Shown piece by piece: positions 1 to 64,000 of a DNA stretch of 64,000 bases. The stretch lies in NCBI RefSeq assembly GCF_015350905.1, contig NZ_JADKRZ010000004.1:201924-265923 (forward strand), in the 5' to 3' direction. This DNA comes from Curtobacterium sp. VKM Ac-2865. GTDB taxonomy: Bacteria > Actinomycetota > Actinomycetes > Actinomycetales > Microbacteriaceae. The notes below the pieces were generated by a model. The model saw only the letters and a list, made by a program, of their open reading frames with translations. It was not told where the DNA came from and did no database searches. A program made the translations under genes and the position numbers. The number at the start of each line of letters is the position of its first letter. Positions within the stretch are counted from its first letter, which is position 1.

Positions 1-410
1 GGAAGGACACGGGCTGGGCGACGATCCTGTTCCTGGCCGTGCTCTCGCAGATCGACTCGAGCCTGTACGAGGCCGCGCGGATGGACGGCGCCAGCCGGTG
101 GAGGCAGCTCTGGCACGTGACGCTGCCCGGCATGCGGGGGATCATCATCCTGCTGCTCATCCTCCGCCTGGGGGACTCCCTGACCGTCGGGTTCGAGCAG
201 ATCCTCCTCCAGCAGGCCGCCGTCGGGCGGACCGCGAGCGAGGTCCTCGACACCTACGTCTACAACAACGGCGTGCTCGGCGGGCAGTGGGGCGTCGCCG
301 CCGCCGTCGGTCTCGTCAAGGGCGTCGTCGGTGTGCTGCTCGTCCTCGGCGCCAACAAGCTCGCGCACGTCTTCGGCGAAGCGGGCGTCTACCAGAAGGA
401 GTCCCGATGA
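1..410 (+). CDS. Sugar ABC transporter permease, LplB-like (5' truncated)
   Basis: The reading frame is open from the first base (first full codon at position 3), so the N-terminus lies outside the window and about 135 C-terminal residues are visible. It carries the membrane-permease EAA loop (EAARMDGASRWRQLW...LP), which docks on the ATPase, followed by two hydrophobic segments. The family is the inner-membrane permease of binding-protein-dependent carbohydrate importers (LplB/YtcP type). Its stop overlaps the start of the next permease gene (ATGA at 407-410), so the two are probably translationally coupled. No ATPase gene is seen; such systems often share an MsmK-like ATPase encoded elsewhere (inference). 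Confidence 0.9.
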   Translation, partial: KDTGWATILFLAVLSQIDSSLYEAARMDGASRWRQLWHVTLPGMRGIIILLLILRLGDSLTVGFEQILLQQAAVGRTASEVLDTYVYNNGVLGGQWGVAAAVGLVKGVVGVLLVLGANKLAHVFGEAGVYQKESR

Positions 411-1333
411 GCGCCACGCGCAGTGTCACCGTGCCGGCGGGGAAGGCCAGGAAGCACCGGCCGCTGGACGCGCCGCCGCTGCCCAGCCGGATGCTGACGG
501 GCTTCGTCCTGCTCGTGATCTGCCTGGTCGTCCTGCTGCCCTTCCTCGGCATCGTCTCGACGAGCGTCGCGCCCTCGAGCCAGGTCAACGGCGCAGGCGG
601 CTTCGTGATGTGGCCGCAGGGGCTCGACTTCAGCGCCTACGAGAGCATCTTCGCCGGCGGCGTGGTCACCCGAGCGCTCCTGGTCAGCGTCGGCATCACC
701 GTCGTCGGCACGCTCATCAGCCTGTTCGTCACCGCGATGCTCGCGTACGCGCTCAGCCGCCCGGGCTCCTACGGGCACGGTGTCGTGCTCAGCCTGGTGC
801 TCGTCAGCCTGCTGTTCGCGCCGGGGCTCATCCCGAACTACCTCGTCGTCAAGCAGTTCGGCCTGCTCGACTCGTACTGGGCGCTCATCCTGCCGACCGC
901 GCTCAGCGCGTTCAACGTCATCGTGATGCGGTCGTTCTTCATGGCGATCCCGCGGGAGCTCATCGAGAGCGCCCGGATCGACGGCGCGGGGGACTTCGGC
1001 GTGTTCCTGCGCATCGTGCTGCCGCTGTCCAAGGCCGTCCTCGCCGTGATCGGCCTGTTCTACGCGGTCGGCTACTGGAACGCGTTCTTCAACGCGCTGC
1101 TCTACATCAACGACACCGCGAAGTGGCCCCTGCAGCTCGTGCTGCGGACGTACGTCATCAACAACGCGCAGCTCGGCGGGTCCGACCTCGGGACGAGCTC
1201 CGACGCCCTGCCCCCGCAGGCGTCGATCCAGATGGCGATCCTCGTCGTCTCGATCGTCCCGATCCTCGTCCTCTACCCGTTCCTGCAGCGCCACTTCGCC
1301 AAGGGCGTCCTGACCGGCGCCGTGAAGGGCTGA
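407..1333 (+). CDS. Carbohydrate ABC transporter permease, LplC/YcjP-like
   Basis: This 308-residue integral membrane protein has about six transmembrane segments, beginning with a hydrophobic stretch near residues 32-52, and an EAA loop (ESARIDGAGDFGVFLRIVLP) at roughly residues 185-205. It is the second permease of a sugar importer and would pair with the upstream permease. The ATG at 407 was chosen because it overlaps the preceding stop and removes a long Arg/Pro-rich out-of-family extension. It is followed after 3 nt by the solute-binding lipoprotein gene, giving a permease-permease-binding protein operon. The substrate cannot be told from sequence; oligosaccharides or glycosides are usual for this family. 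Confidence 0.93.
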   Translation: MSATRSVTVPAGKARKHRPLDAPPLPSRMLTGFVLLVICLVVLLPFLGIVSTSVAPSSQVNGAGGFVMWPQGLDFSAYESIFAGGVVTRALLVSVGITVVGTLISLFVTAMLAYALSRPGSYGHGVVLSLVLVSLLFAPGLIPNYLVVKQFGLLDSYWALILPTALSAFNVIVMRSFFMAIPRELIESARIDGAGDFGVFLRIVLPLSKAVLAVIGLFYAVGYWNAFFNALLYINDTAKWPLQLVLRTYVINNAQLGGSDLGTSSDALPPQASIQMAILVVSIVPILVLYPFLQRHFAKGVLTGAVKG

Positions 1334-1336
1334 CCC

Positions 1337-2971
1337 ATGACGACCAACGCACCACGCGGCATCAGCCGCCGCGGACTCATCGCGGGCGGTCTCGGGATCG
1401 CGGCCACGAGCCTCCTGGCCGGTTGCGACACCGTGACCCGCTCGACCGACGTGAAGGCGATCAACCGGGCCGTCACGCTGCCGGACTACGTGCCGTGGGC
1501 CGGCGGACCGGAGCCGGTGCTGCCCAAGACCAGCGCCCTGATGCCGTCCGCGTTCCGACGGATCCCGTCGACCCTGGTGCCGACGGCCAGGGTGCCCGGC
1601 GACGGCTCGGCGCTGCACGGCAGCGTCCCGACGAACTCGCCGGTCCCGCCCTCGAAGGGCAGCAACCCCTACTGGCAGGGCCTCGACGAGCGGATGGGCG
1701 TCGACCTCGACCTCACGATCACCCCGAACGCCGACTGGGGGAACAAGTTCGCCACGCAGGTCGCCGGCGACACCCTCGGCGACGTCTTCACCGTCTTCGG
1801 CACGTTCTCGTACCTGCCGCAGTTCCTCGAGGCGAAGGCGGCCGACCTCACCGGGATCCTGTCCGGCAGCGGCATCCGCGACTACCCGTACCTGGCGAAC
1901 CTGCCCACGGCGTCGTGGCGCGGCACCGTGTTCTCCGGCGGGATCTACGGCGTGCCCGTCCCGCGCGGGCCCCTCACGACCGGGGTGCTGCACCGCCGGC
2001 AGGACCTGTTCGAGGACCTCGGCGTGGACCCGGCGTTCGGGAGCCTCGACGAGTTCGTCGCGCTCTGCCGCGAGGTCTCGGAGCCGCAGCGCAACCGCTG
2101 GGCCCTCGGCTCCGTGCCGACGAACATCCTCGCCTCGATGTTCGGCGTCCCCAACCAGTGGGAGGAGGAGGGCGGCCGCCTCCGCCACATGTACGAGGTG
2201 GAGGCCTACCAGGACATGCTCGAGGCCTCGCGGAAGTTCCTGGCCGAGGGCCTCGTCCACCCGGACAGCGTCACCGCCTACAACGGCAAGGTCTGGTTCG
2301 TGCAGGGCTCGGCCCTCATGCTGCAGGACAGCTACAGCGCGATCCCCGGCCTACTCCAACAAGCTGAGCCCGGCAGCGGGTTCCGCATGACGATGGCCCC
2401 GTTCGTCGGACCCGGCGGCGCGACGCCCAAGCCGTGGCTCGGCGACCCGAACAACGCCATCACCGCGCTCGCCGCCGGCTCGGAGGAGCGCATCCGCATG
2501 CTGCTCGGCGTGCTGGACTGGTGCGCGTCGCCGTTCGGCACCGAGGCCTGGCTCTACCGCAAGTTCGGCATCGAGGGTCGCGACTTCGAGTACCGCGACG
2601 GCGCTCCGGTGCTCACGAAGACGGGCAACAGCGAGACCGCGCTCGGCGAGTTCCCGCTGCAGTACTTCACGGAGTGCCCGCTCCCGCTGTTCTACGCGGG
2701 CGCCCCGCAGATGACGGACGTCGTCTACGAGTCGCTGTCGTCCTGGCTGGAGGACGGGATCACCAACCCGACCTACGGGCTGTACTCGCCGACGAACTCC
2801 ACGAAGGGACCGGCCATCGGCACGTTCGCCACGAGTGCGGTCAACGACGTCCTGCTCGGTCGCGCCCCCGTCTCCGGGTGGGGCTCGGTCGTCCGCGACT
2901 GGCGTCGCCGGGGCGGCGACGCCATGCGGCGGGAGTTCGAAGAAGCGTTGGAGGCGCGCGCCGGCGGCTGA
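1337..2971 (+). CDS. Extracellular solute-binding lipoprotein (LipO-like), Tat-type
   Basis: The 544-residue protein begins with a twin-arginine signal (SRRGLIAGG near residues 9-17) that ends in a lipobox LLAGC (Cys near residue 29), so it should be exported folded and lipid-anchored. The length and mature sequence fit the LipO/YtcQ class of large family-1 sugar-binding proteins that accompany LplB/LplC permeases. It lies 3 nt after the second permease and would capture substrate outside the membrane. A strong inverted repeat (2995-3040) closes the operon. The Tat motif plus lipobox is seen directly; the sugar bound is unknown. Confidence 0.92.
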   Translation: MTTNAPRGISRRGLIAGGLGIAATSLLAGCDTVTRSTDVKAINRAVTLPDYVPWAGGPEPVLPKTSALMPSAFRRIPSTLVPTARVPGDGSALHGSVPTNSPVPPSKGSNPYWQGLDERMGVDLDLTITPNADWGNKFATQVAGDTLGDVFTVFGTFSYLPQFLEAKAADLTGILSGSGIRDYPYLANLPTASWRGTVFSGGIYGVPVPRGPLTTGVLHRRQDLFEDLGVDPAFGSLDEFVALCREVSEPQRNRWALGSVPTNILASMFGVPNQWEEEGGRLRHMYEVEAYQDMLEASRKFLAEGLVHPDSVTAYNGKVWFVQGSALMLQDSYSAIPGLLQQAEPGSGFRMTMAPFVGPGGATPKPWLGDPNNAITALAAGSEERIRMLLGVLDWCASPFGTEAWLYRKFGIEGRDFEYRDGAPVLTKTGNSETALGEFPLQYFTECPLPLFYAGAPQMTDVVYESLSSWLEDGITNPTYGLYSPTNSTKGPAIGTFATSAVNDVLLGRAPVSGWGSVVRDWRRRGGDAMRREFEEALEARAGG

Positions 2972-2994
2972 TCCAGGGGTGGCCCGGCCCACTG

Positions 2995-3040
2995 CCGGAC
3001 GGGAGGCTCGGGGCGGGCTGGTCCCGAGCCTCCCGTCCGG
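2995..3040. terminator. Class I inverted repeat, bidirectional terminator
   Basis: Perfect 18-bp stem (2995-3012 with 3023-3040), arm CCGGACGGGAGGCTCGGG, loop of 10 nt. It lies between convergent genes, 23 nt after the lipoprotein stop and 40 nt before the end of the SDR gene, so it probably terminates both. There is no T-run. It is the best-conserved member of a repeat family found at six intergenic sites in this window. Confidence 0.8.
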
Positions 3041-3080
3041 TGGTGGGCCAGCCACCACATCCTCCGACCGGGCGGACCTG

Positions 3081-3962
3081 TCAGCGGAAGTAGTGTCCTG
3101 CCTCGATGTCCTCCAGCAGGCCGGGCTCCTCGGCCGACCAGCCGAGGAGCTCGTGCGCGACGGGTGCGGCGGACGGCTGGTCCATGGCGAAGACGCCACC
3201 GAGGAAGCCGTAGACCTCCGGGTCGACCGGCTCGACCGGCAGTGCGAGGTGTCGTCCGATCGCCTCGGCGATGTCGAGCATCCGGACGCCCTCGTCGCCG
3301 ACGGCGTGCAGTCGGGTGCCGGCCGGTGCGCCGTCGAGTGCCAGGCGGTAGAGCCGGGCCGCGTCGCGGACGTGCACCGCGGGCCAGCGCTGGGTGCCGT
3401 CACCGAGGTACCCGGAGACGCCGTGCTCACGTGCGGCGGCGATCATGATCGGGACGAAGCCGAACCGGTCGCCGTCGCCGTGCACCGAGCGGGGCATCCC
3501 GACCACGGCTGAGCGGACGCCCTGCGCTCCTGCGGCGAGCACCGTCTCCGCGATCCGGAAGCGCCCGGCGACCGGGTTGGTGAGGTCTGGGGCGTCGCGT
3601 TCGGTCGAGACCTGTCCGGGCAGGACCGACGTCCCGCTCGTCGCGATGAACGGCTTGTAGCTGCCGGCCAGGGCTCCGATGAGGGCGTCGGTCGCGGCGG
3701 CGTCGATGCGGATGCCCTCGTCGAACCCGCCGCTGTCGAGGGAGAAGCCGAGGTGGACGACGCCGTCACTCGTGGTGGCGGTCGTGCGGAGGACGTCGAG
3801 GTCCTCGAGCGTGCCGCGCACGACCTCGGCCCCCGCGGTGGTGATGACGTCGGCGGACCGGTCAGATCGGGCGAGCCCGACGACCTGGTGTCCGTGGGCG
3901 AGGAGTTCGGGGACGACGGCTGAACCGATCCAACCGGATGCTCCGGCGACGAAGACGCGCAT
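3081..3962 (-). CDS. NAD(P)-dependent SDR family epimerase/reductase
   Basis: This 293-residue protein opens with a beta strand and a Rossmann dinucleotide-binding motif, GASGWIG at residues 8-14, typical of atypical/extended SDR proteins of the NAD-dependent epimerase group. The substrate is unknown. It is divergent from a TetR-type regulator and the intervening 83 bp holds two matching palindromic sites (3982-4030), so it is very likely the regulator's target. An AGGAG ribosome site lies about 9 nt before the ATG at 3962, so unlike many genes here it has a leadered transcript. It may reduce or detoxify a small molecule sensed by the regulator (inference). Confidence 0.88.
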   Translation of the reverse strand: MRVFVAGASGWIGSAVVPELLAHGHQVVGLARSDRSADVITTAGAEVVRGTLEDLDVLRTTATTSDGVVHLGFSLDSGGFDEGIRIDAAATDALIGALAGSYKPFIATSGTSVLPGQVSTERDAPDLTNPVAGRFRIAETVLAAGAQGVRSAVVGMPRSVHGDGDRFGFVPIMIAAAREHGVSGYLGDGTQRWPAVHVRDAARLYRLALDGAPAGTRLHAVGDEGVRMLDIAEAIGRHLALPVEPVDPEVYGFLGGVFAMDQPSAAPVAHELLGWSAEEPGLLEDIEAGHYFR

Positions 3963-3981
3963 GTGCTGCTCCTGACGAGGT

Positions 3982-4030
3982 GATGGGACTGCGTGCCATC
4001 ACTGTACACATGATGGGACGCAGTCTCATC
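3982..4030. promoter_or_regulatory. Paired TetR-type operators in divergent promoter
   Basis: Two 19-bp sites, 3982-4000 (GATGGGACTGCGTGCCATC) and the inverse-oriented 4012-4030, match at 17 of 19 positions and form one large inverted repeat with an 11-bp spacer. The first site is itself a partial dyad (GATGG...CCATC). They sit between the SDR gene and the TetR gene, and the second runs into the spacer of the TAAGAT -10 box at 4033-4038. Autoregulation by the TetR protein and co-repression of the SDR gene are inferred. Confidence 0.75.
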
Positions 4031-4045
4031 AGTAAGATGAACATC

Positions 4046-4621
4046 ATGGGTCGATGGGCATCAGGAGGTCGCGAGCGGCTGGAGTCCGCTGCGCTCGACC
4101 TGTTCGTCGACCCCGGGTACGACGAGACGACCGTGGCGCAGATCGCCGACCGCGCGGGCCTGACGCGCAGCACGTTCTTCCGGCACTTCGCGGACAAGCG
4201 CGAGGTGGTCTTCGGGACCGAGGACACGCTCTCCGACCTGCTCGTCGCCGCCGTCGCGGAGCTGCCGACGGGGCTGTCCGTCGCCGAGTACCTGACCGCG
4301 GCGTTCACCCGGGCGGGGGAGCTGGCGTTCACGGCCGAGCGGCACCGCCAGGCGACGCAGCGACGGACGATCGTCGCGCGGCACCCCGAGCTGCGCGAGC
4401 GCGAACTGCTGAAGCGAGCCGGCATCAGCGCCGCCATGACGTCGGCGTTCGCGCAGCAGGGCGTCGACGTGCTCGGGGCGCGGCTCGGCGGGGAGTTCGG
4501 GGTGCTGGCGCTCGACGCGGCGTTCGAACGGTGGACGGACGGCGAACCGACCGCGTCGTTCGGGGAGATCGCCGCCGACGTCGTCGAGCGGCTCGCGGAG
4601 CGGGCGGGCACGCTCCGCTGA
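4046..4621 (+). CDS. TetR/AcrR family transcriptional regulator
   Basis: The 191-residue protein has an N-terminal TetR helix-turn-helix (TTVAQIADRAGLTRSTFFRHF, roughly residues 28-48) and a variable ligand-binding C-terminal domain. The ATG at 4046 was chosen because a TAAGAT -10 box (4033-4038) ends 8 nt upstream, giving a leaderless mRNA; in-frame ATGs at 4037 and 4013 are alternatives. It is divergent from the SDR gene and probably represses both through the paired sites at 3982-4030. The ligand is unknown. Confidence 0.88.
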   Translation: MGRWASGGRERLESAALDLFVDPGYDETTVAQIADRAGLTRSTFFRHFADKREVVFGTEDTLSDLLVAAVAELPTGLSVAEYLTAAFTRAGELAFTAERHRQATQRRTIVARHPELRERELLKRAGISAAMTSAFAQQGVDVLGARLGGEFGVLALDAAFERWTDGEPTASFGEIAADVVERLAERAGTLR

Positions 4622-4642
4622 GTGCGGGCGGTGCCCGGACGG

Positions 4643-5125
4643 TCAGTCCTGGCGGGCAGACCACTCGCGGAACGGCAGGGTGGCGTCCTCACTCGGCCCC
4701 TGTTCCGCGGGCAGGGCGCGCTCGTCGACGGGCTTGGCGTACTCGTCGTAGAACGTGTCGAGGGTCATCAGGCGGTTGCCGTCCTCGTAGTGCTCCGACT
4801 CCTGCTCGCGCGACGCGGCGAACACGACCCGGTCCGGCTGGGCGTAGTACAGCGCGCCGAGGCACATCGGGCACGGGTAGGCGGTGACGTAGACGTCCGT
4901 GCCGCTGAGGTCGGTGATGCCCATCTCCGCGGCGAGACGGATCGCGGAGATCTCAGCATGCGCCGTCACGTCGCCGGACTGCGCGACCTGGTTCGCGGCT
5001 TCCACCAGGACCTTGCCGTCGCGGACGACCAGGCAGGCGAAGGGCTTGCCGCCTTCGCGGACGTTCTGGACGGCGCGCTTGACCACGCGCTCGGTGAACC
5101 GGGTGTCGATCTCGGTGGTGCTCAT
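4643..5125 (-). CDS. Nucleoside/guanine deaminase family (CDA fold)
   Basis: The 160-residue protein has both zinc motifs of the cytidine/deoxycytidylate deaminase superfamily: HAEI near residue 76, with the catalytic Glu, and PCPMC near residues 109-113. The C-terminal extension (YEDGNRLMTLDTFYDEYAKP region) resembles the domain-swapped tail of Bacillus guanine deaminase GuaD. TadA, a close relative, is usually broader in its tRNA-binding surface, so a free-base or nucleoside deaminase is preferred here. The gene is convergent with the TetR gene (21-nt gap) and lies just downstream of a VOC gene on the same strand. Confidence 0.85.
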   Translation of the reverse strand: MSTTEIDTRFTERVVKRAVQNVREGGKPFACLVVRDGKVLVEAANQVAQSGDVTAHAEISAIRLAAEMGITDLSGTDVYVTAYPCPMCLGALYYAQPDRVVFAASREQESEHYEDGNRLMTLDTFYDEYAKPVDERALPAEQGPSEDATLPFREWSARQD

Positions 5126-5165
5126 GCCAGCGACGATGCCACTGGGGCCTGGACGGTCTCCGGGA

Positions 5166-5549
5166 TCAGTCGCCTGGCTGGATGAGGCAGAAGGGGTGAC
5201 CGGCGGGGTCGAGGTACACGCGGAAGCTCTCGATGCCGGCGTCGTCCTTCGCCTTCCCGGTGACGGTCGCCCCGATCGCGAGGACCGCTGCTTCGCCCAC
5301 GTCGAGGTCGTCGACCTTCACGTCGATGTGCATCTGCTGCGGCACGTCCTGCGCGGGCCACTCGGGAGCCCGGTAGTGCTCGACCTGCTGGAACGCGAGC
5401 AGCGGCCTGCTGCCCTCGATCGGCAGCACGACCTCGGCCCAGTCCTCGTCGAAGGCCACGACCTCGCCGCCGAGGAGCTCCGCGTAGAACCGGGCGAGTG
5501 CACGGGTGTCCGCGCAGTCGAGGACGAGGACGTCGAAGGTGCCGATCAT
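5166..5549 (-). CDS. VOC (glyoxalase/bleomycin-resistance fold) protein
   Basis: A 127-residue protein with two beta-alpha-beta-beta-beta repeats typical of the vicinal oxygen chelate superfamily; ARFYAELLGG lies near residues 19-28 and the C-terminus is DPAGHPFCLIQPGD. Start ATG at 5549 is favoured over a longer frame because a TACTCT -10 box ends 8 nt upstream (leaderless). VOC proteins cover glyoxalases, dioxygenases and drug-binding proteins, and nothing in the sequence selects one. It lies between hrpA and the deaminase on the same strand but probably has its own promoter. Confidence 0.85.
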   Translation of the reverse strand: MIGTFDVLVLDCADTRALARFYAELLGGEVVAFDEDWAEVVLPIEGSRPLLAFQQVEHYRAPEWPAQDVPQQMHIDVKVDDLDVGEAAVLAIGATVTGKAKDDAGIESFRVYLDPAGHPFCLIQPGD

Positions 5550-5566
5550 GCCGGTGAGAGTAGTCC

Positions 5567-8500
5567 TCAGGCGCTGGCGGAGGACAGGGCCTTCGTGATC
5601 CGTTGCAGCGACACCGTCTCGGCGGTCCCGAGTTCCTGCGCGAAGAGGCTGAGCCGGAACTCCTCGAGCATCCACCGGGCGTGGACGAGCTCGGGGTGTG
5701 CCCCGACGACCGGCGGGAAGGTGCCGCCCGCGTCCTCGTACCGGCCGGTGGCGACCGAGACCTCGCGCATCCAGGTGGCGTCGCGCCCGGGGTTCTGCAG
5801 GAGCTTCGTGACACGGGCCTCGACGCCCTGCAGGTACACCCGGATGCGGCGGAGGCGGTCGAGCCCCGCCACCGCGACGAAGCCCGGGAACACCAGGCGC
5901 TCGAGCTGCTGCCGCATGTCGTTCAGCGCGGGGAGCAGTGCCATGGACGTCGCCTGCTTCATCGCGCGTTCGGCCTTCCGCTGGGCAGCGAGGACCGCGG
6001 CGACCTCGGACACGGCGGCGAACATCGTGTCCACGACGCCGGCGGACACCGAGTCGCGGACGGCCTCGAACGACGCGCGCGTGTAGAGCAGGCCGTCGGG
6101 GTGCGCGGCGCGGATGCCGGCGTCCACCACGGCCGCGAGCACGTCGTCGAACAGCGCGGCCGTCGACGGGTACGGGCTGGCCGCCAGCGCGAGCTTCTCC
6201 TGCGACGTCAGGTGCGACTGGATGTACGACACGGGCGACGGCACCGCGAGCATCACGAGTCGACGGACACCGGCGGGCATGCGCACCGCCCGGTCGGCCG
6301 GGGTCGCCAACAGCTGCACGCCGACCGTGGCCTTGGGTCCGGAGCCCTCTTCGACCAGGGCCGGGTAGGCGCGGATGACCCCGCCGGCCTGCTTGGTGTC
6401 GAGCAGCTCGGGCAGGTCCGTGTCGGGCCAGGCCACGAGCCCCGAGCGCTCGAGCCGACCTGCGGGAGCGGCATCCGCGACCCGCGCGGCTCCTGCCCGT
6501 CGACCGCCCTGCTGCGTGGCACGCGCGACGCTCTCCTGCGTGCGCTCCTTGAGCTTGGTCTGCAGTGCGATGAGGTCCTTGCCGGCCTCGACCCGACGGC
6601 CGCGCTCGTCGACGACGGCGTAGGTCGGCAGCAGGTGCGCGGGGACCCGTGTCATGTCGAAGTCCTGCTCGGTGACCGGCACGTACGTCATGCGCTGGAT
6701 GGTCTTGGCGAGGGTGGCGCGGAAGCTCTCGGTCGGGGTCGTCGGAGCGTCCTCGGGGAGTTCGTCGACGATCTTCTCCGCCCAGTCCGCTGCGGGGACG
6801 ACGTTCTTGCGGATCTGCTTCGGCAGGGTCTTGATCAGCGCGGTGACGAGTTCCTTGCGGAGCCCGCGGACCTGCCAGTCGAAGCCCTCCTCGCGCATCC
6901 GGGGGAGCAGCGCGAGCGGGACCTGCACGCTGACGCCGTCGTCCTCGGCGCCGGGCTCGAAGCGGTACCGGACCGCCAGTCGGTTGTCACCGGACCGCCA
7001 CTGCGTGGGGTACTCGGCGTCGTCCTCGGCAGCGGAGGCCGCGGACTCGTCGAGCAGGTCTTCGCGCCGCATGGTCAGCAGATCGGGTTGGTCCCGGCGC
7101 GTCCGCCGCCACCAGCCCTCGAAGTCGCGGGTGGTCGCGATCTCGGCCGGGATGCGGGCGTGGTAGTACTCGTAGACGGTCTCGTCGTCGAGCAGGATGT
7201 CGCGGCGCCGCGTGCGTTCCTCGAGCTGTTCGAGTTCCTTGCGGAGCGCGCGGTTGGCCCGGTCGAAGGCCTGTTGTGAGTCCCACTCGCCCTCCACCAG
7301 GGCGTGCCGGATGAAGAGCTCCCGCGAGTGCACGGGGTCGATGCGGACGTACTGCACCCGTCGTCGCTGCACGATGGGCACGCCGAACAGGGTCACGCGC
7401 TCGTACGCGACGGCTGCGCCCTGCTTCTTCTCCCAGTGCGGTTCGCCGTACGTGCGCCTGAGCAGGTCGCCGGCGAGCTGTTCGGTCCACAGCGGGTCGA
7501 TGCGTGCCGCCGTCCGGGCGAACAGCCGGCTGGTCTCGACGAGCTCGGCGGCCATCACGGCGTCGGGCTGCTTCTTCGCGAGCACGCTGCCGGGGAACAG
7601 CACGAACCGGGTGTTGCGGGAGCCGAGGTAGTCCCGCTTCTCGCGGTCGCGCAGCCCGATCTGACTGAGGAGCCCTGCCAGGAGCGAGCGGTGGACGGCG
7701 TCGGGGTCGTCCCTGCGGTCGTTGTCCACGTGGACGCCGACCTGCTTGGCGGCGCGGGACAGCTGCCGGTACAGGTCCTGCCACTCGCGGATCCGCAGGT
7801 AGTTGAGGAACTCGGCCTTGCACAGCCGACGGAACGCGCTGGAGGACAGCTCGTCCTGCTTGTCCTGGATGTGGTTCCAGAGGCCGAGCAGGGTGAGGAA
7901 GTCACTGGTCGGGTCGGCGAACCGGGCGTGCAGCTGGTCGGCGTGGGCGCGCTTCTCGAGCGGTCGTTCGCGGGGGTCCTGGATGCTCAGTGCCGAGACG
8001 ATCGCGATGACCTCGCGTCCGACGCCCTGCTTGCCGGCTTCGAGCACCATCCGACCGAGCCGCGGGTCGATCGGCAGGCGGGTGAGCTGTTGTCCGGACT
8101 TCGTGATCGCACCGGCGGCGTCCACCGCGCGGAGTTCGCGGAGCAGGTCGAGGCCGTCCTTGACGCCGCGGGAGTCCGGCGGCTGCAGGAACGGGAAGGC
8201 CTCGATGTCGCCGAAGCCGAGGCTGATCATCTGCAGGATCACGGCCGCCAGGTTCGTCCGCAGGATCTCCGGGTCGGTGAACTCGGAGCGGCGGTCGAAG
8301 TCGTCCTCCGAGTAGAGCCGGATCGCGATGCCCGCACTGGTGCGGCCCGCACGGCCCGAGCGCTGGTTCGCGCTGGCCTGCGAGATGGCCTCGATCGGCA
8401 GGCGCTGCACCTTGGCGCGCGGGGAGTACCGGGAGATGCGGGCCGTGCCGGTGTCGATGACGTACTTGATGCCGGGGACGGTGAGCGAGGTCTCGGCGAC

Positions 8501-9424
8501 GTTCGTGGCCAGGACGACGCGGCGCCGGACGCCCGGGGTCGCGCTGCGCTGGAAGACCCGGTGCTGGTCGGCCGCGGACAACCGCCCGTACAGCGGCAGG
8601 ACCTCGGTGCCGGGGTAGTGCTTGCCCTCGATGGCGTCCTGGGCGTCGCGGATCTCGTTCTCGCCGGACAGGAACACGAGGACGTCGCCGGGTGCTTCGC
8701 GCGCGAGTTCGTCGAGCGCGTCGGTGATGCCGGTGAGCTGGTCGCGGTCGTCGGCGCTGCTGCCGGCGTCGGCCGTCCGCGAGTCGGTCTCGTCGTCGGC
8801 TTCGGCGTCGTCGGGGTCGGGCTGGTCGGCGACGAGCGGGCGGTACCGGATCTCCACCGGGTACGTGCGCCCGGAGACCTCGATGATGGGGGCGTCGTCG
8901 AAGTGCGCCGAGAAGGACTGCGGATCGATCGTCGCGCTCGTGATGATGAGCTTGAGGTCCGGCCGCCGGACGAGCAGCCGCTTCAGGTACCCGAGCAGGA
9001 AGTCGATCGTCAGCGAGCGCTCGTGGGCCTCGTCGATGATGATCGTGTCGTAGCGCTTCAGGTCGCGGTCGAAGTGGATCTCGTTGAGCAGGATCCCGTC
9101 GGTCATCAGCTTGACCCGGGTGTTCGCGCTGACCTTGTCGGTGAAGCGGACCTGGTACCCGACCAGGTCGCCGAGTTCGCCGCCGAGTTCCTCGGACACG
9201 CGCTCGGCGATCGTGCGGGCGGCGATCCGGCGCGGCTGGGTGTGCCCGATGTGCTCGCGACCGAGTTCGAGGCAGATCTTCGGCAGCTGCGTCGTCTTGC
9301 CGGACCCCGTTGCACCGGCGACGATCACGACCTGGTTGTCGCGGATCGCCGCGGCGATGTCGTCCCGCCGCTGCGAGACCGGCAGCTCGGGCGGGTAGGT
9401 GATGACGAGCGGCGTGGGAGACAT
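5567..9424 (-). CDS. hrpA: ATP-dependent RNA helicase HrpA
   Basis: A 1285-residue DEAH-box helicase of the full HrpA length. Walker A GATGSGKT is near residue 37, the DEAH box near residue 130, SAT follows, and motif VI QRSGRAGR lies in the second RecA domain. Beyond these are the helicase-associated domain, the OB fold and the long DUF3418 tail typical of HrpA. It unwinds RNA and acts in mRNA processing and in resolving stalled or colliding ribosomes. The acidic insert rich in Asp/Glu near residues 200-230 is a lineage-type linker. The ATG at 9424 is preferred; an in-frame ATG at 9430 is only 3 nt from a TATCCT -10 box. Confidence 0.96.
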   Translation of the reverse strand: MSPTPLVITYPPELPVSQRRDDIAAAIRDNQVVIVAGATGSGKTTQLPKICLELGREHIGHTQPRRIAARTIAERVSEELGGELGDLVGYQVRFTDKVSANTRVKLMTDGILLNEIHFDRDLKRYDTIIIDEAHERSLTIDFLLGYLKRLLVRRPDLKLIITSATIDPQSFSAHFDDAPIIEVSGRTYPVEIRYRPLVADQPDPDDAEADDETDSRTADAGSSADDRDQLTGITDALDELAREAPGDVLVFLSGENEIRDAQDAIEGKHYPGTEVLPLYGRLSAADQHRVFQRSATPGVRRRVVLATNVAETSLTVPGIKYVIDTGTARISRYSPRAKVQRLPIEAISQASANQRSGRAGRTSAGIAIRLYSEDDFDRRSEFTDPEILRTNLAAVILQMISLGFGDIEAFPFLQPPDSRGVKDGLDLLRELRAVDAAGAITKSGQQLTRLPIDPRLGRMVLEAGKQGVGREVIAIVSALSIQDPRERPLEKRAHADQLHARFADPTSDFLTLLGLWNHIQDKQDELSSSAFRRLCKAEFLNYLRIREWQDLYRQLSRAAKQVGVHVDNDRRDDPDAVHRSLLAGLLSQIGLRDREKRDYLGSRNTRFVLFPGSVLAKKQPDAVMAAELVETSRLFARTAARIDPLWTEQLAGDLLRRTYGEPHWEKKQGAAVAYERVTLFGVPIVQRRRVQYVRIDPVHSRELFIRHALVEGEWDSQQAFDRANRALRKELEQLEERTRRRDILLDDETVYEYYHARIPAEIATTRDFEGWWRRTRRDQPDLLTMRREDLLDESAASAAEDDAEYPTQWRSGDNRLAVRYRFEPGAEDDGVSVQVPLALLPRMREEGFDWQVRGLRKELVTALIKTLPKQIRKNVVPAADWAEKIVDELPEDAPTTPTESFRATLAKTIQRMTYVPVTEQDFDMTRVPAHLLPTYAVVDERGRRVEAGKDLIALQTKLKERTQESVARATQQGGRRAGAARVADAAPAGRLERSGLVAWPDTDLPELLDTKQAGGVIRAYPALVEEGSGPKATVGVQLLATPADRAVRMPAGVRRLVMLAVPSPVSYIQSHLTSQEKLALAASPYPSTAALFDDVLAAVVDAGIRAAHPDGLLYTRASFEAVRDSVSAGVVDTMFAAVSEVAAVLAAQRKAERAMKQATSMALLPALNDMRQQLERLVFPGFVAVAGLDRLRRIRVYLQGVEARVTKLLQNPGRDATWMREVSVATGRYEDAGGTFPPVVGAHPELVHARWMLEEFRLSLFAQELGTAETVSLQRITKALSSASA

Positions 9425-9449
9425 GAGCATTCCAGGATACCGCCCGCGG

Positions 9450-11291
9450 TCAGCTCGACGCGAGCTGCGCGGTCAGTTCCTCGGTCGAGCGTGCGGGCAG
9501 GGCGCACACGTGGTCGTGGCAGACGTACGCCGCGGGGTCGAGCGCGTCACGGCCGTCGAGCAGGGAGAACCCGGCGTCCGACCAGGCCCGAGCCTGCTCC
9601 GGCGTGACGGTGACGACCACGGAACCGGGGCGTCGAGCGGTGGCCGCGAGCGTCCGGAACTCGCGGAGCGCCTGAGCATCCGACGCGACCACGGCGATCT
9701 CCTGCGACGGCCGCTGCAGGCTGAGTGCCACCCCGAGGGCGTCCGCGTGGCCCAGTGGACGGGTGGTACCGGTGCGAGCGCGGTCGGCGACCAGACGACC
9801 TGCGGCGGATCGGTGACGGTCGTCGCCGGTCAGCGCACCGAGCAGCGCGCTGGCGTTCGCGAGCGCGATGGTGCCCGACCGGAGTGCGGTCTGCGGCTGT
9901 TCCCCGGTCGCGGTGCCCGAGGCCGCGAGCACCGGGTCGACGTCGAGTGCCCCCGCCAGCCCGTCGTCCACCAGGGAGCGTGCGGCCGTCGCGTACCGGA
10001 GCTCGCCCGTCACGAGCGCGAGTTCGAGGAGCCCCTCCGCGAGCAGCCCGACGTCCTCGATCGTCGGCGGCGCGGTCGAGACACCCCGAGGCGTGCTCGA
10101 CCTGACCACCACGTGGCCGTCCTGCACGTGGGTGTCGAGCACGGCGTCCGCTGCGGCGCGGGCGAGCTCGAGCATCTCGTCGTCCCCGTGCCGGGCACCC
10201 GCGATCGCCAGGCCCCGGATCGCCAGGCCGTTCCACCCCGTCAGGACCTGGTCGTCGAGCGGCGGCGGGTCGAACTGCGCGCGCGCGCCGAGTGGCAGTC
10301 GGTACCACTCGCCCTCGACCCGGCGACCGTCGATCGTCGACTCGCTGTCCTGTGCTGCGACGAAGGCGCCGTCCCCTCGCCGGAGGGTGTCACGCAGGAA
10401 GTCGGCGATGCCCCGCGCCTGGTCTCGCGGGGCGATCGCGAGGAGCCCCGCGTTGTCGTAGAGCATCCGCTCGTAGTGCGGCACGCTCCAGTCGCGCTTG
10501 GTCGCGTACCGGAAGACGCCGCCGTCGGCGTCGGTGAGCTCCGATCGTGCGATCACCAGGAGCGACCGCTCGAGCAGTCCCACCGCGACGTCGTCGCCGT
10601 CCGCAGCGACGTCGGCCAGGAACTCGAGCAACGGCGCGGAGGGGAACTTCGGTGCGCCGCCGAACCCACCATGGACGGCGTCCTCACCCTGGGCGAGCGC
10701 GTCCACGACCCCGCGGATCACGTCGACCGACGGGAGGCTCGGCTCGTCCCCGCCCCGCCCGTCACCAGCGTCGTCGGTCGCCTCTGCCGTCCCCTGCCGG
10801 ATCGCGGTCGCGATCGCCGACGCGTTCGCGTGCACCTCGGGCCGGCGGTCGCGCCAGGCGTCGAGCACCGCGCCGAGGACCTGGCGGAACGCCGGGTGCG
10901 CGCCCACGGGGGTCGGCGGGTAGTAGGTCCCCGCGAAGAACACGTGGGCGTCCGGGGTCATGAACGCGGTCAGCGGCCACCCGAGCTGGTCGGTGAACGC
11001 CGCGGCCGCCGCCATCGTGCTGGCGTCGACGTCGGGACGTTCTTCACGGTCGACCTTGACCGCCACGAAGTCCTGCCGGAGCAGCTCGGCGATCTCGGGG
11101 TCGGCGAAGCTCTCCCGCGCCATGACGTGGCACCAGTGACACGTGGCGTACCCGATGGACACCAGGACCGGGACGTCGCGGGCGCGTGCCTCGGCGAAGG
11201 CGTCGGGCCCCCACTCGCGCCAGTCCACCGGGTTGTCGGCGTGGAGGCGGAGGTAGGGGCTGACGGCGGTGCCGAGCCGGTTGTCGTTCAT
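9450..11291 (-). CDS. Thioredoxin-fold DUF255 protein, YyaL/SPATA20 family
   Basis: The 613-residue protein has the family's N-terminal thioredoxin-like domain, NPVDWREWG near residues 20-28 and [12 protein letters not shown] with Cys51 and Cys54, followed by an (alpha/alpha)6-like barrel domain. Full family members are usually somewhat longer (about 650-700 residues), so this copy is slightly compact. The function is not established; a redox or carbohydrate-modifying role has been proposed. It ends 25 nt before the hrpA start on the same strand. Confidence 0.9.
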
Positions 11292-11369
11292 CCATCCAGC
11301 GTGCCCGCTCCCCGCTGAACGGGCCCGGCGGCGTGACGAAGTGGGGAGAGAACGCCGTCGTCCACAGCC

Positions 11370-11900
11370 TCAGTCGGGGAGCCACCCGGTCAGGGACGCG
11401 AGCCGACGCGCGACGTCGGTGGGGGCCATGGTGTCCGTGTCGATCCGGGTGACCCGGTCCGGGGAAGCCGTGTCGAGCCTCCCGGCCGTCCTGGTGCTGT
11501 GGGCCAGCTGGTCCTCCGCGAGCCGACCGCCGGCACGATGCTCGAGGCGGGACGCCGTCGTGTCGTCCCCGGCGCGCAGGAGCACGGCGACCACGCGCGG
11601 GTCGTCGCCCATGGCGGCGGCGAGCCGGTCCGCCTCGAGCACCGACACGGTGTTCGTGTAGACGAGCCGGTGGTGCCCGAGCTCCCGGTAGTTCGCCCAG
11701 ATCGCAGCGAGGTTCCGCTCGGCGAGCCGCGCCTCGGGGTGCTCGACGTGCGGAGCCGGGTGCGCCAGGTCGAGGACGTCGCCCTCGATGACGGCGTGCC
11801 GGACGTCCGCAGCGCTCAGGAGGTCGTGGAGCGCCTCGGCCGCGGTCGACTTGCCCACGCCGGAGCGTCCGCCGACGAACAGGACCTCGGACCGGGCCAC
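11370..11900 (-). CDS. Small P-loop kinase-like protein
   Basis: A 176-residue protein with Walker A GGRSGVGKS near residues 9-17 and an N-terminal strand typical of nucleoside, shikimate or chloramphenicol-phosphotransferase type kinases. No clear lid motif reveals the substrate. The GTG at 11900 was chosen because the frame upstream runs through the end of the epimerase gene and is Arg/Pro rich; the start then falls 5 nt after that stop, suggesting an operon with the epimerase. A 15-bp match to the class I repeat arm (11474-11488) lies inside the coding sequence. Confidence 0.8.
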   Translation of the reverse strand: MARSEVLFVGGRSGVGKSTAAEALHDLLSAADVRHAVIEGDVLDLAHPAPHVEHPEARLAERNLAAIWANYRELGHHRLVYTNTVSVLEADRLAAAMGDDPRVVAVLLRAGDDTTASRLEHRAGGRLAEDQLAHSTRTAGRLDTASPDRVTRIDTDTMAPTDVARRLASLTGWLPD

Positions 11901-11905
11901 GCGGG

Positions 11906-12973
11906 TCAGTCCGAGCCCATGGAGAGCAGGACGAGGGCGGCGTCCTCGGGGCCGTAGTCGAACATGCGGTCCCAGAACGGGTCGGACGCCCACGGGACGT
12001 CACCGTCGGCCGGGGTGCGCTGTGCGGTCTCCATGAGCCAGTCGAGCTCCGGTCCGACGGCCTGCTCGAAGCGCGGTGGCTGCCAACCGAGGGAGCGGGC
12101 CGCCGTCGTGTCGAGGACGAACGGCGACGGCGACGACCACGGGGTGACGCCGACGAAGGCCGGGGCGTCGGCGTCGAGCAGGACCTCGTCGAAACGGTGG
12201 TCCAGGTGCGCCGCGACCGTCCGGACGATCTCCAGGACGCTCGGAGCGGTCTCGTCGGCGACGTTGAGGATGCGACGGTCCGGCGCGTCCGCGACCAGGC
12301 GCACGAGCGAGGCGATGCCGCTCGCCGCCGTGGTGTGGTCGACGCCACGGCCGTGGTCAGCCAGCAGGACGCGCTCGCGGCCGTCCAGCACCCGTCGGCC
12401 GACGAACCACTCGCGTGGTCGGCCGATGCCCGGGCCGTACACCTTCGACGGTCGGAGCACGGTGACGGGGAAGCCGTGGTCGAGCAGCAGCTGTTCGGCG
12501 GCCACCTTCGAGGCGCCGTAGCCCTCGCGGCTGGTGGGGTCGGCGTCCGCGGCGGCCACCGTCGGCTGGATCTCGGTCACGGCGCCGCCGAACACGGGGC
12601 GTTCGGGCGAGTTCGCGTGGCGGCCCTGCTCGTCGACGTAGACCGCCTTCGACGACACGAACACCGTCGAGCCGACGTCGGGCAGGTAGGGGAGGAGCTG
12701 GGCGGCATCGTCGCGGGTGAGCCCGACGGTGTCGACGAGCAGGTCGGCGCCGGGGCGGAGGAGCTCGCGGAGCACGGTCGTGTCGCGGCGGTCCCCGGGG
12801 ACGAACGTGGCGCCCGTGGCCGTCAGGGCGTCGGCTGCCGGCCCGCCGTGGCGTGCGACGACGTCGACGTGCCAGTCGTCGCCGCCTCGGCCGGAGCTGC
12901 CTCGGAGCTCGCGGACGACGGCGGAGCCGATGCCGCCGGTGCCGCCGAGGACCACTGCGCGTCTGGTGCTCAT
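11906..12973 (-). CDS. NAD-dependent epimerase/dehydratase
   Basis: The 355-residue extended SDR has the N-terminal motif GGTGGIG near residues 9-15, and a region (SREGYGASKVAAEQLLL) with the catalytic YxxxK. The C-terminal half resembles substrate-binding domains of nucleotide-sugar epimerases, but no specific activity can be read. A TAGGTT -10 box ends 8 nt before the ATG at 12973 (leaderless). The kinase-like gene follows 5 nt after its stop. Confidence 0.85.
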   Translation of the reverse strand: MSTRRAVVLGGTGGIGSAVVRELRGSSGRGGDDWHVDVVARHGGPAADALTATGATFVPGDRRDTTVLRELLRPGADLLVDTVGLTRDDAAQLLPYLPDVGSTVFVSSKAVYVDEQGRHANSPERPVFGGAVTEIQPTVAAADADPTSREGYGASKVAAEQLLLDHGFPVTVLRPSKVYGPGIGRPREWFVGRRVLDGRERVLLADHGRGVDHTTAASGIASLVRLVADAPDRRILNVADETAPSVLEIVRTVAAHLDHRFDEVLLDADAPAFVGVTPWSSPSPFVLDTTAARSLGWQPPRFEQAVGPELDWLMETAQRTPADGDVPWASDPFWDRMFDYGPEDAALVLLSMGSD

Positions 12974-13073
12974 GCCGCCCAACCTAGTGGTGCGGGGTGG
13001 TCCGGCCGCGCGGTGGGTGCGCCGTGCCCGCGGTGTTCTGTCCACCGTGCGCCGTGCCGGGGCGCCGAGCCCG

Positions 13074-13931
13074 TCAGGACGCGATGGGCTCCGGTTCGCG
13101 GCGCCACCAGTCGGCCAGCGACCCGTCGTACACCTGCACGTGGTCGTGCCCCAGGACCGTCAGCGCCAGGGCGTCCATGCACGCGGCACTGCCGACGCCG
13201 CAGTAGGTGACGATCTCGTCCGCGCCGAGCACGGGAGCGAAGACGTCCGCGAGTGCTGCGCGGCGTCGGAGCGCGTTGGAGTCCTGGTCGATGACGTGCC
13301 CGAGCGTGATCGGGGTCGTCCCCGGGACCAGTGGGGGGTGCTCGGTGCCGAGGACGCTGTCGTCGGCCGCCAGCACCAGGGCCGCGGGCTGCGAGCCGTC
13401 GACCGCGCGTTCGACACGGCTGCGGTCGGCCCAGAGCGGGCGTTCCTCACCCGCGAAGAAGGCATCGGCTGCGTCGACGGGGCGGTTCCTGAGGCTGCCG
13501 ATGCGCACCGGGCGGCCTTCGTCCCGCCACTTCACGAACCCGCCGTCGAGCACGGCGACGTCGTCGAAGCCGAACGAGCGGAAGATCCACCACAGGCGGG
13601 CGGACCACTCGCCCACGCTGTCGTCGTAGACCACGACCGTGGAGGTGTTCGTGATGCCGAGGGCCCGGGCGGCGCGCTCGAAGTGCTCCGCCGACGGCCG
13701 CGTGAAGGGCAGGTCGGCGTCGGGCGTGGAGAAGTCGGTGACGAGGTCGGCGTAGCGAGCACCCGGGACGTGCCCGCGCTGCTCGTAGGAGTCCTGCGCG
13801 GCGCTCCAGGTCGTGGTGTTCCCGACCCCCGCGGTGTGCACCGAGGCGTCGAGCACGACGAGCTCGTCCGCCCCGAGGTGGTCGGCGAGCCACTGCGTCG
13901 ACACGAGCGGCGAGGTCAGGACGGGGGGCAT
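13074..13931 (-). CDS. sseA: Sulfurtransferase (rhodanese / 3-mercaptopyruvate type)
   Basis: The 285-residue protein consists of two tandem rhodanese domains: an inactive N-terminal domain (LVSTQWLADHLG, then HVPGARY) and a C-terminal catalytic domain with loop YCGVGSAA whose Cys would carry the persulfide. The loop differs from CRxGxT of thiosulfate sulfurtransferases and is nearer the CGSGV-type loop of mercaptopyruvate sulfurtransferases. It is cytoplasmic. The ATG at 13931 is 8 nt after TATCGT. Symbol by similarity only; the exact donor is not proven. Confidence 0.85.
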   Translation of the reverse strand: MPPVLTSPLVSTQWLADHLGADELVVLDASVHTAGVGNTTTWSAAQDSYEQRGHVPGARYADLVTDFSTPDADLPFTRPSAEHFERAARALGITNTSTVVVYDDSVGEWSARLWWIFRSFGFDDVAVLDGGFVKWRDEGRPVRIGSLRNRPVDAADAFFAGEERPLWADRSRVERAVDGSQPAALVLAADDSVLGTEHPPLVPGTTPITLGHVIDQDSNALRRRAALADVFAPVLGADEIVTYCGVGSAACMDALALTVLGHDHVQVYDGSLADWWRREPEPIAS

Positions 13932-14235
13932 GGGTCCGACGATAATGCGGACCCCTGACGTGCCCCCGTGGATCAGCAACACTGCGCAATGCAGGCGCGG
14001 TGGGATCGGCTGTGGGGGAGTGGCCGACGGGCGCTTCTGTCCCCGCTCCGACTCGGACTCGGAACGACAACGTCGAGGTCGTACGACAGCGATGGTGTCG
14101 TTCCGAGTCGGGCGGGCGGCGAGTTGCGAGCAGGGGCAGGGCGCGTCGCATCGGGGAGCCCTGACGCCCCACACACACGGACAGCCCGCCCGACCGGAGT
14201 CGAGCGGGCTGTCCGCCGTGCAGGTGGTGCGACCG
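13932..14235. other. Intergenic stretch with two hairpins
   Basis: About 300 bp with no credible gene. It holds the sseA promoter at its left end, a long imperfect hairpin with 14-bp perfect arms GACTCGGAACGACA (14056-14069 with 14096-14109) that encloses a small palindrome GTCGTACGAC, and the efflux-gene terminator at 14178-14215. Confidence 0.7.
14178..14215 (-). terminator. Terminator of efflux gene
   Basis: A 12-bp perfect stem (14178-14189 with 14204-14215; arm CGGACAGCCCGC) starts about 20 nt after the stop of the minus-strand efflux gene. On that strand it is followed by a GT-rich tail rather than a T-run. Function as an intrinsic terminator is likely. Confidence 0.7.
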
Positions 14236-15777
14236 CTAGTGCGCCGCGACCGGGACGCTGCCCGTGGCGTTCGCGCTGAGGTGCGCGAGCTTCTCGAGGC
14301 GGACGCTCTGTCGGTTGATGAGCAGTCCGCTGGCGATCGCGACGAGCACGAGCACACCGGCCGAGATGCCGAACGCCGCGTGGTAGCCGTCGAGCGTGGC
14401 CTGGGCCTGCTGCAGCTTCGTCGGGGCGGCGGACAGCCCGGAGAGGCTGTTCTTCACGACGTCGGCGAAGATCGTCGACAGCAGCGCGGTGCCGATCGAG
14501 CCACCGATCTGCTGCATGGTGTTCACCGTGGCCGAGGCGACACCGGCGTCGGCGCGGGCCACACCGGTCGTCGCGGTGTTCATCGCGGACGAGAAGATCG
14601 TGCCCATGCCGAGCCCGATGACGACCAGCGCCGGCAGGACGGTGCCCGCGTAGGAGCTGTCCAGGTCGGTGCGGAGGAGCAGCAGGAGCCCGGTCGCGGC
14701 GACGAGGCCACCGGCGAAGATCAGGACCTTCGGACCGACGCGGGGCAGCAGACGGCCGCCGATCTGCGTGGCCGAGATCATGATCGACAGCGGCATCGGC
14801 AGGAACGCCAGGCCGGTCTGGAGCGCCGAGAAGCCGAGGGTCTGCTCGAGGTAGTAGGTCAGGAACAGGAAGATCCCGAACATGCCGATCGCCACGAGGC
14901 CGATGGCGACGAACGAACCGCCGCGGTCACGGTCGAGCACGACGCGCAGGGGCAGCAGCGGGTGTGCGACGCGGGTCTCGATGAACACGAAGGCCGCGAT
15001 CAGCACGACACCGACGGCGAGCATCGCGATCGTGACGGGGTCGTCCCAGCCGTTGGTCTCCGCGTTCGAGAACCCGTAGACGACGCCGACCAGCCCGAGG
15101 GTGATCGTGATGACACCGAGGACGTCGATGCGCGGACGGTTGGCCTTCGGGGGCTTCACCATGAACACCAGCGCGCCGATGACCCCGAGGACCGCGAAGA
15201 CCACGTTGACGTAGAGGCACCAGCGCCACGAGGTGTACTCGGTCAGGACGCCGCCGAGCAGCAGGCCGATGGCCGCGCCGGAACCCGCGATCGAGCCGAA
15301 GATGCCGAACGCACGACCGCGTTCCTTCGGGTCGCGGAACGTCGTGGTCAGCATGCCGAGCGCGGACGGGGCCAGCAGCGCACCGAAGGCACCCTGCAGG
15401 GCGCGGGCGGCGACGAGCAGCCCGAACGAGTCGGCGAGTCCGCCGAGCACCGAGGCGACGGCGAACCCGACGAGCCCGATGATGAAGGTGTTCTTGCGGC
15501 CGAAGAGGTCACCCAGGCGACCACCGAGCAGCAGCAGGGAGCCGAACGCGAGCGAGTACGCCGTGACGACCCACTGCCGCTGGTCCGTGCCGAACCCGAG
15601 GTCCTGCTGTGCCGAGGGGAGCGCGATGTTCACGATCGTCGCGTCGAGCACGACCATGAGCTGCGCGAGGGCGATGACCGCCAGGGTGATCCAGCGGTGG
15701 TCCTTGCGCGGTGCGGTGGCACCGGATGTCGCGGGCGCCGAACCGGTGGGTGCGGGCGCGGTCTGTTCTGCCGTCAC
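14236..15777 (-). CDS. MFS drug efflux transporter, EmrB/QacA (DHA2) type
   Basis: A 513-residue, probable 14-helix transporter. An Ala/Pro-rich cytoplasmic lead is followed by the first helix with the DHA2 signature LDATIVNIALP near residues 44-54, then GGRLGDLFGRKN (motif A) and a motif-C-like helix. The family exports hydrophobic compounds by proton antiport. GTG start at 15777 with a GGAGG ribosome site. It is divergent from a TetR gene; its TACAGT -10 box (15832-15837) has its -35 region inside the perfect 27-bp palindrome at 15848-15874, so repression relieved by a transported compound is inferred. Confidence 0.92.
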   Translation of the reverse strand: MTAEQTAPAPTGSAPATSGATAPRKDHRWITLAVIALAQLMVVLDATIVNIALPSAQQDLGFGTDQRQWVVTAYSLAFGSLLLLGGRLGDLFGRKNTFIIGLVGFAVASVLGGLADSFGLLVAARALQGAFGALLAPSALGMLTTTFRDPKERGRAFGIFGSIAGSGAAIGLLLGGVLTEYTSWRWCLYVNVVFAVLGVIGALVFMVKPPKANRPRIDVLGVITITLGLVGVVYGFSNAETNGWDDPVTIAMLAVGVVLIAAFVFIETRVAHPLLPLRVVLDRDRGGSFVAIGLVAIGMFGIFLFLTYYLEQTLGFSALQTGLAFLPMPLSIMISATQIGGRLLPRVGPKVLIFAGGLVAATGLLLLLRTDLDSSYAGTVLPALVVIGLGMGTIFSSAMNTATTGVARADAGVASATVNTMQQIGGSIGTALLSTIFADVVKNSLSGLSAAPTKLQQAQATLDGYHAAFGISAGVLVLVAIASGLLINRQSVRLEKLAHLSANATGSVPVAAH

Positions 15778-15847
15778 AGCAGGCCTCCTTCGAGAAGGGG
15801 TGGAGGGTGTTCGCAGCGCGCGCCGTCGGGCACTGTAGTGATGTGGT

Positions 15848-15874
15848 GGAACCGGATGCCAGGCATCCGGTTCC
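15848..15874. promoter_or_regulatory. Perfect 27-bp palindromic operator
   Basis: GGAACCGGATGCC, a single central A, then the exact reverse complement. It lies between the divergent efflux and TetR genes, flanked by mirror-image -10 boxes (TACAGT at 15832-15837 on the minus strand and TACTGT at 15878-15883 on the plus strand), so it covers the -35 regions of both promoters. A weaker related site with GCATCCG lies near 15891-15909. Binding by the adjacent TetR protein is inferred from position and symmetry. Confidence 0.85.
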
Positions 15875-15943
15875 GCCTACTGTAGACCAAAACGGACGGA
15901 GTGCATCCGCTTGTTCCCAGAAAGTTCAACTACGGTCAGGGAC

Positions 15944-16603
15944 GTGAGCACCACCGACCAGCACGCCGACCTCGAGCGGCCCCTCAGAGCCGACGCGGCA
16001 CGCAACCGCGAGCTGATCCTGCAGACGGCGCGCAAGTGCTTCGCGGAACGCGGGCTCTCGGTCACGCTGAACGACATCGCGCACGAAGCCGGCGTCGGCG
16101 TCGGCACCGTCTACCGCCGGTTCGCCGACAAGGACTCCCTGATCGAGGCCCTCCTCGCCACCAAGTTCGAGGCGATGAACACCGCAGCCGAACGTGCCGC
16201 CGAGGAGATCGACCCGCGCGAGGCACTCCGCCTGTACCTGATGGGCGTGTTCGAGTTCCGCGCCAGGGACCGCGCCCTCGCCGACGCGATCATCCGTGCC
16301 GGCAAGGCGCGTCCGTCGATCGTGCAGGAGCGCGACCGTCTCGAACGCCAGGTCACCGCGATCATCGGTCGTGCGCGGGACGCCGGCGTGGTCCGCGACG
16401 GCTTCGACTACCGTGACCTGCCGATGCTCACCACGATGATCGGTTCGGTCGCCGACGCCACGCGGGCGCACGACCCGGACGCCTGGCGTCGCTACGCCAA
16501 GGTCGTCATCGACGGCGTCCTGCCCCCGACGGGTCCTGACGGCATGCTCGGTGACCCGCTCGACCGCGCGACCCTCGAGCGCGCGCTGCACGCCCAGCCC
16601 TGA
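15944..16603 (+). CDS. TetR/AcrR family regulator of the efflux pump
   Basis: The 219-residue protein has a TetR helix-turn-helix (SVTLNDIAHEAGVGVGTVYR, roughly residues 35-55) and a helical ligand-binding domain. The GTG at 15944 is chosen for the purine-rich GTCAGGGA ribosome site upstream; the longer frame from 15911 overlaps promoter DNA. It is divergent from the EmrB-type pump with a perfect palindrome between them, the standard arrangement for a self-repressing efflux regulator. Confidence 0.9.
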   Translation: MSTTDQHADLERPLRADAARNRELILQTARKCFAERGLSVTLNDIAHEAGVGVGTVYRRFADKDSLIEALLATKFEAMNTAAERAAEEIDPREALRLYLMGVFEFRARDRALADAIIRAGKARPSIVQERDRLERQVTAIIGRARDAGVVRDGFDYRDLPMLTTMIGSVADATRAHDPDAWRRYAKVVIDGVLPPTGPDGMLGDPLDRATLERALHAQP

Positions 16604-16613
16604 CCGGCACCCG

Positions 16614-16659
16614 CCGGGCTGGAGGCCCGTGGCGGCCTGGCACCGAGCCTCCCGTCCGG
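16614..16659. terminator. Class I inverted repeat between convergent genes
   Basis: An imperfect member of the repeat family: left arm CCGGGCTGGAGGCCCG and right arm CGAGCCTCCCGTCCGG, 10 nt after the TetR stop and 45 nt before the pmt stop. It is likely a bidirectional terminator. Confidence 0.65.
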
Positions 16660-16704
16660 TGGATGGTCCGGACCGGACCCCCCGGGCGACCAGCGCGCCC
16701 CCGC

Positions 16705-18336
16705 CTACAACCAGCTCGGCAGCCAGTAGTGCGACCGGACGAAGTCCCACGGCACCTGCATCGCCGTCCACATCGGGTACCAGTACGCCGAGGCGAGCAG
16801 CACCACCACGAGGTACACCCCGATCCACACGATGGCCCTGGTGCGACGGGGTCGTGGGTCATCGCGTGACCCGAGCAGCACCCCGATCACGGCGGCGATG
16901 GCCATGACCATGTAGGGCTCGAACGCGATCGTGTAGAACTGGAAGACCGTCCGGTCGACGTAGAGCAGCCACGGCAGGTAGCCGGCGCCGACGCCCATCG
17001 CGACGAAGCCGTACTCCCACCGACGGCGCAGCACGAACCACACGAGCAGTGCGATCACGGCGGCCACCGACGGGTACCAGATGAACGGGTTCGCGATGCC
17101 CGTGATCGCGGCCCCGCAGCGGTCCACGGCGCAGCCCGACTCCCCGGCGTTCGTGCCGACGTAGTACATCGACGTGGGGCGCTGCATCAGCATCCAGAGC
17201 AGCGGGTTCGCCTGGTACGAGTGCGGCGTGTGCAGGCCGATGTTGAAGCCGTAGATCTCCGACTGGTAGTGCCACCAGTTCTGCACGCTGTCCGGCACCC
17301 ACGACAGCACGCCCGTCCACCGCTGCCCTCCGGACGCGATCCACTGGCGGTCCCAGCCGTCCTTCGACACGAACCAGCCGGTCCACGACGCGACGTAGGT
17401 GACGGCGGCGATCGGCACGGTGAGCAGGAACGACACGGGGGCCTGCTGCAGGAACGCGCTCGAGGACCAGAACTCGATGCCCGCCCGCTTCCGCAGCATC
17501 ATGTCGACGAGCACGGAGTACACGGCGAAGAACGCCAGGAAGTACATCCCCGTCCACTTCGTGCTCGTCGCCAGCCCGAGTGCCAGGCCCATCGCGAGCA
17601 GCCACGGCCGCCACAAGAGCACCGGCCCCCAGAGCGTGTCGCGGCCGGCAGCGACACGGCCGGCCACCCAGCGGTCGAGCCGCCGTTCCGTCCACCGCCG
17701 GTCGAGCAGCAGTGCGCCGAACCCGAGCAGCACGAAGAACGTCACGATGCCGTCGAGCAGCGTGACGCGCGACATCACGATCGCCTGGCCGTCCACCGCC
17801 ATGAACCCGCCAGCGAGCGTCCCGACGAGCGTCGACCGGAACAGCGACCTGGCGATCACGGCGACGAGGAACACCGTCGCGATGCCGAGCACCGCGACGG
17901 CGAAGCGCCAGCCGAAGGAGTTGTCGGGGCCGAACAGCAGCATGCCGAGCCCGATGAGGTACTTGCCGAGCGGCGGGTGCGCGATGAACTCCGCGGCGCT
18001 CGTGAAGATGTCGGTCTGCCCGCTGGTGAACCGCTGATCGGTCGTCGGGCTCGTCTGATCGGTCGGATTCGCCGGCCAGGTGCCCTCGTAGCCCAGGTGG
18101 ACGATTGACCAGCCGTCCTTGACGTAGTAGGTCTCGTCGAACACCAACGCGTGCGGGCGCCCCAGGTCGACCAGGCGCAGCAGCGCGGCGACGACGGTGA
18201 CCACGATCGGGCCGCCCCAGCGCCACGCGGCGAGCCGCCAGCCGACCGACAGCAGCCGTCCCCACCAGTCGTCGAGACGTGACCCGCGGGGTACGTCGGG
18301 CGCAGAGAGGGGCGCGTCGGCCAGGTCCGTGGTCAC
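16705..18336 (-). CDS. pmt: Protein O-mannosyltransferase (Pmt, GT39)
   Basis: A 543-residue polytopic membrane enzyme with about 10-11 helices. It transfers mannose from polyprenyl-phosphate-mannose to Ser/Thr of proteins during Sec export. The catalytic Asp-Glu lies in the first extracytoplasmic loop (LVFDETYYVKDGW, near residue 65), and HPPLGKYLIG follows in the next loop region. The GTG at 18336 is chosen because a TAGGAT -10 box ends 8 nt upstream; an ATG further up reads through rsmI promoter DNA. Divergence from rsmI is conserved in actinobacteria (Rv1002c/Rv1003 in M. tuberculosis). Two further membrane glycosyltransferases occur in this window. Confidence 0.95.
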   Translation of the reverse strand: MTTDLADAPLSAPDVPRGSRLDDWWGRLLSVGWRLAAWRWGGPIVVTVVAALLRLVDLGRPHALVFDETYYVKDGWSIVHLGYEGTWPANPTDQTSPTTDQRFTSGQTDIFTSAAEFIAHPPLGKYLIGLGMLLFGPDNSFGWRFAVAVLGIATVFLVAVIARSLFRSTLVGTLAGGFMAVDGQAIVMSRVTLLDGIVTFFVLLGFGALLLDRRWTERRLDRWVAGRVAAGRDTLWGPVLLWRPWLLAMGLALGLATSTKWTGMYFLAFFAVYSVLVDMMLRKRAGIEFWSSSAFLQQAPVSFLLTVPIAAVTYVASWTGWFVSKDGWDRQWIASGGQRWTGVLSWVPDSVQNWWHYQSEIYGFNIGLHTPHSYQANPLLWMLMQRPTSMYYVGTNAGESGCAVDRCGAAITGIANPFIWYPSVAAVIALLVWFVLRRRWEYGFVAMGVGAGYLPWLLYVDRTVFQFYTIAFEPYMVMAIAAVIGVLLGSRDDPRPRRTRAIVWIGVYLVVVLLASAYWYPMWTAMQVPWDFVRSHYWLPSWL

Positions 18337-18389
18337 CCGCACGATCCTACGGATGCGGCGCGCGGGCTCGCTGCGACGACAATGGGGCT

Positions 18390-19211
18390 GTGATCGTGCT
18401 CGCAGCAACTCCCATCGGCAACCTCGGCGACGCGTCGCGCCGGCTCGTCGAGACCCTCTCGAACGCCACGATCGTGGCCGCGGAGGACACCCGCACCGCG
18501 ATCCACCTGATGCGGGCCCTCGGGATCGAGAACCGTCCGCGGCTCATCCCGCTGCACGAGCACAACGAACGAGCCCGCGCAGCCGAGGTCGTCGAGCTCG
18601 CCAGGGACGCCGACGTGGTCGTCCTGACCGACGCCGGCATGCCCGCGATCAGCGACCCGGGCTTCCCCCTGGTCGAGGCTGCGGCCGCCGCCGGAGTGAC
18701 TGTGACCGCGCTCCCGGGGCCGTCCGCGGTGCTCATGGCGCTCGCCGTGTCGGGCCTGCCGACCGACCGCTTCACCTTCGAGGGCTTCCCGACGCGCAAG
18801 CAGGGGGAGCGCCGCCGGGTCTTCGAGGCCCTGGCGGGGGAGCAGCGGACGATGGTCTTCTTCGAGTCGCCGCACCGGCTCGCCGACACCCTCGCCGACA
18901 TGGCCGCCGCGTTCGGCGACGACCGCCGCGGTGTCGTGTGCCGGGAACTCACGAAGCTCTACGAAGAGGTCAAGCGGGACTCCCTCGCCGGGCTCGCCGC
19001 CTGGGCAGCCGACGGCGTCCGCGGGGAGATCTGCGTCGTCGTCGCCGGAGCGTCCGCCTCGGACGACGTCGTCTCGATCGAGGACGGCGTCCGCCTGGTC
19101 CTCGAGCGCGTCGCCGCCGGCACCCGCATGAAGGAGGCCTCCGCGGCCGTCGCGGACGCGACAGGGCTCTCCAAGCGGGACCTGTACGAAGGCGCGCTCG
19201 CCGCGCGGTAG
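18390..19211 (+). CDS. rsmI: 16S rRNA (cytidine-1402-2'-O)-methyltransferase RsmI
   Basis: The 273-residue protein begins VIVLAATPIGNLGDAS, the classical RsmI start, and has AEDTRT, SDPGFPLV and the SAM-binding LPGPSAV segment of tetrapyrrole-methylase-fold enzymes. It 2'-O-methylates C1402 of 16S rRNA. GTG at 18390 matches the family N-terminus exactly; a GACAAT hexamer ends 7 nt upstream (leaderless). Divergent from pmt, followed by a class I repeat and then metG. Confidence 0.96.
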   Translation: MIVLAATPIGNLGDASRRLVETLSNATIVAAEDTRTAIHLMRALGIENRPRLIPLHEHNERARAAEVVELARDADVVVLTDAGMPAISDPGFPLVEAAAAAGVTVTALPGPSAVLMALAVSGLPTDRFTFEGFPTRKQGERRRVFEALAGEQRTMVFFESPHRLADTLADMAAAFGDDRRGVVCRELTKLYEEVKRDSLAGLAAWAADGVRGEICVVVAGASASDDVVSIEDGVRLVLERVAAGTRMKEASAAVADATGLSKRDLYEGALAAR

Positions 19212-19223
19212 TCGCGACCAGGG

Positions 19224-19270
19224 CCGGACGGGAGGCCCGGTGCGGGCCCGCCACGAGCCTCCCGGCCCGG
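19224..19270. terminator. Class I inverted repeat after rsmI
   Basis: Left arm CCGGACGGGAGGCCCGG, right arm CGAGCCTCCCGGCCCGG, 12 nt after the rsmI stop and 49 nt before the metG -10 box. It separates two codirectional genes that each have their own promoter. Confidence 0.7.
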
Positions 19271-19318
19271 TTCTCCACAGACCGCTGCCCGGCGCGTCAT
19301 CAGGTCTGGGCGCGCCCG

Positions 19319-19324
19319 TAGGAT
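19319..19324 (+). promoter_or_regulatory. metG -10 box (leaderless)
   Basis: TAGGAT ends 8 nt before the ATG at 19332. This spacing places transcription start at the start codon and decides between it and the in-frame ATG at 19323, which lies inside the -10 box. Confidence 0.7.
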
Positions 19325-19331
19325 GGTCCGC

Positions 19332-20909
19332 ATGTCCGACGGCTCCTCGTTCAGCATCACCACGCCGATCTTCTACGTGAACGACGTGCCCCACATCGGG
19401 CACGCCTACACCGAGGTCGCCGCTGACGTCCTCGCGCGGTGGCACCGCCAGCGTGGCGACGACACCTGGCTGCTCACGGGCACCGACGAGCACGGGCAGA
19501 AGATCCTGCGTACCGCCTCGGCGAACGACGTCTCCCCGCAGGAGTGGGCCGACCGCCTGGTCACCGACGCCTGGAAGCCGCTGCTGGACACCGTCGACGT
19601 CGCCAACGACGACTTCATCCGCACCACCGACGCCCGCCACGAGCGTGGCGTGACCGCGTTCCTGCAGAAGCTCCACGACGACGGCTACATCTACGCCGGC
19701 GAGTTCGAGGGCTTCTACTGCGTGGGGTGTGAGGAGTACAAGCAGCCGAGCGACCTGGTCCCCGGCACCGGTGCGTACGAGGGCCAGCAGGTCTGCGCGA
19801 TCCACTCGATCCCGGTGGAGGTCCTGTCCGAGCGCAACTACTTCTTCCGGATGTCCGACTTCGAGCAGCGCCTGCTCGACCTCTACGAGTCGAACCCCGA
19901 GTTCATCCAGCCCGAGAGCGTCCGCAACGAGATCGTCTCCTTCGTCAAGCAGGGCCTGCGCGACCTCTCCATCTCGCGGTCGAGCTTCGACTGGGGCATC
20001 AAGATCCCGTGGGACCACGACCACGTGCTCTACGTGTGGTTCGACGCCCTGCTCAACTACGTCACGGCGCTCGGGTACGGCAGCGACGACGACGAGGCCT
20101 TCCGGCGCCTGTGGCCGAGCGTGCACATCGTCGGCAAGGACATCGCCCGGTTCCACGCGGTGATCTGGCCCGCGATGCTCATGGCCGCCGGGCTCCCGGT
20201 CCCGAAGCGCGTGTTCGGCCACGGGTGGCTGCTCGTCGGCGGCGAGAAGATGTCGAAGTCGAAGCTCACCGGCATCGCGCCCTCGGAGATCACCGACACG
20301 TTCGGTTCTGACGCCTTCCGCTACTACTTCCTCCGTGCCATCACCTTCGGGCAGGACGGCAACTTCTCGTGGGAGGACATCTCCGCCCGCTACCAGGCCG
20401 AACTCGCGAACGGGTTCGGCAACCTGGCGTCGCGCATCCTCGCGATGCTGCAGAAGTACTTCGACGGCGCCGTGCCGTCGCGGGGTGCGCTGTCCCCGTC
20501 CGACGTCGCGGTCGACGACCTGGCGCGGTCCGTTACCGAGCGTGCGGACGCGGCGATCGAGGCCTTCGCGCCGCACGACGCCATCGCCACGACGTGGGAG
20601 CTCGTCGACGCGCTGAACGGGTACATCACCGAGCAGCAGCCGTGGGCGCTGGCGAAGGACGATGCCCAGCGGGAGCGCCTCGGCACCGTGCTGACGACCG
20701 CACTGCGCGGGCTCGGGACCGTCGCCGTGCTGGTCTCCCCGGTGATGCCGAAGGCCACCGCGAAGCTGTGGGCCTCGATCGGCGCCGGTGGCACGATCGA
20801 CGAGCAGCGGGTCGACCGCGCCTTCGACTGGCAGGGCGCCGACCAGGTCACGCCGCTGGAGTCCGGCCTCTTCCCGCGCATCGAGCAGGCGGAACAGGGC
20901 GCAGCGTGA
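19332..20909 (+). CDS. metG: Methionyl-tRNA synthetase
   Basis: A 525-residue class I synthetase that charges tRNA-Met. HIGH is at residues 21-24 and the KMSKS loop (GEKMSKSKLTG) lies near residue 300. A CxxC knuckle (YCVGCEEY) marks the connective domain; no C-terminal dimerisation domain is present, as in the short actinobacterial type. It begins the metG-tatD-ksgA run; its stop overlaps the tatD GTG by 4 nt (GTGA), so the genes are co-translated. Confidence 0.97.
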   Translation: MSDGSSFSITTPIFYVNDVPHIGHAYTEVAADVLARWHRQRGDDTWLLTGTDEHGQKILRTASANDVSPQEWADRLVTDAWKPLLDTVDVANDDFIRTTDARHERGVTAFLQKLHDDGYIYAGEFEGFYCVGCEEYKQPSDLVPGTGAYEGQQVCAIHSIPVEVLSERNYFFRMSDFEQRLLDLYESNPEFIQPESVRNEIVSFVKQGLRDLSISRSSFDWGIKIPWDHDHVLYVWFDALLNYVTALGYGSDDDEAFRRLWPSVHIVGKDIARFHAVIWPAMLMAAGLPVPKRVFGHGWLLVGGEKMSKSKLTGIAPSEITDTFGSDAFRYYFLRAITFGQDGNFSWEDISARYQAELANGFGNLASRILAMLQKYFDGAVPSRGALSPSDVAVDDLARSVTERADAAIEAFAPHDAIATTWELVDALNGYITEQQPWALAKDDAQRERLGTVLTTALRGLGTVAVLVSPVMPKATAKLWASIGAGGTIDEQRVDRAFDWQGADQVTPLESGLFPRIEQAEQGAA

Positions 20910-21814
20910 GCGACGCGCACCTCCGCACGCGCGGCGACGCGGCGGACCCGAAACGGGACCTCTCCTACCCGCCGCTGCCGCAGGCGCTCGTGGTGCCGGT
21001 GTACGACAACCACACCCACATGGAGATCGCCGACGGCGGGGACAACGCCCTCGACTACCGGGAGCACCTCGACCGCGCGTCGAGCGTCGGCGTCCGCGGT
21101 GTCGTGCAGGTCGGCACCGACCTCGCGACCTCGCAGTGGTCGGCCTCGATCGCTGCTCGCGAGCCGCGCGTCCTCGCCGCCGTCGCGCTGCACCCCAACG
21201 AAGCACCCGCCCTCGACGCCCAGGGACTCCTCGACGAGCACCTCGCCGGCATCGCCGAGCTCGCCGCGCTGCCCCGGGTCCGGGCGATCGGTGAGACCGG
21301 GCTCGACTTCTTCCGCACCGGTGACGACGGCCGCGACGCCCAGGTCCGGTCGTTCGAGGAGCACATCCGGATCGCCAAGGAGCACGACCTCGCGCTGACG
21401 ATCCACGACCGCGACGCCCACGACGCCGTGGTCGAGGTCCTCGACCGCGTCGGCGCCCCGGAGAAGACCGTCTTCCACTGCTTCTCCGGCGGCCCCGACC
21501 TCGCCCGGCTCTGCGCCGAACGAGGCTGGTACATGTCGTTCGCGGGCACGGTGACGTTCAAGAACGCGCAGCTCCTCCGTGACGCCCTGCACGTCGCCCC
21601 TCGGCACCTCGTCATGGTCGAGACCGACGCGCCCTACCTGACGCCCACGCCGTTCCGCGGCCGGCCGAACGCGCCCTACCTGATCCCGCTCACCCTCCGC
21701 TCCATGGCCGAGACACTCGGCACCGATGCCTCGATGCTCGCGGCGCAGATCGCGTCGAACACCGAGCTCGTCTACGGCGCCTGGGATGCCGAGCCGGTGA
21801 CGGTGGACGAATGA
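20906..21814 (+). CDS. tatD: TatD family metal-dependent DNase
   Basis: The 302-residue TIM-barrel hydrolase has an N-terminal metal-binding HTHME (HxH), Glu in GETGLDF, His in TIHDRDA, His in FHCFSGG and the metal Asp in ETDAPYL. The family are 3'-5' DNases, some with tRNA-related roles. The first 35 residues are an extra N-terminal tail before the usual start. GTG overlaps the metG stop by 4 nt and its own stop overlaps the ksgA ATG. Confidence 0.95.
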
Positions 21815-22659
21815 GCGCGCTGCTCGGTCCCGCCGAGATCCGCGACCTCGCCACCCAGCTCGACGTCACCCCGACCAAGAAGCTCGGGCAGAACTTCGTG
21901 CACGACGCCAACACCGTCCGGCGCATCGTCGCCGCGGGCGGCGTGACGGCGACGTCGCAGGTGCTCGAGGTCGGACCGGGCCTCGGATCGCTGACGCTCG
22001 GGCTCACCGAGACCGGCGCGCCGGTCACCGCGGTGGAGATCGACGCCCGGCTCGCTTCCCGACTGGCCACGACGGTGTCGTCGATGCAGCCTGCGGCGCA
22101 GCTGACCGTGGTCCACCAGGACGCCCTCCGGCTGTCTGCCGACGACCTGCAGGTGGCGCCCACGCACCTGGTCGCGAACCTGCCGTACAACATCTCCGTG
22201 CCCGTGCTGCTGCACCTGCTCGCGACCTTCCCGTCGATCGAGCGCTCGCTCGTCATGGTGCAGGCCGAGGTCGGGTACCGCCTCGCCGCCGACCCGGGCA
22301 GCAAGGTCTACGGCTCGCCGAGCGTCAAGGCCGCCTGGTACGGCTCGTGGCGGATCGCCGGGCAGGTCAGCCGCCAGGTGTTCTGGCCGGTGCCGAACGT
22401 CGACAGTGTCCTCGTCGGGTTCGTGCGACACGACCCACCCGGGGACGAAGCGCTGCGTGCGCAGGTGTTCGCCCTGGTCGACGCCGCCTTCCAGCAGCGT
22501 CGCAAGATGCTCCGGCAGGCGCTCTCCGGGCTGTTCGGCAGCAGTGCCAGTGCCTCGGAGATGCTCGAGGCCGCCAGCATCGCGCCGACCGCGCGCGGTG
22601 AGGAGCTCGGCGTCGACGAGTTCGTGCGCCTCGGCCGGACGGTCCTCGCGGCGGCCTAG
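21811..22659 (+). CDS. rsmA: 16S rRNA dimethyladenosine methyltransferase KsgA
   Basis: The 282-residue SAM-dependent enzyme dimethylates A1518 and A1519 of 16S r[11 protein letters not shown] near residues 25-32, motif [12 protein letters not shown], and the catalytic NLPYN are all intact. ATG overlaps the tatD stop (ATGA). The stop TAG lies in a CTAG palindrome shared with the stop of the convergent downstream gene. In many actinobacteria ispE follows directly; here it is displaced by about 7.3 kb. Confidence 0.96.
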
Positions 22660-23183
22660 CGCTCGTCCGCTCCGCTGGCGACGGCTCCCGCGGCGGCTCC
22701 GTTCGCGTGGAGCGCGGCGATGACCGCGTGTGGGTTCTCGCAGCGGAACGACAGGTCCCGCTTGCCCCGGATCCGGAGACGGACTCCTGGGCCGTTGTCC
22801 ATGAGGACGCCGGTCCCCGTCCCCATGCCGGTGCGGATGCCCCAACCACCCCACTCTGAGCCGCGCAGCTCCACGGGGCGCGCTTCAACGATGTCCACCG
22901 GGTCCACCGTGCGGCGGTACCAGAACGGTGTCATGCGGATGACGAGGGCGTCGTCGACCACGACGGACATCCGCGCGACCGCCATTGCGACACCGAAGAC
23001 GCCGATGACGACGATGGTGCCGATGGTGACGACGAGGTCGACGGTGTTCGGCTCGGTAGCGGCACTGGACGGTGCGGTGACCAGCACCACCGCGATCGCC
23101 ACACTGCTCAGGACCATGCCGATACCGATCAGGCGGAAGGCCATCGACGTCCCGATGTGTTCCTCGTGGTGCACGTTCCCCAT
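22656..23183 (-). CDS. Small membrane protein, two helices, unknown function
   Basis: A 175-residue protein with two hydrophobic segments (roughly residues 18-38 and 50-70) followed by a soluble domain containing WGGWGIRTG and a basic [13 protein letters not shown] region. The pattern resembles bacterial PH-like membrane proteins that read a lipid or protein at the membrane, but this is only a resemblance. A CAGGAT -10 box ends 7 nt before the ATG. It overlaps ksgA by 4 nt tail to tail. Confidence 0.75.
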
Positions 23184-23288
23184 GTGTCCATCCTGCCGAG
23201 CATCGTCCGGCCTGTCGAATCATATTCTGCATGTCGTACGAGTGAAGCGTGCGACAGGGGTCCCGCGACCCGCCGCTAAGCTCTCGAC

Positions 23289-23690
23289 GTGCACCGCCCG
23301 AACCGCCTGACGATCACCATCACGCTGCTGTTCGTGCTCGCCGGGCTGGTCGTCGGCGGGATCGCGGTGTCGCGGCTCCTGGTGTCACCGGAGAGCGACG
23401 TCGCTTGGGTCTCGGTGCTCCTGGCCCTCGGGATCGTCCTCTGGGGCGCGAACTTCGCCACGCTGGGTGGTCACGACGACCCCGAGGACGACGCTCCCGC
23501 CAGCGTCTCGACCCGCACCGAGCTCCTCACCTCCGCCATCGTCGCCGCGCTCGGGCACGTCCTGCTCCGGACGGCTGCAGACGTCCCACCGCTGCTGTGC
23601 CTGCTGGCGGTCGTGGTCGTGGTGGGCTTCGGCATGACGGAGCGCATCCTGCGGAGACGCCGAGGACGGCAGCGCCCGTCCGAGGGCTGA
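23289..23690 (+). CDS. Small polytopic membrane protein, unknown
   Basis: A 133-residue protein with about four hydrophobic segments (near residues 8-30, 36-56, 76-92, 94-112), short loops and a basic tail (RRRRGRQRPSEG). No known family is recognised. GTG at 23289 follows a TAAGCT -10 box by 7 nt. It is divergent from the membrane gene at 22656 and ends before a strong bidirectional terminator. Confidence 0.7.
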   Translation: MHRPNRLTITITLLFVLAGLVVGGIAVSRLLVSPESDVAWVSVLLALGIVLWGANFATLGGHDDPEDDAPASVSTRTELLTSAIVAALGHVLLRTAADVPPLLCLLAVVVVVGFGMTERILRRRRGRQRPSEG

Positions 23691-23734
23691 TCAGCACGCC
23701 GCACGGTGCGCGCTCCCTCGGCCCGTGCGAGGGT

Positions 23735-23774
23735 GACCACCCCGTGCGGGCGCACAGCCGCGCACGGGGTGGTC
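23735..23774. terminator. Strong bidirectional terminator
   Basis: Perfect 14-bp stem GACCACCCCGTGCG (23735-23748 with 23761-23774), 12-nt loop, nested inside a second dyad GTGCGAG/CTCGCAC (23725-23731 with 23778-23784). It lies between convergent genes ending at 23690 and 23813. Confidence 0.8.
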
Positions 23775-23812
23775 AAGCTCGCACCGAGCGACGGCCCGCC
23801 GCCCGACCATCC

Positions 23813-24550
23813 TCAGTGCGCGGCGAGCATCTCGATCAGCTGCTGCTGCGTCCCGTCGCGCTCGGCCCACCGGAGCGGCAGCACGTTCTGCACGAGGACC
23901 TCCGGCGACGCCCCGGCGGACAGCAGCGCGACGACCTCGTCGAGGTACGCCGACAGGGGCATCCCGCCGAAGTCCACGCCCTCGCCCTGGATGTCGGTCG
24001 CGACCGCCGGCGGCACGAGCTCGAGGACGGACACCGGGGAGCCGACGAGCTGCTGCCGGAGCGACAGCGTGTACGAGTGCACGGCGGCCTTCATCGCGTT
24101 GTAGGTCGGGGTCGCGGCGAGCGGCGTGAAGGCGAGCCCGGACGAGACCGTCATGACGGTGGACGCGGGCTGCGCGAGCAGGTGCGGCAGGAAGGCGTCG
24201 ACGAGCCGCACGGTTCCGAGGAAGTTCGTCGTGACGGTCGCCTCGGCGTCCGCGAGGTGCGCCGACGACCGCAGGTCCTCCTGGCGCATGATCCCCGACA
24301 TCGTGACGATGGTGTCGAGCGCCGGGTAGGCCTCGGTGACGGAGGCGGCAGCCGCGGTGATGGAGGCCGCGTCATCGACGTCGAGCTGCACGGTGCCGAA
24401 CCCGTGCTCGGCGGCGAGGGAGTCGAGCAGCGACTGCCGGCGCCCGCCGATGACGACGGTGCTGCCGGCCTGCTGTAGTCGGAGGGCGAGCCCGAGGCCG
24501 ATGCCCGAGGTCGCGCCGGAGATGAAGACGGTCGAGTTCGTGATGTCCAT
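23813..24550 (-). CDS. SDR family oxidoreductase (DltE-like)
   Basis: The 245-residue classical SDR has cofactor motif TGxxxGxG as SGATSGIGLGLAL (residues 10-22), a NNAG-equivalent MSGI, and the catalytic TYNAMKAA (YxxxK near residue 151). It resembles DltE/YvaG-type SDRs. The ATG at 24550 replaces a much longer frame that reads antisense through the divergent regulator. It is divergent from an MmyB-type regulator, which probably controls it; this pairing is common in actinobacteria and proteobacteria. Confidence 0.88.
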   Translation of the reverse strand: MDITNSTVFISGATSGIGLGLALRLQQAGSTVVIGGRRQSLLDSLAAEHGFGTVQLDVDDAASITAAAASVTEAYPALDTIVTMSGIMRQEDLRSSAHLADAEATVTTNFLGTVRLVDAFLPHLLAQPASTVMTVSSGLAFTPLAATPTYNAMKAAVHSYTLSLRQQLVGSPVSVLELVPPAVATDIQGEGVDFGGMPLSAYLDEVVALLSAGASPEVLVQNVLPLRWAERDGTQQQLIEMLAAH

Positions 24551-24652
24551 GTCGACCACGATGCCCGGGCGTCGACCGGTCATCCAGAGCCCGGACATCG
24601 GGGGACCGCCGGTCCCTGGCTCCGAAGGGCGCCGCGCAGCAGACTGGTCCGC

Positions 24653-25495
24653 ATGGACCGTCCCGAACTCGCCGACTTCCTCCGCCGTCGTCGCGAGCTC
24701 CTGCGCCCGGAGGACGTCGGGCTCGGTACCGGCGCCCGTCGACGGACGCCCGGGCTCCGCCGCGAGGAAGTGGCCGCCCTCGCCGGCATGTCGGCCGACT
24801 ACTACACCCGCCTCGAACAGCAGCGTGGTCCGCAGCCGTCCGAGCAGATGGTCGTCGCGATCGCCCGGGCGCTCCGGTGCAGCCTCGACGAACGTGACCA
24901 CCTGCTGCGGCTCGCCGGCCACAACGCCCCGGTCCGCGTCCACCGGTCCGACCACGTCGACCCGGCGATCCTCCGGGTGCTCGACCGGCTCGAGGACACC
25001 CCCGCCATCGTCGTCAGCGACCTCGGCGAGACCCTCGTGGAGAACCGCCTCGGCGCTGCGCTCCTGGGCAGCAGCGTCGGTCTGACCGGCAACGCGCGCT
25101 ACCAGCCGTGGCGCTGGTTCATGACCGACACCGAACCCGCCCGGTACGCACCGGAGCAGCACGAGCGCCTCGCGCGGGCACAGGTCGCCGCCCTCCGTGC
25201 CGCGGTCGGCGCAGCGGGCCCCGGTGATCGTCGGGCAGCGGCGCTCATCGCCGACCTCGACGCGCAGAGCGAGGCCTTCCGCGCGCTCTGGGCCCTGCAC
25301 GAGGTGGCCAGCCGGTGGGAGGACCACAAGACCTTCGTGCATCCGGAACTCGGGCGGATCACCGTCGACTGCCAGGTGCTGCACACGTCGAACCAGGCGC
25401 AGGCGCTCCTGCTCTTCACAGCACCCGCCGGCAGCGAGGACGCCCAGAAGCTGGAACTGCTGGGCGTCGTCGGCGCCCAGGTCTTCAGCGAGTAG
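24653..25495 (+). CDS. XRE-type regulator with MmyB ligand-binding domain
   Basis: The 280-residue protein has the family N-terminus LADFLRRRRELLRPEDVGL, an XRE helix-turn-helix (LRREEVAALAGMSADYYTRLE, roughly residues 38-58) and the C-terminal MmyB-like PAS-related domain, which binds a fatty-acid-like ligand in characterised members. It is divergent from the SDR gene at 24550, which is the likely target. ATG at 24653 lies 7 nt after CAGACT. Confidence 0.92.
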   Translation: MDRPELADFLRRRRELLRPEDVGLGTGARRRTPGLRREEVAALAGMSADYYTRLEQQRGPQPSEQMVVAIARALRCSLDERDHLLRLAGHNAPVRVHRSDHVDPAILRVLDRLEDTPAIVVSDLGETLVENRLGAALLGSSVGLTGNARYQPWRWFMTDTEPARYAPEQHERLARAQVAALRAAVGAAGPGDRRAAALIADLDAQSEAFRALWALHEVASRWEDHKTFVHPELGRITVDCQVLHTSNQAQALLLFTAPAGSEDAQKLELLGVVGAQVFSE

Positions 25496-25551
25496 CCGCC
25501 CAGTCCGAGCGGCCGACGCCGACGCTCGCTGCGGACGTCGGTGGTCGTGCG

Positions 25552-26352
25552 CTATCCTCGGTCTCGCAGGACGCCTCGAGCCTCCCGCACCTCGCCAGCG
25601 CCCCGCCCACCAGCGGGGCGTTGTGTCGTCCTCTGCGGCTCCGGGCACCAGACGTACTCCCTGATCGTGATCGAGCGGATGCGCCGGACGACGTCTGCCA
25701 CGGCCTTGGCAGCGCGTGGGTCAGACTCCGCGATCGTGCGGTCGCGGTTGAGGAAGAACGTCGCGAAGTCCGCGGCCTGCAGCATCCGGCTCTCGTGCGA
25801 GGGACCGAAGTACAGCGTGTCGGCGATGCGTGTCAGAGCACGGTTCGTGTACCCGGGGACGCTCGCGACCTTGAAGTCGCGCAGACTCCGCCGCGCGTTC
25901 GCAGCGGAGTGGTGCTCGTCAGCGAGGACCAGACCGAGCTCTTCCGGCTGGTCCAACAGACGCAGACGATCGTCCACCTCTTCCAGGACCTGCGCCAGTG
26001 TCAGGAGATGCGCCGGGTAGGCAGCGGAGCCGTACCTCGCTCGATGGGCTCGGAGGTCGACGCCTCGCAGGACGAAGGCCGCGGATGACCGTTGGAGCGC
26101 CTTCGCCAACAGGCGAGCAGTCTTGATCCGCCAGCCGAGCGGGACACTGCACCATGCGCCCTTCCCGTGGAAGAGGTCCACTGCGTGGAACTCCGTCGAG
26201 GGGACGAACCCGGGGACGTTGGCAGCCACGAGCGCTGCGATCTCGTCGAAGGTCCGCTCGATCGAGCGGACTGCTTCGGCATCGACGATCAGTGCACCGA
26301 AGAAGTAGTAGGCATCGTCCCTCGCGGATTCGTCGATGAACACGAGGCGCAT
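25552..26352 (-). CDS. DUF3800 domain protein
   Basis: A 266-residue protein that opens with the DUF3800 hallmark MRLVFIDES and FFGALIVD, an RNase-H-like fold with acidic residues; a later ADFATFFLNRD segment also fits. DUF3800 genes are frequent in mobile and defence contexts but their activity is unproven. ATG at 26352 follows TATGCT. The last 20-odd residues (Arg/Gly rich) read through a GC hairpin and a class I half-repeat, suggesting that an original stop was lost or that the tail is not functional. Base composition looks lower in GC than its neighbours. Confidence 0.78.
   Translation of the reverse strand: MRLVFIDESARDDAYYFFGALIVDAEAVRSIERTFDEIAALVAANVPGFVPSTEFHAVDLFHGKGAWCSVPLGWRIKTARLLAKALQRSSAAFVLRGVDLRAHRARYGSAAYPAHLLTLAQVLEEVDDRLRLLDQPEELGLVLADEHHSAANARRSLRDFKVASVPGYTNRALTRIADTLYFGPSHESRMLQAADFATFFLNRDRTIAESDPRAAKAVADVVRRIRSITIREYVWCPEPQRTTQRPAGGRGAGEVREARGVLRDRG
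25553..25622 (+). ncRNA. Possible small RNA or attenuator-like unit
   Basis: On the plus strand a TATCCT -10-like box (25553-25558) is followed about 40 nt later by a terminator-shaped hairpin, stem CGCCCCGC/GCGGGGCG (25599-25606 with 25613-25620), then TTGTGT. It would give a transcript of about 60 nt antisense to the DUF3800 3' end. It may instead be only the terminator of the MmyB-type gene that ends at 25495. Confidence 0.3.
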
Positions 26353-26438
26353 GACGAGCCAGCATACTGAAACACCAGTACGAGTCGTCGGATCGACACC
26401 GCACGTCACACACCTGGCACCCGCCGACCGACCGTGCC

Positions 26439-26444
26439 TAGGGT
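26439..26444 (+). promoter_or_regulatory. -10 box of ATP-grasp gene (leaderless)
   Basis: TAGGGT ends 7 nt before the GTG start at 26451. Confidence 0.65.
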
Positions 26445-26450
26445 GGACGC

Positions 26451-27452
26451 GTGACCACTCCGCGCGTGTACGTCATCCACGAGAACCCCGAGTGGTTCCC
26501 GCCGCTCGCCGCCGCCTTCGAGGCCGAGGGCGTCCCGGTCGAGGAGATCCTGCTGACCGAGGGGCAGATCGACCTCGCCGCCGAACCCGAGCCCGGCGTC
26601 TACTGGTCGAGGATGTCGGCGAGCTCGCACACCCGCGGGCACGAGCACAGCAAGGAGTACACCCGCGCGGTGCTCGGCTGGCTCGAACGTGCCGGTCGGC
26701 AGGTCGTCGGCGGCAGCCACGTGCTCGAGCTCGAGGTCTCGAAGGTCGCCCAGCACGGGCTCCTGCAGCAGGCCGGCTTCGACGTCCCCCGCACCACGGC
26801 CGTGTTCGGCACGACGACGCTCAAGCAGGCCGCCAGGACGTTCACCGACGGCCAGGACGTCCCCTTCATCACGAAGCACAACCAGGGCGGCAAGGGCCTC
26901 GGCGTCCGCCGGTTCGACTCGCTCGCCGAGTTCGACGCCTACGTCGACAGCCCCGAGTTCGAGGCCCCCGTCGACGGCATCACCCTGCTGCAGGAGTACC
27001 TGACGGCGCGCGAGCCCTTCATCACCCGCGTCGAGTTCGTCGGCGGCGAGTTCGTCTACGCCGTCCGCGTCGACACCAGCGCGGGCAGCTTCGAGCTCTG
27101 CCCCGCCGACGCGTGCGAGGTCCCACAGGCCATCGCGGGAGCCGTCTGCGACGTCCCGGGCACCGAGACCGCGGGTGCCCCGCCGGCCTTCAGCGTCCGG
27201 ACCGAGATCACGGCGGCCCACCCGCTCGTGCAGCAGCTCCGCACGTTCCTGGCCGACCAGCGCGTCACGATCGCGGGCGTCGAGTTCATGGAGACGACCG
27301 ACGGCCGCACCGTCGTCTACGACATCAACACGAACACGAACTACAACCCCGCGGTCGAGGAGTCGGCGCCGGCCTCCGGCCCGCGCTCCATCGCCCGGTA
27401 CCTGGGCGGCCTGTTGGACGCGGAGTACGCGACCGCACCGGCGCGCGCCTGA
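26451..27452 (+). CDS. ATP-grasp ligase, RimK-like
   Basis: The 333-residue protein has an N-terminal pre-ATP-grasp domain (YVIHENPEWFPPL) and an ATP-grasp fold: the loop KHNQGGKGLGVRRF near residues 140-153, a VEF metal-ligand region (GVEFMETTDG) and the terminal DINTNTNYNP that supplies Mg ligands. These enzymes join a carboxylate to an amine or thiol with ATP. Substrate unknown; the closest general type is RimK/GshB-like alpha-amino-acid ligase. GTG start set by the -10 box. A class I repeat follows the stop. Confidence 0.88.
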   Translation: MTTPRVYVIHENPEWFPPLAAAFEAEGVPVEEILLTEGQIDLAAEPEPGVYWSRMSASSHTRGHEHSKEYTRAVLGWLERAGRQVVGGSHVLELEVSKVAQHGLLQQAGFDVPRTTAVFGTTTLKQAARTFTDGQDVPFITKHNQGGKGLGVRRFDSLAEFDAYVDSPEFEAPVDGITLLQEYLTAREPFITRVEFVGGEFVYAVRVDTSAGSFELCPADACEVPQAIAGAVCDVPGTETAGAPPAFSVRTEITAAHPLVQQLRTFLADQRVTIAGVEFMETTDGRTVVYDINTNTNYNPAVEESAPASGPRSIARYLGGLLDAEYATAPARA

Positions 27453-27465
27453 CCTGACCACCCAC

Positions 27466-27510
27466 CGGACGGGAGGCCCGGCTCGCCACCGGCACCGAGC
27501 CTCCCGTCCG
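27466..27510. terminator. Class I inverted repeat after ATP-grasp gene
   Basis: Arms of 16 nt (27466-27481 with 27495-27510) match at 15 positions; core CGGACGGGAGGC. It begins 14 nt after the ATP-grasp stop and 32 nt before the monooxygenase start. Confidence 0.75.
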
Positions 27511-27541
27511 TCTCCGCTCACCACCTGAGGAACCCACCACC

Positions 27542-28615
27542 GTGCGATTCGGATACTGGACCCCGCTCTTCGGCGGCTGGCTGCGCAACGTCGACGACGA
27601 GCAGATGCCGGTCACCTTCGACTACGTGAAGCGCCTGGCGCAGCGCGCCGAGCGGATCGGTTTCGACCTGACGCTCGTGCCGGAGCTCAACCTCAACGAC
27701 ATCAAGGGCGTGGCTGCCCCGAGCCTGGAGGCCTGGGCGCTCGCGGCGGCCATCGCGGCGACGACCGACCGGCTCGAGATCATGGCGGCGATGCGGCCGG
27801 GGTACCACCTGCCGGCCGTGACGGCGAAGCAGGCGGCGACGATCGACGACATCTCCGGCGGCCGCTTCACGTTCAACGTGGTGAGCGCGTGGTGGGCCGA
27901 AGAGGCGCGGCAGTACGGCGGCATCTTCTCCGAGCACGACGACCGCTACAAGCGGACGGCGGAGTTCGTCGAGGTCATGAAGGGGCTGTGGCGCGAGACG
28001 CCGTACTCGTTCCACGGCGAGTACTACGACGTCGAGAACGCCCACCTGGAGCCGAAGCCGCGCGTCACCCCGCGCATCTACGCCGGCGGCGAGAGCGAGG
28101 CCGGCAAGGCGAGCATCACGCACTACGCCGACGCCTACGTCACGCACGGCGGCACCGTCGAGGAGCTCCGGTCGAAGATCGCCGAGATGCGTCGGCGTCG
28201 CGAGGACGCGGGGCTGCCGCCGTTCGAGGCGTTCGGCATGGCCGCGTACGCGATCGTCCGCGAGACCGAAGCAGAGGCGCAGGCCGAGCTTGCGCGGATC
28301 ACCGACGTGCAGCACGGCAAGGCGTACGAGTCGTACCAGGACTTCATCTCGAAGTCGCAGCTCGAGCACGTGCCCTCGCTCGAGGACTACTCGGTGTCGA
28401 ACCGGGGGCTGCGGCCGCAGTTCGTCGGGACGCCCGAGCAGGTCGCGGCGCGGATCCGCGAGTACGAGGACGCGGGCGTCGACACGCTGCTGCTGCAGTT
28501 CTCGCCGCAGCTCGAGGAGATGGAGCGCTTCGGCGAGCAGGTCATCCCGCTCGTGCGGGCGTCGGTGCCGGACGACGCCGTGTCGTCGACCGTCGGTTCG
28601 GGGCTGGTGTCCTGA
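27542..28615 (+). CDS. sfnG: FMN-dependent monooxygenase, SfnG-like
   Basis: A 357-residue luciferase-like (LLM) monooxygenase. MRFGYWTPLFGGWLRNVDDE, ELNLNDIKGV, NVVSAWWAEEARQYG, YAGGESEAGK and DYSVSNRGLRP fit the dimethyl-sulfone monooxygenase SfnG, which uses FMNH2 and O2 to make methanesulfinate; alkanesulfonate monooxygenase SsuD is the nearest alternative. GTG start with a GAGGA ribosome site. Its stop overlaps the metY start (TGATG), so sulfur released from organosulfur compounds could be passed straight to homocysteine synthesis (inference). Confidence 0.85.
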   Translation: MRFGYWTPLFGGWLRNVDDEQMPVTFDYVKRLAQRAERIGFDLTLVPELNLNDIKGVAAPSLEAWALAAAIAATTDRLEIMAAMRPGYHLPAVTAKQAATIDDISGGRFTFNVVSAWWAEEARQYGGIFSEHDDRYKRTAEFVEVMKGLWRETPYSFHGEYYDVENAHLEPKPRVTPRIYAGGESEAGKASITHYADAYVTHGGTVEELRSKIAEMRRRREDAGLPPFEAFGMAAYAIVRETEAEAQAELARITDVQHGKAYESYQDFISKSQLEHVPSLEDYSVSNRGLRPQFVGTPEQVAARIREYEDAGVDTLLLQFSPQLEEMERFGEQVIPLVRASVPDDAVSSTVGSGLVS

Positions 28616-29913
28616 TGGCGGTCGAGGACGACTGGGCCTTCGAGACCCGGCAGATCCGGGCCGGCTTCAAGTCCGACCCGGGCTTCGGCGGGAACGTGCC
28701 GCCCATCGCCCAGACCGCGGCCTTCGTCTACCCGTCGGGTGAGGACGCCGCCGACCGGTTCCTGCTGAACGCGCCGGGGCACACCTACTCGCGGGTGAAC
28801 AACCCGTCGGCCGCGGCACTGGAGCGTCGGATCGCCGACCTCGAGGGCGGGGTGGCTGCCCTGGCGCTCGCCTCCGGGCAGGCAGCGACGTCGCTCGCGG
28901 TGCTCGGGCTCGCTCGCGCCGGGGACCACATCGTGTCGAGTGCGTCGCTGTACGGCGCGACCTACACGCTGTTCGCGTCCACGCTGAAGGACCTCGGCAT
29001 CGCGTTCACCTTCGTGCAGGACCCCACCGACCTGTCGGAGTGGGCCGCGGCGGTGCGGCCGGAGACCCGCGCGTTCTTCGGGGAGTCGATCCCGAACCCG
29101 CGTGGCGACGTCCTCGACTTCGCCGGGGTGGCCGGGGTCGCGCACGACGCCGGCGTCCCGCTGATCGTCGACAACACCATCGCGACGCCGTACCTGGTCC
29201 GGCCGATCGAGCACGGGGCGGACATCGTCGTGCACTCGGCGACGAAGTACCTGGCCGGCCACGGCAGCGCCATCGCCGGGCTCATCGTCGACAGCGGGAA
29301 CTTCGACTGGGCCGCGTACCCGGCGAAGTACCCGCAGCTCACGACGACCGAGCACTCGGGGTTCTCGGGCACGAACTTCGCCGAGAAGTTCGGACGGCGT
29401 GCCTTCATCCAGCGCACCCGGTCGAAGCTGTCGGCGGACCTCGGGCCCGCGATCGCCCCGTTCACCGCCTTCCTGGTGCTGCAGGGCATCCAGACGCTGT
29501 CGCTCCGCATGGACCGGCACGTGCAGAACGCCGCCACGGTGGCCGCGTGGCTGGAAGCCCACGCGCAGGTCGAGCACGTGCACTACGCCGGGCTGCCGAG
29601 CTCCCCGTGGCACCACCTGCAGCAGCGGTACGTCCCTGCCGGTCCCTCTGCGGTGCTCGCGTTCGACCTGGCCGGCGGCGTCGAGGCAGGTCGTCGCTTC
29701 GTCGCGGCACTGCAGCTGTTCGACCACGTGTCGAACATCGGTGACGTCCGGTCGCTCGTCGTGCACCCGGCGTCGACGACCCACGTGCAGATGACCCCGT
29801 CGGAGCGGGCCTCCGCGGGTGTGGGCGAGGGGCTCATCCGGCTGTCGATCGGCCTGGAGCACCCCGACGACATCCTGGCGGACCTGGTGCGGGGCTTCGC
29901 GGCTGCCTCGTGA
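28615..29913 (+). CDS. metY: O-acetylhomoserine aminocarboxypropyltransferase MetY
   Basis: A 432-residue PLP enzyme of the Cys/Met metabolism family, making homocysteine from O-acetylhomoserine and sulfide. The PLP lysine is in VHSATKYLAGHG (near residue 208), with the long O-acetylhomoserine sulfhydrylase insert around TTEHSGFSGTNF, and VSNIGDVRSLVVHP and the C-terminal substrate-binding SIGLEHPDDI. The ATG at 28615 overlaps the monooxygenase stop by one base. Its coupling to an SfnG-like gene suggests sulfur-starvation use. Confidence 0.93.
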   Translation: MAVEDDWAFETRQIRAGFKSDPGFGGNVPPIAQTAAFVYPSGEDAADRFLLNAPGHTYSRVNNPSAAALERRIADLEGGVAALALASGQAATSLAVLGLARAGDHIVSSASLYGATYTLFASTLKDLGIAFTFVQDPTDLSEWAAAVRPETRAFFGESIPNPRGDVLDFAGVAGVAHDAGVPLIVDNTIATPYLVRPIEHGADIVVHSATKYLAGHGSAIAGLIVDSGNFDWAAYPAKYPQLTTTEHSGFSGTNFAEKFGRRAFIQRTRSKLSADLGPAIAPFTAFLVLQGIQTLSLRMDRHVQNAATVAAWLEAHAQVEHVHYAGLPSSPWHHLQQRYVPAGPSAVLAFDLAGGVEAGRRFVAALQLFDHVSNIGDVRSLVVHPASTTHVQMTPSERASAGVGEGLIRLSIGLEHPDDILADLVRGFAAAS

Positions 29914-29959
29914 GCTGCTGCCTCGTGAGCGGGCGGAGGGCAGCGGGAGCGGAGCGGGA

Positions 29960-29965
29960 TAGGTT
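29960..29965 (+). promoter_or_regulatory. ispE -10 box (leaderless)
   Basis: TAGGTT ends 7 nt before the ATG at 29972, so ispE has its own promoter although its usual operon partner ksgA is 7.3 kb away. Confidence 0.7.
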
Positions 29966-29971
29966 GGGCAC

Positions 29972-30904
29972 ATGACCTCGCTGGCGGCACCGACCCGCGT
30001 TCGGACGCGCGCTCCCGGCAAGATCAACGTGTTCCTGTCCGTCGGTGCCCTGCAGGACGACGGCTACCACGACGTGGCGACGGCGTACCAGGCGGTGTCC
30101 CTGTTCGAGGACGTCGTCGCGGAACCGGCCGACGACTTCACCGTGACCTTCACCGGCTCGGTCGACACCACGGGCGTGCCGGTCGACGGCACGAACCTGG
30201 CGATCCGGGCCGCGCGGCTCGTCGCGGAGACCGCCGGGTACTCCGGCGGTGTGCGGCTGACGATCGACAAGCGGGTGCCCGTCGCGGGCGGCATGGGCGG
30301 TGGCTCGGCGGACGCCGCGGCGACGCTCCTGGCGGTCGACACGCTCTGGGGCACGGCCCTGGGTCGCGACGAACTCCTGCGGCTGGCGGCCGAGCTCGGC
30401 GCGGACGTGCCGTTCGCCTTCGCCGGCGGCACCGCGGTGGGCACCGGGCGCGGCGACGAGCTGAGCCCCGCGCTGGCCAAGGGCGAGTTCCAGTGGGTGC
30501 TCGCGCTCAGCGACGACGGCCTGTCCACACCCGCCGTGTACCGCGCGCTCGACGAACACCGCGAGCGCTACCGTGCCGACATCGCGCCGGCGCCGTCGAC
30601 GCCGGTCGTCGAGTCGAACGTGTTGCAGGCCCTCCGTGCCGGCGACCCGGACCTGCTCGCCGACTGCCTGCACAACGACCTGCAGGCCCCGGCGATGCAC
30701 CTGCAGCCCGGGCTCGCCGCCACGCTCGAGGTCGGGGAGCGCTCGGGCGCCCTCGCGGGGCTGGTGTCCGGCAGCGGGCCGACGGTCGCGTTCCTGGTCG
30801 CCGACATCGACGCCGCGCTCGAGGTCCAGGTCGCGCTGAGCGCCGCCGGGCTCGTCGCGGTGCGTGCCACCGGGCCGGTGCACGGCGCGCGCGTGGTGCA
30901 CTGA
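29972..30904 (+). CDS. ispE: 4-diphosphocytidyl-2-C-methyl-D-erythritol kinase
   Basis: A 310-residue GHMP kinase of the MEP isoprenoid pathway, phosphorylating CDP-methylerythritol. N-terminal [12 protein letters not shown] with the substrate Lys, ATP-binding [18 protein letters not shown] near residues 101-118, and [10 protein letters not shown] near residue 265 are intact. Followed by the class II inverted repeat (30942-31017) and a convergent acetyltransferase gene. Confidence 0.96.
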
Positions 30905-30941
30905 CCGCTCTCGCGCTCGCGCGCTCTCGCCCGCCTCGAGC

Positions 30942-31017
30942 GGGACGAGGCTCGTCCCTGGCGACCGTTCTCGGGCCTCGGTCCGCGAGGACAGTCGCCC
31001 AGCACGAGCCTCGTGCC
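30942..31017. repeat. Class II inverted repeat between convergent genes
   Basis: Arms of about 24 nt, 30942-30965 (GGGACGAGGCTCGTCCCTGG then CGAC) and 30994-31017, pair at roughly 20 positions around a 28-nt centre. Arms contain the GAGGCTCG core of the class I family but different flanks. A related copy lies inside a coding region at 42441-42508. Position after ispE suggests a terminator role. Confidence 0.65.
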
Positions 31018-31038
31018 GTCCGGGCGCTGCCGGTGGGC

Positions 31039-31554
31039 TCAGTCGGCCAGGCGCTGGAACAGGACGTGGTCCTGCCACTCGCCGGCGATCCGGAGGTAGC
31101 GCGGCGCGTAGCCGTAGCGCTCGAAGCCGTTGTTCGCGAGGACCCGCTGCGACCGCTCGTTGTGGGGGAGCGTGCCCGCCTCGACACGGTGCAGCCCGAG
31201 CCGGTCGAAGGCCATCCGGGTCGCGAGTCCGACCGCCGCGGTCGCTGCGCCGTTGCCCGCGGCGTCCTCGGACACCCAGTAGCCGAGCGTCGCGGAGCAG
31301 AACGCCCCCATCACGATCGAGTTGAGGTTGATCCGTCCGACGACCACCCCGTCGGTGGTGATGACGAGCGGCATCATCACGCCCTGCTGTCGCCGCCGGA
31401 CCGCCGACTGGATCTCGGCGCGCTGCCCGTCCACCGTGAAGAAGGTCTCGGGGCGGGCCGGGTCCCACGGAGCGAGCCAGTCGCGGTTCCGAGCGAGGAG
31501 GTCGCCGAGCCGTTCGGCGTCGGCGGGCTCGATCGGGCGGACGTCGTGCTGCAT
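31039..31554 (-). CDS. GNAT acetyltransferase, RimJ-like
   Basis: A 171-residue GNAT protein with the family's opening IRPIEPADAERLGDLL-like segment (here VRPIEPADAERL), GYWVSEDAAGNGAATAAV as acetyl-CoA loop and the late HRVEAGTLPHNERSQRVLANNGF motif typical of RimJ/RimL-type protein N-acetyltransferases. Target unknown. ATG at 31554 lies 7 nt after CATGCT; an ATG 18 nt upstream is possible. Confidence 0.87.
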   Translation of the reverse strand: MQHDVRPIEPADAERLGDLLARNRDWLAPWDPARPETFFTVDGQRAEIQSAVRRRQQGVMMPLVITTDGVVVGRINLNSIVMGAFCSATLGYWVSEDAAGNGAATAAVGLATRMAFDRLGLHRVEAGTLPHNERSQRVLANNGFERYGYAPRYLRIAGEWQDHVLFQRLAD

Positions 31555-31594
31555 GACGGCAGCATGGCACACCGAGCGTCCACGCCCTCGGAGG

Positions 31595-33250
31595 TCAGCG
31601 GACGCGCACGTACTCCGTCATGATGACCGTGCCGGTCTTCCAGCGCTGCTCGGCGACGAAGCCGTGTCGTTCGAGCACCTCGGTGGTCTTCGGCTCCTTG
31701 TTGCGGGAGGTCCCGCCGACGAACCAGACGGTGTCGATGTCGCCCAGGCGTGCCGGCACCGTCGTGGCGACGTCGCCGGTCTGGTTCCACAGCACACCGG
31801 TCTCGGCGCCGTTCTTCCGCACGCCCAGGTCGGTCATGCCGGTGAACGCCCACGGGTAGGAGACCCGTATGATGTCGGCCGTGGTGCCGGGGTGCCCGTA
31901 GACACTGCCGAACACGACTCCTTCGTCGGCGTCGGGGCGGGCGTCCCGCGCGGCGGCGATGATCGATGCTGCCTTGGCCCAGGTCGAGTCCTGCTTCGCC
32001 ATCGGCTGCTTCACGGCGACGGCCGCGGGGATGGACAGGACGAGCAGGAACGCCACGGCCCCCGCGACCCACGCCCGCGGGCGGAGGAGCGTGACGGCGA
32101 GGGCGATGAGGATCGCGACGAAGGGCAGGCTCAGGCTGGCGTACTTCGGCGAGTACAGGTGTTCACCGAGCGCCGTCGCCCCGACGAGTGCCGCGGTGGG
32201 CACGACCATGAGCGGGAGTGCGACCCGCACGGCCTGCATCCGGAAGAGCGCCCGGACGGTGGGGGAGGGGCGACGGGCCTGCACGACCGCGGCCACGACG
32301 CCGACGACCATCAGCGTCCAGGCGACGGCGGCCGTGGCGTCGTCCGCGCCGAACCAGGCCGTGGCGAAGACCTGCGCGAGGGTGCGGTCGCCGACGGGGC
32401 CGATCCACCCGACCTGCCGGGACTGCGACACCACCGCGAGCACGAACGGGGAGGCGATGAACGCTGCGGCACCGGACGCGATCGCCCACCGCACGAGCGC
32501 CCGCCCGGGCACGAGTGGCGGTGCGAGCTGGGCGCGGACGGACAGGTCGGCCCGCCGGAGCTCGGACCGGCGGGCGAGCAGGGTCCAGAGCAGGACGACG
32601 GCGTGCGCGACGACGGCGAGCGACAGGTAGACGTTGAACGTGACCGCGACCAGGGCGAGTGCCCCGTAGGCGATCCACCAGCGGGTGGCGTGGTGGCGCG
32701 ACCGCGTGCGACGCATGGCGGTGAGGCCGACCAGGGTCAGGCAGACCGACAGCGTGGTGATCGTGGCGTAGGGACGGCCCTCGGACCCGGCCCACTGCAC
32801 ACGGGGCAGCGCGAGGAAGACGAGACCGGCGACGATGCCGAGTCGCCGGCCACCCAGGCGGCGCCCGAGTGCCACGACCAGGGCCGCGGCGACGCCGATC
32901 GCGAGTGCGCTCGGGAAGCGGAGGGTGAACGGCGTGTAGCCGACGAGCCAGAACCACGCATGCATGAGGGCGTAGTAGAGGCCGTGGACGGCGTCGACCG
33001 AGTGGAGCTCGGCCCAGAGCTGGGCCCAGGACCGCTGGGCGCTCGTGACCGTGGCGGCTTCGTCGTACCAGAGCGACGGCACCCACGAGAAGGCGGCCGT
33101 GATGAGGACGGCCAGGGCACCGATGGTGAGTTCCGGGGTCCGCACGACGGCGAGGCCGACGGCGCCGGACACGCCACGCAGCCGGGTCCGCACCGCGGGG
33201 GCGGACACCTGACGGGGCACGCCGATGGTGCCGGTACGGGGGGAACTCAC
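31595..33250 (-). CDS. Membrane glycosyltransferase, GT39/ArnT-like
   Basis: A 551-residue polytopic membrane protein with about 11-12 helices. The catalytic acidic pair lies in the first external loop (SLWYDEAATVTSAQRSW, near residue 62) as in GT-C enzymes using polyprenyl-phosphate sugars, and HGLYYALMHAWF follows. The acceptor is unknown; cell-wall glycans or proteins are likely. The GTG at 33250, 8 nt after TACCGT, is preferred over an upstream ATG. Confidence 0.85.
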   Translation of the reverse strand: MSSPRTGTIGVPRQVSAPAVRTRLRGVSGAVGLAVVRTPELTIGALAVLITAAFSWVPSLWYDEAATVTSAQRSWAQLWAELHSVDAVHGLYYALMHAWFWLVGYTPFTLRFPSALAIGVAAALVVALGRRLGGRRLGIVAGLVFLALPRVQWAGSEGRPYATITTLSVCLTLVGLTAMRRTRSRHHATRWWIAYGALALVAVTFNVYLSLAVVAHAVVLLWTLLARRSELRRADLSVRAQLAPPLVPGRALVRWAIASGAAAFIASPFVLAVVSQSRQVGWIGPVGDRTLAQVFATAWFGADDATAAVAWTLMVVGVVAAVVQARRPSPTVRALFRMQAVRVALPLMVVPTAALVGATALGEHLYSPKYASLSLPFVAILIALAVTLLRPRAWVAGAVAFLLVLSIPAAVAVKQPMAKQDSTWAKAASIIAAARDARPDADEGVVFGSVYGHPGTTADIIRVSYPWAFTGMTDLGVRKNGAETGVLWNQTGDVATTVPARLGDIDTVWFVGGTSRNKEPKTTEVLERHGFVAEQRWKTGTVIMTEYVRVR

Positions 33251-33387
33251 GGGGCCGACGGTATCGACGGCCCCTGGGCGACGACCCGATGATCTGCCCC
33301 GTGCTCCTGAGAATGTCACATTGTGGTTCGGAGCCCTCACAGCATCCGACGGGTCGGACCTGCGGGCGTCGAGTGGGGCAGAGCCGC

Positions 33388-33393
33388 TAGCAT
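33388..33393 (+). promoter_or_regulatory. -10 box of HTH-Mop gene (leaderless)
   Basis: TAGCAT ends 7 nt before the ATG at 33400. Confidence 0.65.
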
Positions 33394-33399
33394 CCGGGG

Positions 33400-33807
33400 A
33401 TGAGTCGGTTGCGGGTCAAGGACGCGGCGCGGTACCTCGGGGTGAGTGACGACACGGTCCGGCGGCTCGTGGACGCCGGCACCTTCTCGCGTCTTTCGGA
33501 CGATGCCGGTCGTGTGGTGCTCGACGGGCGCGAACTCGCCGTGCACGCGAAGGCCCACGGCGGCGCGCTGCCCGACCCCGCGTCGTCCGTCAGGAGCTCG
33601 GCGCGCAACCGCTTCGTGGGGATCGTGACCGAGGTCGTCACGGACACCGTGATGGCGCAGGTCGAGCTGCAGTGCGGGCCGCACCGGGTCGTCTCGCTCA
33701 TGAGCGCCGAGGCCGTCCGGGACCTCGGGCTCGAGGTCGGGTCCGTGGCCGTCGCCTCGGTCAAGGCCACGATGGTGACCGTGGAGACCCCCGATGACGA
33801 CGACTGA
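33400..33807 (+). CDS. HTH plus Mop/TOBE molybdate-binding protein
   Basis: The 135-residue protein joins an N-terminal excisionase/MerR-like helix-turn-helix (LRVKDAARYLGVSDDTVRRLVDAG, residues 4-27) to a C-terminal Mop (molbindin) domain (ARNRFVGIVTEVVTDTVMAQVELQCG, from about residue 68). Such proteins bind molybdate and may act as small Mo-responsive regulators or storage proteins. It overlaps the MoeB/MoeZ-like gene by 14 nt and heads a run of molybdenum genes. DNA binding is inferred from the fold only. Confidence 0.9.
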   Translation: MSRLRVKDAARYLGVSDDTVRRLVDAGTFSRLSDDAGRVVLDGRELAVHAKAHGGALPDPASSVRSSARNRFVGIVTEVVTDTVMAQVELQCGPHRVVSLMSAEAVRDLGLEVGSVAVASVKATMVTVETPDDDD

Positions 33808-34885
33808 CGACACCGCCCCGACCCCTGACCACGCGGCCCCGGCCACCGCCCCGCTCACCCCGGCCCGCCGCCGCCTCGGCTCCCGCACCGCCGCGCTCGA
33901 CGCCGGCGGTGACCGCACGCTCGAGCGGCTCGCGGCGGCGCGGGTCCTCGTCCTCGGCGCCGGTGGCCTCGGCGCCCCGGTCGTGGCGTACCTGGCTGGC
34001 AGCGGGATCGCCCGGCTGACGATCGTCGACCCGGACGTCGTCGACCCGTCGAACCTCGCGCGGCAGACGCTCTTCACCGCGGCGGACGTCGGCCGTCCCA
34101 AGGCGCAGGTCGCCGCCGAGCGTGCCGCTGCCGTCGACCCCGAGTGCCGCGTCGACGCCGTCGTGGAGCGCTTCCACGCCGGGCTCGTCGCGGGGCACGA
34201 CGTGGTCGTCGACGCCGCCGACTCGCTGCTGGTCACCCGGGCCGTCTCGGACGCCTGTGCGGCCGGGCACGTCCCGTTCGTCTGGGGGAGCGCCCTCGGG
34301 TACGACGGGCAGGTCACCGTGTTCGACGACCGGGTCGTCGACTTCCACGACCTGCACCCGGACGTGCAGCCGGACGAGGGCTCGTGCGCGCTCGACGGTG
34401 TCCTGCCCGCGCTCTGCGGTGCGGTCGGCTCCGTGATGGCCGCGCAGGTCACCGCCCTGGTCGCCGGACTCGGCGAGCCCCTGCTCGGCCGGGTGCTCAG
34501 CGTCGACGCCCGGCGGTGGCGCTGGACCGAGAGCCCGCTCCGCCGGGGGGCCGCGTCGCACCGTCCGGCGCAGCACGCCCCCGCCGACGACACCGTGCTG
34601 CCCGTGATCGCCGCGTCCGCCCTCGCCGCCCGGATCGCGGACCCGGCGGACGACGTGCTCGTCGTCGACGTCCGGACGCCGGAGGAGCGCGCGCAGGGTG
34701 TCGTGCCGGGTGCCGTGCCGCCGGAGGACCTGCCGGCCGACGACGGGCGCGTCGTCGTCGTGGTGTGCGCCCGCGGCCCCCGCGCCGTCGCGTGGGCCAC
34801 CGAGGCGACCGCGTCCGGCCGCACCGCGGTGGTGCTCGACGGGGGCATGCAGGCATGGGAGCGCGAGGGGCTCCCCACCACCTGA
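33794..34885 (+). CDS. MoeB/MoeZ-like adenylyltransferase-sulfurtransferase
   Basis: A 363-residue fusion of a ThiF/E1 adenylation domain (GAGGLGAPVVAYLAGSGI near residues 54-71, DPDVVDPSNLARQ) and a C-terminal rhodanese domain with active-site loop VCARGPRAVAW. The family activates the C-terminal Gly-Gly of MoaD-like or ThiS-like carriers and loads sulfur. Both CxxC zinc pairs of E. coli MoeB are absent (the first region reads DFHDLHPD); only SCALDGV, matching the catalytic Cys, remains. It sits with mod and moa genes, so MoaD (38904-39149) is the likely partner. Confidence 0.88.
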   Translation: MTTTDDTAPTPDHAAPATAPLTPARRRLGSRTAALDAGGDRTLERLAAARVLVLGAGGLGAPVVAYLAGSGIARLTIVDPDVVDPSNLARQTLFTAADVGRPKAQVAAERAAAVDPECRVDAVVERFHAGLVAGHDVVVDAADSLLVTRAVSDACAAGHVPFVWGSALGYDGQVTVFDDRVVDFHDLHPDVQPDEGSCALDGVLPALCGAVGSVMAAQVTALVAGLGEPLLGRVLSVDARRWRWTESPLRRGAASHRPAQHAPADDTVLPVIAASALAARIADPADDVLVVDVRTPEERAQGVVPGAVPPEDLPADDGRVVVVVCARGPRAVAWATEATASGRTAVVLDGGMQAWEREGLPTT

Positions 34886-34899
34886 GTCGCATCTGCGGC

Positions 34900-34905
34900 T
34901 AGGTT
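34900..34905 (+). promoter_or_regulatory. modABC -10 box candidate
   Basis: TAGGTT lies 40 nt before the modA GTG, so modA would have a short leader of about 33 nt including a GAGGGA ribosome site. No Moco riboswitch fold fits in that length. Confidence 0.45.
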
Positions 34906-34945
34906 GGTGTCCAGGAGACGCGCCTGCGTCCGAGGGAGACGCACT

Positions 34946-35761
34946 GTGCGCAGCAAGACCACGACCACGATCACCGTCGCAGCTGCAGCGCTGGTGCTGC
35001 TCACCGGCTGCAGCACCGGCCAGGCGAGCGGCACGGCGAGCGGCACGAGTACGCCCAGCAGCACGAGCCAGGCGACCGCTGGCCCGACGGGCTCGATCAC
35101 CGTCTTCGCCGCCGCGAGCCTGCAGCAGACCTTCACCACGCTCGGGAAGGACTACGAGCATGCGCACCCCGGCACGACGGTGACGTTCTCCTTCGCCGGC
35201 TCGAGCGACCTCGTCACACAGATCCAGAACGGTGCCCCCGCCGACGTCTTCGCGAGCGCCGACGAGCCGAACATGCAGAAGCTCACCGCCGCCGACCTGA
35301 TCGACGGCAGCGCACCGGCCTTCGCGACGAACACCCTGCAGATCGCCGTCGCGCCCGGCAACCCGAAGCGCATCGACGACCTCGACGACCTGACCGCACC
35401 CGGCCTGCAGGTCGTCACGTGCGCCGCGCCCGTGCCCTGCGGTGCGGCGACGCAGAAGGTGGAGCAGGCCGCTGACGTGACGCTCCGCCCGGTCAGCGAG
35501 GAGCAGTCGGTCACCGACGTGCTCGGCAAGGTCGAGTCCGGTCAGGCCGACGCCGGTCTGGTCTACGTCACGGACGTCCGCGGCGCGGGCGGCAAGGTCG
35601 ACGGGGTCACGTTCGACGCGGCGCGGAAGGTCGTCAACACCTACCCGATCGGCGTGGTGCACGGAGCTGCGAACGCCGATCTCGCCCGGTCGTTCAGCGC
35701 GTACGTCCGATCGGAGGATGGACAGAAGGTCCTGGCTGACGCAGGGTTCGGCGCCCCGTGA
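34946..35761 (+). CDS. modA: Molybdate ABC transporter binding lipoprotein ModA
   Basis: A 271-residue lipoprotein: signal peptide with lipobox LLTGC (Cys near residue 20), a Ser/Thr-rich spacer, then the ModA core [35 protein letters not shown], whose Ser and Tyr/Asp groups bind molybdate or tungstate. GTG at 34946 is preceded by GAGGGA. It begins modABC and captures the oxyanion outside the membrane. Confidence 0.95.
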
Positions 35762-35780
35762 GCGCACGGCGACCCACCCC

Positions 35781-36563
35781 GTGAAGACCCCCTGGTGGCT
35801 CCCCGTCCCCGCGGTCCTCGGCGGCCTGTTCGTCGTCGTGCCCGTCCTCGCGATGGTCGGCCGGGTGCACTGGGGCTCCTTCGCCGCGCTCGTCACGTCC
35901 CCCGCGTCGCTGACCGCTCTCGGCCTGAGCCTCGGCACCGCCGCTGCCGCGACGGGCATCGCGTTCGTCCTCGGCCTGCCGCTCGCCGTCGTGTTCTCCC
36001 GCGTCCGCTCCCGCTGGGTCGGCGTGGCCCGTGCGGTCGTCCTGCTGCCGCTCGTGCTCCCGCCCGTCGTCGGCGGGCTCGCGCTCCTCGCGGCCTTCGG
36101 TCGGCTCGGACCCGTCGGCAGCTTCCTCGACGCGCACGGCGTCCGCATCGCGTTCACCACCGCGGCGGTCGTGATGGCGCAGACGTTCGTCGCGATGCCG
36201 TTCCTGGTCACGTCGGTCGAGGGTGCCCTCCGCACCAGCGGCGACCGGTACGAGCGCGTCGCCGCCACGCTCGGCGCGGATCCGACCCGCGTCCTGCTCA
36301 CCGTCACGCTCCCGCGGGCACTCCCGGGCATCGCCTCGGGCCTGGTGCTCTGCTTCGCCCGGGCCCTCGGGGAGTTCGGCGCGACCCTGACCTTCGCCGG
36401 CAGCCTGCAGGGCGTCACGCGGACCCTGCCGCTCGAGATCTACCTGCAGCGCGAGGTCGACCCGGACACCGCGATCGCCCTGGCGCTCGTCCTCGTGGTG
36501 GTCGCGGTCGTCGTCATCGGCGCGACCTCGGTCCGCTCCGGTCTCCGGCCGGTGACGGCATGA
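35781..36563 (+). CDS. modB: Molybdate ABC transporter permease ModB
   Basis: A 260-residue membrane permease with about five helices and the EAA-type loop [18 protein letters not shown]...LP near residues 155-180, which contacts ModC. GTG at 35781, 19 nt after modA, is the first in-frame start beyond the modA stop; the modC ATG overlaps its stop (ATGA at 36560-36563). Confidence 0.93.
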
Positions 36564-37585
36564 GCGGCCTGCACGCCCACGTCGTCCTGCGGGGCCGCGA
36601 CGTCGACGTCACACTCGAGGTCGGTCTCGACGAATGCGTCGCCCTGATCGGGCCGAACGGCGCCGGCAAGTCCTCCGTCGTCGAGGCCGTCGCCGGGCTG
36701 GTCCGCCTCGACGCCGGCGCGGTGTCCATCGGCGGCCGCACCGTCGACGACGGCCGGCACCGCGTGCCCTCGCACCGCCGCCGGGTCGGCCTGGTCGCAC
36801 AGCGCCCGGACCTGTTCCCACACCTGTCTGTCGCTGGCAACGTCGCCTACGGTCCGCGTGCCTCCGGTGTGCATGGACGGGAGGCCCGGCTCCGCGCCGA
36901 CGCGGCCCTGACGGTCGTCGACGCGCTCGCCCTGGCACCGCGCGACCCCGGCTCCCTGTCGGGCGGGCAGGCGCAGCGGGTCGCGATCGCACGGGCCCTC
37001 GCCGCGGACCCGGCGGTGCTGCTGCTCGACGAGCCGACCTCGGCACTCGACGTCGAGGCCCGCGAGCACGTCCGGGCAGCCCTCGTCACGGCGACCGCCG
37101 GCCGGCCGACGGTCCTGGTCACGCACGACCCGATCGAGGTCGTCGCCCTCGCGTCCCGCGTGGTGGTGCTCGAGCACGGCCGGGTGGTCGAGACCGGCAC
37201 CACCGCCGAGGTCCTCGGCCGCCCGACCAGTGCCTTCGGCGCCGCGTTCTCCGGGCTCGCGCTCGTCCCGGGGACGGCCACGGCGACCGGGATCGCGCTC
37301 GACGACGGAGGCGAGCTGGTGTCGGGGACCGGCACCGAGCCTCCCGGGCGGGTGGTCCTGGCCGCGTACCACCCGACGGCCGCCGTCGTCACGCGGGACG
37401 GTGCCGGGCTGGCGCGCCGGGTGCGCACGGTCGAGCCGCGGGACGGACTGGTCCGTGTCCGGGCTGGCGAGCTCGTCGCCGACGTGACCGTGGCCCGGGC
37501 AGCCCGACTCGGACTGGTGAGCGGGGACGCGGTGCGCATCGCGGTTCCGCCGGACGAGGTGGACGTCTACGCCCCACGTCGGTGA
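36560..37585 (+). CDS. modC: Molybdate ABC transporter ATP-binding protein ModC
   Basis: The 341-residue ATPase has Walker [10 protein letters not shown] (near residues 34-42), signature [15 protein letters not shown], Walker [12 protein letters not shown], and a C-terminal Mop-type TOBE region (residues about 240-338) that binds molybdate. It overlaps modB by 4 nt. Two stretches match the two arms of the class I repeat: 36875-36892, coding GREARL between the nucleotide motifs, and 37328-37346, coding GTEPP at the entry of the TOBE region. They may be relics of repeat insertion. Confidence 0.94.
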
Positions 37586-37631
37586 GCCGGACGCGTCGGT
37601 GAGCTGGCCGCGTCGGTGGCAGGATTGCCCG

Positions 37632-38732
37632 ATGACCTCGAGGATCCTCCGGGCCTGGCCGGTCGGCACGCCGATCATCGCCGCCCTCGTGCTCGTGCCG
37701 GCGTTCGTCATGCACGACCTCGGCACGGTCGCGGTCGTCGTCGTCGCGGTGGTGCTCGCCGGGACGATCCTCGCCGCGGTGCACCACGCTGAAGTGGTCG
37801 CGCACCGCGTGGGGGAGCCGTTCGGGTCGCTCGTGCTCGCCGTCGCGGTCACCGTGATCGAGGTCGCGCTCATCATCACGTTGTCGAGCTCCGGCGGACC
37901 GAAGGCCGAGACACTCGCGCGGGACACCGTGTTCTCCGCGGTGATGATCACGATGAACGGGCTCGTCGGGCTCGCGATCCTGATCGGGACGCTGCGGCAC
38001 AACACCGTGCGCTTCAACCAGGAGGGTGCCTCGGCGGCCACCATGACCGTCGCGGCGCTGGCCGTGCTGACGCTCGTGCTCCCGACGTTCACCACCGGCA
38101 CCGACGACTCGTCGTTCACCATGGCGCAGCTCGTGTTCGTGGCGCTGGCGTCCCTGGCGCTCTACGGCCTGTTCGTCGTCACGCAGACCGTCGCGCACCG
38201 GGACTTCTTCCTGCCCGTCAACCGGGCGGGCGGCGTGCTGACCGAGTCCGAGGACGCCCACGCCGAGCGACCCACCAGCCGCGCGACGTTGACCTCGCTC
38301 GGGCTGCTGCTGCTGGCGCTCGTCGCCGTGGTCGGGCTCGCGAAGGTGGAGTCGCCCGCGATCGAGGCCGGCGTGGCCGCGGTCGGCTTCCCGCCGTCGT
38401 TCGTCGGTGTCGTCATCGCGCTGCTGATCCTGCTGCCCGAGGGCATCGCCGCGTCGAAGGCAGCCGCGCGCAACCGCATCCAGACGAGCCTGAACCTGGC
38501 GATGGGCTCCGCGATGGCGTCGATCGGCCTGACGATCCCGGCGATCGCCGTCGCGTCGTTCTTCACCGACGGGGTGCTGCTGCTCGGGCTGGGGTCGGCG
38601 CAGATCGTGCTGCTCGCGCTGACGATCGTCGCCGCGGTGCTCACGGTGCTGCCTGGTCGTGCGACACGGCTGCAGGGCGGGGTGCACCTGGTGATCTTCG
38701 CCGCGTTCATCGTCCTGTCCGTCAGCCCGTAG
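37632..38732 (+). CDS. Calcium/cation-proton antiporter, ChaA-like
   Basis: A 366-residue CaCA-superfamily antiporter with about 11 helices and the two alpha repeats: GEPFGSLVLAVAVTVIEVALI near residue 60 and LLPEGIAASKAAARNRIQTSLNLAMGSAMASIGLT near residue 275. It exchanges cations such as Ca2+, Na+ or K+ for protons. ATG at 37632 follows CAGGAT by 7 nt. Its place between mod and moa genes is probably coincidental. Confidence 0.9.
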   Translation: MTSRILRAWPVGTPIIAALVLVPAFVMHDLGTVAVVVVAVVLAGTILAAVHHAEVVAHRVGEPFGSLVLAVAVTVIEVALIITLSSSGGPKAETLARDTVFSAVMITMNGLVGLAILIGTLRHNTVRFNQEGASAATMTVAALAVLTLVLPTFTTGTDDSSFTMAQLVFVALASLALYGLFVVTQTVAHRDFFLPVNRAGGVLTESEDAHAERPTSRATLTSLGLLLLALVAVVGLAKVESPAIEAGVAAVGFPPSFVGVVIALLILLPEGIAASKAAARNRIQTSLNLAMGSAMASIGLTIPAIAVASFFTDGVLLLGLGSAQIVLLALTIVAAVLTVLPGRATRLQGGVHLVIFAAFIVLSVSP

Positions 38733-38754
38733 GCGCGGGGCCGGGCGGGTCGGG

Positions 38755-38890
38755 CGCGCGCGGGTCGTTTCGCGCGGAGGAGGCCCTTCCGCGCGTAGGG
38801 GGTTGTCCCGCGCGTAGCGAGTGGGAAGTTCCGACCCGCAACGCGCGAAACCGCTTCCCATCGCGGGCGTCATGGGAAGGAGCGCGCGCC
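38755..38890. repeat. CGCGCG-rich composite repeat between convergent genes
   Basis: Inverted pair GTTTCGCGCG (38767-38776) and CGCGCGAAAC (38842-38851), a direct pair CCGCGCGTAG (38789-38798, 38808-38817), and GTGGGAAG (38821-38828) facing CTTCCCAT (38854-38861) with a third ATGGGAAG (38872-38879). It fills most of the 171-bp gap between the antiporter and moaD and could fold as a large terminator. Confidence 0.55.
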
Positions 38891-38903
38891 CCCACCCCGG
38901 GTC

Positions 38904-39149
38904 TCAGCCGCCGGCGAAGGGCGGCATCACGTCGACCAGCCCGACCCCGGCGAGCGCGGTCGCCCGGTCGCGGGTGGTGACGCCGTCGACCAGGTACGAG
39001 CACCGCTCCTGCAGGGCCGCCCACCGCTCGGGGTCGACGGCCGGCACGCTGCCCAGCGCCTCGGCGAGCGTCGGGGCGTCGGAGCGCAGCTCGTCCGTGC
39101 CGACCGCAGCCCGTGCGGCGGCGAAGAACCGGATCGTGGTCATCGTCAT
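38904..39149 (-). CDS. moaD: Molybdopterin synthase sulfur carrier subunit MoaD
   Basis: An 81-residue ubiquitin-fold protein ending in the required Gly-Gly (PPFAGG), which becomes a thiocarboxylate that donates sulfur for molybdopterin. FFAAARAAVG near residues 8-17 fits the family. Start ATG at 39149 overlaps the moaA stop. The activating enzyme is probably the MoeB/MoeZ-like protein at 33794; the partner subunit MoaE is not in this window. Confidence 0.9.
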   Translation of the reverse strand: MTMTTIRFFAAARAAVGTDELRSDAPTLAEALGSVPAVDPERWAALQERCSYLVDGVTTRDRATALAGVGLVDVMPPFAGG

Positions 39150-40285
39150 CCTCCGATCGCGGACATGCCGCGCGCCGGGTGCACCATGCCGTCCTGGTCG
39201 TCGCCGTGGTCGCGCGGCTTCGCCCACATCGCGAGTCGCCAGGCGTCGAGGACCTCGGCGTCCGAGGCACCGGAGCGCATCGGCCCGAGCAGGTCGGCCT
39301 CCTCGTCGGAGAACAGGCAGCTGCGGACGTGGCCCTCGGCGGTCAGGCGCGTGCGGGTGCAGTCGGCGCAGAACGACTCGGTGACGCTGGCGATGATGCC
39401 GACCGTGCCGAGGTCCTGCCCGGTCGCCCGCGAGACGACCCGGAAGCGCTCGGCCGGGGCGCCGTCACGTGGTGCGGTGTCCGGCGTGAGCACGTACTGG
39501 TCGCTGAGGAGCTCGCGGGTCTCGGCAGCGGTGACCATCGAGGTGCCGTCCCAGGCATGCCCGGGGTCGAGCGGCATCTGCTCGATGAAGCGGAGCTCGT
39601 GGCCGCGCTCCAGGCACCAGGCGAGGAGCTCCGGCGCCAGGTGGTCGTTCACGCCGCGGAGCAGCACCGCGTTGACCTTGACCCCGAGACCGGCGTCCGC
39701 AGCGGCCGCGATGCCGTCGAGGACCCGGGCGAGGAACGGACGCCGGGTCACCGTGGCGAAGACGTCCGGGTCGACGGTGTCGAGCGAGACGTTCACCCGC
39801 TCGAGTCCGGCGGCACAGAGGTCGGTGGCGCGCGAGGCCAGCCCGATCGCGTTCGTCGTCAGCGAGAGCTCGACACCGAGTGCGGCGCACCGGGCGATGA
39901 CGTCGACGAGGTCGGCGCGGAGGAGCGGCTCGCCCCCGGTGAAGCGGACCTTCCGGACGCCGAGGTGGTCGGCGCCCAGGCGCACGAGCCGCTCGATCTC
40001 GGCCGCGGTCATCAGCGCGTCGGTCGGGATGACGGGCAGCCCCTCGGCCGGCATGCAGTAGGTGCAGCGGAGGTTGCAGCGCTCGGTCAGTGACACCCGC
40101 AGGTCGACGGCGCGGCGGCCGAAACGGTCGACGAGGCCGTCGTCGCCCAGGGGTCGCGGCGGGATCGAGGACTCGGCACGCACGCGGCGGAGCAGCCCGG
40201 ACGCAGGCAACACCGAGGACCCAGGCGCAGCTCCGGCAGCCGGAACGGGGAGGAGCCCCGTCGACGGGAGCGCGCGGGCGGTCAT
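39146..40285 (-). CDS. moaA: GTP 3',8-cyclase MoaA
   Basis: A 379-residue radical SAM enzyme of the first molybdopterin step. The N-terminal cluster is C70-x3-C74-x2-C77 (ERCNLRCTYC), SAM residues include FTGGEPLLR, the C-terminal second cluster is FCADCTRTRLT...SCLF, and the chain ends in the conserved Gly-Gly (SAIGG). A 50-residue Ala/Pro-rich N-terminal lead precedes the core. ATG at 40285, 8 nt after TATCAT, overlaps the stop of the upstream glycosyltransferase gene. Confidence 0.95.
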   Translation of the reverse strand: MTARALPSTGLLPVPAAGAAPGSSVLPASGLLRRVRAESSIPPRPLGDDGLVDRFGRRAVDLRVSLTERCNLRCTYCMPAEGLPVIPTDALMTAAEIERLVRLGADHLGVRKVRFTGGEPLLRADLVDVIARCAALGVELSLTTNAIGLASRATDLCAAGLERVNVSLDTVDPDVFATVTRRPFLARVLDGIAAAADAGLGVKVNAVLLRGVNDHLAPELLAWCLERGHELRFIEQMPLDPGHAWDGTSMVTAAETRELLSDQYVLTPDTAPRDGAPAERFRVVSRATGQDLGTVGIIASVTESFCADCTRTRLTAEGHVRSCLFSDEEADLLGPMRSGASDAEVLDAWRLAMWAKPRDHGDDQDGMVHPARGMSAIGG

Positions 40286-41703
40286 GGCAGCGATGATACG
40301 TGCAGCCGCCGGTCCCGCCCGGGGACCAGCCGGTCCCGCCACCGCACCCAGTCCGACCGCTCGGTGCGGATCAGGGTGACGACGACGATGACGAGCACCG
40401 CGCCGCCGAGCCACCAGCGGTAGGCGTCGACGTTCGGCCAAGCCCCGCGCACGGCGATCGCGAGCGCGAGCGCGGACCACTCCCACCGGCCGGACAGCGC
40501 CACGAACGGGATGAGCAGCAGCGCGTACCAGGGGTAGCGCGGGGTCACGGCGAGGAACGTCACGCCGATCATGAGCACCTCGCCGGACCACGGCCGGCTC
40601 GGGTCGGACAGCCGCCAGGCCAGCACCGCGGCGACGAGCACGGCCAGCCCGACCACGACGGTGCCCGCGTCACCGGGGACGACCAGCGACACGAGGGCGA
40701 ACCGGGACCCGTCCTCGTAGCCCTCCTCGGTCAGGTAGCCGGGCAGGTACCCGAGGACCTTCGTCCCCGTCGACGCGATGTAGGGCACGTAGAGCAGCCC
40801 GAACACCGCGATGCCGACCGGGATCGACCACCACGCCCGCCATCGCCCGAGGAGCGCCGGGTACACGAGCGCCGGGATGAGCTTCGTGCACGTCGCCGCG
40901 CCGAGCATGATCCCGCCCCAGATCGGCCGTCCGAACGCGACGAGCACGGCACCGCCGGTGGCCAGCGCGGCCCCGACGACGTCGACGTGGGAGTTCGTGA
41001 CCGCTTCGGCGGCGACGAGCGGGGACCAGGCCCAGATCGCGGCCCACCAGAGCGGACGGCCGGTGCGGCGGAGCACCAGGAGCAGCCCGACGGTGATGCC
41101 GAGCGAGACGACGAGCCCGGCGAGCTGGAACGGCCAGTACTGCGCCGTGGCGGGAACGACCGAGCGGACCAGCGCGAACCACATCTCGGCGAACGGCGGG
41201 TAGATCGTGGGGACGTCCACGCGGTTGATCGCGACGCAGTGGCCGTCGGCGCCGTCACCGAGCCCGTGCAGCCGCGGTTTCAGGTTCTCGCACGTGCCGT
41301 CGACCTTGTCCGGGAACAGCCAGTCGGGCCGCAGGTGTGCCAGCGCCTCGGACTGGGGGGTGTGCGCGTAGGGGGAGACCCCGGCATGCTGCACGATGCC
41401 GTCCCACGAGTACCGCGCCGAGTCGGTGCTCGTGTTCGGCGGCCCGGCCATCGCGGCGATCCCCACCACGAGTGCACCCGCGAGGACGATGATGGTGACC
41501 AGGCGGGCCGGGACGAACCGCAGTGCGATGACCGCGATGACGAAGACCGTCCAAGCGATCAGGGTCCACGCAACGAATGACGTTCGATGACCGGACCGGA
41601 GGAACCCCAGATGCGTGACGCCGACGGCGATGACGCCCGCCAGGGCCAGCACGCCGACGACGGCGAGCACGGTCGAGAGCAGATGGCCGTGACGAAGTCG
41701 CAT
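40282..41703 (-). CDS. Polytopic mannosyltransferase-like protein, GT87/DUF2029
   Basis: A 473-residue protein with about 11-12 helices and the GT-C style loop GVSPYAHTPQSEALAHLRPDW after the second to third helix, TIYPPFAEM, NSHVDVVG and an HVDV/TPRYPWYALLL region typical of actinobacterial polyprenyl-phosphate-mannose dependent alpha-mannosyltransferases (GT87). Its stop overlaps moaA by 4 nt, an unexpected partner. Divergent from the molybdopterin oxidoreductase gene. Confidence 0.85.
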   Translation of the reverse strand: MRLRHGHLLSTVLAVVGVLALAGVIAVGVTHLGFLRSGHRTSFVAWTLIAWTVFVIAVIALRFVPARLVTIIVLAGALVVGIAAMAGPPNTSTDSARYSWDGIVQHAGVSPYAHTPQSEALAHLRPDWLFPDKVDGTCENLKPRLHGLGDGADGHCVAINRVDVPTIYPPFAEMWFALVRSVVPATAQYWPFQLAGLVVSLGITVGLLLVLRRTGRPLWWAAIWAWSPLVAAEAVTNSHVDVVGAALATGGAVLVAFGRPIWGGIMLGAATCTKLIPALVYPALLGRWRAWWSIPVGIAVFGLLYVPYIASTGTKVLGYLPGYLTEEGYEDGSRFALVSLVVPGDAGTVVVGLAVLVAAVLAWRLSDPSRPWSGEVLMIGVTFLAVTPRYPWYALLLIPFVALSGRWEWSALALAIAVRGAWPNVDAYRWWLGGAVLVIVVVTLIRTERSDWVRWRDRLVPGRDRRLHVSSLP

Positions 41704-41721
41704 GATCCGTCGAGGCTACCG

Positions 41722-43125
41722 ATGCTCCGCCGTCTGCTGGGCGACAGCCGCGCGGTGCTGGCGTCCCCGAACCGGAACGCGCGCTCCGCGGTGGTCTTCG
41801 GACGCCTGCTCGGCATCGCGTTCGTGATCTGCTTCGGCACCGGCCTGTTCAGCCACTTCCTGCAGGACCCCCTGCCGTGGATGCGGTTCCCGACCCGGCC
41901 GACCCAGCTCTACCAGTTCACGCAGGGCCTGCACATCACGGCGGGGATCGCGATCATCCCGCTCCTGTTCGCCAAGCTCAACACGGTGATGCCGGCGCTG
42001 CTGCAGGACCCGCCCGTGCGTGGCGTGCTGCACCTGCTCGAACGGCTCTCCATCGCGGTGTTCGTCTCCGCGGCGATCGTGCAGGTCGGCACCGGTCTGG
42101 TGAACACGTACCAGTGGTACCCGTGGCCGTTCCCGTTCCGCCAGGTGCACTACGCGCTGTCGTACGTGCTCATCGGCTCGCTCGTGATCCACATCGCCAC
42201 GAAGCTGCCGGTCATCGTCCGCTACTGGCGTGCGAAGGACTCCTACGACGCCGAGGGTCGCTTCGTCCGCGACGACACGGTGGGCAGCGAGCTGCCCCCG
42301 TACACCGGCCTGGAGGCTCGCCCCGCGTCCGCCCCGTACCCCCGGGGCGTCGTGGGTCGCGTCCTGCGCTGGGTCGACGGCGCCCCCGCTGCCCCCGCGA
42401 CCGGCGTGGCGGAGCCGCCCCGAGCCTCCCGTCCGTCGCCCGAGGCTCGCGGTGCGCGACAGGACGCGCCTGCCGGACCGCGTGCTGTGTCGCCCAGCAC
42501 GAGCCTCGTCGACGGGAGTCGACGTGAGCGCGTCGCCCGACGCGGCTTCTTCGCCGGGGTCGCGGCGGCCACTGCCGGCGTCGTGGTCCTGACCGTGGGG
42601 CAGTCCTCGCGGCTCGGGGAACCGTTCAACGTCTTCGCACCCCGCCAGCGCGGACTCGGTCCGGCCGGTCTGCCGGTGAACCGCACCGCGCGTGCCGCCG
42701 GGGTGCTCGCCACCGCGACGGCCGCCGACTGGACCCTCACGGTGGTGGGGCCGGCCGTGACGCGGACGTTCTCGCGGGCGGAGCTCGTCGCGCTCGGCAT
42801 GACCGAGGTGTCGCTGCCGATCTCCTGTGTCGAGGGCTGGAGTCAGATGGCCAGGTGGAAGGGCATCCGAATGCGTGACCTGCTCGCGGCCGTGCAGGCG
42901 GAGCCGTCCTCGGACGTCCGCGTGACGAGCCTGGAACGCCACGGCGGCTACCGGATCATGGACATGGGGCCGGAGTACGCGGCCGACCCGACGACACTCG
43001 TCGCGCTCGAGCTGAACGGTGCGACGCTCGACCTGGACCACGGGTTCCCGGCGCGGATCATCGCTCCCGGGCGGCCCGGCGTGCTGCAGACCAAGTGGAT
43101 CGAGCGGATCGAGGTGCGCTCGTGA
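41722..43125 (+). CDS. Fused cytochrome b561-like / molybdopterin oxidoreductase
   Basis: The 467-residue protein has an N-terminal membrane part with about four helices (residues 20-180; conserved His in GLFSHF, GLHITAG, QVHYALSY, LVIHIATK could bind heme), a Pro/Ala-rich linker (about 190-270), one more hydrophobic segment with RRGFFAGVAAATAG, and a sulfite-oxidase-type molybdopterin domain in which Cys369 (LPISCVEGWSQMARWKG) would ligate Mo. This joins in one chain what YedY and YedZ do as two. The linker is largely repeat-derived sequence (42419-42508). Start uncertain: ATG at 41722 has a GAGG site; 41683 is possible. Confidence 0.87.
   Translation: MLRRLLGDSRAVLASPNRNARSAVVFGRLLGIAFVICFGTGLFSHFLQDPLPWMRFPTRPTQLYQFTQGLHITAGIAIIPLLFAKLNTVMPALLQDPPVRGVLHLLERLSIAVFVSAAIVQVGTGLVNTYQWYPWPFPFRQVHYALSYVLIGSLVIHIATKLPVIVRYWRAKDSYDAEGRFVRDDTVGSELPPYTGLEARPASAPYPRGVVGRVLRWVDGAPAAPATGVAEPPRASRPSPEARGARQDAPAGPRAVSPSTSLVDGSRRERVARRGFFAGVAAATAGVVVLTVGQSSRLGEPFNVFAPRQRGLGPAGLPVNRTARAAGVLATATAADWTLTVVGPAVTRTFSRAELVALGMTEVSLPISCVEGWSQMARWKGIRMRDLLAAVQAEPSSDVRVTSLERHGGYRIMDMGPEYAADPTTLVALELNGATLDLDHGFPARIIAPGRPGVLQTKWIERIEVRS
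42419..42508. repeat. Class I half-repeat and class II repeat inside a gene
   Basis: A class I right arm (42419-42435, CCGAGCCTCCCGTCCG core) is followed at once by a class II-like inverted repeat: left arm 42441-42461, right arm 42489-42508. The right arm shares CGCCCAGCACGAGCCTCGT with the intergenic copy at 30997-31015. The insertion is in frame in the oxidoreductase linker. A possible left partner, CTGGAGGCTCG, lies at 42310-42320. Confidence 0.7.
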
Positions 43126-43559
43126 GGGCCACGCGGATCGTGCTCGTCGTCCTCGGCGTGCTGGTGCTGGCCTTCGGCGCCTACGTCCTCGTGACCACCG
43201 TCAAGCCGAACCGCATCGGTGGCCTCGCGGTCTGGCTCATCGCCGCGGTGATCCTGCACGACGCGATCCTGTCGCCGTTCGTGGTGCTCGTCGGCCTCGG
43301 GCTGCGACTTGCCGGTCGGGCCCTGCGCGTCTGGGTGCTCGTCGTCGTGCAGACCGCGGTCGTGCTCGGCAGCGTGCTCGTCCTGGTGGTCGTGCCGGAG
43401 ATCGCGGCGAAGGCCCACGGGGCGAAGAACCCCACCGTCGTGCCGTTCGACTACACCGGTCGACTGCTGCTCGTCGAGGGCGTCCTGCTCGTCGTGGTCG
43501 TCGCCGCGCTCGTCGTCGGCTCAGTGACATCACGGAGATCTGCCCGAATCAGTAGTTGA
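43122..43559 (+). CDS. Small membrane protein coupled to the Mo oxidoreductase
   Basis: A 145-residue protein with four predicted helices (near residues 5-27, 35-58, 65-88, 113-136). The GTG at 43122 overlaps the oxidoreductase stop (GTGA), so it is translated with it and may be a membrane partner. No family recognised. Confidence 0.75.
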   Translation: MRATRIVLVVLGVLVLAFGAYVLVTTVKPNRIGGLAVWLIAAVILHDAILSPFVVLVGLGLRLAGRALRVWVLVVVQTAVVLGSVLVLVVVPEIAAKAHGAKNPTVVPFDYTGRLLLVEGVLLVVVVAALVVGSVTSRRSARISS

Positions 43560-43575
43560 AACGACAACCATTTCG
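43555..43575. promoter_or_regulatory. Candidate MarR operator
   Basis: Nested dyads GTTG/CAAC (43555-43558, 43565-43568) and GAAA/TTTC (43558-43561, 43571-43574) directly abut the TAGGAT -10 box (43576-43581). AT-rich against its surroundings. Autoregulation is inferred. Confidence 0.4.
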
Positions 43576-43587
43576 TAGGATGGGGTC

Positions 43588-44133
43588 ATGACCGACGAGA
43601 CCCCCTGGCTGACGCGCGAGCAGCTGCGTGCCTGGATGAAGCTCGTCGCCGTCATGGAGCTCCTGCCGGCAGCGCTCGACCAGCAGCTCCAGCGGGATGC
43701 CGACCTGACGCACTTCGACTACATGGTCATCGCGATGCTCTCGGAGACCGACACCCGCACGCTCCGGATGTCCGCGCTCGCCTCGGCCACGAACGCCTCG
43801 CTGCCGCGGCTGTCGCACGTGGTGTCCCGACTCGAGAAGCGCGGGCTGGTGTCGCGGTGCCCGTCCGTGGACGACCGCCGGGCGACCGACGTCCGGCTGA
43901 CCGACGCGGGGTACGCGACCATCGTCGAGGCCGCCCCGGACCACGTCCGCACGGCGCGACGGTTCGTCATCGACGCCCTGTCCGACGAGCAGGTCGTGCA
44001 GCTCGACGGGATCGCGAAGTCCCTCCTGACGACGCTCGACCCCGACGCTCGGTTCGCCGCGCTGACGTACCCGCGCGACGAGGACGACACCGCGATCTGC
44101 GAGGCCCGGCTGACGGGCACCGCGACCGACTGA
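43588..44133 (+). CDS. MarR family transcriptional regulator
   Basis: A 181-residue winged-helix protein with helices before and after the wing; TLRMSALASATNASLPRLSHVVSRLEKRGLVSR and the wing VDDRRATDVRLTDAGY are clear MarR signatures. TAGGAT ends 7 nt before the ATG (leaderless). No obvious divergent target; it may regulate itself or distant genes. Confidence 0.92.
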   Translation: MTDETPWLTREQLRAWMKLVAVMELLPAALDQQLQRDADLTHFDYMVIAMLSETDTRTLRMSALASATNASLPRLSHVVSRLEKRGLVSRCPSVDDRRATDVRLTDAGYATIVEAAPDHVRTARRFVIDALSDEQVVQLDGIAKSLLTTLDPDARFAALTYPRDEDDTAICEARLTGTATD

Positions 44134-44173
44134 GCGGGCCCGGGCCGCCGCGGGGCGGGTCGAGCCGGTGCAA

Positions 44174-44179
44174 TAGGCT
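44174..44179 (+). promoter_or_regulatory. pheA -10 box (leaderless)
   Basis: TAGGCT ends 8 nt before the ATG at 44187 and fixes the start against a much longer frame. Confidence 0.65.
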
Positions 44180-44186
44180 CGGCGGC

Positions 44187-45143
44187 ATGAGCCAGCCCGA
44201 GGTCGAGTCCGACACGTACAGCTACCTCGGACCGGCCGGCACGTTCACCGAGGCGGCCCTGAAGCTCGTCGACGCCGCGGCCGGCAAGCCCTGGCGCAGC
44301 GTCAACAACGTCGGCGAGGCACTCGACGACGTGATGTCCGGCCGCTCGGTCGGCGCCGTGATCGCGATCGAGAACAGCGTCGACGGCGGGGTCAGCGCCA
44401 CGCAGGACGCCCTCGCCCGGATCCCGGGTGTGCGGATCGTGGGGGAGTACCTGGTCCCCGTGGACTTCGTGCTCGTCGCCCGGCACGGCACCGCGCTCGC
44501 CGACGTCCGCACGGTGAACGCGCACCCCGTCGCCTACGCCCAGACGCACCGCTGGCTCGAGGCCAACGTCCCCGGGCACGGCCACATCCCGGCGTCCTCG
44601 AACGTCGCCGCCGCGGTCGCCCTCCTCGATGCCGTGCCGACCGCCGACGCCGCCGTGGCCCCGCCCGGCATCACCGACCACCACGACCTGGCCGTGCTCG
44701 CGGAGTCGATCGGCGACAACAGCAGCGCGGTGACCCGGTTCGTGCTGGTGTCGAAGACCCTCTCGATCCCCGAGCGCACCGGCTCGGACAAGACGAGCGT
44801 CATCGTCGAGCTGCCCGCCGACCACCCCGGCGCCCTCGTCGACATGCTCGAGCAGTTCGCCACCAGGGGCATCAACATGGGGCTGCTGTCCTCGCGGCCG
44901 ATCGGCGACGAGCTCGGTCGCTACCGGTTCGTCATCGACCTCGACGGTCACGTGCGCGACGAACGGGTCGCCGACGCCCTGCTCGGTCTGCGCCGGTTCA
45001 GCCCCCGCGTGACGTTCCTCGGGTCGTACCCGCGGGCGGACCGCCAGGAGACCGAGGTGTCCCTGCGCTACTCGGACGCCGCCTTCGTCGAGGCGCGTGA
45101 GTGGCTGCAGGCGATCGTCTCCGGCGTGCCCGACGTGCGCTGA
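44187..45143 (+). CDS. pheA: Prephenate dehydratase
   Basis: The 318-residue enzyme makes phenylpyruvate from prephenate in phenylalanine synthesis. SYLGPAGTFTEAAL opens the catalytic domain, the active-site NSSAVTRFVLV (TRF motif) lies near residue 185, and a C-terminal ACT domain (SVIVELPADHPGALVDMLEQF, from about residue 200) provides Phe feedback. It is the monofunctional actinobacterial type, without chorismate mutase. Confidence 0.96.
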   Translation: MSQPEVESDTYSYLGPAGTFTEAALKLVDAAAGKPWRSVNNVGEALDDVMSGRSVGAVIAIENSVDGGVSATQDALARIPGVRIVGEYLVPVDFVLVARHGTALADVRTVNAHPVAYAQTHRWLEANVPGHGHIPASSNVAAAVALLDAVPTADAAVAPPGITDHHDLAVLAESIGDNSSAVTRFVLVSKTLSIPERTGSDKTSVIVELPADHPGALVDMLEQFATRGINMGLLSSRPIGDELGRYRFVIDLDGHVRDERVADALLGLRRFSPRVTFLGSYPRADRQETEVSLRYSDAAFVEAREWLQAIVSGVPDVR

Positions 45144-45200
45144 CGCCCGCCCGCCCGCGCTCAGCGCCGGTGCTGAGCGCTGACGCCCGCCCGCACTCAG
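45139..45200. repeat. Tandem repeat and terminator at convergent ends
   Basis: A unit GCTGACGCCCGCCCGC...CTCAGCG starts at 45139 and again at 45179 (40-bp period). The first copy contains the pheA stop and the second contains the stop of the convergent lipid-kinase gene. Between them a 9-bp stem GCGCTCAGC (45157-45165 with 45172-45180) forms a terminator-like hairpin. Confidence 0.65.
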
Positions 45201-46282
45201 CGGCGGTGCGCGCCCCGCACCTGCCGCGTCGCGCGGGTCTGGTCCTCGGGCCCGGCGACCTTGACGCGCAGCCCGCCGGCGTCGATCGAGGCACGGAAGG
45301 CCACGACCTCGCCCACCGGGTCACCGTCGATCTCGAACTCGTCCGGACGTTCGAGCCGCGCGGTGAACTCCTCGCCGCGCAGGTAGCGCAGCGGGCGTTC
45401 CTCACGGGCACGGGTGGTGATGCGCTTGCCGATCACCGTCTGGCCGAGGGCGGACCGGCGGAACGAGCGCAGGATCGCGTTCTCCCACAGCATGCGGGCG
45501 GCGATCCGGACCCAGCCGAAGAACCCGCGGGGTCGCATGACGACGATGTCGAACACACCGTCGTCGATCTCGGCGTCGGGGAGCAGCGTCGCGCCGGCCT
45601 GGAGCATGCCGCAGTTGCCGACGATCAGGGAGTGGGCGCGCACCGAGCGGTTGCCCTCGCCGTCCAGGCGGTAGCGGAACTCGAACGCGTCGGCGTCCCG
45701 CAGCGAGCGGACCAGCGAGTCGACGTAGGCGAGCCAGCCGACCTTCTTCTTCAGCTCGGGCTTCGTGTTCGCGAGCATCCGGGCGTCGAGCCCGAGGCCG
45801 GCCATCACCAGGAAGCCGAACTCCTCGCGGTCGCCGCCCGGGCGCTCGACCCGCACGGTGCCGAAGTCGATGGCGCGTTCCTCACCGTGGAAGATCGTGT
45901 GGACGCTCGCGCGCAGGTCGTCGACCGGCGCGGGGATGTTCCGCGCGAGCAGGTTGCCCGTGCCGCTCGGCAGCAGGGCCAGGGCCGCGTCGGAGTCGTG
46001 CACGACCTCGGCCACGGCGCGCACGGTGCCGTCACCACCGGCGGCAGCGATGACGTCGGCGCCGGCCTCGAGGGCCTCGCGGGTCATCCCGCCGCCCGGG
46101 TCCTCCTCCGAGGTCTCGAACCACAGGGTCTCGTTCCAGCCCGCTTCACGCTGGTGCTGCTCCACCGTCTGTTTGAGCTTCGGCAGGTCGACCTTGACCG
46201 GGTTGTAGATGACGGCGGCGGTCTGCCGCTCTGAGGCGAGGGCGTCCGGGCGTGTGGGCGCGGTCTCCGAGGGCGAAGGCAT
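45197..46282 (-). CDS. Diacylglycerol kinase family lipid kinase
   Basis: The 361-residue YegS/DagK-type lipid kinase has AAVIYNPVKVDL near residue 22, the nucleotide motif AAGGDGTVRAVAEV near residue 79 and LPSGTGNLLARN near residue 103. The C-terminal beta domain (GFGWVRIAAR to VAFRASIDAGGLRV) follows. It may phosphorylate diacylglycerol or another membrane lipid. TACCGT ends 7 nt before the ATG. It is divergent from serS. Confidence 0.93.
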   Translation of the reverse strand: MPSPSETAPTRPDALASERQTAAVIYNPVKVDLPKLKQTVEQHQREAGWNETLWFETSEEDPGGGMTREALEAGADVIAAAGGDGTVRAVAEVVHDSDAALALLPSGTGNLLARNIPAPVDDLRASVHTIFHGEERAIDFGTVRVERPGGDREEFGFLVMAGLGLDARMLANTKPELKKKVGWLAYVDSLVRSLRDADAFEFRYRLDGEGNRSVRAHSLIVGNCGMLQAGATLLPDAEIDDGVFDIVVMRPRGFFGWVRIAARMLWENAILRSFRRSALGQTVIGKRITTRAREERPLRYLRGEEFTARLERPDEFEIDGDPVGEVVAFRASIDAGGLRVKVAGPEDQTRATRQVRGAHRR

Positions 46283-46363
46283 GCGACAACGGTACCGGCG
46301 AGCCCTGGGGAGTGCGCACCGGACTGGACGGGGACTCCGCTCCGGGCCGCAGGCGGCCCTGGC

Positions 46364-46369
46364 TAGGAT
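46364..46369 (+). promoter_or_regulatory. serS -10 box (leaderless)
   Basis: TAGGAT ends 7 nt before the GTG at 46376. Confidence 0.7.
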
Positions 46370-46375
46370 GGACCG

Positions 46376-47647
46376 GTGATCGACCCACAGCTGCTGCGCG
46401 ACGAACCCGATGTCATCAAGGCCTCACAGGCTGCGCGCGGCGCCTCCGTCGACGTCGTCGACCAGGCCGTCGCCGCGGACGCCGCCAGGCGGAGCGCGAT
46501 CACGTCGTACGAGGCCCTGCGTGCCGAACAGAACGCGTTCGGCAAGACCGTCGCCAAGGCCCCGAAGGACGAGAAGGCCGCGCTCGTGCAGCAGGCCCAG
46601 GCGCTCGCCGCCGGCGTGAAAGAGGCACAGGCCACCGCGACCGCCGCCGAGGAGACCTTCAACCGGGTCGTCCGCGCGATCCCCAACGTCGTCCTGCCCG
46701 GTGTCCCGGCGGGCGGTGAGGACGACTTCGTCACGCTCCGCACCGTCGGCACCAAGCCCGAGTTCGCCTTCGAGCCGAAGGACCACGCCGACCTCGGTGA
46801 GGCGCTCGACATCATCGACATCGCCCGCGGCGTGAAGGTCTCCGGCTCGCGGTTCTACTTCCTCAAGGGCCTCGGTGCCCGGCTCGAGATCGCGCTGATG
46901 TCGCTCGGGCTCGACCGCGCGGTCCAGCACGGGTTCGTCCCGCTCATCACGCCCACGCTCGTGCGCCCGGAGACGATGGCCGGCACCGGCTTCCTCGGCG
47001 AGCACGCGGCCGAGGTCTACCGACTCGAAGCCGACGACCTCTACCTGACCGGCACGAGCGAGGTGGCCCTGGCCGGGTACCACGCCGACGAGATCCTGGC
47101 GTTCCCGGACGAGGACGACCAGGCGCTCCGCTACGCCGGCTGGTCGACCTGCTACCGGCGCGAAGCCGGGTCGGCGGGCCGCGACAACCGCGGGATCCTC
47201 CGCGTGCACCAGTTCAACAAGCTCGAGATGTTCTCCTACGTCCACCCGGACCAGGCCGACGCCGAGCACGCCAAGCTCATGGCGTACCAGGAGTCGATGC
47301 TGCAGGACCTCGGGCTGCACTACCGCGTGATCGAGACCGCCGCCGGCGACCTCGGCACGAGTGCTGCGCGCAAGTACGACCTCGAGGCCTGGGTCCCGAC
47401 GCAGGGCACCTTCCGCGAGCTCACCTCGACGTCGAACTGCACCACGTTCCAGGCCCGTCGCCTCGACATCCGCTACCGCACCGAGAGCGGCAAGACGGCC
47501 CCGGTCGCCACGCTCAACGGCACGCTGGCCACCACGCGCTGGCTCGTCGCGATCCTCGAGACCCACCAGCAGGCGGACGGCACGGTCGTCATCCCCGAGG
47601 TCCTGCGCCCGTACCTCGGCGGCGTCGAGGTGATCGAACCCCGATGA
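46376..47647 (+). CDS. serS: Seryl-tRNA synthetase
   Basis: A 423-residue class II synthetase: N-terminal coiled-coil arm (residues about 30-105) that grips the long variable arm of tRNA-Ser, then motif 2 ([22 protein letters not shown]) and motif 3 ([15 protein letters not shown]). GTG start matches the family N-terminus [11 protein letters not shown]. Its stop overlaps the following HAD gene; a tRNA-Ser gene lies 950 bp downstream. Confidence 0.97.
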
Positions 47648-48507
47648 CCAGCACACCCGGATCGTCGTCGTCCCACGGGTCGGCCTCCGCCACGCGCGTC
47701 AAGCGCTGGCTCGTCGCCCTCGACATCGACGGCACCGTGATGCGCGAGGACGGCGTCGTCACCCAGGCCACCGTCGACGCCATCCGGGCCGCAGCGGCCG
47801 CCGGGCACGAGGTCATGCTCTCCACCGGTCGCAGTGAGGGCATGACCGTGCCCGTGCTCGAGAAGATCGGCATCCAGCCCGAGTACCTGGTCTGCGCCAA
47901 CGGCGCCGTCACGCTCCGCCGTTCCACTGCCCCCGGAGCGATCGACGGGTACGTGCGCGTCCACGTCGAGACCTTCGACCCGACCGACGTCCTGCAGACC
48001 ATCCGGGGCGCCCTGGCGAACGGCGCGTACGGCGTCGAGTCGCCCGACGGCCGCTACCTGCTCTCCGGGCAGTTCCCCGACGACGCCATGACGAAGCACG
48101 GGGACCACGTGCCCTTCGAGCAGCTGCTCGGCGTGCAGGCCACCCGCGTCGTGGTGATCTCCCCCGAGCACGGGCTCGAGGAGTTCCTGCAGATCGTCGA
48201 CCGCATGGGCCTGCACAAGGTCTCGTACAACGTCGGCTGGACCGCGTGGCTCGACATCGCTCCCGAGGGCGTGACGAAGGCCACCGCGATGGAACGCGTC
48301 CGCGAGTGGTTCGACATCCCGCGCTCCCGGGTGTTCGCCGCCGGTGACGGCCGCAACGACATCGACATGCTGCGGTGGGCGTCCACGTCCGGCCGCGGGG
48401 TCGCGATGGGGCAGGCCCCGGACGACGTCGTCGACGCCGCGAGCGAGATCACCGGGGGCGTCACAGACGACGGCCTGGCGGCCGCGCTCGACACGCTGCC
48501 CCGCTAG
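47644..48507 (+). CDS. Cof-type HAD hydrolase
   Basis: A 287-residue HAD phosphatase, subclass IIB: motif [10 protein letters not shown] with the catalytic Asp pair near residues 24-28, motif II STGRSEG and motif [14 protein letters not shown]. The family hydrolyses sugar phosphates and related metabolites. A Ser-rich lead of about 20 residues precedes the core. ATG overlaps the serS stop (ATGA). This serS-HAD pairing is common in actinobacteria. Confidence 0.93.
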
Positions 48508-48539
48508 CGTTCGTCTGCTGCGTTCCACACGCTCCGCAG

Positions 48540-48553
48540 CCGGGAGGCCCGGT
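48540..48553. repeat. Class I half-repeat upstream of tRNA-Ser
   Basis: CCGGGAGGCCCGGT without its partner arm, directly before the tRNA promoter box; it may be a degraded terminator of the HAD gene. Confidence 0.45.
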
Positions 48554-48558
48554 ACACT
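48553..48558 (+). promoter_or_regulatory. tRNA-Ser -10 box
   Basis: TACACT lies 40 nt before the mature tRNA 5' end, leaving a 5' leader of about 33 nt. Confidence 0.55.
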
Positions 48559-48598
48559 TCCAGGGACCCGGTCACGTCTCGCCACGTGGTCGGGTCGT

Positions 48599-48686
48599 GG
48601 AGGGTTGTCCGAGTGGCCGATGGAGCCTGTCTTGAAAACAGGTGGGCAGAGATGTCTCGTGGGTTCGAATCCCACACCCTCCGCCA
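48599..48686 (+). tRNA. tRNA-Ser (TGA anticodon)
   Basis: A cloverleaf fits: acceptor GGAGGGT (48599-48605) pairs with ACCCTCC (48676-48682), discriminator G and encoded CCA end at 48686. Anticodon stem CCTGT/ACAGG encloses loop CTTGAAA with anticodon TGA (48633-48635). The long variable arm (about 48643-48658) and GGTTCGAATC T-loop are typical of tRNA-Ser. It reads UCA and, with wobble, other UCN codons. Confidence 0.95.
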
Positions 48687-49020
48687 GGTGGCAGTCGCCG
48701 TCCGGTCTGACCGCGCACGACGGCGACCGGTCGTGGGGTCCGGACGGGAAACGAAGCCACTAGCCAGAGAACGCGCGTTCCCGTTTGGGGGCCTTTCGCG
48801 GCCTGCCTCCGGATGGTTTGCTACTCAGGTCGTCAGATGCCGTTGGTACCGGCCTCTGCGAAGGCGTCACCGGGCCGATTCGGGTTCGGCACGGTGACGT
48901 ACGGTGATCGCGTCGCCGTGCCGATTCGGGTTCGGCGCGGTGACGCGATTCCTGTCTCCGGGGCGGTCGAGCCGTGCTGCGGTCACCTGCTGCTGAGGCG
49001 CCCCGCGTAGCGTCGAGGCC
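48687..49020. other. Intergenic stretch with tandem hairpin repeats
   Basis: About 330 bp with no convincing gene. It holds a 12-bp palindrome GAACGCGCGTTC (48769-48780), the two-unit hairpin repeat (48865-48949) and the TAGCGT -10 box (49008-49013) of the next gene. Confidence 0.65.
48865..48949. repeat. Two-copy hairpin repeat
   Basis: Unit 1 (48865-48899) is CGTCACCG, GGCCGATTCGGGTTCGGCA, CGGTGACG. Unit 2 (48907-48949) has arms ATCGCGTCGCCG and CGGTGACGCGAT around the same core. The 25-nt segment starting CCGATTCGGGTTCGGC is repeated with a single change (48875-48899, 48921-48945). Each can fold into a stable stem with an inner dyad GCCGA/TCGGC, a REP/BIME-like architecture. Confidence 0.7.
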
Positions 49021-49671
49021 ATGAGCGACATCATCATCTTCGGCGGCCACGGCAAGGTCGCACTCCTCGCGACGCGCATCCTCAGCGACCGGGGCCACCA
49101 CGTCACGTCCGTCATCCGGAAGGCCGAGCAGGCCGACGAGGCCCGCGCCCACGGGGGCGACCCCAAGGTGGCGGACATCCAGGAGCAGACGATCGCCGGG
49201 TTCGAGGACCTGGTGCGCGGTCAGGACGCCGTCGTGTGGTCAGCGGGCGCCGGCGGAGGATCGGTGGACCGGACCTGGGCCATCGATCGTGACGCCGCCG
49301 TGCTGTCGGTGCAGGCAGCTGCGCGCGCGGGCGTCGAGCGGTACGTCATGGTGTCGTGGTCCGGCTCGGTGCTCGACCACGGCGTTCCCCAGGACAACGA
49401 CTTCTTCGCCTACGCCCAGTCCAAGATGGTCGCCGACGCGGTCGTGCGCGACTCCGGACTCGAGTGGACCATCGTCGCGCCGAGCACCCTGACCGACGAC
49501 GAGCCCACCGGCCAGGTCGACTGGGACGGCGAGGCGTCGAACGTGTCCCGCGGCGACGTCGCGCACGTGATCGCCGACGTGCTCGAGACCGGTGGCACCG
49601 CCGGCAGCACCTACCGGTTCAACACCGGCAGCACCCCGGTCGCCGAGTTCCTCCGCGCCGACCAGGCCTGA
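49021..49671 (+). CDS. NAD(P)H-binding atypical SDR
   Basis: A 216-residue protein with Rossmann motif FGGHGKVAL (residues 7-15) and the NmrA/YwnB-like pattern of atypical SDRs; YVMVSWSGS in the mid region replaces a classical catalytic triad. It is probably a redox-sensing or sugar-modifying protein of unknown substrate. TAGCGT ends 8 nt before the ATG. It is convergent with the two-component regulator gene (16-nt gap). Confidence 0.87.
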   Translation: MSDIIIFGGHGKVALLATRILSDRGHHVTSVIRKAEQADEARAHGGDPKVADIQEQTIAGFEDLVRGQDAVVWSAGAGGGSVDRTWAIDRDAAVLSVQAAARAGVERYVMVSWSGSVLDHGVPQDNDFFAYAQSKMVADAVVRDSGLEWTIVAPSTLTDDEPTGQVDWDGEASNVSRGDVAHVIADVLETGGTAGSTYRFNTGSTPVAEFLRADQA

Positions 49672-49687
49672 GCCGCACCCGCGCGCA

Positions 49688-50329
49688 TCACGGTCGCGCG
49701 GCGAGGTGGTCCAGCACGGCCAGCACCCGGCGGTGGTCGCCCGCCGCCGGGGCCAGGCTGAGCTTGCTGAACAGGGTCGTCACGTGCTTCTCGACCGTGC
49801 CGGGGGCCAGGAACAGCCGATCGGCGATCGCGGCGTTCGTCCGGCCCTCGGCCATGAGCTCCAGCACCTCGCGCTCACGGGCGGTCAGCGCCGCGAACCG
49901 GTCGGTGCGGCGGTCGATGAGCAGCGCCGCGACCTCGGGGTCGAGCACGAGGCCGCCAGCCGCCACGCGCTGCACCGAGTCCAGGAACGGACGGATGTCG
50001 GCGACCCGCTCCTTGAGCAGGTAGCCGACACCGGCCGGGGCGACGTCGAGCAGCATGCGGGCCCAGCGAGCCTCGGCGTACTGGGAGAAGAGCAGGACAC
50101 CGACCTCCGGCGCTGCTGCCTTGATCGCGATCGCGGCGTGGACCCCCTCGTCCGTGTGGGTCGGCGGCATCCGGATGTCCATCACGACCACCTCGGGTGG
50201 ATCAGACCGCACGGCGGCGACCGCCGCGTCGCCTGACGCGACCGCCGACACCTCGTGTCCGCGGGACCCGAGCAGTGACACCAGTCCCTCGCGCAGGATG
50301 ACGTTGTCGTCGGCGACGAGGATCCTCAC
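49688..50329 (-). CDS. LuxR-type response regulator (NarL family)
   Basis: The 213-residue protein has a receiver domain with Asp8/Asp9 and phosphoacceptor Asp51 (VVMDIRMPP), the conserved Lys in LLKERV, and a C-terminal LuxR helix-turn-helix (LTAREREVLELMAEGRTNAAIADRL). It overlaps its kinase gene by 4 nt and would be phosphorylated by it. Confidence 0.94.
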   Translation of the reverse strand: MRILVADDNVILREGLVSLLGSRGHEVSAVASGDAAVAAVRSDPPEVVVMDIRMPPTHTDEGVHAAIAIKAAAPEVGVLLFSQYAEARWARMLLDVAPAGVGYLLKERVADIRPFLDSVQRVAAGGLVLDPEVAALLIDRRTDRFAALTAREREVLELMAEGRTNAAIADRLFLAPGTVEKHVTTLFSKLSLAPAAGDHRRVLAVLDHLAARP

Positions 50330-51654
50330 GCGGGGACCCCGGGGAAGCGCATCGCGATGCGGGTCGGACCACCGGCGGGGCTGTCGATGGTCAGCGTCCC
50401 GTCGACGGTGCGCAGGCGGTCGGCCACGCCGGCGAGACCCGTCCCGCCGGTCTGCGGGTCGAGGGAGACGTGCGCCCCGCCGACGCCGTCGTCCTCGACC
50501 GTGACGAGCATGTCCGCGCCGTCCCGCGACACCACGACCTGCGCGCGCGTCGCCCTGGCGTGCTTGACGACGTTCGTCAGCAGCTCAACCACGGTGAAGT
50601 AGGCGGCGCTCTCCACGACGGCCGACGGCCGGAGGGTGCGGTCGTGGCGGACCTGCACCGGCAGGGTGGTGCGGGACACGGCGGAGGCGATCGCAGCCTC
50701 CAGGCCTTCGTCGAGCGCCGCGGGGTGGATGCCGCGCGCGATCTCGCGGAGCTCGGTGATCGTCTCCTGCGTCGACCGCCGGGCGTGCTCGACCAGGCGA
50801 CCGACCGAGGCGGGGTCCTCCCCGTCCTGCAGGCGGTCCTGCGCGTCCCCGAGCGTCATCGCCAGGGCGACCAGCCGTGCCTGCGTGCCGTCGTGCAGGT
50901 CGCGCTCGACGCGACGGAGCGTGTCGTCGGCACCCCGGACGCTGTCGTCGCGCGACCGGGTGAGCTCGGCGACCCGGCGCTCACCGGTGGTGCTGCCGAG
51001 CAGGCTGCGGACCAGGGCGCCCTGTCCTGCGGCGAGCCCACGGTTGACCGGCGGCCACACGAACACCAGCAGCAGGAGCCCGACGACCGTGGCGACCGCC
51101 TGCATGAGGGGGGTGTCGACGAAGACGGTGCCGACCTGGATGCCGGAGTGGAGCACGCCGTCCTCGTCGGTCATCGGCGTGAGCCAGTGCGACCAGACCC
51201 AGTTGGTGGTCAGGCCGACGGCGGTCACGAGGACGGTGATCGTGACGACGAAGGCGATGACCGACGTGACGAACGCGACGAGGCCGAAGGCGAGCGCACG
51301 CCAGCTCGGTGCGTGGCGGAGTCGTGCCGTCGTCCACCCGACGACCCCGGGGCGACCGCGCGGCGCGGGCGGCGTCTGCACGTCCACGCCGAGGAGCCCA
51401 CGAGCGACCCGACGGAACGCGGCCCCGAACCAGGTGTTCCCGACCACCAGGAACGCCGTCACGGGGAGTCCCACCCAGAGGACCGCGAACGGGATGCCGG
51501 CCGAGAGCGTGAGGACGGACCAGGTGAAGCCGGCGATCGCCAGCGGCAGCGCCGCCATGTGGAAGGCGAAGTCGCGCCAGGTCCGGGGGTCGACGAGGCC
51601 GAGGACGAAGGTCCGACGTGCCCGGGGGAGCGGTCGGGCGGCGAGTGTGCTCAT
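50326..51654 (-). CDS. Sensor histidine kinase (HisKA_3 type)
   Basis: A 442-residue kinase: N-terminal putative-sensor membrane domain with about four to six helices (residues 20-225), HisKA_3 dimerisation domain with phospho-His in ERDLHDGTQARLVAL (near residue 265), and an HATPase domain (LTNVVKHARAT, EDDGVGGA, GGTGLAGVADRL). The signal is unknown; this class often senses membrane or envelope stress. ATG at 51654 replaces an upstream extension. Divergent from a TetR gene. Confidence 0.93.
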   Translation of the reverse strand: MSTLAARPLPRARRTFVLGLVDPRTWRDFAFHMAALPLAIAGFTWSVLTLSAGIPFAVLWVGLPVTAFLVVGNTWFGAAFRRVARGLLGVDVQTPPAPRGRPGVVGWTTARLRHAPSWRALAFGLVAFVTSVIAFVVTITVLVTAVGLTTNWVWSHWLTPMTDEDGVLHSGIQVGTVFVDTPLMQAVATVVGLLLLVFVWPPVNRGLAAGQGALVRSLLGSTTGERRVAELTRSRDDSVRGADDTLRRVERDLHDGTQARLVALAMTLGDAQDRLQDGEDPASVGRLVEHARRSTQETITELREIARGIHPAALDEGLEAAIASAVSRTTLPVQVRHDRTLRPSAVVESAAYFTVVELLTNVVKHARATRAQVVVSRDGADMLVTVEDDGVGGAHVSLDPQTGGTGLAGVADRLRTVDGTLTIDSPAGGPTRIAMRFPGVPA

Positions 51655-51729
51655 GGGGACAAGCGTGGCAGTGCCCGTGGTCCGGGCGACACCGGGTTCT
51701 CCCCCGTTCCCGCCCGGTAGCGTTGAGCC

Positions 51730-52350
51730 GTGCGTGACGTGGGTGGGACAGGACGACGCGACGTGATCGTCGAGGCGGCTGCGCGGGAGTTCGACCGCGA
51801 CGGCTACGCGACGGCGAGCATCGCCGGCATCGCGCGGGCCGCGGGCGTCAGCCAGGGGGCGTTGCACCGGACCTTCCCGACCAAGCACGCGGTGGCGCTC
51901 GCCGTGATCGACGAGCAGAACGCCCGGACGTTCGCGGCGATGAGCGCGGGTGACCCGTCGCCGATCGGGACGCTGGTGCGGGCGTCACGCGGGATCGCCG
52001 ACCTGCTGATGCGCGACGTCGTCGTCCGTGCCGGCATCCGGATCTCCCTGGAGCACGGTGTCCTGGCCCGGCAGACGGCGAGCTTCTACGAGCAGTGGAT
52101 CGCGGGTGTGGTCGACGAGTTCCGGCTTGCAGTCGCCAGGGGCGAGGTCACCACGGACCTGTCGCCCGAAGCCCTCGGCGGGACCGTCGTGCCGTACTTC
52201 ACCGGGGTGCAGCTCGTGTCGAACGTGCGCTCCGGGCGTGCGGACCTGCTGCCGGTGGTGGCGACGATGTGGCGGGTGCTCGTCCACGCGGTCGTCGAGC
52301 GGGCGCACCGGGAACGTCTGCTGCGGGTCGTCGACGAGGTGTTCGCGTGA
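51730..52350 (+). CDS. TetR regulator, gamma-butyrolactone-receptor-like
   Basis: A 206-residue TetR protein with helix-turn-helix ATASIAGIARAAGVSQGALHRTFPTK (near residues 26-51). The C-terminal part (RAGIRISLEHGV, YFTGVQLVSNVRSG, PVVATMWRVLVHAVV) resembles ScbR/ArpA-type autoregulator receptors of Streptomyces. GTG at 51730 lies 7 nt after TAGCGT. No butenolide or butyrolactone synthase gene is nearby, so the ligand is open. It overlaps the next gene by 4 nt. Confidence 0.85.
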   Translation: MRDVGGTGRRDVIVEAAAREFDRDGYATASIAGIARAAGVSQGALHRTFPTKHAVALAVIDEQNARTFAAMSAGDPSPIGTLVRASRGIADLLMRDVVVRAGIRISLEHGVLARQTASFYEQWIAGVVDEFRLAVARGEVTTDLSPEALGGTVVPYFTGVQLVSNVRSGRADLLPVVATMWRVLVHAVVERAHRERLLRVVDEVFA

Positions 52351-53081
52351 GTGGTTCGTCCCCGGCGTCCGGGGCCTGGCGTCGTGCCGGTCGGCCTGGG
52401 GCCGGTCGTCGTGCTGCTGCTGGTGGCGGTGGCCGGGCGCGCCGGGGCCGTCTCCGTGGCCCGCTCGGGTGCCTGGTCGGCGTCGCGGCGGTCGTCCTGG
52501 TGCTGGCCGTCGGGCTCACGGTGTTCGTCCTCGTCACCCGCGCGACGATGAACGAGGCGCCGGGGACGGCGCTGACCGGGTCGATCAGCCGTGACGTCGA
52601 CGTCGACGTGACCATGACGTTCCGCTCGCTCGACCGCGCGACCGAGGCGCAGGCGGACGCGTGGGGGCACGCCGGCATCGTGGACGCGAACACGCTGACG
52701 GAGGGCGAACCCTACGTGGCCGTGGTCGACGTGGCGATCCCGACGGACGCGACGATCACCGAGGACGACTGGGACCTGTTCGCCTGGACCGGTCGGCACG
52801 GGGAGGACGGCCGGGCGCAGGACGTCAGGGCGACGCGCGACGCGTCCGTCCCCGAGGGTTGCGTCGTGGACCGGGCGGCGCTCACCGCGGCGCTGAACGA
52901 CCGGGGGAGCGCCCGGTACTGCGCGCTCATCCGGTCGGACGTCGAGCCGGAGGCCGTCGCGTACGGGTGGCTGTACCGGGAGAGCAGCACCGGACGACGC
53001 GGCACGATGTCGGCGACGACCACCTACACGCCGCGGTGGAGCGTCGGTGACGTCGGGGTGTGGAACGGCTCGGCGCGCTGA
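52347..53081 (+). CDS. Single-pass membrane-anchored protein, unknown
   Basis: A 244-residue protein: Ala/Gly/Arg-rich cytoplasmic tail (1-40), one transmembrane helix (about 43-68, LGCLVGVAAVVLVLAVGL), and an extracytoplasmic domain of about 170 residues with two Cys (EGCVV, RYCAL) that could form a disulfide. No family recognised. The GTG overlaps the TetR stop (GTGA), so it is probably made together with the regulator. Confidence 0.72.
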   Translation: MSGSSPASGAWRRAGRPGAGRRAAAGGGGRARRGRLRGPLGCLVGVAAVVLVLAVGLTVFVLVTRATMNEAPGTALTGSISRDVDVDVTMTFRSLDRATEAQADAWGHAGIVDANTLTEGEPYVAVVDVAIPTDATITEDDWDLFAWTGRHGEDGRAQDVRATRDASVPEGCVVDRAALTAALNDRGSARYCALIRSDVEPEAVAYGWLYRESSTGRRGTMSATTTYTPRWSVGDVGVWNGSAR

Positions 53082-53098
53082 TCCATCCACATACTGCA

Positions 53099-53113
53099 TA
53101 CCAAATCCTGGTA
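53099..53113. promoter_or_regulatory. Candidate operator of the TA cassette
   Basis: Inverted repeat TACCA, AATCC, TGGTA lies 19 bp before the TAGGGT -10 box (53132-53137), in an AT-richer patch; CTGGT recurs at 53108-53112, 53114-53118 and 53121-53125. A ribosome site (GGAAGGGAG, 53145-53153) follows. Autorepression by the cassette is inferred. Confidence 0.5.
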
Positions 53114-53157
53114 CTGGTGTCCTGGTCCGCGTAGGGTCGTCAGCGGAAGGGAGCACC

Positions 53158-53730
53158 ATGACCACCGCACCGGGAGTCGCGGCCCTGGTCCTCGACGAGC
53201 TCGGGGGATCCGCGGACGCCTACAAGTTGCAGAAGCTCGTCTACTACTGCCAGGCCTGGCACGTCACGCAGACCAAGCGTCCGATGTTCGACGGGGTCAT
53301 CCAGGCCTGGAAGCACGGGCCGGTCGCCGTGGACCTGTGGCCGCTCCACAAGGGGCACTACCGTGTCACGTCCGCGATGGTCGGTCCTGGCGGAGGCGCT
53401 GTCCTCGACGACTACGCCCTCGCGGTCCTCCGGAGCGTGGTGCAGTACTACGGGCGGCTCGAGTCCGACGCCCTCGTGGAGCTCACACACGCCGAGGAAC
53501 CGTGGCGCTCGGTCTACGTCCCGGACAGGAACAACGCGATCACGACGGACGCGATGCGCTCCTTCTACTCGAAGCTCCTGGCGGGCGACGGGCCGGTTCC
53601 CGACCTGCCACCGTCGAACATCCGGTACGTGACGGACGACCAGTTCGCCGTCCTCGCGTCAGCTTCTGACGACGACTCGGTGAACGCCCGGTTCGCAGCG
53701 GCGGTGTTGCGCCGGCGGGACCGGGCATGA
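53158..53730 (+). CDS. Panacea (SocA/DUF4065) domain putative antitoxin
   Basis: A 190-residue protein whose N-terminal two-thirds match the Panacea domain: ADAYKLQKLVYYCQAWHVT (residues 19-37), FDGVIQAWKHGPVAVDLW (44-61), and HAEEPWRSVY later. Panacea proteins (SocA in Caulobacter, PanA) neutralise toxins encoded beside them. The rest (about 140-190) is variable and may contact the toxin. Its TGA overlaps the next ATG (ATGA), coupling expression to a TacT-like GNAT. Start ATG with a good GGAAGGGAG site. Codon use is less GC-extreme than in neighbours, consistent with transfer. Confidence 0.9.
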   Translation: MTTAPGVAALVLDELGGSADAYKLQKLVYYCQAWHVTQTKRPMFDGVIQAWKHGPVAVDLWPLHKGHYRVTSAMVGPGGGAVLDDYALAVLRSVVQYYGRLESDALVELTHAEEPWRSVYVPDRNNAITTDAMRSFYSKLLAGDGPVPDLPPSNIRYVTDDQFAVLASASDDDSVNARFAAAVLRRRDRA

Positions 53731-54281
53731 AGCCCTGGGTGTCGATCGAACGGCTCAGTCACACACATCGCCTCCAACTGCTCGACTGTGGTGACGAGTG
53801 GATGAACTGCTGGGTCCGTGAACGGGCGCGCAAGGACGACCGAGCAGGTCGGACCGCCGTGCACGTCGCCCTGAACTCCGTCGGCGCCGTGGTCGCGGTC
53901 TACGCGCTGAACCACGGGTCGATCGAGGTGGCGGGAGGGCGCCAGGAGCTCCGAGCCGTTCAGCTCCAACGGCTGGCCGTACACCGGGCGCACCAGGGCC
54001 GAGGGCACGGGACGCAACTCCTGCTCGAAGCGAGCCGTGCGGCTCTGGTCGCAGCAAGCGTCGTTCCAGCCAAGCACTTCGTGGTCGAGGCCTCGGACGA
54101 GTGCCGCGCGTCCTGGTACGAAGCCCACGGTTTCATCCGTTGCGTCGGATCGTCGTTGTGGCTCAGCATGCCGATCAGCGCACTCCGTTCGACGATCGCT
54201 GCCCTCGACACCGGAACGGCGACGGTCGACGCCTTCGAACGGAGCCGCGCGTTCGCTCACTCCGACACCCGCACTCGCTGA
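53727..54281 (+). CDS. TacT-like GNAT putative toxin
   Basis: A 184-residue GNAT acetyltransferase. The order CGDEWMNCWVRERARKDDRAG (residues 21-41), VVAVYALNHGSIE, LQRLAVHRAHQGRGHGTQLL (80-99, with acetyl-CoA loop Q90-GRGHG) and CRASWYEAHGF (126-136, Tyr131) follows the TacT/AtaT toxin plan, in which aminoacyl-tRNAs are acetylated and translation stops. Those toxins normally pair with an RHH (DUF1778) antitoxin; here the partner is a Panacea protein. A roughly 30-residue C-terminal tail extends beyond the usual fold. Toxicity is inferred, not shown. Confidence 0.85.
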   Translation: MKPWVSIERLSHTHRLQLLDCGDEWMNCWVRERARKDDRAGRTAVHVALNSVGAVVAVYALNHGSIEVAGGRQELRAVQLQRLAVHRAHQGRGHGTQLLLEASRAALVAASVVPAKHFVVEASDECRASWYEAHGFIRCVGSSLWLSMPISALRSTIAALDTGTATVDAFERSRAFAHSDTRTR

Positions 54282-54303
54282 CTGTCCGCCAGGGAGCCCC
54301 GGG

Positions 54304-54732
54304 TCAGACGTCGTGGAGCTCGCGGTCCCGGAACCACTTGAGCAGCCACGCGGCGCTCGTGCGGTCGAAGGACCGCGGGAAGTCCGTCGCACCGGAGAGG
54401 AACGGGCTGAAGCCCTCGACCGCGTGCAGGTCCTCGTCGTCGAGCCCGCGGAAGGCCATCGACCAGCCGTCGAACCGGCGCCGTTCGATGTCCTCGCGGA
54501 TGAGTGACGTGATCTCCAGGTGCCGGGCATCGCGGGAGATCGCGGCGAAGCGGTCGTCGACGCTCCAGGCCGGACCTTCGAGCAGCTGCATGAACCGGCC
54601 GCCCTTGGCGACGAGGAGACCGGAGACGCCCATGGCCTCGTTCCGGAGCCGCGAACCCTTGAGGAGTTCCGCGAGGTCGTCGTCACCGAAGTCGTCGGCA
54701 GCGCGACTCATGTAGACGATCGAGACGAGCAT
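54304..54732 (-). CDS. Stand-alone BLUF blue-light sensor
   Basis: A 142-residue protein that is a single BLUF domain plus C-terminal helices. All key flavin residues align with AppA at a constant offset of 14: Tyr7 (VYMSR), Asn31 (RNEAMGVSGLL), Gln49 (FMQLLEG), Trp90 and Met92 (GWSMAFR). BLUF proteins bind FAD and shift hydrogen bonds in blue light, then act through a partner. No output domain or adjacent partner is evident. It is convergent with the GNAT gene. Confidence 0.93.
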   Translation of the reverse strand: MLVSIVYMSRAADDFGDDDLAELLKGSRLRNEAMGVSGLLVAKGGRFMQLLEGPAWSVDDRFAAISRDARHLEITSLIREDIERRRFDGWSMAFRGLDDEDLHAVEGFSPFLSGATDFPRSFDRTSAAWLLKWFRDRELHDV

Positions 54733-54749
54733 CCGACCATCTTGCCGTG

Positions 54750-55169
54750 TCAGGCGTCGCGATGCCCCGTGGAGGACTGGAATCGGATGAGGTAGCCGTC
54801 GGGGTCGGCGACGAGGAACTGCCGGACCCCGGCTTCGGTGTCACCCGTCCGGTACCACTTCGTCTCGGGCTGCATGAAGAGGGCCACACCCGCATCGACG
54901 AGCCGGGTGGCGATCGCGTCGCTGTCGGTCACGGTGACCTGGAGGTTCATCCCGCGACCGAACGGCACGGCGAGGGGCCCGACGAGCCAGTTCCGCCCGA
55001 TGCCGACCTGTTCGAGCATCAGGTGCGCGGACCCGAGCGTCAGGAAGGCGAACCGCTCGTCGGGGCGGTCGTACGCCACGGTGAAGCCGCACAGGTCGAT
55101 CCAGAACCGGAGGCTCGCATCGAGGTCCGTCACGAGGAGCTCGGGGACCAGAGCCGGTTCCGTGGTCAT
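54750..55169 (-). CDS. VOC family protein, bleomycin-resistance-like
   Basis: A 139-residue vicinal oxygen chelate fold with VPELLVTDLDASLRFW (residues 8-23), HLMLEQVG, LQVTV and terminal DPDGYLIRFQSS. Similar small VOC proteins bind bleomycin-type drugs or are lyases; no specific function is visible. ATG at 55169. It ends 17 nt before the BLUF start on the same strand, so they may be co-transcribed. Confidence 0.87.
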   Translation of the reverse strand: MTTEPALVPELLVTDLDASLRFWIDLCGFTVAYDRPDERFAFLTLGSAHLMLEQVGIGRNWLVGPLAVPFGRGMNLQVTVTDSDAIATRLVDAGVALFMQPETKWYRTGDTEAGVRQFLVADPDGYLIRFQSSTGHRDA

Positions 55170-55275
55170 GGCACCATCGTGCCACCGTGCGGCGACCGGG
55201 ACGCGTCGTCTCCGAGCAGATCGTGGACCCAGTACGCCAGACAGCTCGCGCCGGCTCCGCGCAGGTGAAGGACTG

Positions 55276-55295
55276 CAGGGCAGAGCGGTGCCCTG
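55276..55295 (-). terminator. Small hairpin after the 60-residue gene
   Basis: A 7-bp stem CAGGGCA/TGCCCTG (55276-55282 with 55289-55295), 27 nt beyond the stop of the minus-strand small gene. Weak terminator candidate. The rest of the 55170-55321 gap shows nothing recognisable. Confidence 0.35.
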
Positions 55296-55321
55296 GTCCC
55301 GCGTTGCTCCACTCGACCGGG

Positions 55322-55504
55322 CTACCGGTCGGCACGGCTGGCGTACCAGCGGTCGAGCGCGTCCTTCTCCGATGCCGCGAGCGTCTTCCGTGCTGCCGTG
55401 GCGCGGTACCGGTCGGCGAGCGCGACACGTTCGTCGTCGGTCAGTCCGTCGGAGCCGACAGGTCGGACACCACCGACGGGGAAGAGCGAGACGTTCGTGG
55501 CCAT
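55322..55504 (-). CDS. Small hypothetical protein (60 residues)
   Basis: A 60-residue soluble protein ending in charged helical sequence (LTDDERVALADRYRATAARK). No family recognised. Support comes from a TACCGT -10 box 7 nt before the ATG and codon pattern. It could be a coding fragment. Confidence 0.5.
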   Translation of the reverse strand: MATNVSLFPVGGVRPVGSDGLTDDERVALADRYRATAARKTLAASEKDALDRWYASRADR

Positions 55505-55579
55505 GAGGCAACGGTACGTCACCGGCACCGCATCACGGCAGCGATCCTCGGACCTGTGGAGAACGCCGTCGGGGACGAC

Positions 55580-56038
55580 TCAGACGTCGGCGCGACGGAC
55601 GAACACCCAGCGGCTCATCGCCCAGTAGCGGAACACCATCGCGATCGCGGTCCCGATGACGGGCCCGCTGACGAAGTCCGCGATCTCCTGCGTCGCACGG
55701 CTCACGTGGGGGACCTCGAGGCCGAAGGCGTACCGCGACAGGTACAGCGGTGCCGAGTTCAGCGCGATGCCGATGGCGCTGACGATCACGAAGTAGAGCA
55801 TCTCGAGCCCGGTGTGCCGACCCCCGCGGTCGCCGAACGACCACTTCTTGTTGAGCCAGTACGACACGACGGTCGCCACGACGGTGCCGATGACGAGTGC
55901 GCTGACGGGGTGCTGCGGGATGACGAAGAGCTTCAGGCCGTAGTTGATGGCCATCGTGAGCAGGAAGCCGATGCCTCCCACGACCAGGAACCGTCCCGCT
56001 GAGGGGTACCGGCGGAACAACCGGAGCAGTGCGTCCAT
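55580..56038 (-). CDS. GtrA family membrane protein
   Basis: A 152-residue protein with four transmembrane helices and the GtrA pattern: RFLVVGGIGFLLTMAINYGL (first helix), VVSYWLNKKWSF in the loop, and a closing FRYWAMSRWVFV. GtrA proteins are thought to flip polyprenyl-phosphate sugars or support glycosyltransferases. ATG at 56038 is favoured by a CATACT box 8 nt upstream; an ATG at 56056 is possible. It is divergent from the phosphatase gene. Confidence 0.9.
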   Translation of the reverse strand: MDALLRLFRRYPSAGRFLVVGGIGFLLTMAINYGLKLFVIPQHPVSALVIGTVVATVVSYWLNKKWSFGDRGGRHTGLEMLYFVIVSAIGIALNSAPLYLSRYAFGLEVPHVSRATQEIADFVSGPVIGTAIAMVFRYWAMSRWVFVRRADV

Positions 56039-56097
56039 CAGGATCAGTATGACCATGCGGGGCCCCGTCGAGCGAATCCGACCCGGCCCAGCGTGAA

Positions 56098-56103
56098 TAG
56101 GAT
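56098..56103 (+). promoter_or_regulatory. -10 box of phosphatase gene (leaderless)
   Basis: TAGGAT ends 8 nt before the ATG at 56111. Confidence 0.65.
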
Positions 56104-56110
56104 CGTGCGC

Positions 56111-56827
56111 ATGGCCACCGTCCTCCTCGTCCGGCACGGACGCACCATCGCCAACGCGACCGGGCTCCTGGCAGGACGGACCGCGGGCGTCGCGCTCGAC
56201 TCGGTCGGCAAGCGGCAGGCGGCCACGATGGCGGAGCGCATCGGCGCGGTGCCCCTGGCAGCGGTGGTGTCCAGCCCGCTCGAGCGGTGCCGGCAGACGG
56301 CCAGGGCGATCACGGCGTTCCAGCAGGGGGAGCCGCAGCAGTTCGTCGAGCGCGGCATCATCGAGGCGGACTACGGCGACTGGCAGAACCGCAAGATCAG
56401 CGACCTGGCGAAGGAACCGCTGTGGCGCGTGGTGCAGGCGAACCCGAGCGCGGTGGTGTTCCCCGGCGGAGAGTCGATGCAGACCATGCAGTCGCGTGCC
56501 GTCGCGGCGATCCGACGGCTCGACGCGCAGGTCGAGGCCGAGCACGGACCGAACGCGGTCTGGGTCGCGGTGAGCCACGGCGACATCATCAAGTCCGTCC
56601 TCGCCGACGCCCTCGGCATGCACCTCGACCTGTTCCAGCGGATCACGGTCGGGCCCGCGTCGGTGTCCGTCGTCCGCTACGGCGAGCACCGGCCCGAGGT
56701 CGTCGCGACGAACACCGAATCCGGTGACCTGTCCTGGCTCGCGAAGGCACCCGCCCCGACGGGCGACGCGGCGATCGGCGGCGGGGCAGGGAACCCGGCG
56801 CCCGAAGACGGCGCCGCACCAGCCTGA
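56111..56827 (+). CDS. Histidine phosphatase family protein
   Basis: A 238-residue phosphoglycerate-mutase-like protein with catalytic LVRHGRTIAN (RHG near residues 8-10), Glu in IIEADYGDW and the second His in VAVSHGDIIKSV. The C-terminal 40 residues are an Ala/Gly/Pro-rich tail. It starts the conserved phosphatase-DUF3090-SCO1664 series of actinobacteria (Rv2135c-Rv2134c-Rv2133c). Substrate unknown. Confidence 0.92.
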   Translation: MATVLLVRHGRTIANATGLLAGRTAGVALDSVGKRQAATMAERIGAVPLAAVVSSPLERCRQTARAITAFQQGEPQQFVERGIIEADYGDWQNRKISDLAKEPLWRVVQANPSAVVFPGGESMQTMQSRAVAAIRRLDAQVEAEHGPNAVWVAVSHGDIIKSVLADALGMHLDLFQRITVGPASVSVVRYGEHRPEVVATNTESGDLSWLAKAPAPTGDAAIGGGAGNPAPEDGAAPA

Positions 56828-56931
56828 CGGGGTCGCGAGGACGGCGCCGCGGACGCCCCCTGGAGCTGCGACGACGGTCCCGTTCGGAGACGGGTACTGC
56901 CAGACCCTGAACGGGCGCAGGCTGGCGCTCC

Positions 56932-56937
56932 TACAAT
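56932..56937 (+). promoter_or_regulatory. -10 box of DUF3090 gene (leaderless)
   Basis: TACAAT, near consensus, ends 7 nt before the ATG at 56944, inside the 116-bp gap after the phosphatase gene. Confidence 0.7.
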
Positions 56938-56943
56938 GCCGGT

Positions 56944-57468
56944 ATGCCCACCATCGTCCACGGATTCGACTGGCCGGATCGTCTCGTCGTCGGCACCATC
57001 GGGCGCCCCGGTGAGCGGAGCTTCTACCTGCAGGCGCGCGACGGCCGCCGGGTGGTGAGTGTCGCCCTCGAGAAGGAACAGTCCGCTGTCCTGGCCGAGA
57101 AGCTCGACGAGCTCCTCGACGAGGTCGCCACGGTGGAGGAGAACCGCTTCAGCGTCCCGCCCACCGTCCCGCGTGAGCTCCACGACGTGGACCCGCTCGA
57201 CCAGCCCGTTGAGCCAGAGTTCCGCGCCGGCGCCCTGAGCCTGGGGTTCGACCCGGCGACGGCGCAGGTCGTCATCGAGGCCTACCCGATCGAGGACGAG
57301 GTCGAGATCACCGAGGAGCCCGGCGAGGACGGCGAGATCGAGGCCGTCGTCGAGATGCCCGAACCCGCCGAACTGCTCCAGGTGAAGATCCCGGTCGGGA
57401 CTGCCCGTGCCTTCGTCGAACGGACACGCGAAGTGGTGGCCGCGGGACGGCTGCCCGGCGAGGCATGA
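56944..57468 (+). CDS. DUF3090 family protein
   Basis: A 174-residue protein that matches DUF3090 along its length: FDWPDRLVVGTIGRPGERSFYLQARDG, VALEKEQSAVLAEKLDELLDEV and the terminal VGTARAFVERTREVVAAGRL. The acidic patch near residues 118-140 is normal for the family. Function unknown; it is strictly associated with the SCO1664 gene that overlaps its stop. Confidence 0.93.
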   Translation: MPTIVHGFDWPDRLVVGTIGRPGERSFYLQARDGRRVVSVALEKEQSAVLAEKLDELLDEVATVEENRFSVPPTVPRELHDVDPLDQPVEPEFRAGALSLGFDPATAQVVIEAYPIEDEVEITEEPGEDGEIEAVVEMPEPAELLQVKIPVGTARAFVERTREVVAAGRLPGEA

Positions 57469-58229
57469 GCGAGGCGCCGGAACCGTCCGGCATGTCGCTC
57501 ACGGCCCGCATCCGCGAGGCCTCGAACGCCACGTTCCTCGCGGAGCTCGACGGCCACGAGGTCGTCTACAAGCCCATCGCCGGCGAGAAGCCGCTCTGGG
57601 ACTTCCCGGACGGCACCCTGGCTGGTCGTGAGTACGCCGCGTTCCTGGTGTCGGAGGCCTTCGGCTGGCGTGTGGTCCCGCCGACCTGGCTCGGCACCGG
57701 ACCGCTCGGGCTCGGCATGGTCCAGCGGTGGCAGGACGTCGACCCCGAACAGGACGCCGTCGACGTGGTCCCGACGGACCAGGCAGAGGCGTCGGGCATG
57801 AAGACCGTGCTCGAGGCCATCGACGAGCACGACCGGCCCGTCACCCTGGTGCACGAGGACACCGCGGCGCTCCGGCGCATGGCCGTCTTCGACGTCGTCG
57901 TCAACAACGCGGACCGCAAGGGCGGACACGTCCTCGCGATGCCGGACGGCCACCGCCACGGCGTCGACCACGGGCTCACCTTCCACGTCGAGCACAAGCT
58001 CCGCACGGTGCTCTGGGGATGGGTCGACGAGGCACTCGACGCGGACGAGCTCGCTGGACTCGAACGGGTCGTCACGGCCCTGCACGGTGACCTGGGCGAG
58101 CAGCTCACCGAGCACCTGACCGTGGACGAGATCGACAACCTCGAGGCGCGCTGCGCCGCGCTGGCGGCCGTCGGCCGCTTCCCACCACCGGCCGGGTACG
58201 GCCCGGCGGTGCCCTGGCCGTTGTTCTAG
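57465..58229 (+). CDS. SCO1664 family protein (kinase-like)
   Basis: The 254-residue protein has features of a PI3/4-kinase-like fold: VYKPIAGEKPLWDFPDGTLAGREYAAFLVSEAFGW (nucleotide Lys region), VFDVVVNNADRKGGHVL (catalytic-loop-like) and GVDHGLTFHVEHKLRTVLW (metal-binding-like). Function unknown. It overlaps DUF3090 by 4 nt. The next gene in the usual actinobacterial order, mshC, is absent; a class I repeat and a convergent vWA gene follow. Confidence 0.92.
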   Translation: MSEAPEPSGMSLTARIREASNATFLAELDGHEVVYKPIAGEKPLWDFPDGTLAGREYAAFLVSEAFGWRVVPPTWLGTGPLGLGMVQRWQDVDPEQDAVDVVPTDQAEASGMKTVLEAIDEHDRPVTLVHEDTAALRRMAVFDVVVNNADRKGGHVLAMPDGHRHGVDHGLTFHVEHKLRTVLWGWVDEALDADELAGLERVVTALHGDLGEQLTEHLTVDEIDNLEARCAALAAVGRFPPPAGYGPAVPWPLF

Positions 58230-58237
58230 ACCACAGC

Positions 58238-58281
58238 CGGACTGGAGGCTCGGTGCCAGCTGGCGACGAGCCTCCAGTCCG
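58238..58281. terminator. Class I inverted repeat between convergent genes
   Basis: Perfect 15-bp arms CGGACTGGAGGCTCG (58238-58252 with 58267-58281), 14-nt loop, 8 nt after the SCO1664 stop and 13 nt before the end of the vWA gene. It carries the CTGGAGG variant. Confidence 0.78.
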
Positions 58282-58294
58282 TCACGTCCGACGC

Positions 58295-60337
58295 TCAGCC
58301 GAAGCGGCCGAACGCGCCGCCACCACTCCAGTCGTCGTCGCGGAAGAGCGCACCACCGCTCCGGGACCCGAGGTACGAGCCGACCACGGCCACGCCGAGG
58401 TCGTCGTTCTCCGGTGCCGTGACCGTGCCGTCGACGCGCCGGGCCATGCCGTCGATGAACCGGGCGAGCCCCGGGTCGTCGCCGAGGCGGAAGAACGTCG
58501 TCTGGGCGCCGAGCCGATGGGCGTTCTCGAGCTCCCGGACGCTCAGCGCGATCGTCATCGGGTCGGGTGGGTAGCTGAAGTACACCTGCCCGTTCGGCTC
58601 GAGGTGCGAGGTCGGCTCGCCGTCGGTGACGATGAGCAGCACCGGCTGTGCCGTCGGGTGCTTCCGGAAGTGCCGGTTGGCGAGCAGCAGCGCGTGGTGC
58701 AGGTTCGTGCCCTTGTCCCACTCGGCGTCGAGCCCGACGAGCTGTTCGACGTCCATCACCTCGGCCTCGCGACCGAAGGCGATCAGCTGCAGGTCGTCGC
58801 CGCGGAACCGGGTCGAGATGAGCGTGTGCAACGCCAGGGCGGTGCGCTTCATCGGGACCCAGCGGTCCTCCATCGCCATCGAGAACGAGGTGTCGACGAG
58901 CAGTGCCACGCAGGCCTGCGTGCGGGCCTCGGTCTCCTGGACCTCGACGTCGTCGATCGTCAGCCGCACGGCGGCGCCGTCACGGCCTGACGCTGCCGTG
59001 CGGGTGACGGCGTTCGTGATGGTGCGGGGGATGTCCCACGGCTCGGTGTCCCCGAACGCCCACTGACGCGTCGCGCCGGACGGTTCGCCCGAGGCTCCGG
59101 ACCGGCGGAGGTCCCGTGCGCCCTGCCGCCCCGACATCTTCTGGGCGACGTCCTTGAGCAGGCTCTTGCCGAGCTGCCGCATGGCCTTCGGGGTGAGCTT
59201 GTACTGGCCGTCGGCACCGCGGCGCATGGTGCCCGAGTTCTGCAGGGCCTTCTCGAGCTGCTGCAGGGTGCGGGCGTCGACCGCGGCGTCGGACCCGAGC
59301 TGTCGGGCCAGGGACTCGAGGTCCAGGTCGTCCAGGTCGGAGCCTGGGCTGGACTGCGCCAGCTGCTCGGCGAGGGCGTCGAGGTCGGAGATGTCCTGGA
59401 ACGCGCCGGTGCCGTCACCGAGCCCGAGCCCCTGCTCGCCGTCCATCCGCTCGGAACCACCCCAGTCCTCGCCGGGGCGGAGGGCACGGAGGTTGCCGTC
59501 GAGCTGCGACAGCGCCCCCATCAGGTCGGGGCTGCCGAAGGCCTGTTGCGCGAGGGCGTCGAGCTCGTCGCGCTGCTCCTGCGTCATCGAGTTCCGCATC
59601 CGCTGGGCGGCTGCGGACCGGGCGGCGAGGTCGTCGAGGAGCTCGTCGACGTTCTTCGGGTCGGACGGGAAGTACTCCCCGTGCTTCGCCATGAACTCGT
59701 CGAACTGCTCCTGCGAGTCGGTGCCGGCGCGGTGGTCATCGAGCAGCTGGTTGAGGTCCTGCATCATCGCGCTGACCTCGGCGCGGTCGTCGTCGCTGGC
59801 GTCCTCGAGCGCCTGCTTCATGCCGGCGAAGCGCTGGTCGAGCATCTCCCGCCCGAGCAGGTCCTTGATCTCCTCGTACTTCTGACGGGCCGCGGGGCTC
59901 GTCCAGTCGTAGCCGGAGAGCTCGGTCACGGCGGCCGCAGGCGACGGCGGCAGGCTGTCGAGCTGCATCTCGGCCAGTGCCCGGTCCCCGTCCTCGATGT
60001 CGACGTTGCGGGCCAGCTCGCCGCGCTCGGCCAGGACGGCCTCGTCGAGGAGCTGACGGATCTGCTGCAGCGTGCCGTCGAGGTTGTTCCTGCTCGTCAG
60101 CTCGCGGCGCTTCTCGGCCACGCGACGAGCGAGGTCGTCGAGGCCGCGCTGGTCACGACCGCCGCGGCGCAGGAACTCCCGCATCGCGCGCTCCGGGGAG
60201 TACCCGGCCATGACGTCCTGTCCGATGGCGTCGAGCGCCTCGGACACGTCGGCGGGCGGCGCGAGCGGGTCTGGGCCGCCCTCGTACCGCCCGTACCGGG
60301 TGTCCCGTGACAGCCGGCGGTTCTGCCGACTAGCCAT
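58295..60337 (-). CDS. vWA domain protein paired with MoxR ATPase
   Basis: A 680-residue cytoplasmic protein. The long N-terminal helical region (about 1-400) is acidic and rich in Gln, Asp and Leu; the C-terminal von Willebrand A domain carries the MIDAS motif VDTSFSM (DxSxS) near residue 477, a following Thr, and VTDGEPT. Such proteins work with MoxR/BchI-type AAA+ ATPases in metal insertion or complex assembly. Its start overlaps the ATPase gene by 8 nt, so they are co-translated. Confidence 0.92.
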   Translation of the reverse strand: MASRQNRRLSRDTRYGRYEGGPDPLAPPADVSEALDAIGQDVMAGYSPERAMREFLRRGGRDQRGLDDLARRVAEKRRELTSRNNLDGTLQQIRQLLDEAVLAERGELARNVDIEDGDRALAEMQLDSLPPSPAAAVTELSGYDWTSPAARQKYEEIKDLLGREMLDQRFAGMKQALEDASDDDRAEVSAMMQDLNQLLDDHRAGTDSQEQFDEFMAKHGEYFPSDPKNVDELLDDLAARSAAAQRMRNSMTQEQRDELDALAQQAFGSPDLMGALSQLDGNLRALRPGEDWGGSERMDGEQGLGLGDGTGAFQDISDLDALAEQLAQSSPGSDLDDLDLESLARQLGSDAAVDARTLQQLEKALQNSGTMRRGADGQYKLTPKAMRQLGKSLLKDVAQKMSGRQGARDLRRSGASGEPSGATRQWAFGDTEPWDIPRTITNAVTRTAASGRDGAAVRLTIDDVEVQETEARTQACVALLVDTSFSMAMEDRWVPMKRTALALHTLISTRFRGDDLQLIAFGREAEVMDVEQLVGLDAEWDKGTNLHHALLLANRHFRKHPTAQPVLLIVTDGEPTSHLEPNGQVYFSYPPDPMTIALSVRELENAHRLGAQTTFFRLGDDPGLARFIDGMARRVDGTVTAPENDDLGVAVVGSYLGSRSGGALFRDDDWSGGGAFGRFG

Positions 60338-61715
60338 AGACGGCTTCGCCCCCGCCGGACTCCTTGCTGATCTTCCGCGCGAGGAACAGGCCCTCGAGCG
60401 CGAGCTCGATCGCCCCGGCCCGCTCGCCGTCGTTCGTGGCGCCGAGTCGTTCGCAGATGCGGTCGTACAGGTCGGACTCGCCGAGGGACGGCAGCCCCTC
60501 GAGGAACGCGCGAGCCGAGACCTGCTCGCCGGTGGTCACCATCGTGCCGCCGTCGAGGGCCTCGATGAGCTGCGCGAGGTCGAGCCCGCGCAGCCGCGAC
60601 CGGACGGTCTCCGCGGTGGCGGTGCGGAGCAGGTGCTCGAGGACCTCGTCGGCACGGTCCTCTTCCCCCGACTCGAACTCGATCTTGCCGCCGAGGACGT
60701 CGACCGCGGTCTCGAGGTCGATCGGACGGGCGACGGGTTCCGACTCGCCCTGACGCGCTGCCCGGTGCACGGCCGCTGCCGAGACCGTCTCGGCGCCGGC
60801 GATGGAGAAGCGGGCGCTGACGCCGCTGCGCTGGTCGACCGCGCTCGAGGCCCTGAGCGCCCGGGTGAAGCGGGCGAGGATCTCGATGAGGGCGTCCGGC
60901 ACCTCGGCCGTGAGCTCGGCTTCCTGCCGGATGACGGCGATCTCGTCCTCGAGCTCGATCGGGTAGTGCGTGCGGATCTCGGCGCCGAAGCGGTCCTTCA
61001 GCGGCGTGATGATCCGACCGCGGTTGGTGTAGTCCTCGGGGTTCGCGCTCGCCACGACCAGGACGTCGAGCGGCAGCCGCAGCACGTAGCCGCGGATCTG
61101 CACGTCGCGTTCCTCCATCACGTTGAGCATCGCGACCTGGATGCGCTCGGCGAGGTCGGGCAGCTCGTTGATGGCGACGATGCCGCGGTGCGCCCGGGGG
61201 ATCAGCCCGAAGTGGATGGTCTCGGGGTCACCGAGGCTGCGCCCCTCGGCCACCTTCATCGGGTCGACGTCGCCGATCAGGTCGGCCACGGAGGTGTCCG
61301 GGGTCGCGAGCTTCTCGACGTAGCGGCCGTCGCGGTGCCACCAGTCGATGGGGAGGGCGTCCCCGAGCTCCTCGGCACGGCGGATGCTGGCCGTGGTGAT
61401 CGGCTCGAACGGGTGCTCGCCGAGCTCGGACCCGGCGATCACCGGGGTCCACTCGTCGAGCAGGCCCTGCAGCGTACGGAGCAGGCGGGTCTTGCCCTGG
61501 CCGCGTTCGCCGAGCAGGACGACGTCGTGTCCGGCGATCAGGGCGCGCTCGAGCTGGGGGACGACGGTGGTCGCGAAGCCGTGCAGGCCGGGCCAGGGAT
61601 CGGAGCCCTCTCGGAGGGCGGTGAGCAGGTTGTCGCGGATCTCGGCGCGGACCGTCTTCTGGACGTGACCAGAGGTGCGGAGCTCGCCGACCGTTCTCAT
61701 GGTGGGTCGGGTCAC
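60330..61715 (-). CDS. MoxR/BchI-type AAA+ ATPase
   Basis: The 461-residue AAA+ protein has Walker A LGERGQGKTRLL near residues 72-83, Walker B-like IVAINELPDL (with the MoxR/Mg-chelatase style) and sensor LVVASANPEDYTNRG. It probably remodels a target together with the vWA protein encoded downstream. GTG at 61715 follows TAGCGT by 8 nt; an ATG 15 nt downstream is possible. Confidence 0.92.
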   Translation of the reverse strand: MTRPTMRTVGELRTSGHVQKTVRAEIRDNLLTALREGSDPWPGLHGFATTVVPQLERALIAGHDVVLLGERGQGKTRLLRTLQGLLDEWTPVIAGSELGEHPFEPITTASIRRAEELGDALPIDWWHRDGRYVEKLATPDTSVADLIGDVDPMKVAEGRSLGDPETIHFGLIPRAHRGIVAINELPDLAERIQVAMLNVMEERDVQIRGYVLRLPLDVLVVASANPEDYTNRGRIITPLKDRFGAEIRTHYPIELEDEIAVIRQEAELTAEVPDALIEILARFTRALRASSAVDQRSGVSARFSIAGAETVSAAAVHRAARQGESEPVARPIDLETAVDVLGGKIEFESGEEDRADEVLEHLLRTATAETVRSRLRGLDLAQLIEALDGGTMVTTGEQVSARAFLEGLPSLGESDLYDRICERLGATNDGERAGAIELALEGLFLARKISKESGGGEAVYG

Positions 61716-61778
61716 GTCGTCGACGCTACGCCTGACCGCCGACGAACCGGCCCACCTGTTCGCCCAGGGCGAGTGCCG

Positions 61779-61824
61779 ACGGACTGGAGGCTCGTCGCGG
61801 GGCCGCCACGAGCCTCCCGTCCGT
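61779..61824. terminator. Class I inverted repeat
   Basis: Arms of 17 nt (61779-61795 with 61808-61824) match at 16 positions: left has ACTGGAGGCTCG, right is the complement of ACGGGAGGCTCG. It lies between two minus-strand genes, 9 nt after the MetE-like stop, so it terminates that gene before the ATPase promoter. Confidence 0.75.
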
Positions 61825-61832
61825 CGTCGGCG

Positions 61833-63032
61833 TCAGCCGAAGAGCCGCTTGCTCGCGATCTCGGCACCCTCGGTGAGCGCGCGGAGCTTCGCCCACGCGA
61901 CGTCCGTCGCGACGAACTCGTAGCTGGCGAACGTGGCGAGCCCGCAGTCGGTCCCGGCGACGATGCGGGTCGGGTCGCCGACGGCCTCGGCTGCCTCGAC
62001 GATGCGGTTCGCGACGAGCTGCGGGTGCTCCAGGTAGTTCGTCGTCACGTCGATGACACCGGGCACCAGGACTGCGCCGTCGGGCAGCGGCAGGTCGCGG
62101 AACGCGGGGAACTCGTGCGCGTGGCGCGGGTTGCCGAACGGGATGCTGAAGGACCCGACCTGGGCGCGGTACAGGTGCGGCAGCAGCACGTCGACGGGCA
62201 CGTCGTCCTGGTGCGGGCCCTGCCAGTTGCCGTAGCAGACGTGCAGGCGGGTCTGCTCCTTCGGGATGTTGCGGAGCGCGTGGTTCAGGGCGTCGACGTG
62301 CAGGTCGACCGCTTGGAGGAACTCCTCGGTGCTGGCGTCGCCGAAGTGGATGACCCGTTCCATCGCCAGGTCAGGAGCGTCCAGTTGGAGGATGTGCCCG
62401 CGGGAGACGATCTCCTCGTACTCCACGCGGAGCTGCTCGGCCAGGGCGAAGACGTACTCGCCGTGGTCGGCGTAGTGCGGGTTGGCCTCGTCGAGCAGCA
62501 GTGTCGTCGCGACGATGCCGGGCGTCGCGGCGGAGATGAAGGTGCCGGCGGGGGTCCGCCCGGCGGCTGCGTTCCTGGCGAGCTCGCGTTCGAACCCGTC
62601 GAGGTCCTCGCGGATGCCGGCGCGTTCCTGGTCGTACTCCAGCAGGCCCTGGGCGAGGGGCGTGTCCCAGACCCGGGCGAACTCGGCGCCCTCGTCGATC
62701 TGCTTCGCCTGGAACGCGGCGTACCCCGGGAACTTGACCGAGTCGAGCGTCGGCTTGCGGTGCCCGGTCCCGCCGAAGCCGGTGAGGCGCTCGCGGATGT
62801 AGGTCGAGAAGCCCACGCGGGGGACCTCGCCGTCGTTCACCACGTCGAGCCCGGCGTCGAGCTGGGCGTCGACGGTGCGGGCGAGGACGGCGGCCGTCTC
62901 CTCGCGGAGCGCAGCCTCGTCGTAGGGCTTGGCCTGGTCGCGCGCCACCAGCAGGGCGCTGAGTTCCGGCGTCCGGGGGAGCGACCCGGTGTGGGTGGTC
63001 AGGATGCGGTCGGTCGAGTTCTGGAGCGGCAC
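61833..63032 (-). CDS. MetE-like cobalamin-independent methyltransferase
   Basis: A 399-residue protein matching the C-terminal barrel of MetE, in the stand-alone short (core-MetE/YxjG) form. TTHTGSLPRT near residue 13, QLDAPDLAME near residue 216, HVCYGNWQGPH and the terminal GTDCGLATFA with the zinc Cys are present. It lacks the N-terminal MetE half, so the methyl donor may be a corrinoid protein or a small methylated compound. GTG at 63032 lies 7 nt after TAGCGT. Its promoter is covered by the palindrome at 63058-63085. Confidence 0.88.
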   Translation of the reverse strand: MPLQNSTDRILTTHTGSLPRTPELSALLVARDQAKPYDEAALREETAAVLARTVDAQLDAGLDVVNDGEVPRVGFSTYIRERLTGFGGTGHRKPTLDSVKFPGYAAFQAKQIDEGAEFARVWDTPLAQGLLEYDQERAGIREDLDGFERELARNAAAGRTPAGTFISAATPGIVATTLLLDEANPHYADHGEYVFALAEQLRVEYEEIVSRGHILQLDAPDLAMERVIHFGDASTEEFLQAVDLHVDALNHALRNIPKEQTRLHVCYGNWQGPHQDDVPVDVLLPHLYRAQVGSFSIPFGNPRHAHEFPAFRDLPLPDGAVLVPGVIDVTTNYLEHPQLVANRIVEAAEAVGDPTRIVAGTDCGLATFASYEFVATDVAWAKLRALTEGAEIASKRLFG

Positions 63033-63057
63033 GCTGCCACGCTACTTGCGGTGCCCG

Positions 63058-63085
63058 CCGTGTGTCGTCGCACGGCGACACACGG
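63058..63085. promoter_or_regulatory. 28-bp palindrome over the MetE-like promoter
   Basis: Perfect 10-bp arms CCGTGTGTCG (63058-63067) and CGACACACGG (63076-63085) with an 8-bp spacer. It overlaps the -35 position of the minus-strand TAGCGT (63039-63044) and lies 28 bp before the plus-strand TACGTT box (63113-63118), so one regulator could control both divergent genes. The regulator is not in the window. Confidence 0.7.
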
Positions 63086-63167
63086 CCGTGGACCGGATCG
63101 GCGATCCGGGCGTACGTTCTCCATCTGTGCCGGACCGCGGGGGCCCGGCGGGTGAGGAGCAACCGCG

Positions 63168-64000
63168 ATGACGAGCGCGAGCGGACTGCAGGACGGCCAG
63201 GTCAGGAGCCTGGTCCCGGCACGGATGGACCGACTGCCGTGGACACGGTTCCACTGGAGCATCGTGGTGGGGCTCGGCATCTCCTGGGTCCTCGACGGGC
63301 TCGAGATCCAGATCGTCTCCAACGCGGGCTTCCAGGCGGACCTCGGCCTGTCGACGCAGGAGGTGACGACGCTCGGGACCATCTACCTGTTCGGGCAGGT
63401 GTTCGGCGCGTTGGTCTTCGGACGCATGTCCGACCGACTCGGTCGCCGCAAGCTGTTCATCCTGACCCTGGCGATCTACCTGATCGGTTCCGGCATCGCG
63501 GGCTTCGCGCAGGACTTCTGGTTCCTGGCCGTCTTCCGGTTCATCGCCGGACTCGGCATCGGCGGCGAGTACGCCGCCATCAACTCCGCGATCGACGAGC
63601 TGATCCCGGCGAAGTACCGCGGGCACGTCGACATCGCGATCAACGGCACCTACTGGGGCGGCGCTGCCCTCGGCGCCTTCGCCAACATCTACCTGCTCGA
63701 CACCGCGTACTTCGCGGAGAACATCGGCTGGCGCATCGGGTTCTTCCTCGGCCCGGTGCTCGGCATCGCGATCATCTTCCTGCGTCGGCACATCCCCGAG
63801 AGCCCACGCTGGCTGATGACCCACGGGCGGCAGGAGGAGGCCGAGGCCACCGTCGCGCGGATCGAGGCCGAGGTCGAGCGGGAGTCCGGCAAGCCGTTGG
63901 AGAAGGTCGACGAGTCCAAGGCGATGACGGTCACGCCGATGGACAAGGTCTCGCTGCGGACCGTCGCGAAGGTGTTGATCATGCAGTACCCGAAGCGCAC
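63168..64000 (+). CDS. MFS sugar-porter-type transporter (3' truncated)
   Basis: The first 277 residues are visible. The frame is open to the window end. It has GRMSDRLGRRK (motif A) near residue 86, RFIAGLGIGGEYAAINSAI (helix 4) near 126 and PESPRWLMTHGR near 210, all typical of the sugar porter family; substrates can also be aromatic acids. ATG at 63168 is preceded by GAGGAG and a leader of about 43 nt. It is divergent from the MetE-like gene and shares its operator. Confidence 0.92.
   Translation, partial: MTSASGLQDGQVRSLVPARMDRLPWTRFHWSIVVGLGISWVLDGLEIQIVSNAGFQADLGLSTQEVTTLGTIYLFGQVFGALVFGRMSDRLGRRKLFILTLAIYLIGSGIAGFAQDFWFLAVFRFIAGLGIGGEYAAINSAIDELIPAKYRGHVDIAINGTYWGGAALGAFANIYLLDTAYFAENIGWRIGFFLGPVLGIAIIFLRRHIPESPRWLMTHGRQEEAEATVARIEAEVERESGKPLEKVDESKAMTVTPMDKVSLRTVAKVLIMQYPKR

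Follow-up and report, generated by a model that had tools for sequence, protein, structure and literature searches.

Two overlapping genes in a 64,000-nucleotide stretch of DNA from Curtobacterium sp. VKM Ac-2865 (the window) are best read, on the strength of their sequences, as encoding a Panacea antitoxin and a TacT-like GNAT toxin. We think it rather probable that they constitute a mobile type II DUF4065(Panacea)-GNAT cassette in which neutralisation is achieved mainly via the C-terminal tail of the antitoxin, PanA. The locus belongs to a published, thinly studied kind of toxin-antitoxin (TA) system, of which, to our knowledge, one pair has been tested. GNAT-paired Panaceas bear a C-terminal extension that most other Panaceas lack and that in some profile comparisons is similar to the tail by which TacA1 binds its toxin; these observations are possibly new.

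The gene pair and its cassette

The panA-like gene (53158-53730, forward strand; 190 aa, P0001) directly adjoins a putative GNAT toxin gene (53727-54281, forward strand; 184 aa, P0002). P0001 matched the Pfam family SocA_Panacea (PF13274) with 61.6 bits against a cut-off of 25.7, the match spanning residues 24-116 (53227-53505, forward strand) and positions 1-112 of the 113 in the profile, which upholds the assignment of the first gene to Panacea (SocA/DUF4065) in an earlier note on this DNA. The score of P0001 against the NCBIfam model SocA_antitoxin (NF047745) was 54.7 bits, under the 190-bit cut-off, and a Pfam scan of PanA found no domain other than Panacea. Searches of the PDB with P0001 and with the Panacea profile each returned only weak, chance-level matches, and PADLOC gave no lead on the pair. 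P0002 matched Acetyltransf_7 (PF13508) with 37.8 bits (cut-off 27), and phmmer against the PDB returned 16 distinct sequences at E ≤1, of which the best was 6g96 (6.8e-14). These include KacT (5zgn), the other names being acetyltransferases, most of which we take to be TacT/AtaT-type toxins. Tyr131 of P0002 (codon 54117-54119, forward strand) aligns with a Phe in 6g96, presumably the Y143F variant of TacT3, and hence with the catalytic tyrosine position of that toxin. The window GNAT thus has both the sequence homology and the catalytic tyrosine position of the TacT type, and the earlier view of the second gene as a TacT-like GNAT stands. According to the main text of PMC5959882, TacT3 toxicity is abolished by Y143F.

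Both ORFs and their quoted motifs lie where the earlier note had placed them, as do the ATGA overlap of the two genes (53727-53730, forward strand) and the upstream dyad TACCA-AATCC-TGGTA (53099-53113). The pattern TACCA-N5-TGGTA has this dyad as its sole match in the 64-kb window and had none in 100 shuffles. It was, however, picked post hoc, and in the orthologous locus of Curtobacterium sp. VKM Ac-1395 (L062) the right arm is not kept but reads TGACA; the dyad is therefore unsupported as an operator. A ribosome-binding-like sequence, GGAAGGGA (53145-53152, forward strand), 5' of the panA ATG at 53158, is kept in L062. The single promoter that had been proposed for the pair was not confirmed, as consensus scans gave no sigma-70-like site; they gave no terminator either.

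The L062 orthologue is 87% identical in PanA, and comparison of the two loci indicates purifying selection on both genes. PanA differs by 34 synonymous and 25 non-synonymous codon changes in 191 codons (dN 0.064, dS 0.295, dN/dS ~0.22) and the GNAT by 18 and 16, respectively, in 185 codons (dN 0.045, dS 0.156, dN/dS ~0.29).

The pair is a clean presence/absence cassette. In a relative, G1261, the stretch corresponding to 53082-54275 (forward strand) is absent and its flanks join directly, such that sequence through window position 53081 runs straight into 54276; this view of the empty site comes from that one genome. In the window CGCTGA stands at both edges of the cassette, as the stop of the upstream gene and the stop of the GNAT, and the cassette is flanked by a hypothetical gene and a BLUF gene. 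P0001 found a match in 6 of 66 genomes of the genus and the cassette locus is present in two of the 66 (G000 and G1280), the G1280 locus giving the same scores as the window's. The G+C content is 67.9% in the pair and 71.6% in the window, which comes from a genome of 3.73 Mb. Inspection by eye of the ORF list from 48000 to 60000 revealed no recognisable recombinase, and a search of plasmids gave no record covering 80% of P0001. The BLUF blue-light sensor gene directly downstream (54304-54732, other strand) matched PF04940 with 91.9 bits, and several genomes of the genus have a second, more distant BLUF match. The segment 54752-55578, which holds a gene that we take to be glyoxalase/VOC-like, is missing in L285, L286 and L293, where blastn alignments break off at 54751 and pick up again at 55579; judged from these alignments, it is a second small indel near the TA cassette.

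Partners and phylogeny of the two genes

Within the window's family, GNAT relatives were found at 42 places in 38 of 199 genomes. At 41 of these places a TacA1 gene (PF08681) lies no more than 207 bp away, in the same orientation and mostly (37/41) upstream of the GNAT; the window's GNAT alone adjoins Panacea. The toxin gene comes first, in reverse order, in four of the 41 TacA1-GNAT pairs (L012, L022, G096 and G095:C1:317318). PF13274 occurs in two of the 38 GNAT-bearing genomes, and beside the GNAT in G000 only. The window's genome contains no match to PF08681 (the DUF1778 ribbon-helix-helix antitoxin) at E ≤0.001 and, in that sense, no TacAT pair.

Panacea-GNAT pairs were collected from Curtobacterium (the window and L062), from Gardnerella and Bifidobacterium (L042/L134, L110 and L105), from family f4 with a viral contig of identical sequence (L038/L144), from Coriobacteriia (L064, L065, L131 and L141 and, by gene order, L227, L228 and the remnant L226), from the viral contigs L142 and L145, and from family f3 (L304, L305, L330, L332 and L333), which we guess to be Actinomycetaceae. 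L304 and L305, whose genus is at a guess Varibaculum, carry the same Panacea-GNAT pair and tail as the window and may be the VcaT system or close kin. Because the sample was collected by similarity to such pairs, it says little on their overall frequency; among the loci retrieved from 396 genomes of the phylum the window's is the only GNAT-paired Panacea. In 396 genomes of the order the best Panacea matches after the window's own were L033 and L034 (42% and 39% identity), which are paired with Fic/Doc (the L033 partner by Pfam, that of L034 by motif), as are two other Curtobacterium Panaceas, L280 (Pfam) and L281 (motif).

Three further kinds of locus were encountered. An intact GNAT-type PanA stands with a truncated, split or decayed GNAT in L226, L065/L223 and L141/L222, that is, with the toxin lost and the antitoxin kept. 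On viral contig L146 (277-1568) and in L282 (1411-2713), from a genome of the window's genus, Panacea is followed by an ORF starting DCNVWLD or DVNVYLD, respectively, which we assume to be PIN-like; the ORF in L282 matched no Pfam family. In Mycobacterium phage prophi68-1 (L192:3001-3953) the labels look swapped, as the 'GepA-like toxin' is a Panacea and the 'antitoxin' is Fic/Doc (PF02661).

A 39-row GNAT tree separated 10 Panacea-paired sequences from 29 TacA1-paired ones (support 91/90), and one of 64 rows, constructed without L012 and L013, separated 12 Panacea-paired sequences from 52 (support 96/76); neither branch was starred. A quick GNAT tree that included the divergent pairs gave 16 against 52 with an SH-aLRT of 96, a value that carries a long-branch warning, the window being joined with L142. 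Fragmentary GNAT matches of L065 and L141 were left out before these counts, and near-copies were dropped (L134 and L144 from the GNAT trees; L065, L134, L144 and L221-L225 from the Panacea trees). The window GNAT lies on the Panacea-paired side and does not branch among TacA1-paired toxins, in keeping with membership of clade C of Bikmetov et al. 2022, defined in the main text of PMC9177977 as GNAT toxins adjoining DUF4065 proteins. The survey of GNAT neighbourhoods that the earlier note had suggested as a check thus has a divided outcome: at 41 of 42 places in the family the GNAT is beside TacA1, yet the window GNAT belongs to the Panacea-paired side of the tree. The suggestion that the pairing might be new was not borne out and is rejected, clade C and VcaA-VcaT having been published (main text of PMC9177977).

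When the tail was excluded, a tree of Panacea cores with 80 other Panaceas as background brought 14 GNAT-paired rows together with one intruder, L146, which nests with them although its next ORF is no GNAT; a single GNAT-paired clade was not rejected (p-AU 0.84). With 15 GNAT-paired rows and a background of 54, the single clade had a p-AU of 0.80 and the free tree needed four changes. Together with the GNAT trees this favours co-inheritance of the two genes. The simplest reading is one origin for the main group of Panacea-GNAT pairs, while the divergent L330, L332 and L333 may be separate lineages.

The C-terminal extension of PanA

The segment that follows the core in GNAT-paired Panaceas has the form P-x-[L/F] ... 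[V/I]-[S/T]-x-x-[D]-x-x-[W/L]-L, from which some rows deviate at positions. In the window the extension, common to GNAT-paired Panaceas, comprises residues 146-190 (53593-53727, forward strand), and we propose it as a GNAT-neutralising tail. The comparison took in 204 Panacea ORFs, with duplicates counted and those below 40 bits left out. Position 165 of profile A4 is reached by every one of the 21 ORFs that have a GNAT directly downstream (14 distinct loci) and by three of the 183 that have none. These three are L226, which has a GNAT remnant, and the Fic/Doc-paired L192 (by Pfam) and L034 (by motif). It should be emphasized that much of this association is built in, since A4 contains 10 of the 14 distinct GNAT-paired loci; the rows outside A4 are L227, L228, L304, L305, L333, the remnant L226 and the near-copies L065 and L110, and it is the first five that carry weight. 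In the f3 loci 30 Panacea ORFs reached the 40-bit threshold: three have a GNAT and the A4 tail, 25 have neither and two have a GNAT and no A4 tail, so that two of the five GNAT-adjacent Panaceas there fall short of it.

Visual comparison with a TacA motif first suggested the likeness of this tail to that of TacA, ahead of any test, and the likeness appeared in some tests and not in others. For the PanA tail of the window itself a TacA1-tail HMM gave no signal, as 137 of 200 shuffles did equally well. For six of 12 tails only 4-9 of 200 shuffles were as good, two of these six aligning in another register. Applied to whole proteins, the HMM did not set GNAT-paired Panaceas apart from 62 others. 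Compared profile with profile, the PanA and TacA1 tails scored 24.45, and none of 100 column shuffles was as high. A sliding-window comparison put its four top-scoring PanA windows in the tail (21.6-24.5), against a maximum of 11.1 in three other alignments (112 windows, best four per alignment listed), and full length against full length the tail-to-tail alignment was the one picked (E 0.003, probability 10%). In the window the profile match covers approximately residues 156-186 (53623-53715, forward strand).

With hhalign, 13 tails scored 25.3 against 29 Microbacteriaceae TacA1 (0/300 column shuffles as high, maximum 13.2), 26.7 against 56 pooled TacA1 tails (0/200, maximum 12.3) and 17.7 against 21 TacA1 beside GNATs in other actinobacteria (0/200, maximum 12.1), the last of these signals being carried by the window group (18.7), with the remaining ten tails giving 9.2. 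The comparison with six proteobacterial/PDB tails yielded 11.4, which is at chance level (shuffle maximum 15.1, reversed control 11.6) and equal to the score of the Fic/Doc-paired tails (11.4), while the same six tails matched those of Microbacteriaceae TacA1 strongly (57.5). Three Fic/Doc-paired tails scored 7.3 against Microbacteriaceae TacA1. The short tails of L330 and L332 (FFIDEHVWAALDELD and WFVDQPVWDRLEAVE) gave 17.8 against Microbacteriaceae TacA1 (0/100 shuffles) and, with a pool of 62 rows, 15.2 (1/100), and the L333 tail gave 17.0 (0/100) and 12.8 (5/100), respectively. Across the tail comparisons hhalign probabilities ranged from 0.8 to 75%. The TacA1 stretch that is matched (profile positions 46-81) corresponds to the peptide chain solved in 7ak8, and antitoxin chains covering the tail alone are found in structures with GNAT toxins, namely 7ak8_G ('TacA1 antitoxin peptide', 39 aa), 6gtq_C (46 aa) and 9ilr_B (42 aa). 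These comparisons suggest that the PanA tail probably resembles the TacA1 tail in function, and homology between the two is possible. A TacA1-like tail on Panacea was not met in the literature consulted (PMC9177977, PMC8832971, PMC10440598, PMC5959882, PMC10135005, PMC9431474, PMC9241777 and PMC7470980); the words GNAT and acetyltransferase are absent from the main texts of PMC8832971 and PMC10440598.

It could be argued that the pair is the same TA system but that the folded Panacea core blocks the GNAT, the extension serving to aid folding, dimerisation or sensing. In the main text of PMC10440598, stand-alone Panacea neutralises some toxins directly and core substitutions abolish neutralisation; furthermore, the similarity between the PanA and TacA1 tails is modest and two tests failed. 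Such a role for the core is nevertheless unlikely, as the extension largely tracks the GNAT partner among the Panaceas examined and, where it matches, is in register with a known GNAT-binding tail.

Proposed mechanism and relation to known systems

For the window pair we infer a mechanism centred on the tail, in which the GNAT would be toxic by acetylating the amino group of a charged tRNA, such that translation stops, and PanA would neutralise it through direct binding. By analogy with VcaT, the likeliest target would be Gly-tRNA-Gly; the main text of PMC9177977 reports that, in VcaA-VcaT of Varibaculum cambriense, the toxin is neutralised by its partner and mainly acetylates Gly-tRNA-Gly. 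The grip of PanA would come mainly from its C-terminal tail, through the amphipathic stretch h-[S/T/D]-x-x-x-[F/W]-x-x-L, and this tail would be akin to that by which TacA, KacA and AtaR antitoxins bind GNAT toxins. It may hold the GNAT as the Phd-C tail holds Doc on the Doc-paired PanA of Corynebacterium doosanense (main text of PMC10440598). The antitoxins would differ only in their N-terminal half, which is a ribbon-helix-helix DNA-binding domain in TacA and Panacea here, the Panacea core possibly acting as a sensor, as hypothesized in the main text of PMC10440598. A real, if tentative, possibility is that GNAT-paired Panaceas carry a TacA1-type GNAT-binding tail, inherited or re-evolved when Panacea replaced the ribbon-helix-helix half; should L330/L332 and L333 be separate lineages, this replacement occurred more than once.

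The tRNA target is the least certain step of the mechanism, because the window GNAT has lost the loop preceding the LGRLAV strand, which is mostly retained in the Panacea-paired GNATs aligned with it. That strand reads LQRLAV in the window GNAT, which is also a long branch (28% and 25% identity to the GNATs of L038 and L042), and together with the lost loop these features suggest that its target may differ. The WY motif is present in 12 of 12 Panacea-paired GNATs checked, and a loose acetyl-CoA-loop pattern, which the window GNAT has, is absent from three of the 12. Searches with P0002 gave no lead in viral contigs and only one weak cyanophage match in phages.

The divergence of the window GNAT, with its shortened loop and LQRL for LGRL, would also suit a small-molecule or protein acetyltransferase accompanied by a Panacea regulator, with no toxin involved. 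We regard this as very unlikely, since relatives of this GNAT are paired with TacA1 or Panacea, GNAT toxins are among its PDB matches, the WY motif has been retained, and the cassette is patchy with an empty site. Highly improbable as well is a type VI-like system in which PanA is a proteolytic adaptor that passes the GNAT to ClpXP, in the manner in which SocA delivers SocB (PMC9177977, main text). SocA shares the Panacea family, and the type of VcaAT was left open by Bikmetov et al. 2022; however, VcaT amounts were comparable with and without VcaA (PMC9177977, main text), and in the main text of PMC8832971 five PanA-toxin pairs form stable complexes and neutralisation by PanA is independent of ClpXP and Lon. 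That the module is decaying and its toxin dead, as the truncated or split GNAT genes beside intact PanA in L226, L065 and L141 might suggest, is scarcely credible, since in the window and in L062 alike the two reading frames are intact and their dN/dS is low.

The locus adds Curtobacterium to the range of a little-explored TA family, and does so with a precisely defined empty site. The preferred reading, neutralisation mainly through the PanA tail, bears on whether VcaA-VcaT is of type II or type VI, which Bikmetov et al. 2022 did not settle, and on how Panacea neutralises a GNAT. If it is true, Panacea-GNAT pairs would be chimeric, with an exchange confined to the sensing or DNA-binding half, VcaAT-type systems would be type II by linear neutralisation, and a further classical antitoxin tail would have been recognised on Panacea, after Phd-C on Doc-paired PanA.

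Of the known systems, SocA-SocB, the type VI system of Caulobacter, resembles the window's pair in having a Panacea-domain antitoxin, but SocA hands its toxin to ClpXP, and SocB is unrelated to GNAT. PanA-Doc with Phd-C shares the proposed architecture, in which a Panacea core is followed by a neutralising C-terminal tail of the kind seen in classical antitoxins; there, however, the toxin is Fic/Doc, and Fic/Doc-paired tails, as their score indicates, are unlike those of Microbacteriaceae TacA1. The DUF1778-GNAT systems TacA-TacT, AtaR-AtaT and KacA-KacT have a homologous GNAT, the same catalytic Tyr position and the same antitoxin-toxin order, whereas the N-terminal half of their antitoxins is ribbon-helix-helix where that of the window's is Panacea. 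VcaA-VcaT likewise consists of a Panacea/DUF4065 antitoxin beside a TacT-like GNAT, and the GNAT trees set Panacea-paired GNATs apart from the TacA1-paired ones; what distinguishes the window GNAT is its long branch and shortened loop.
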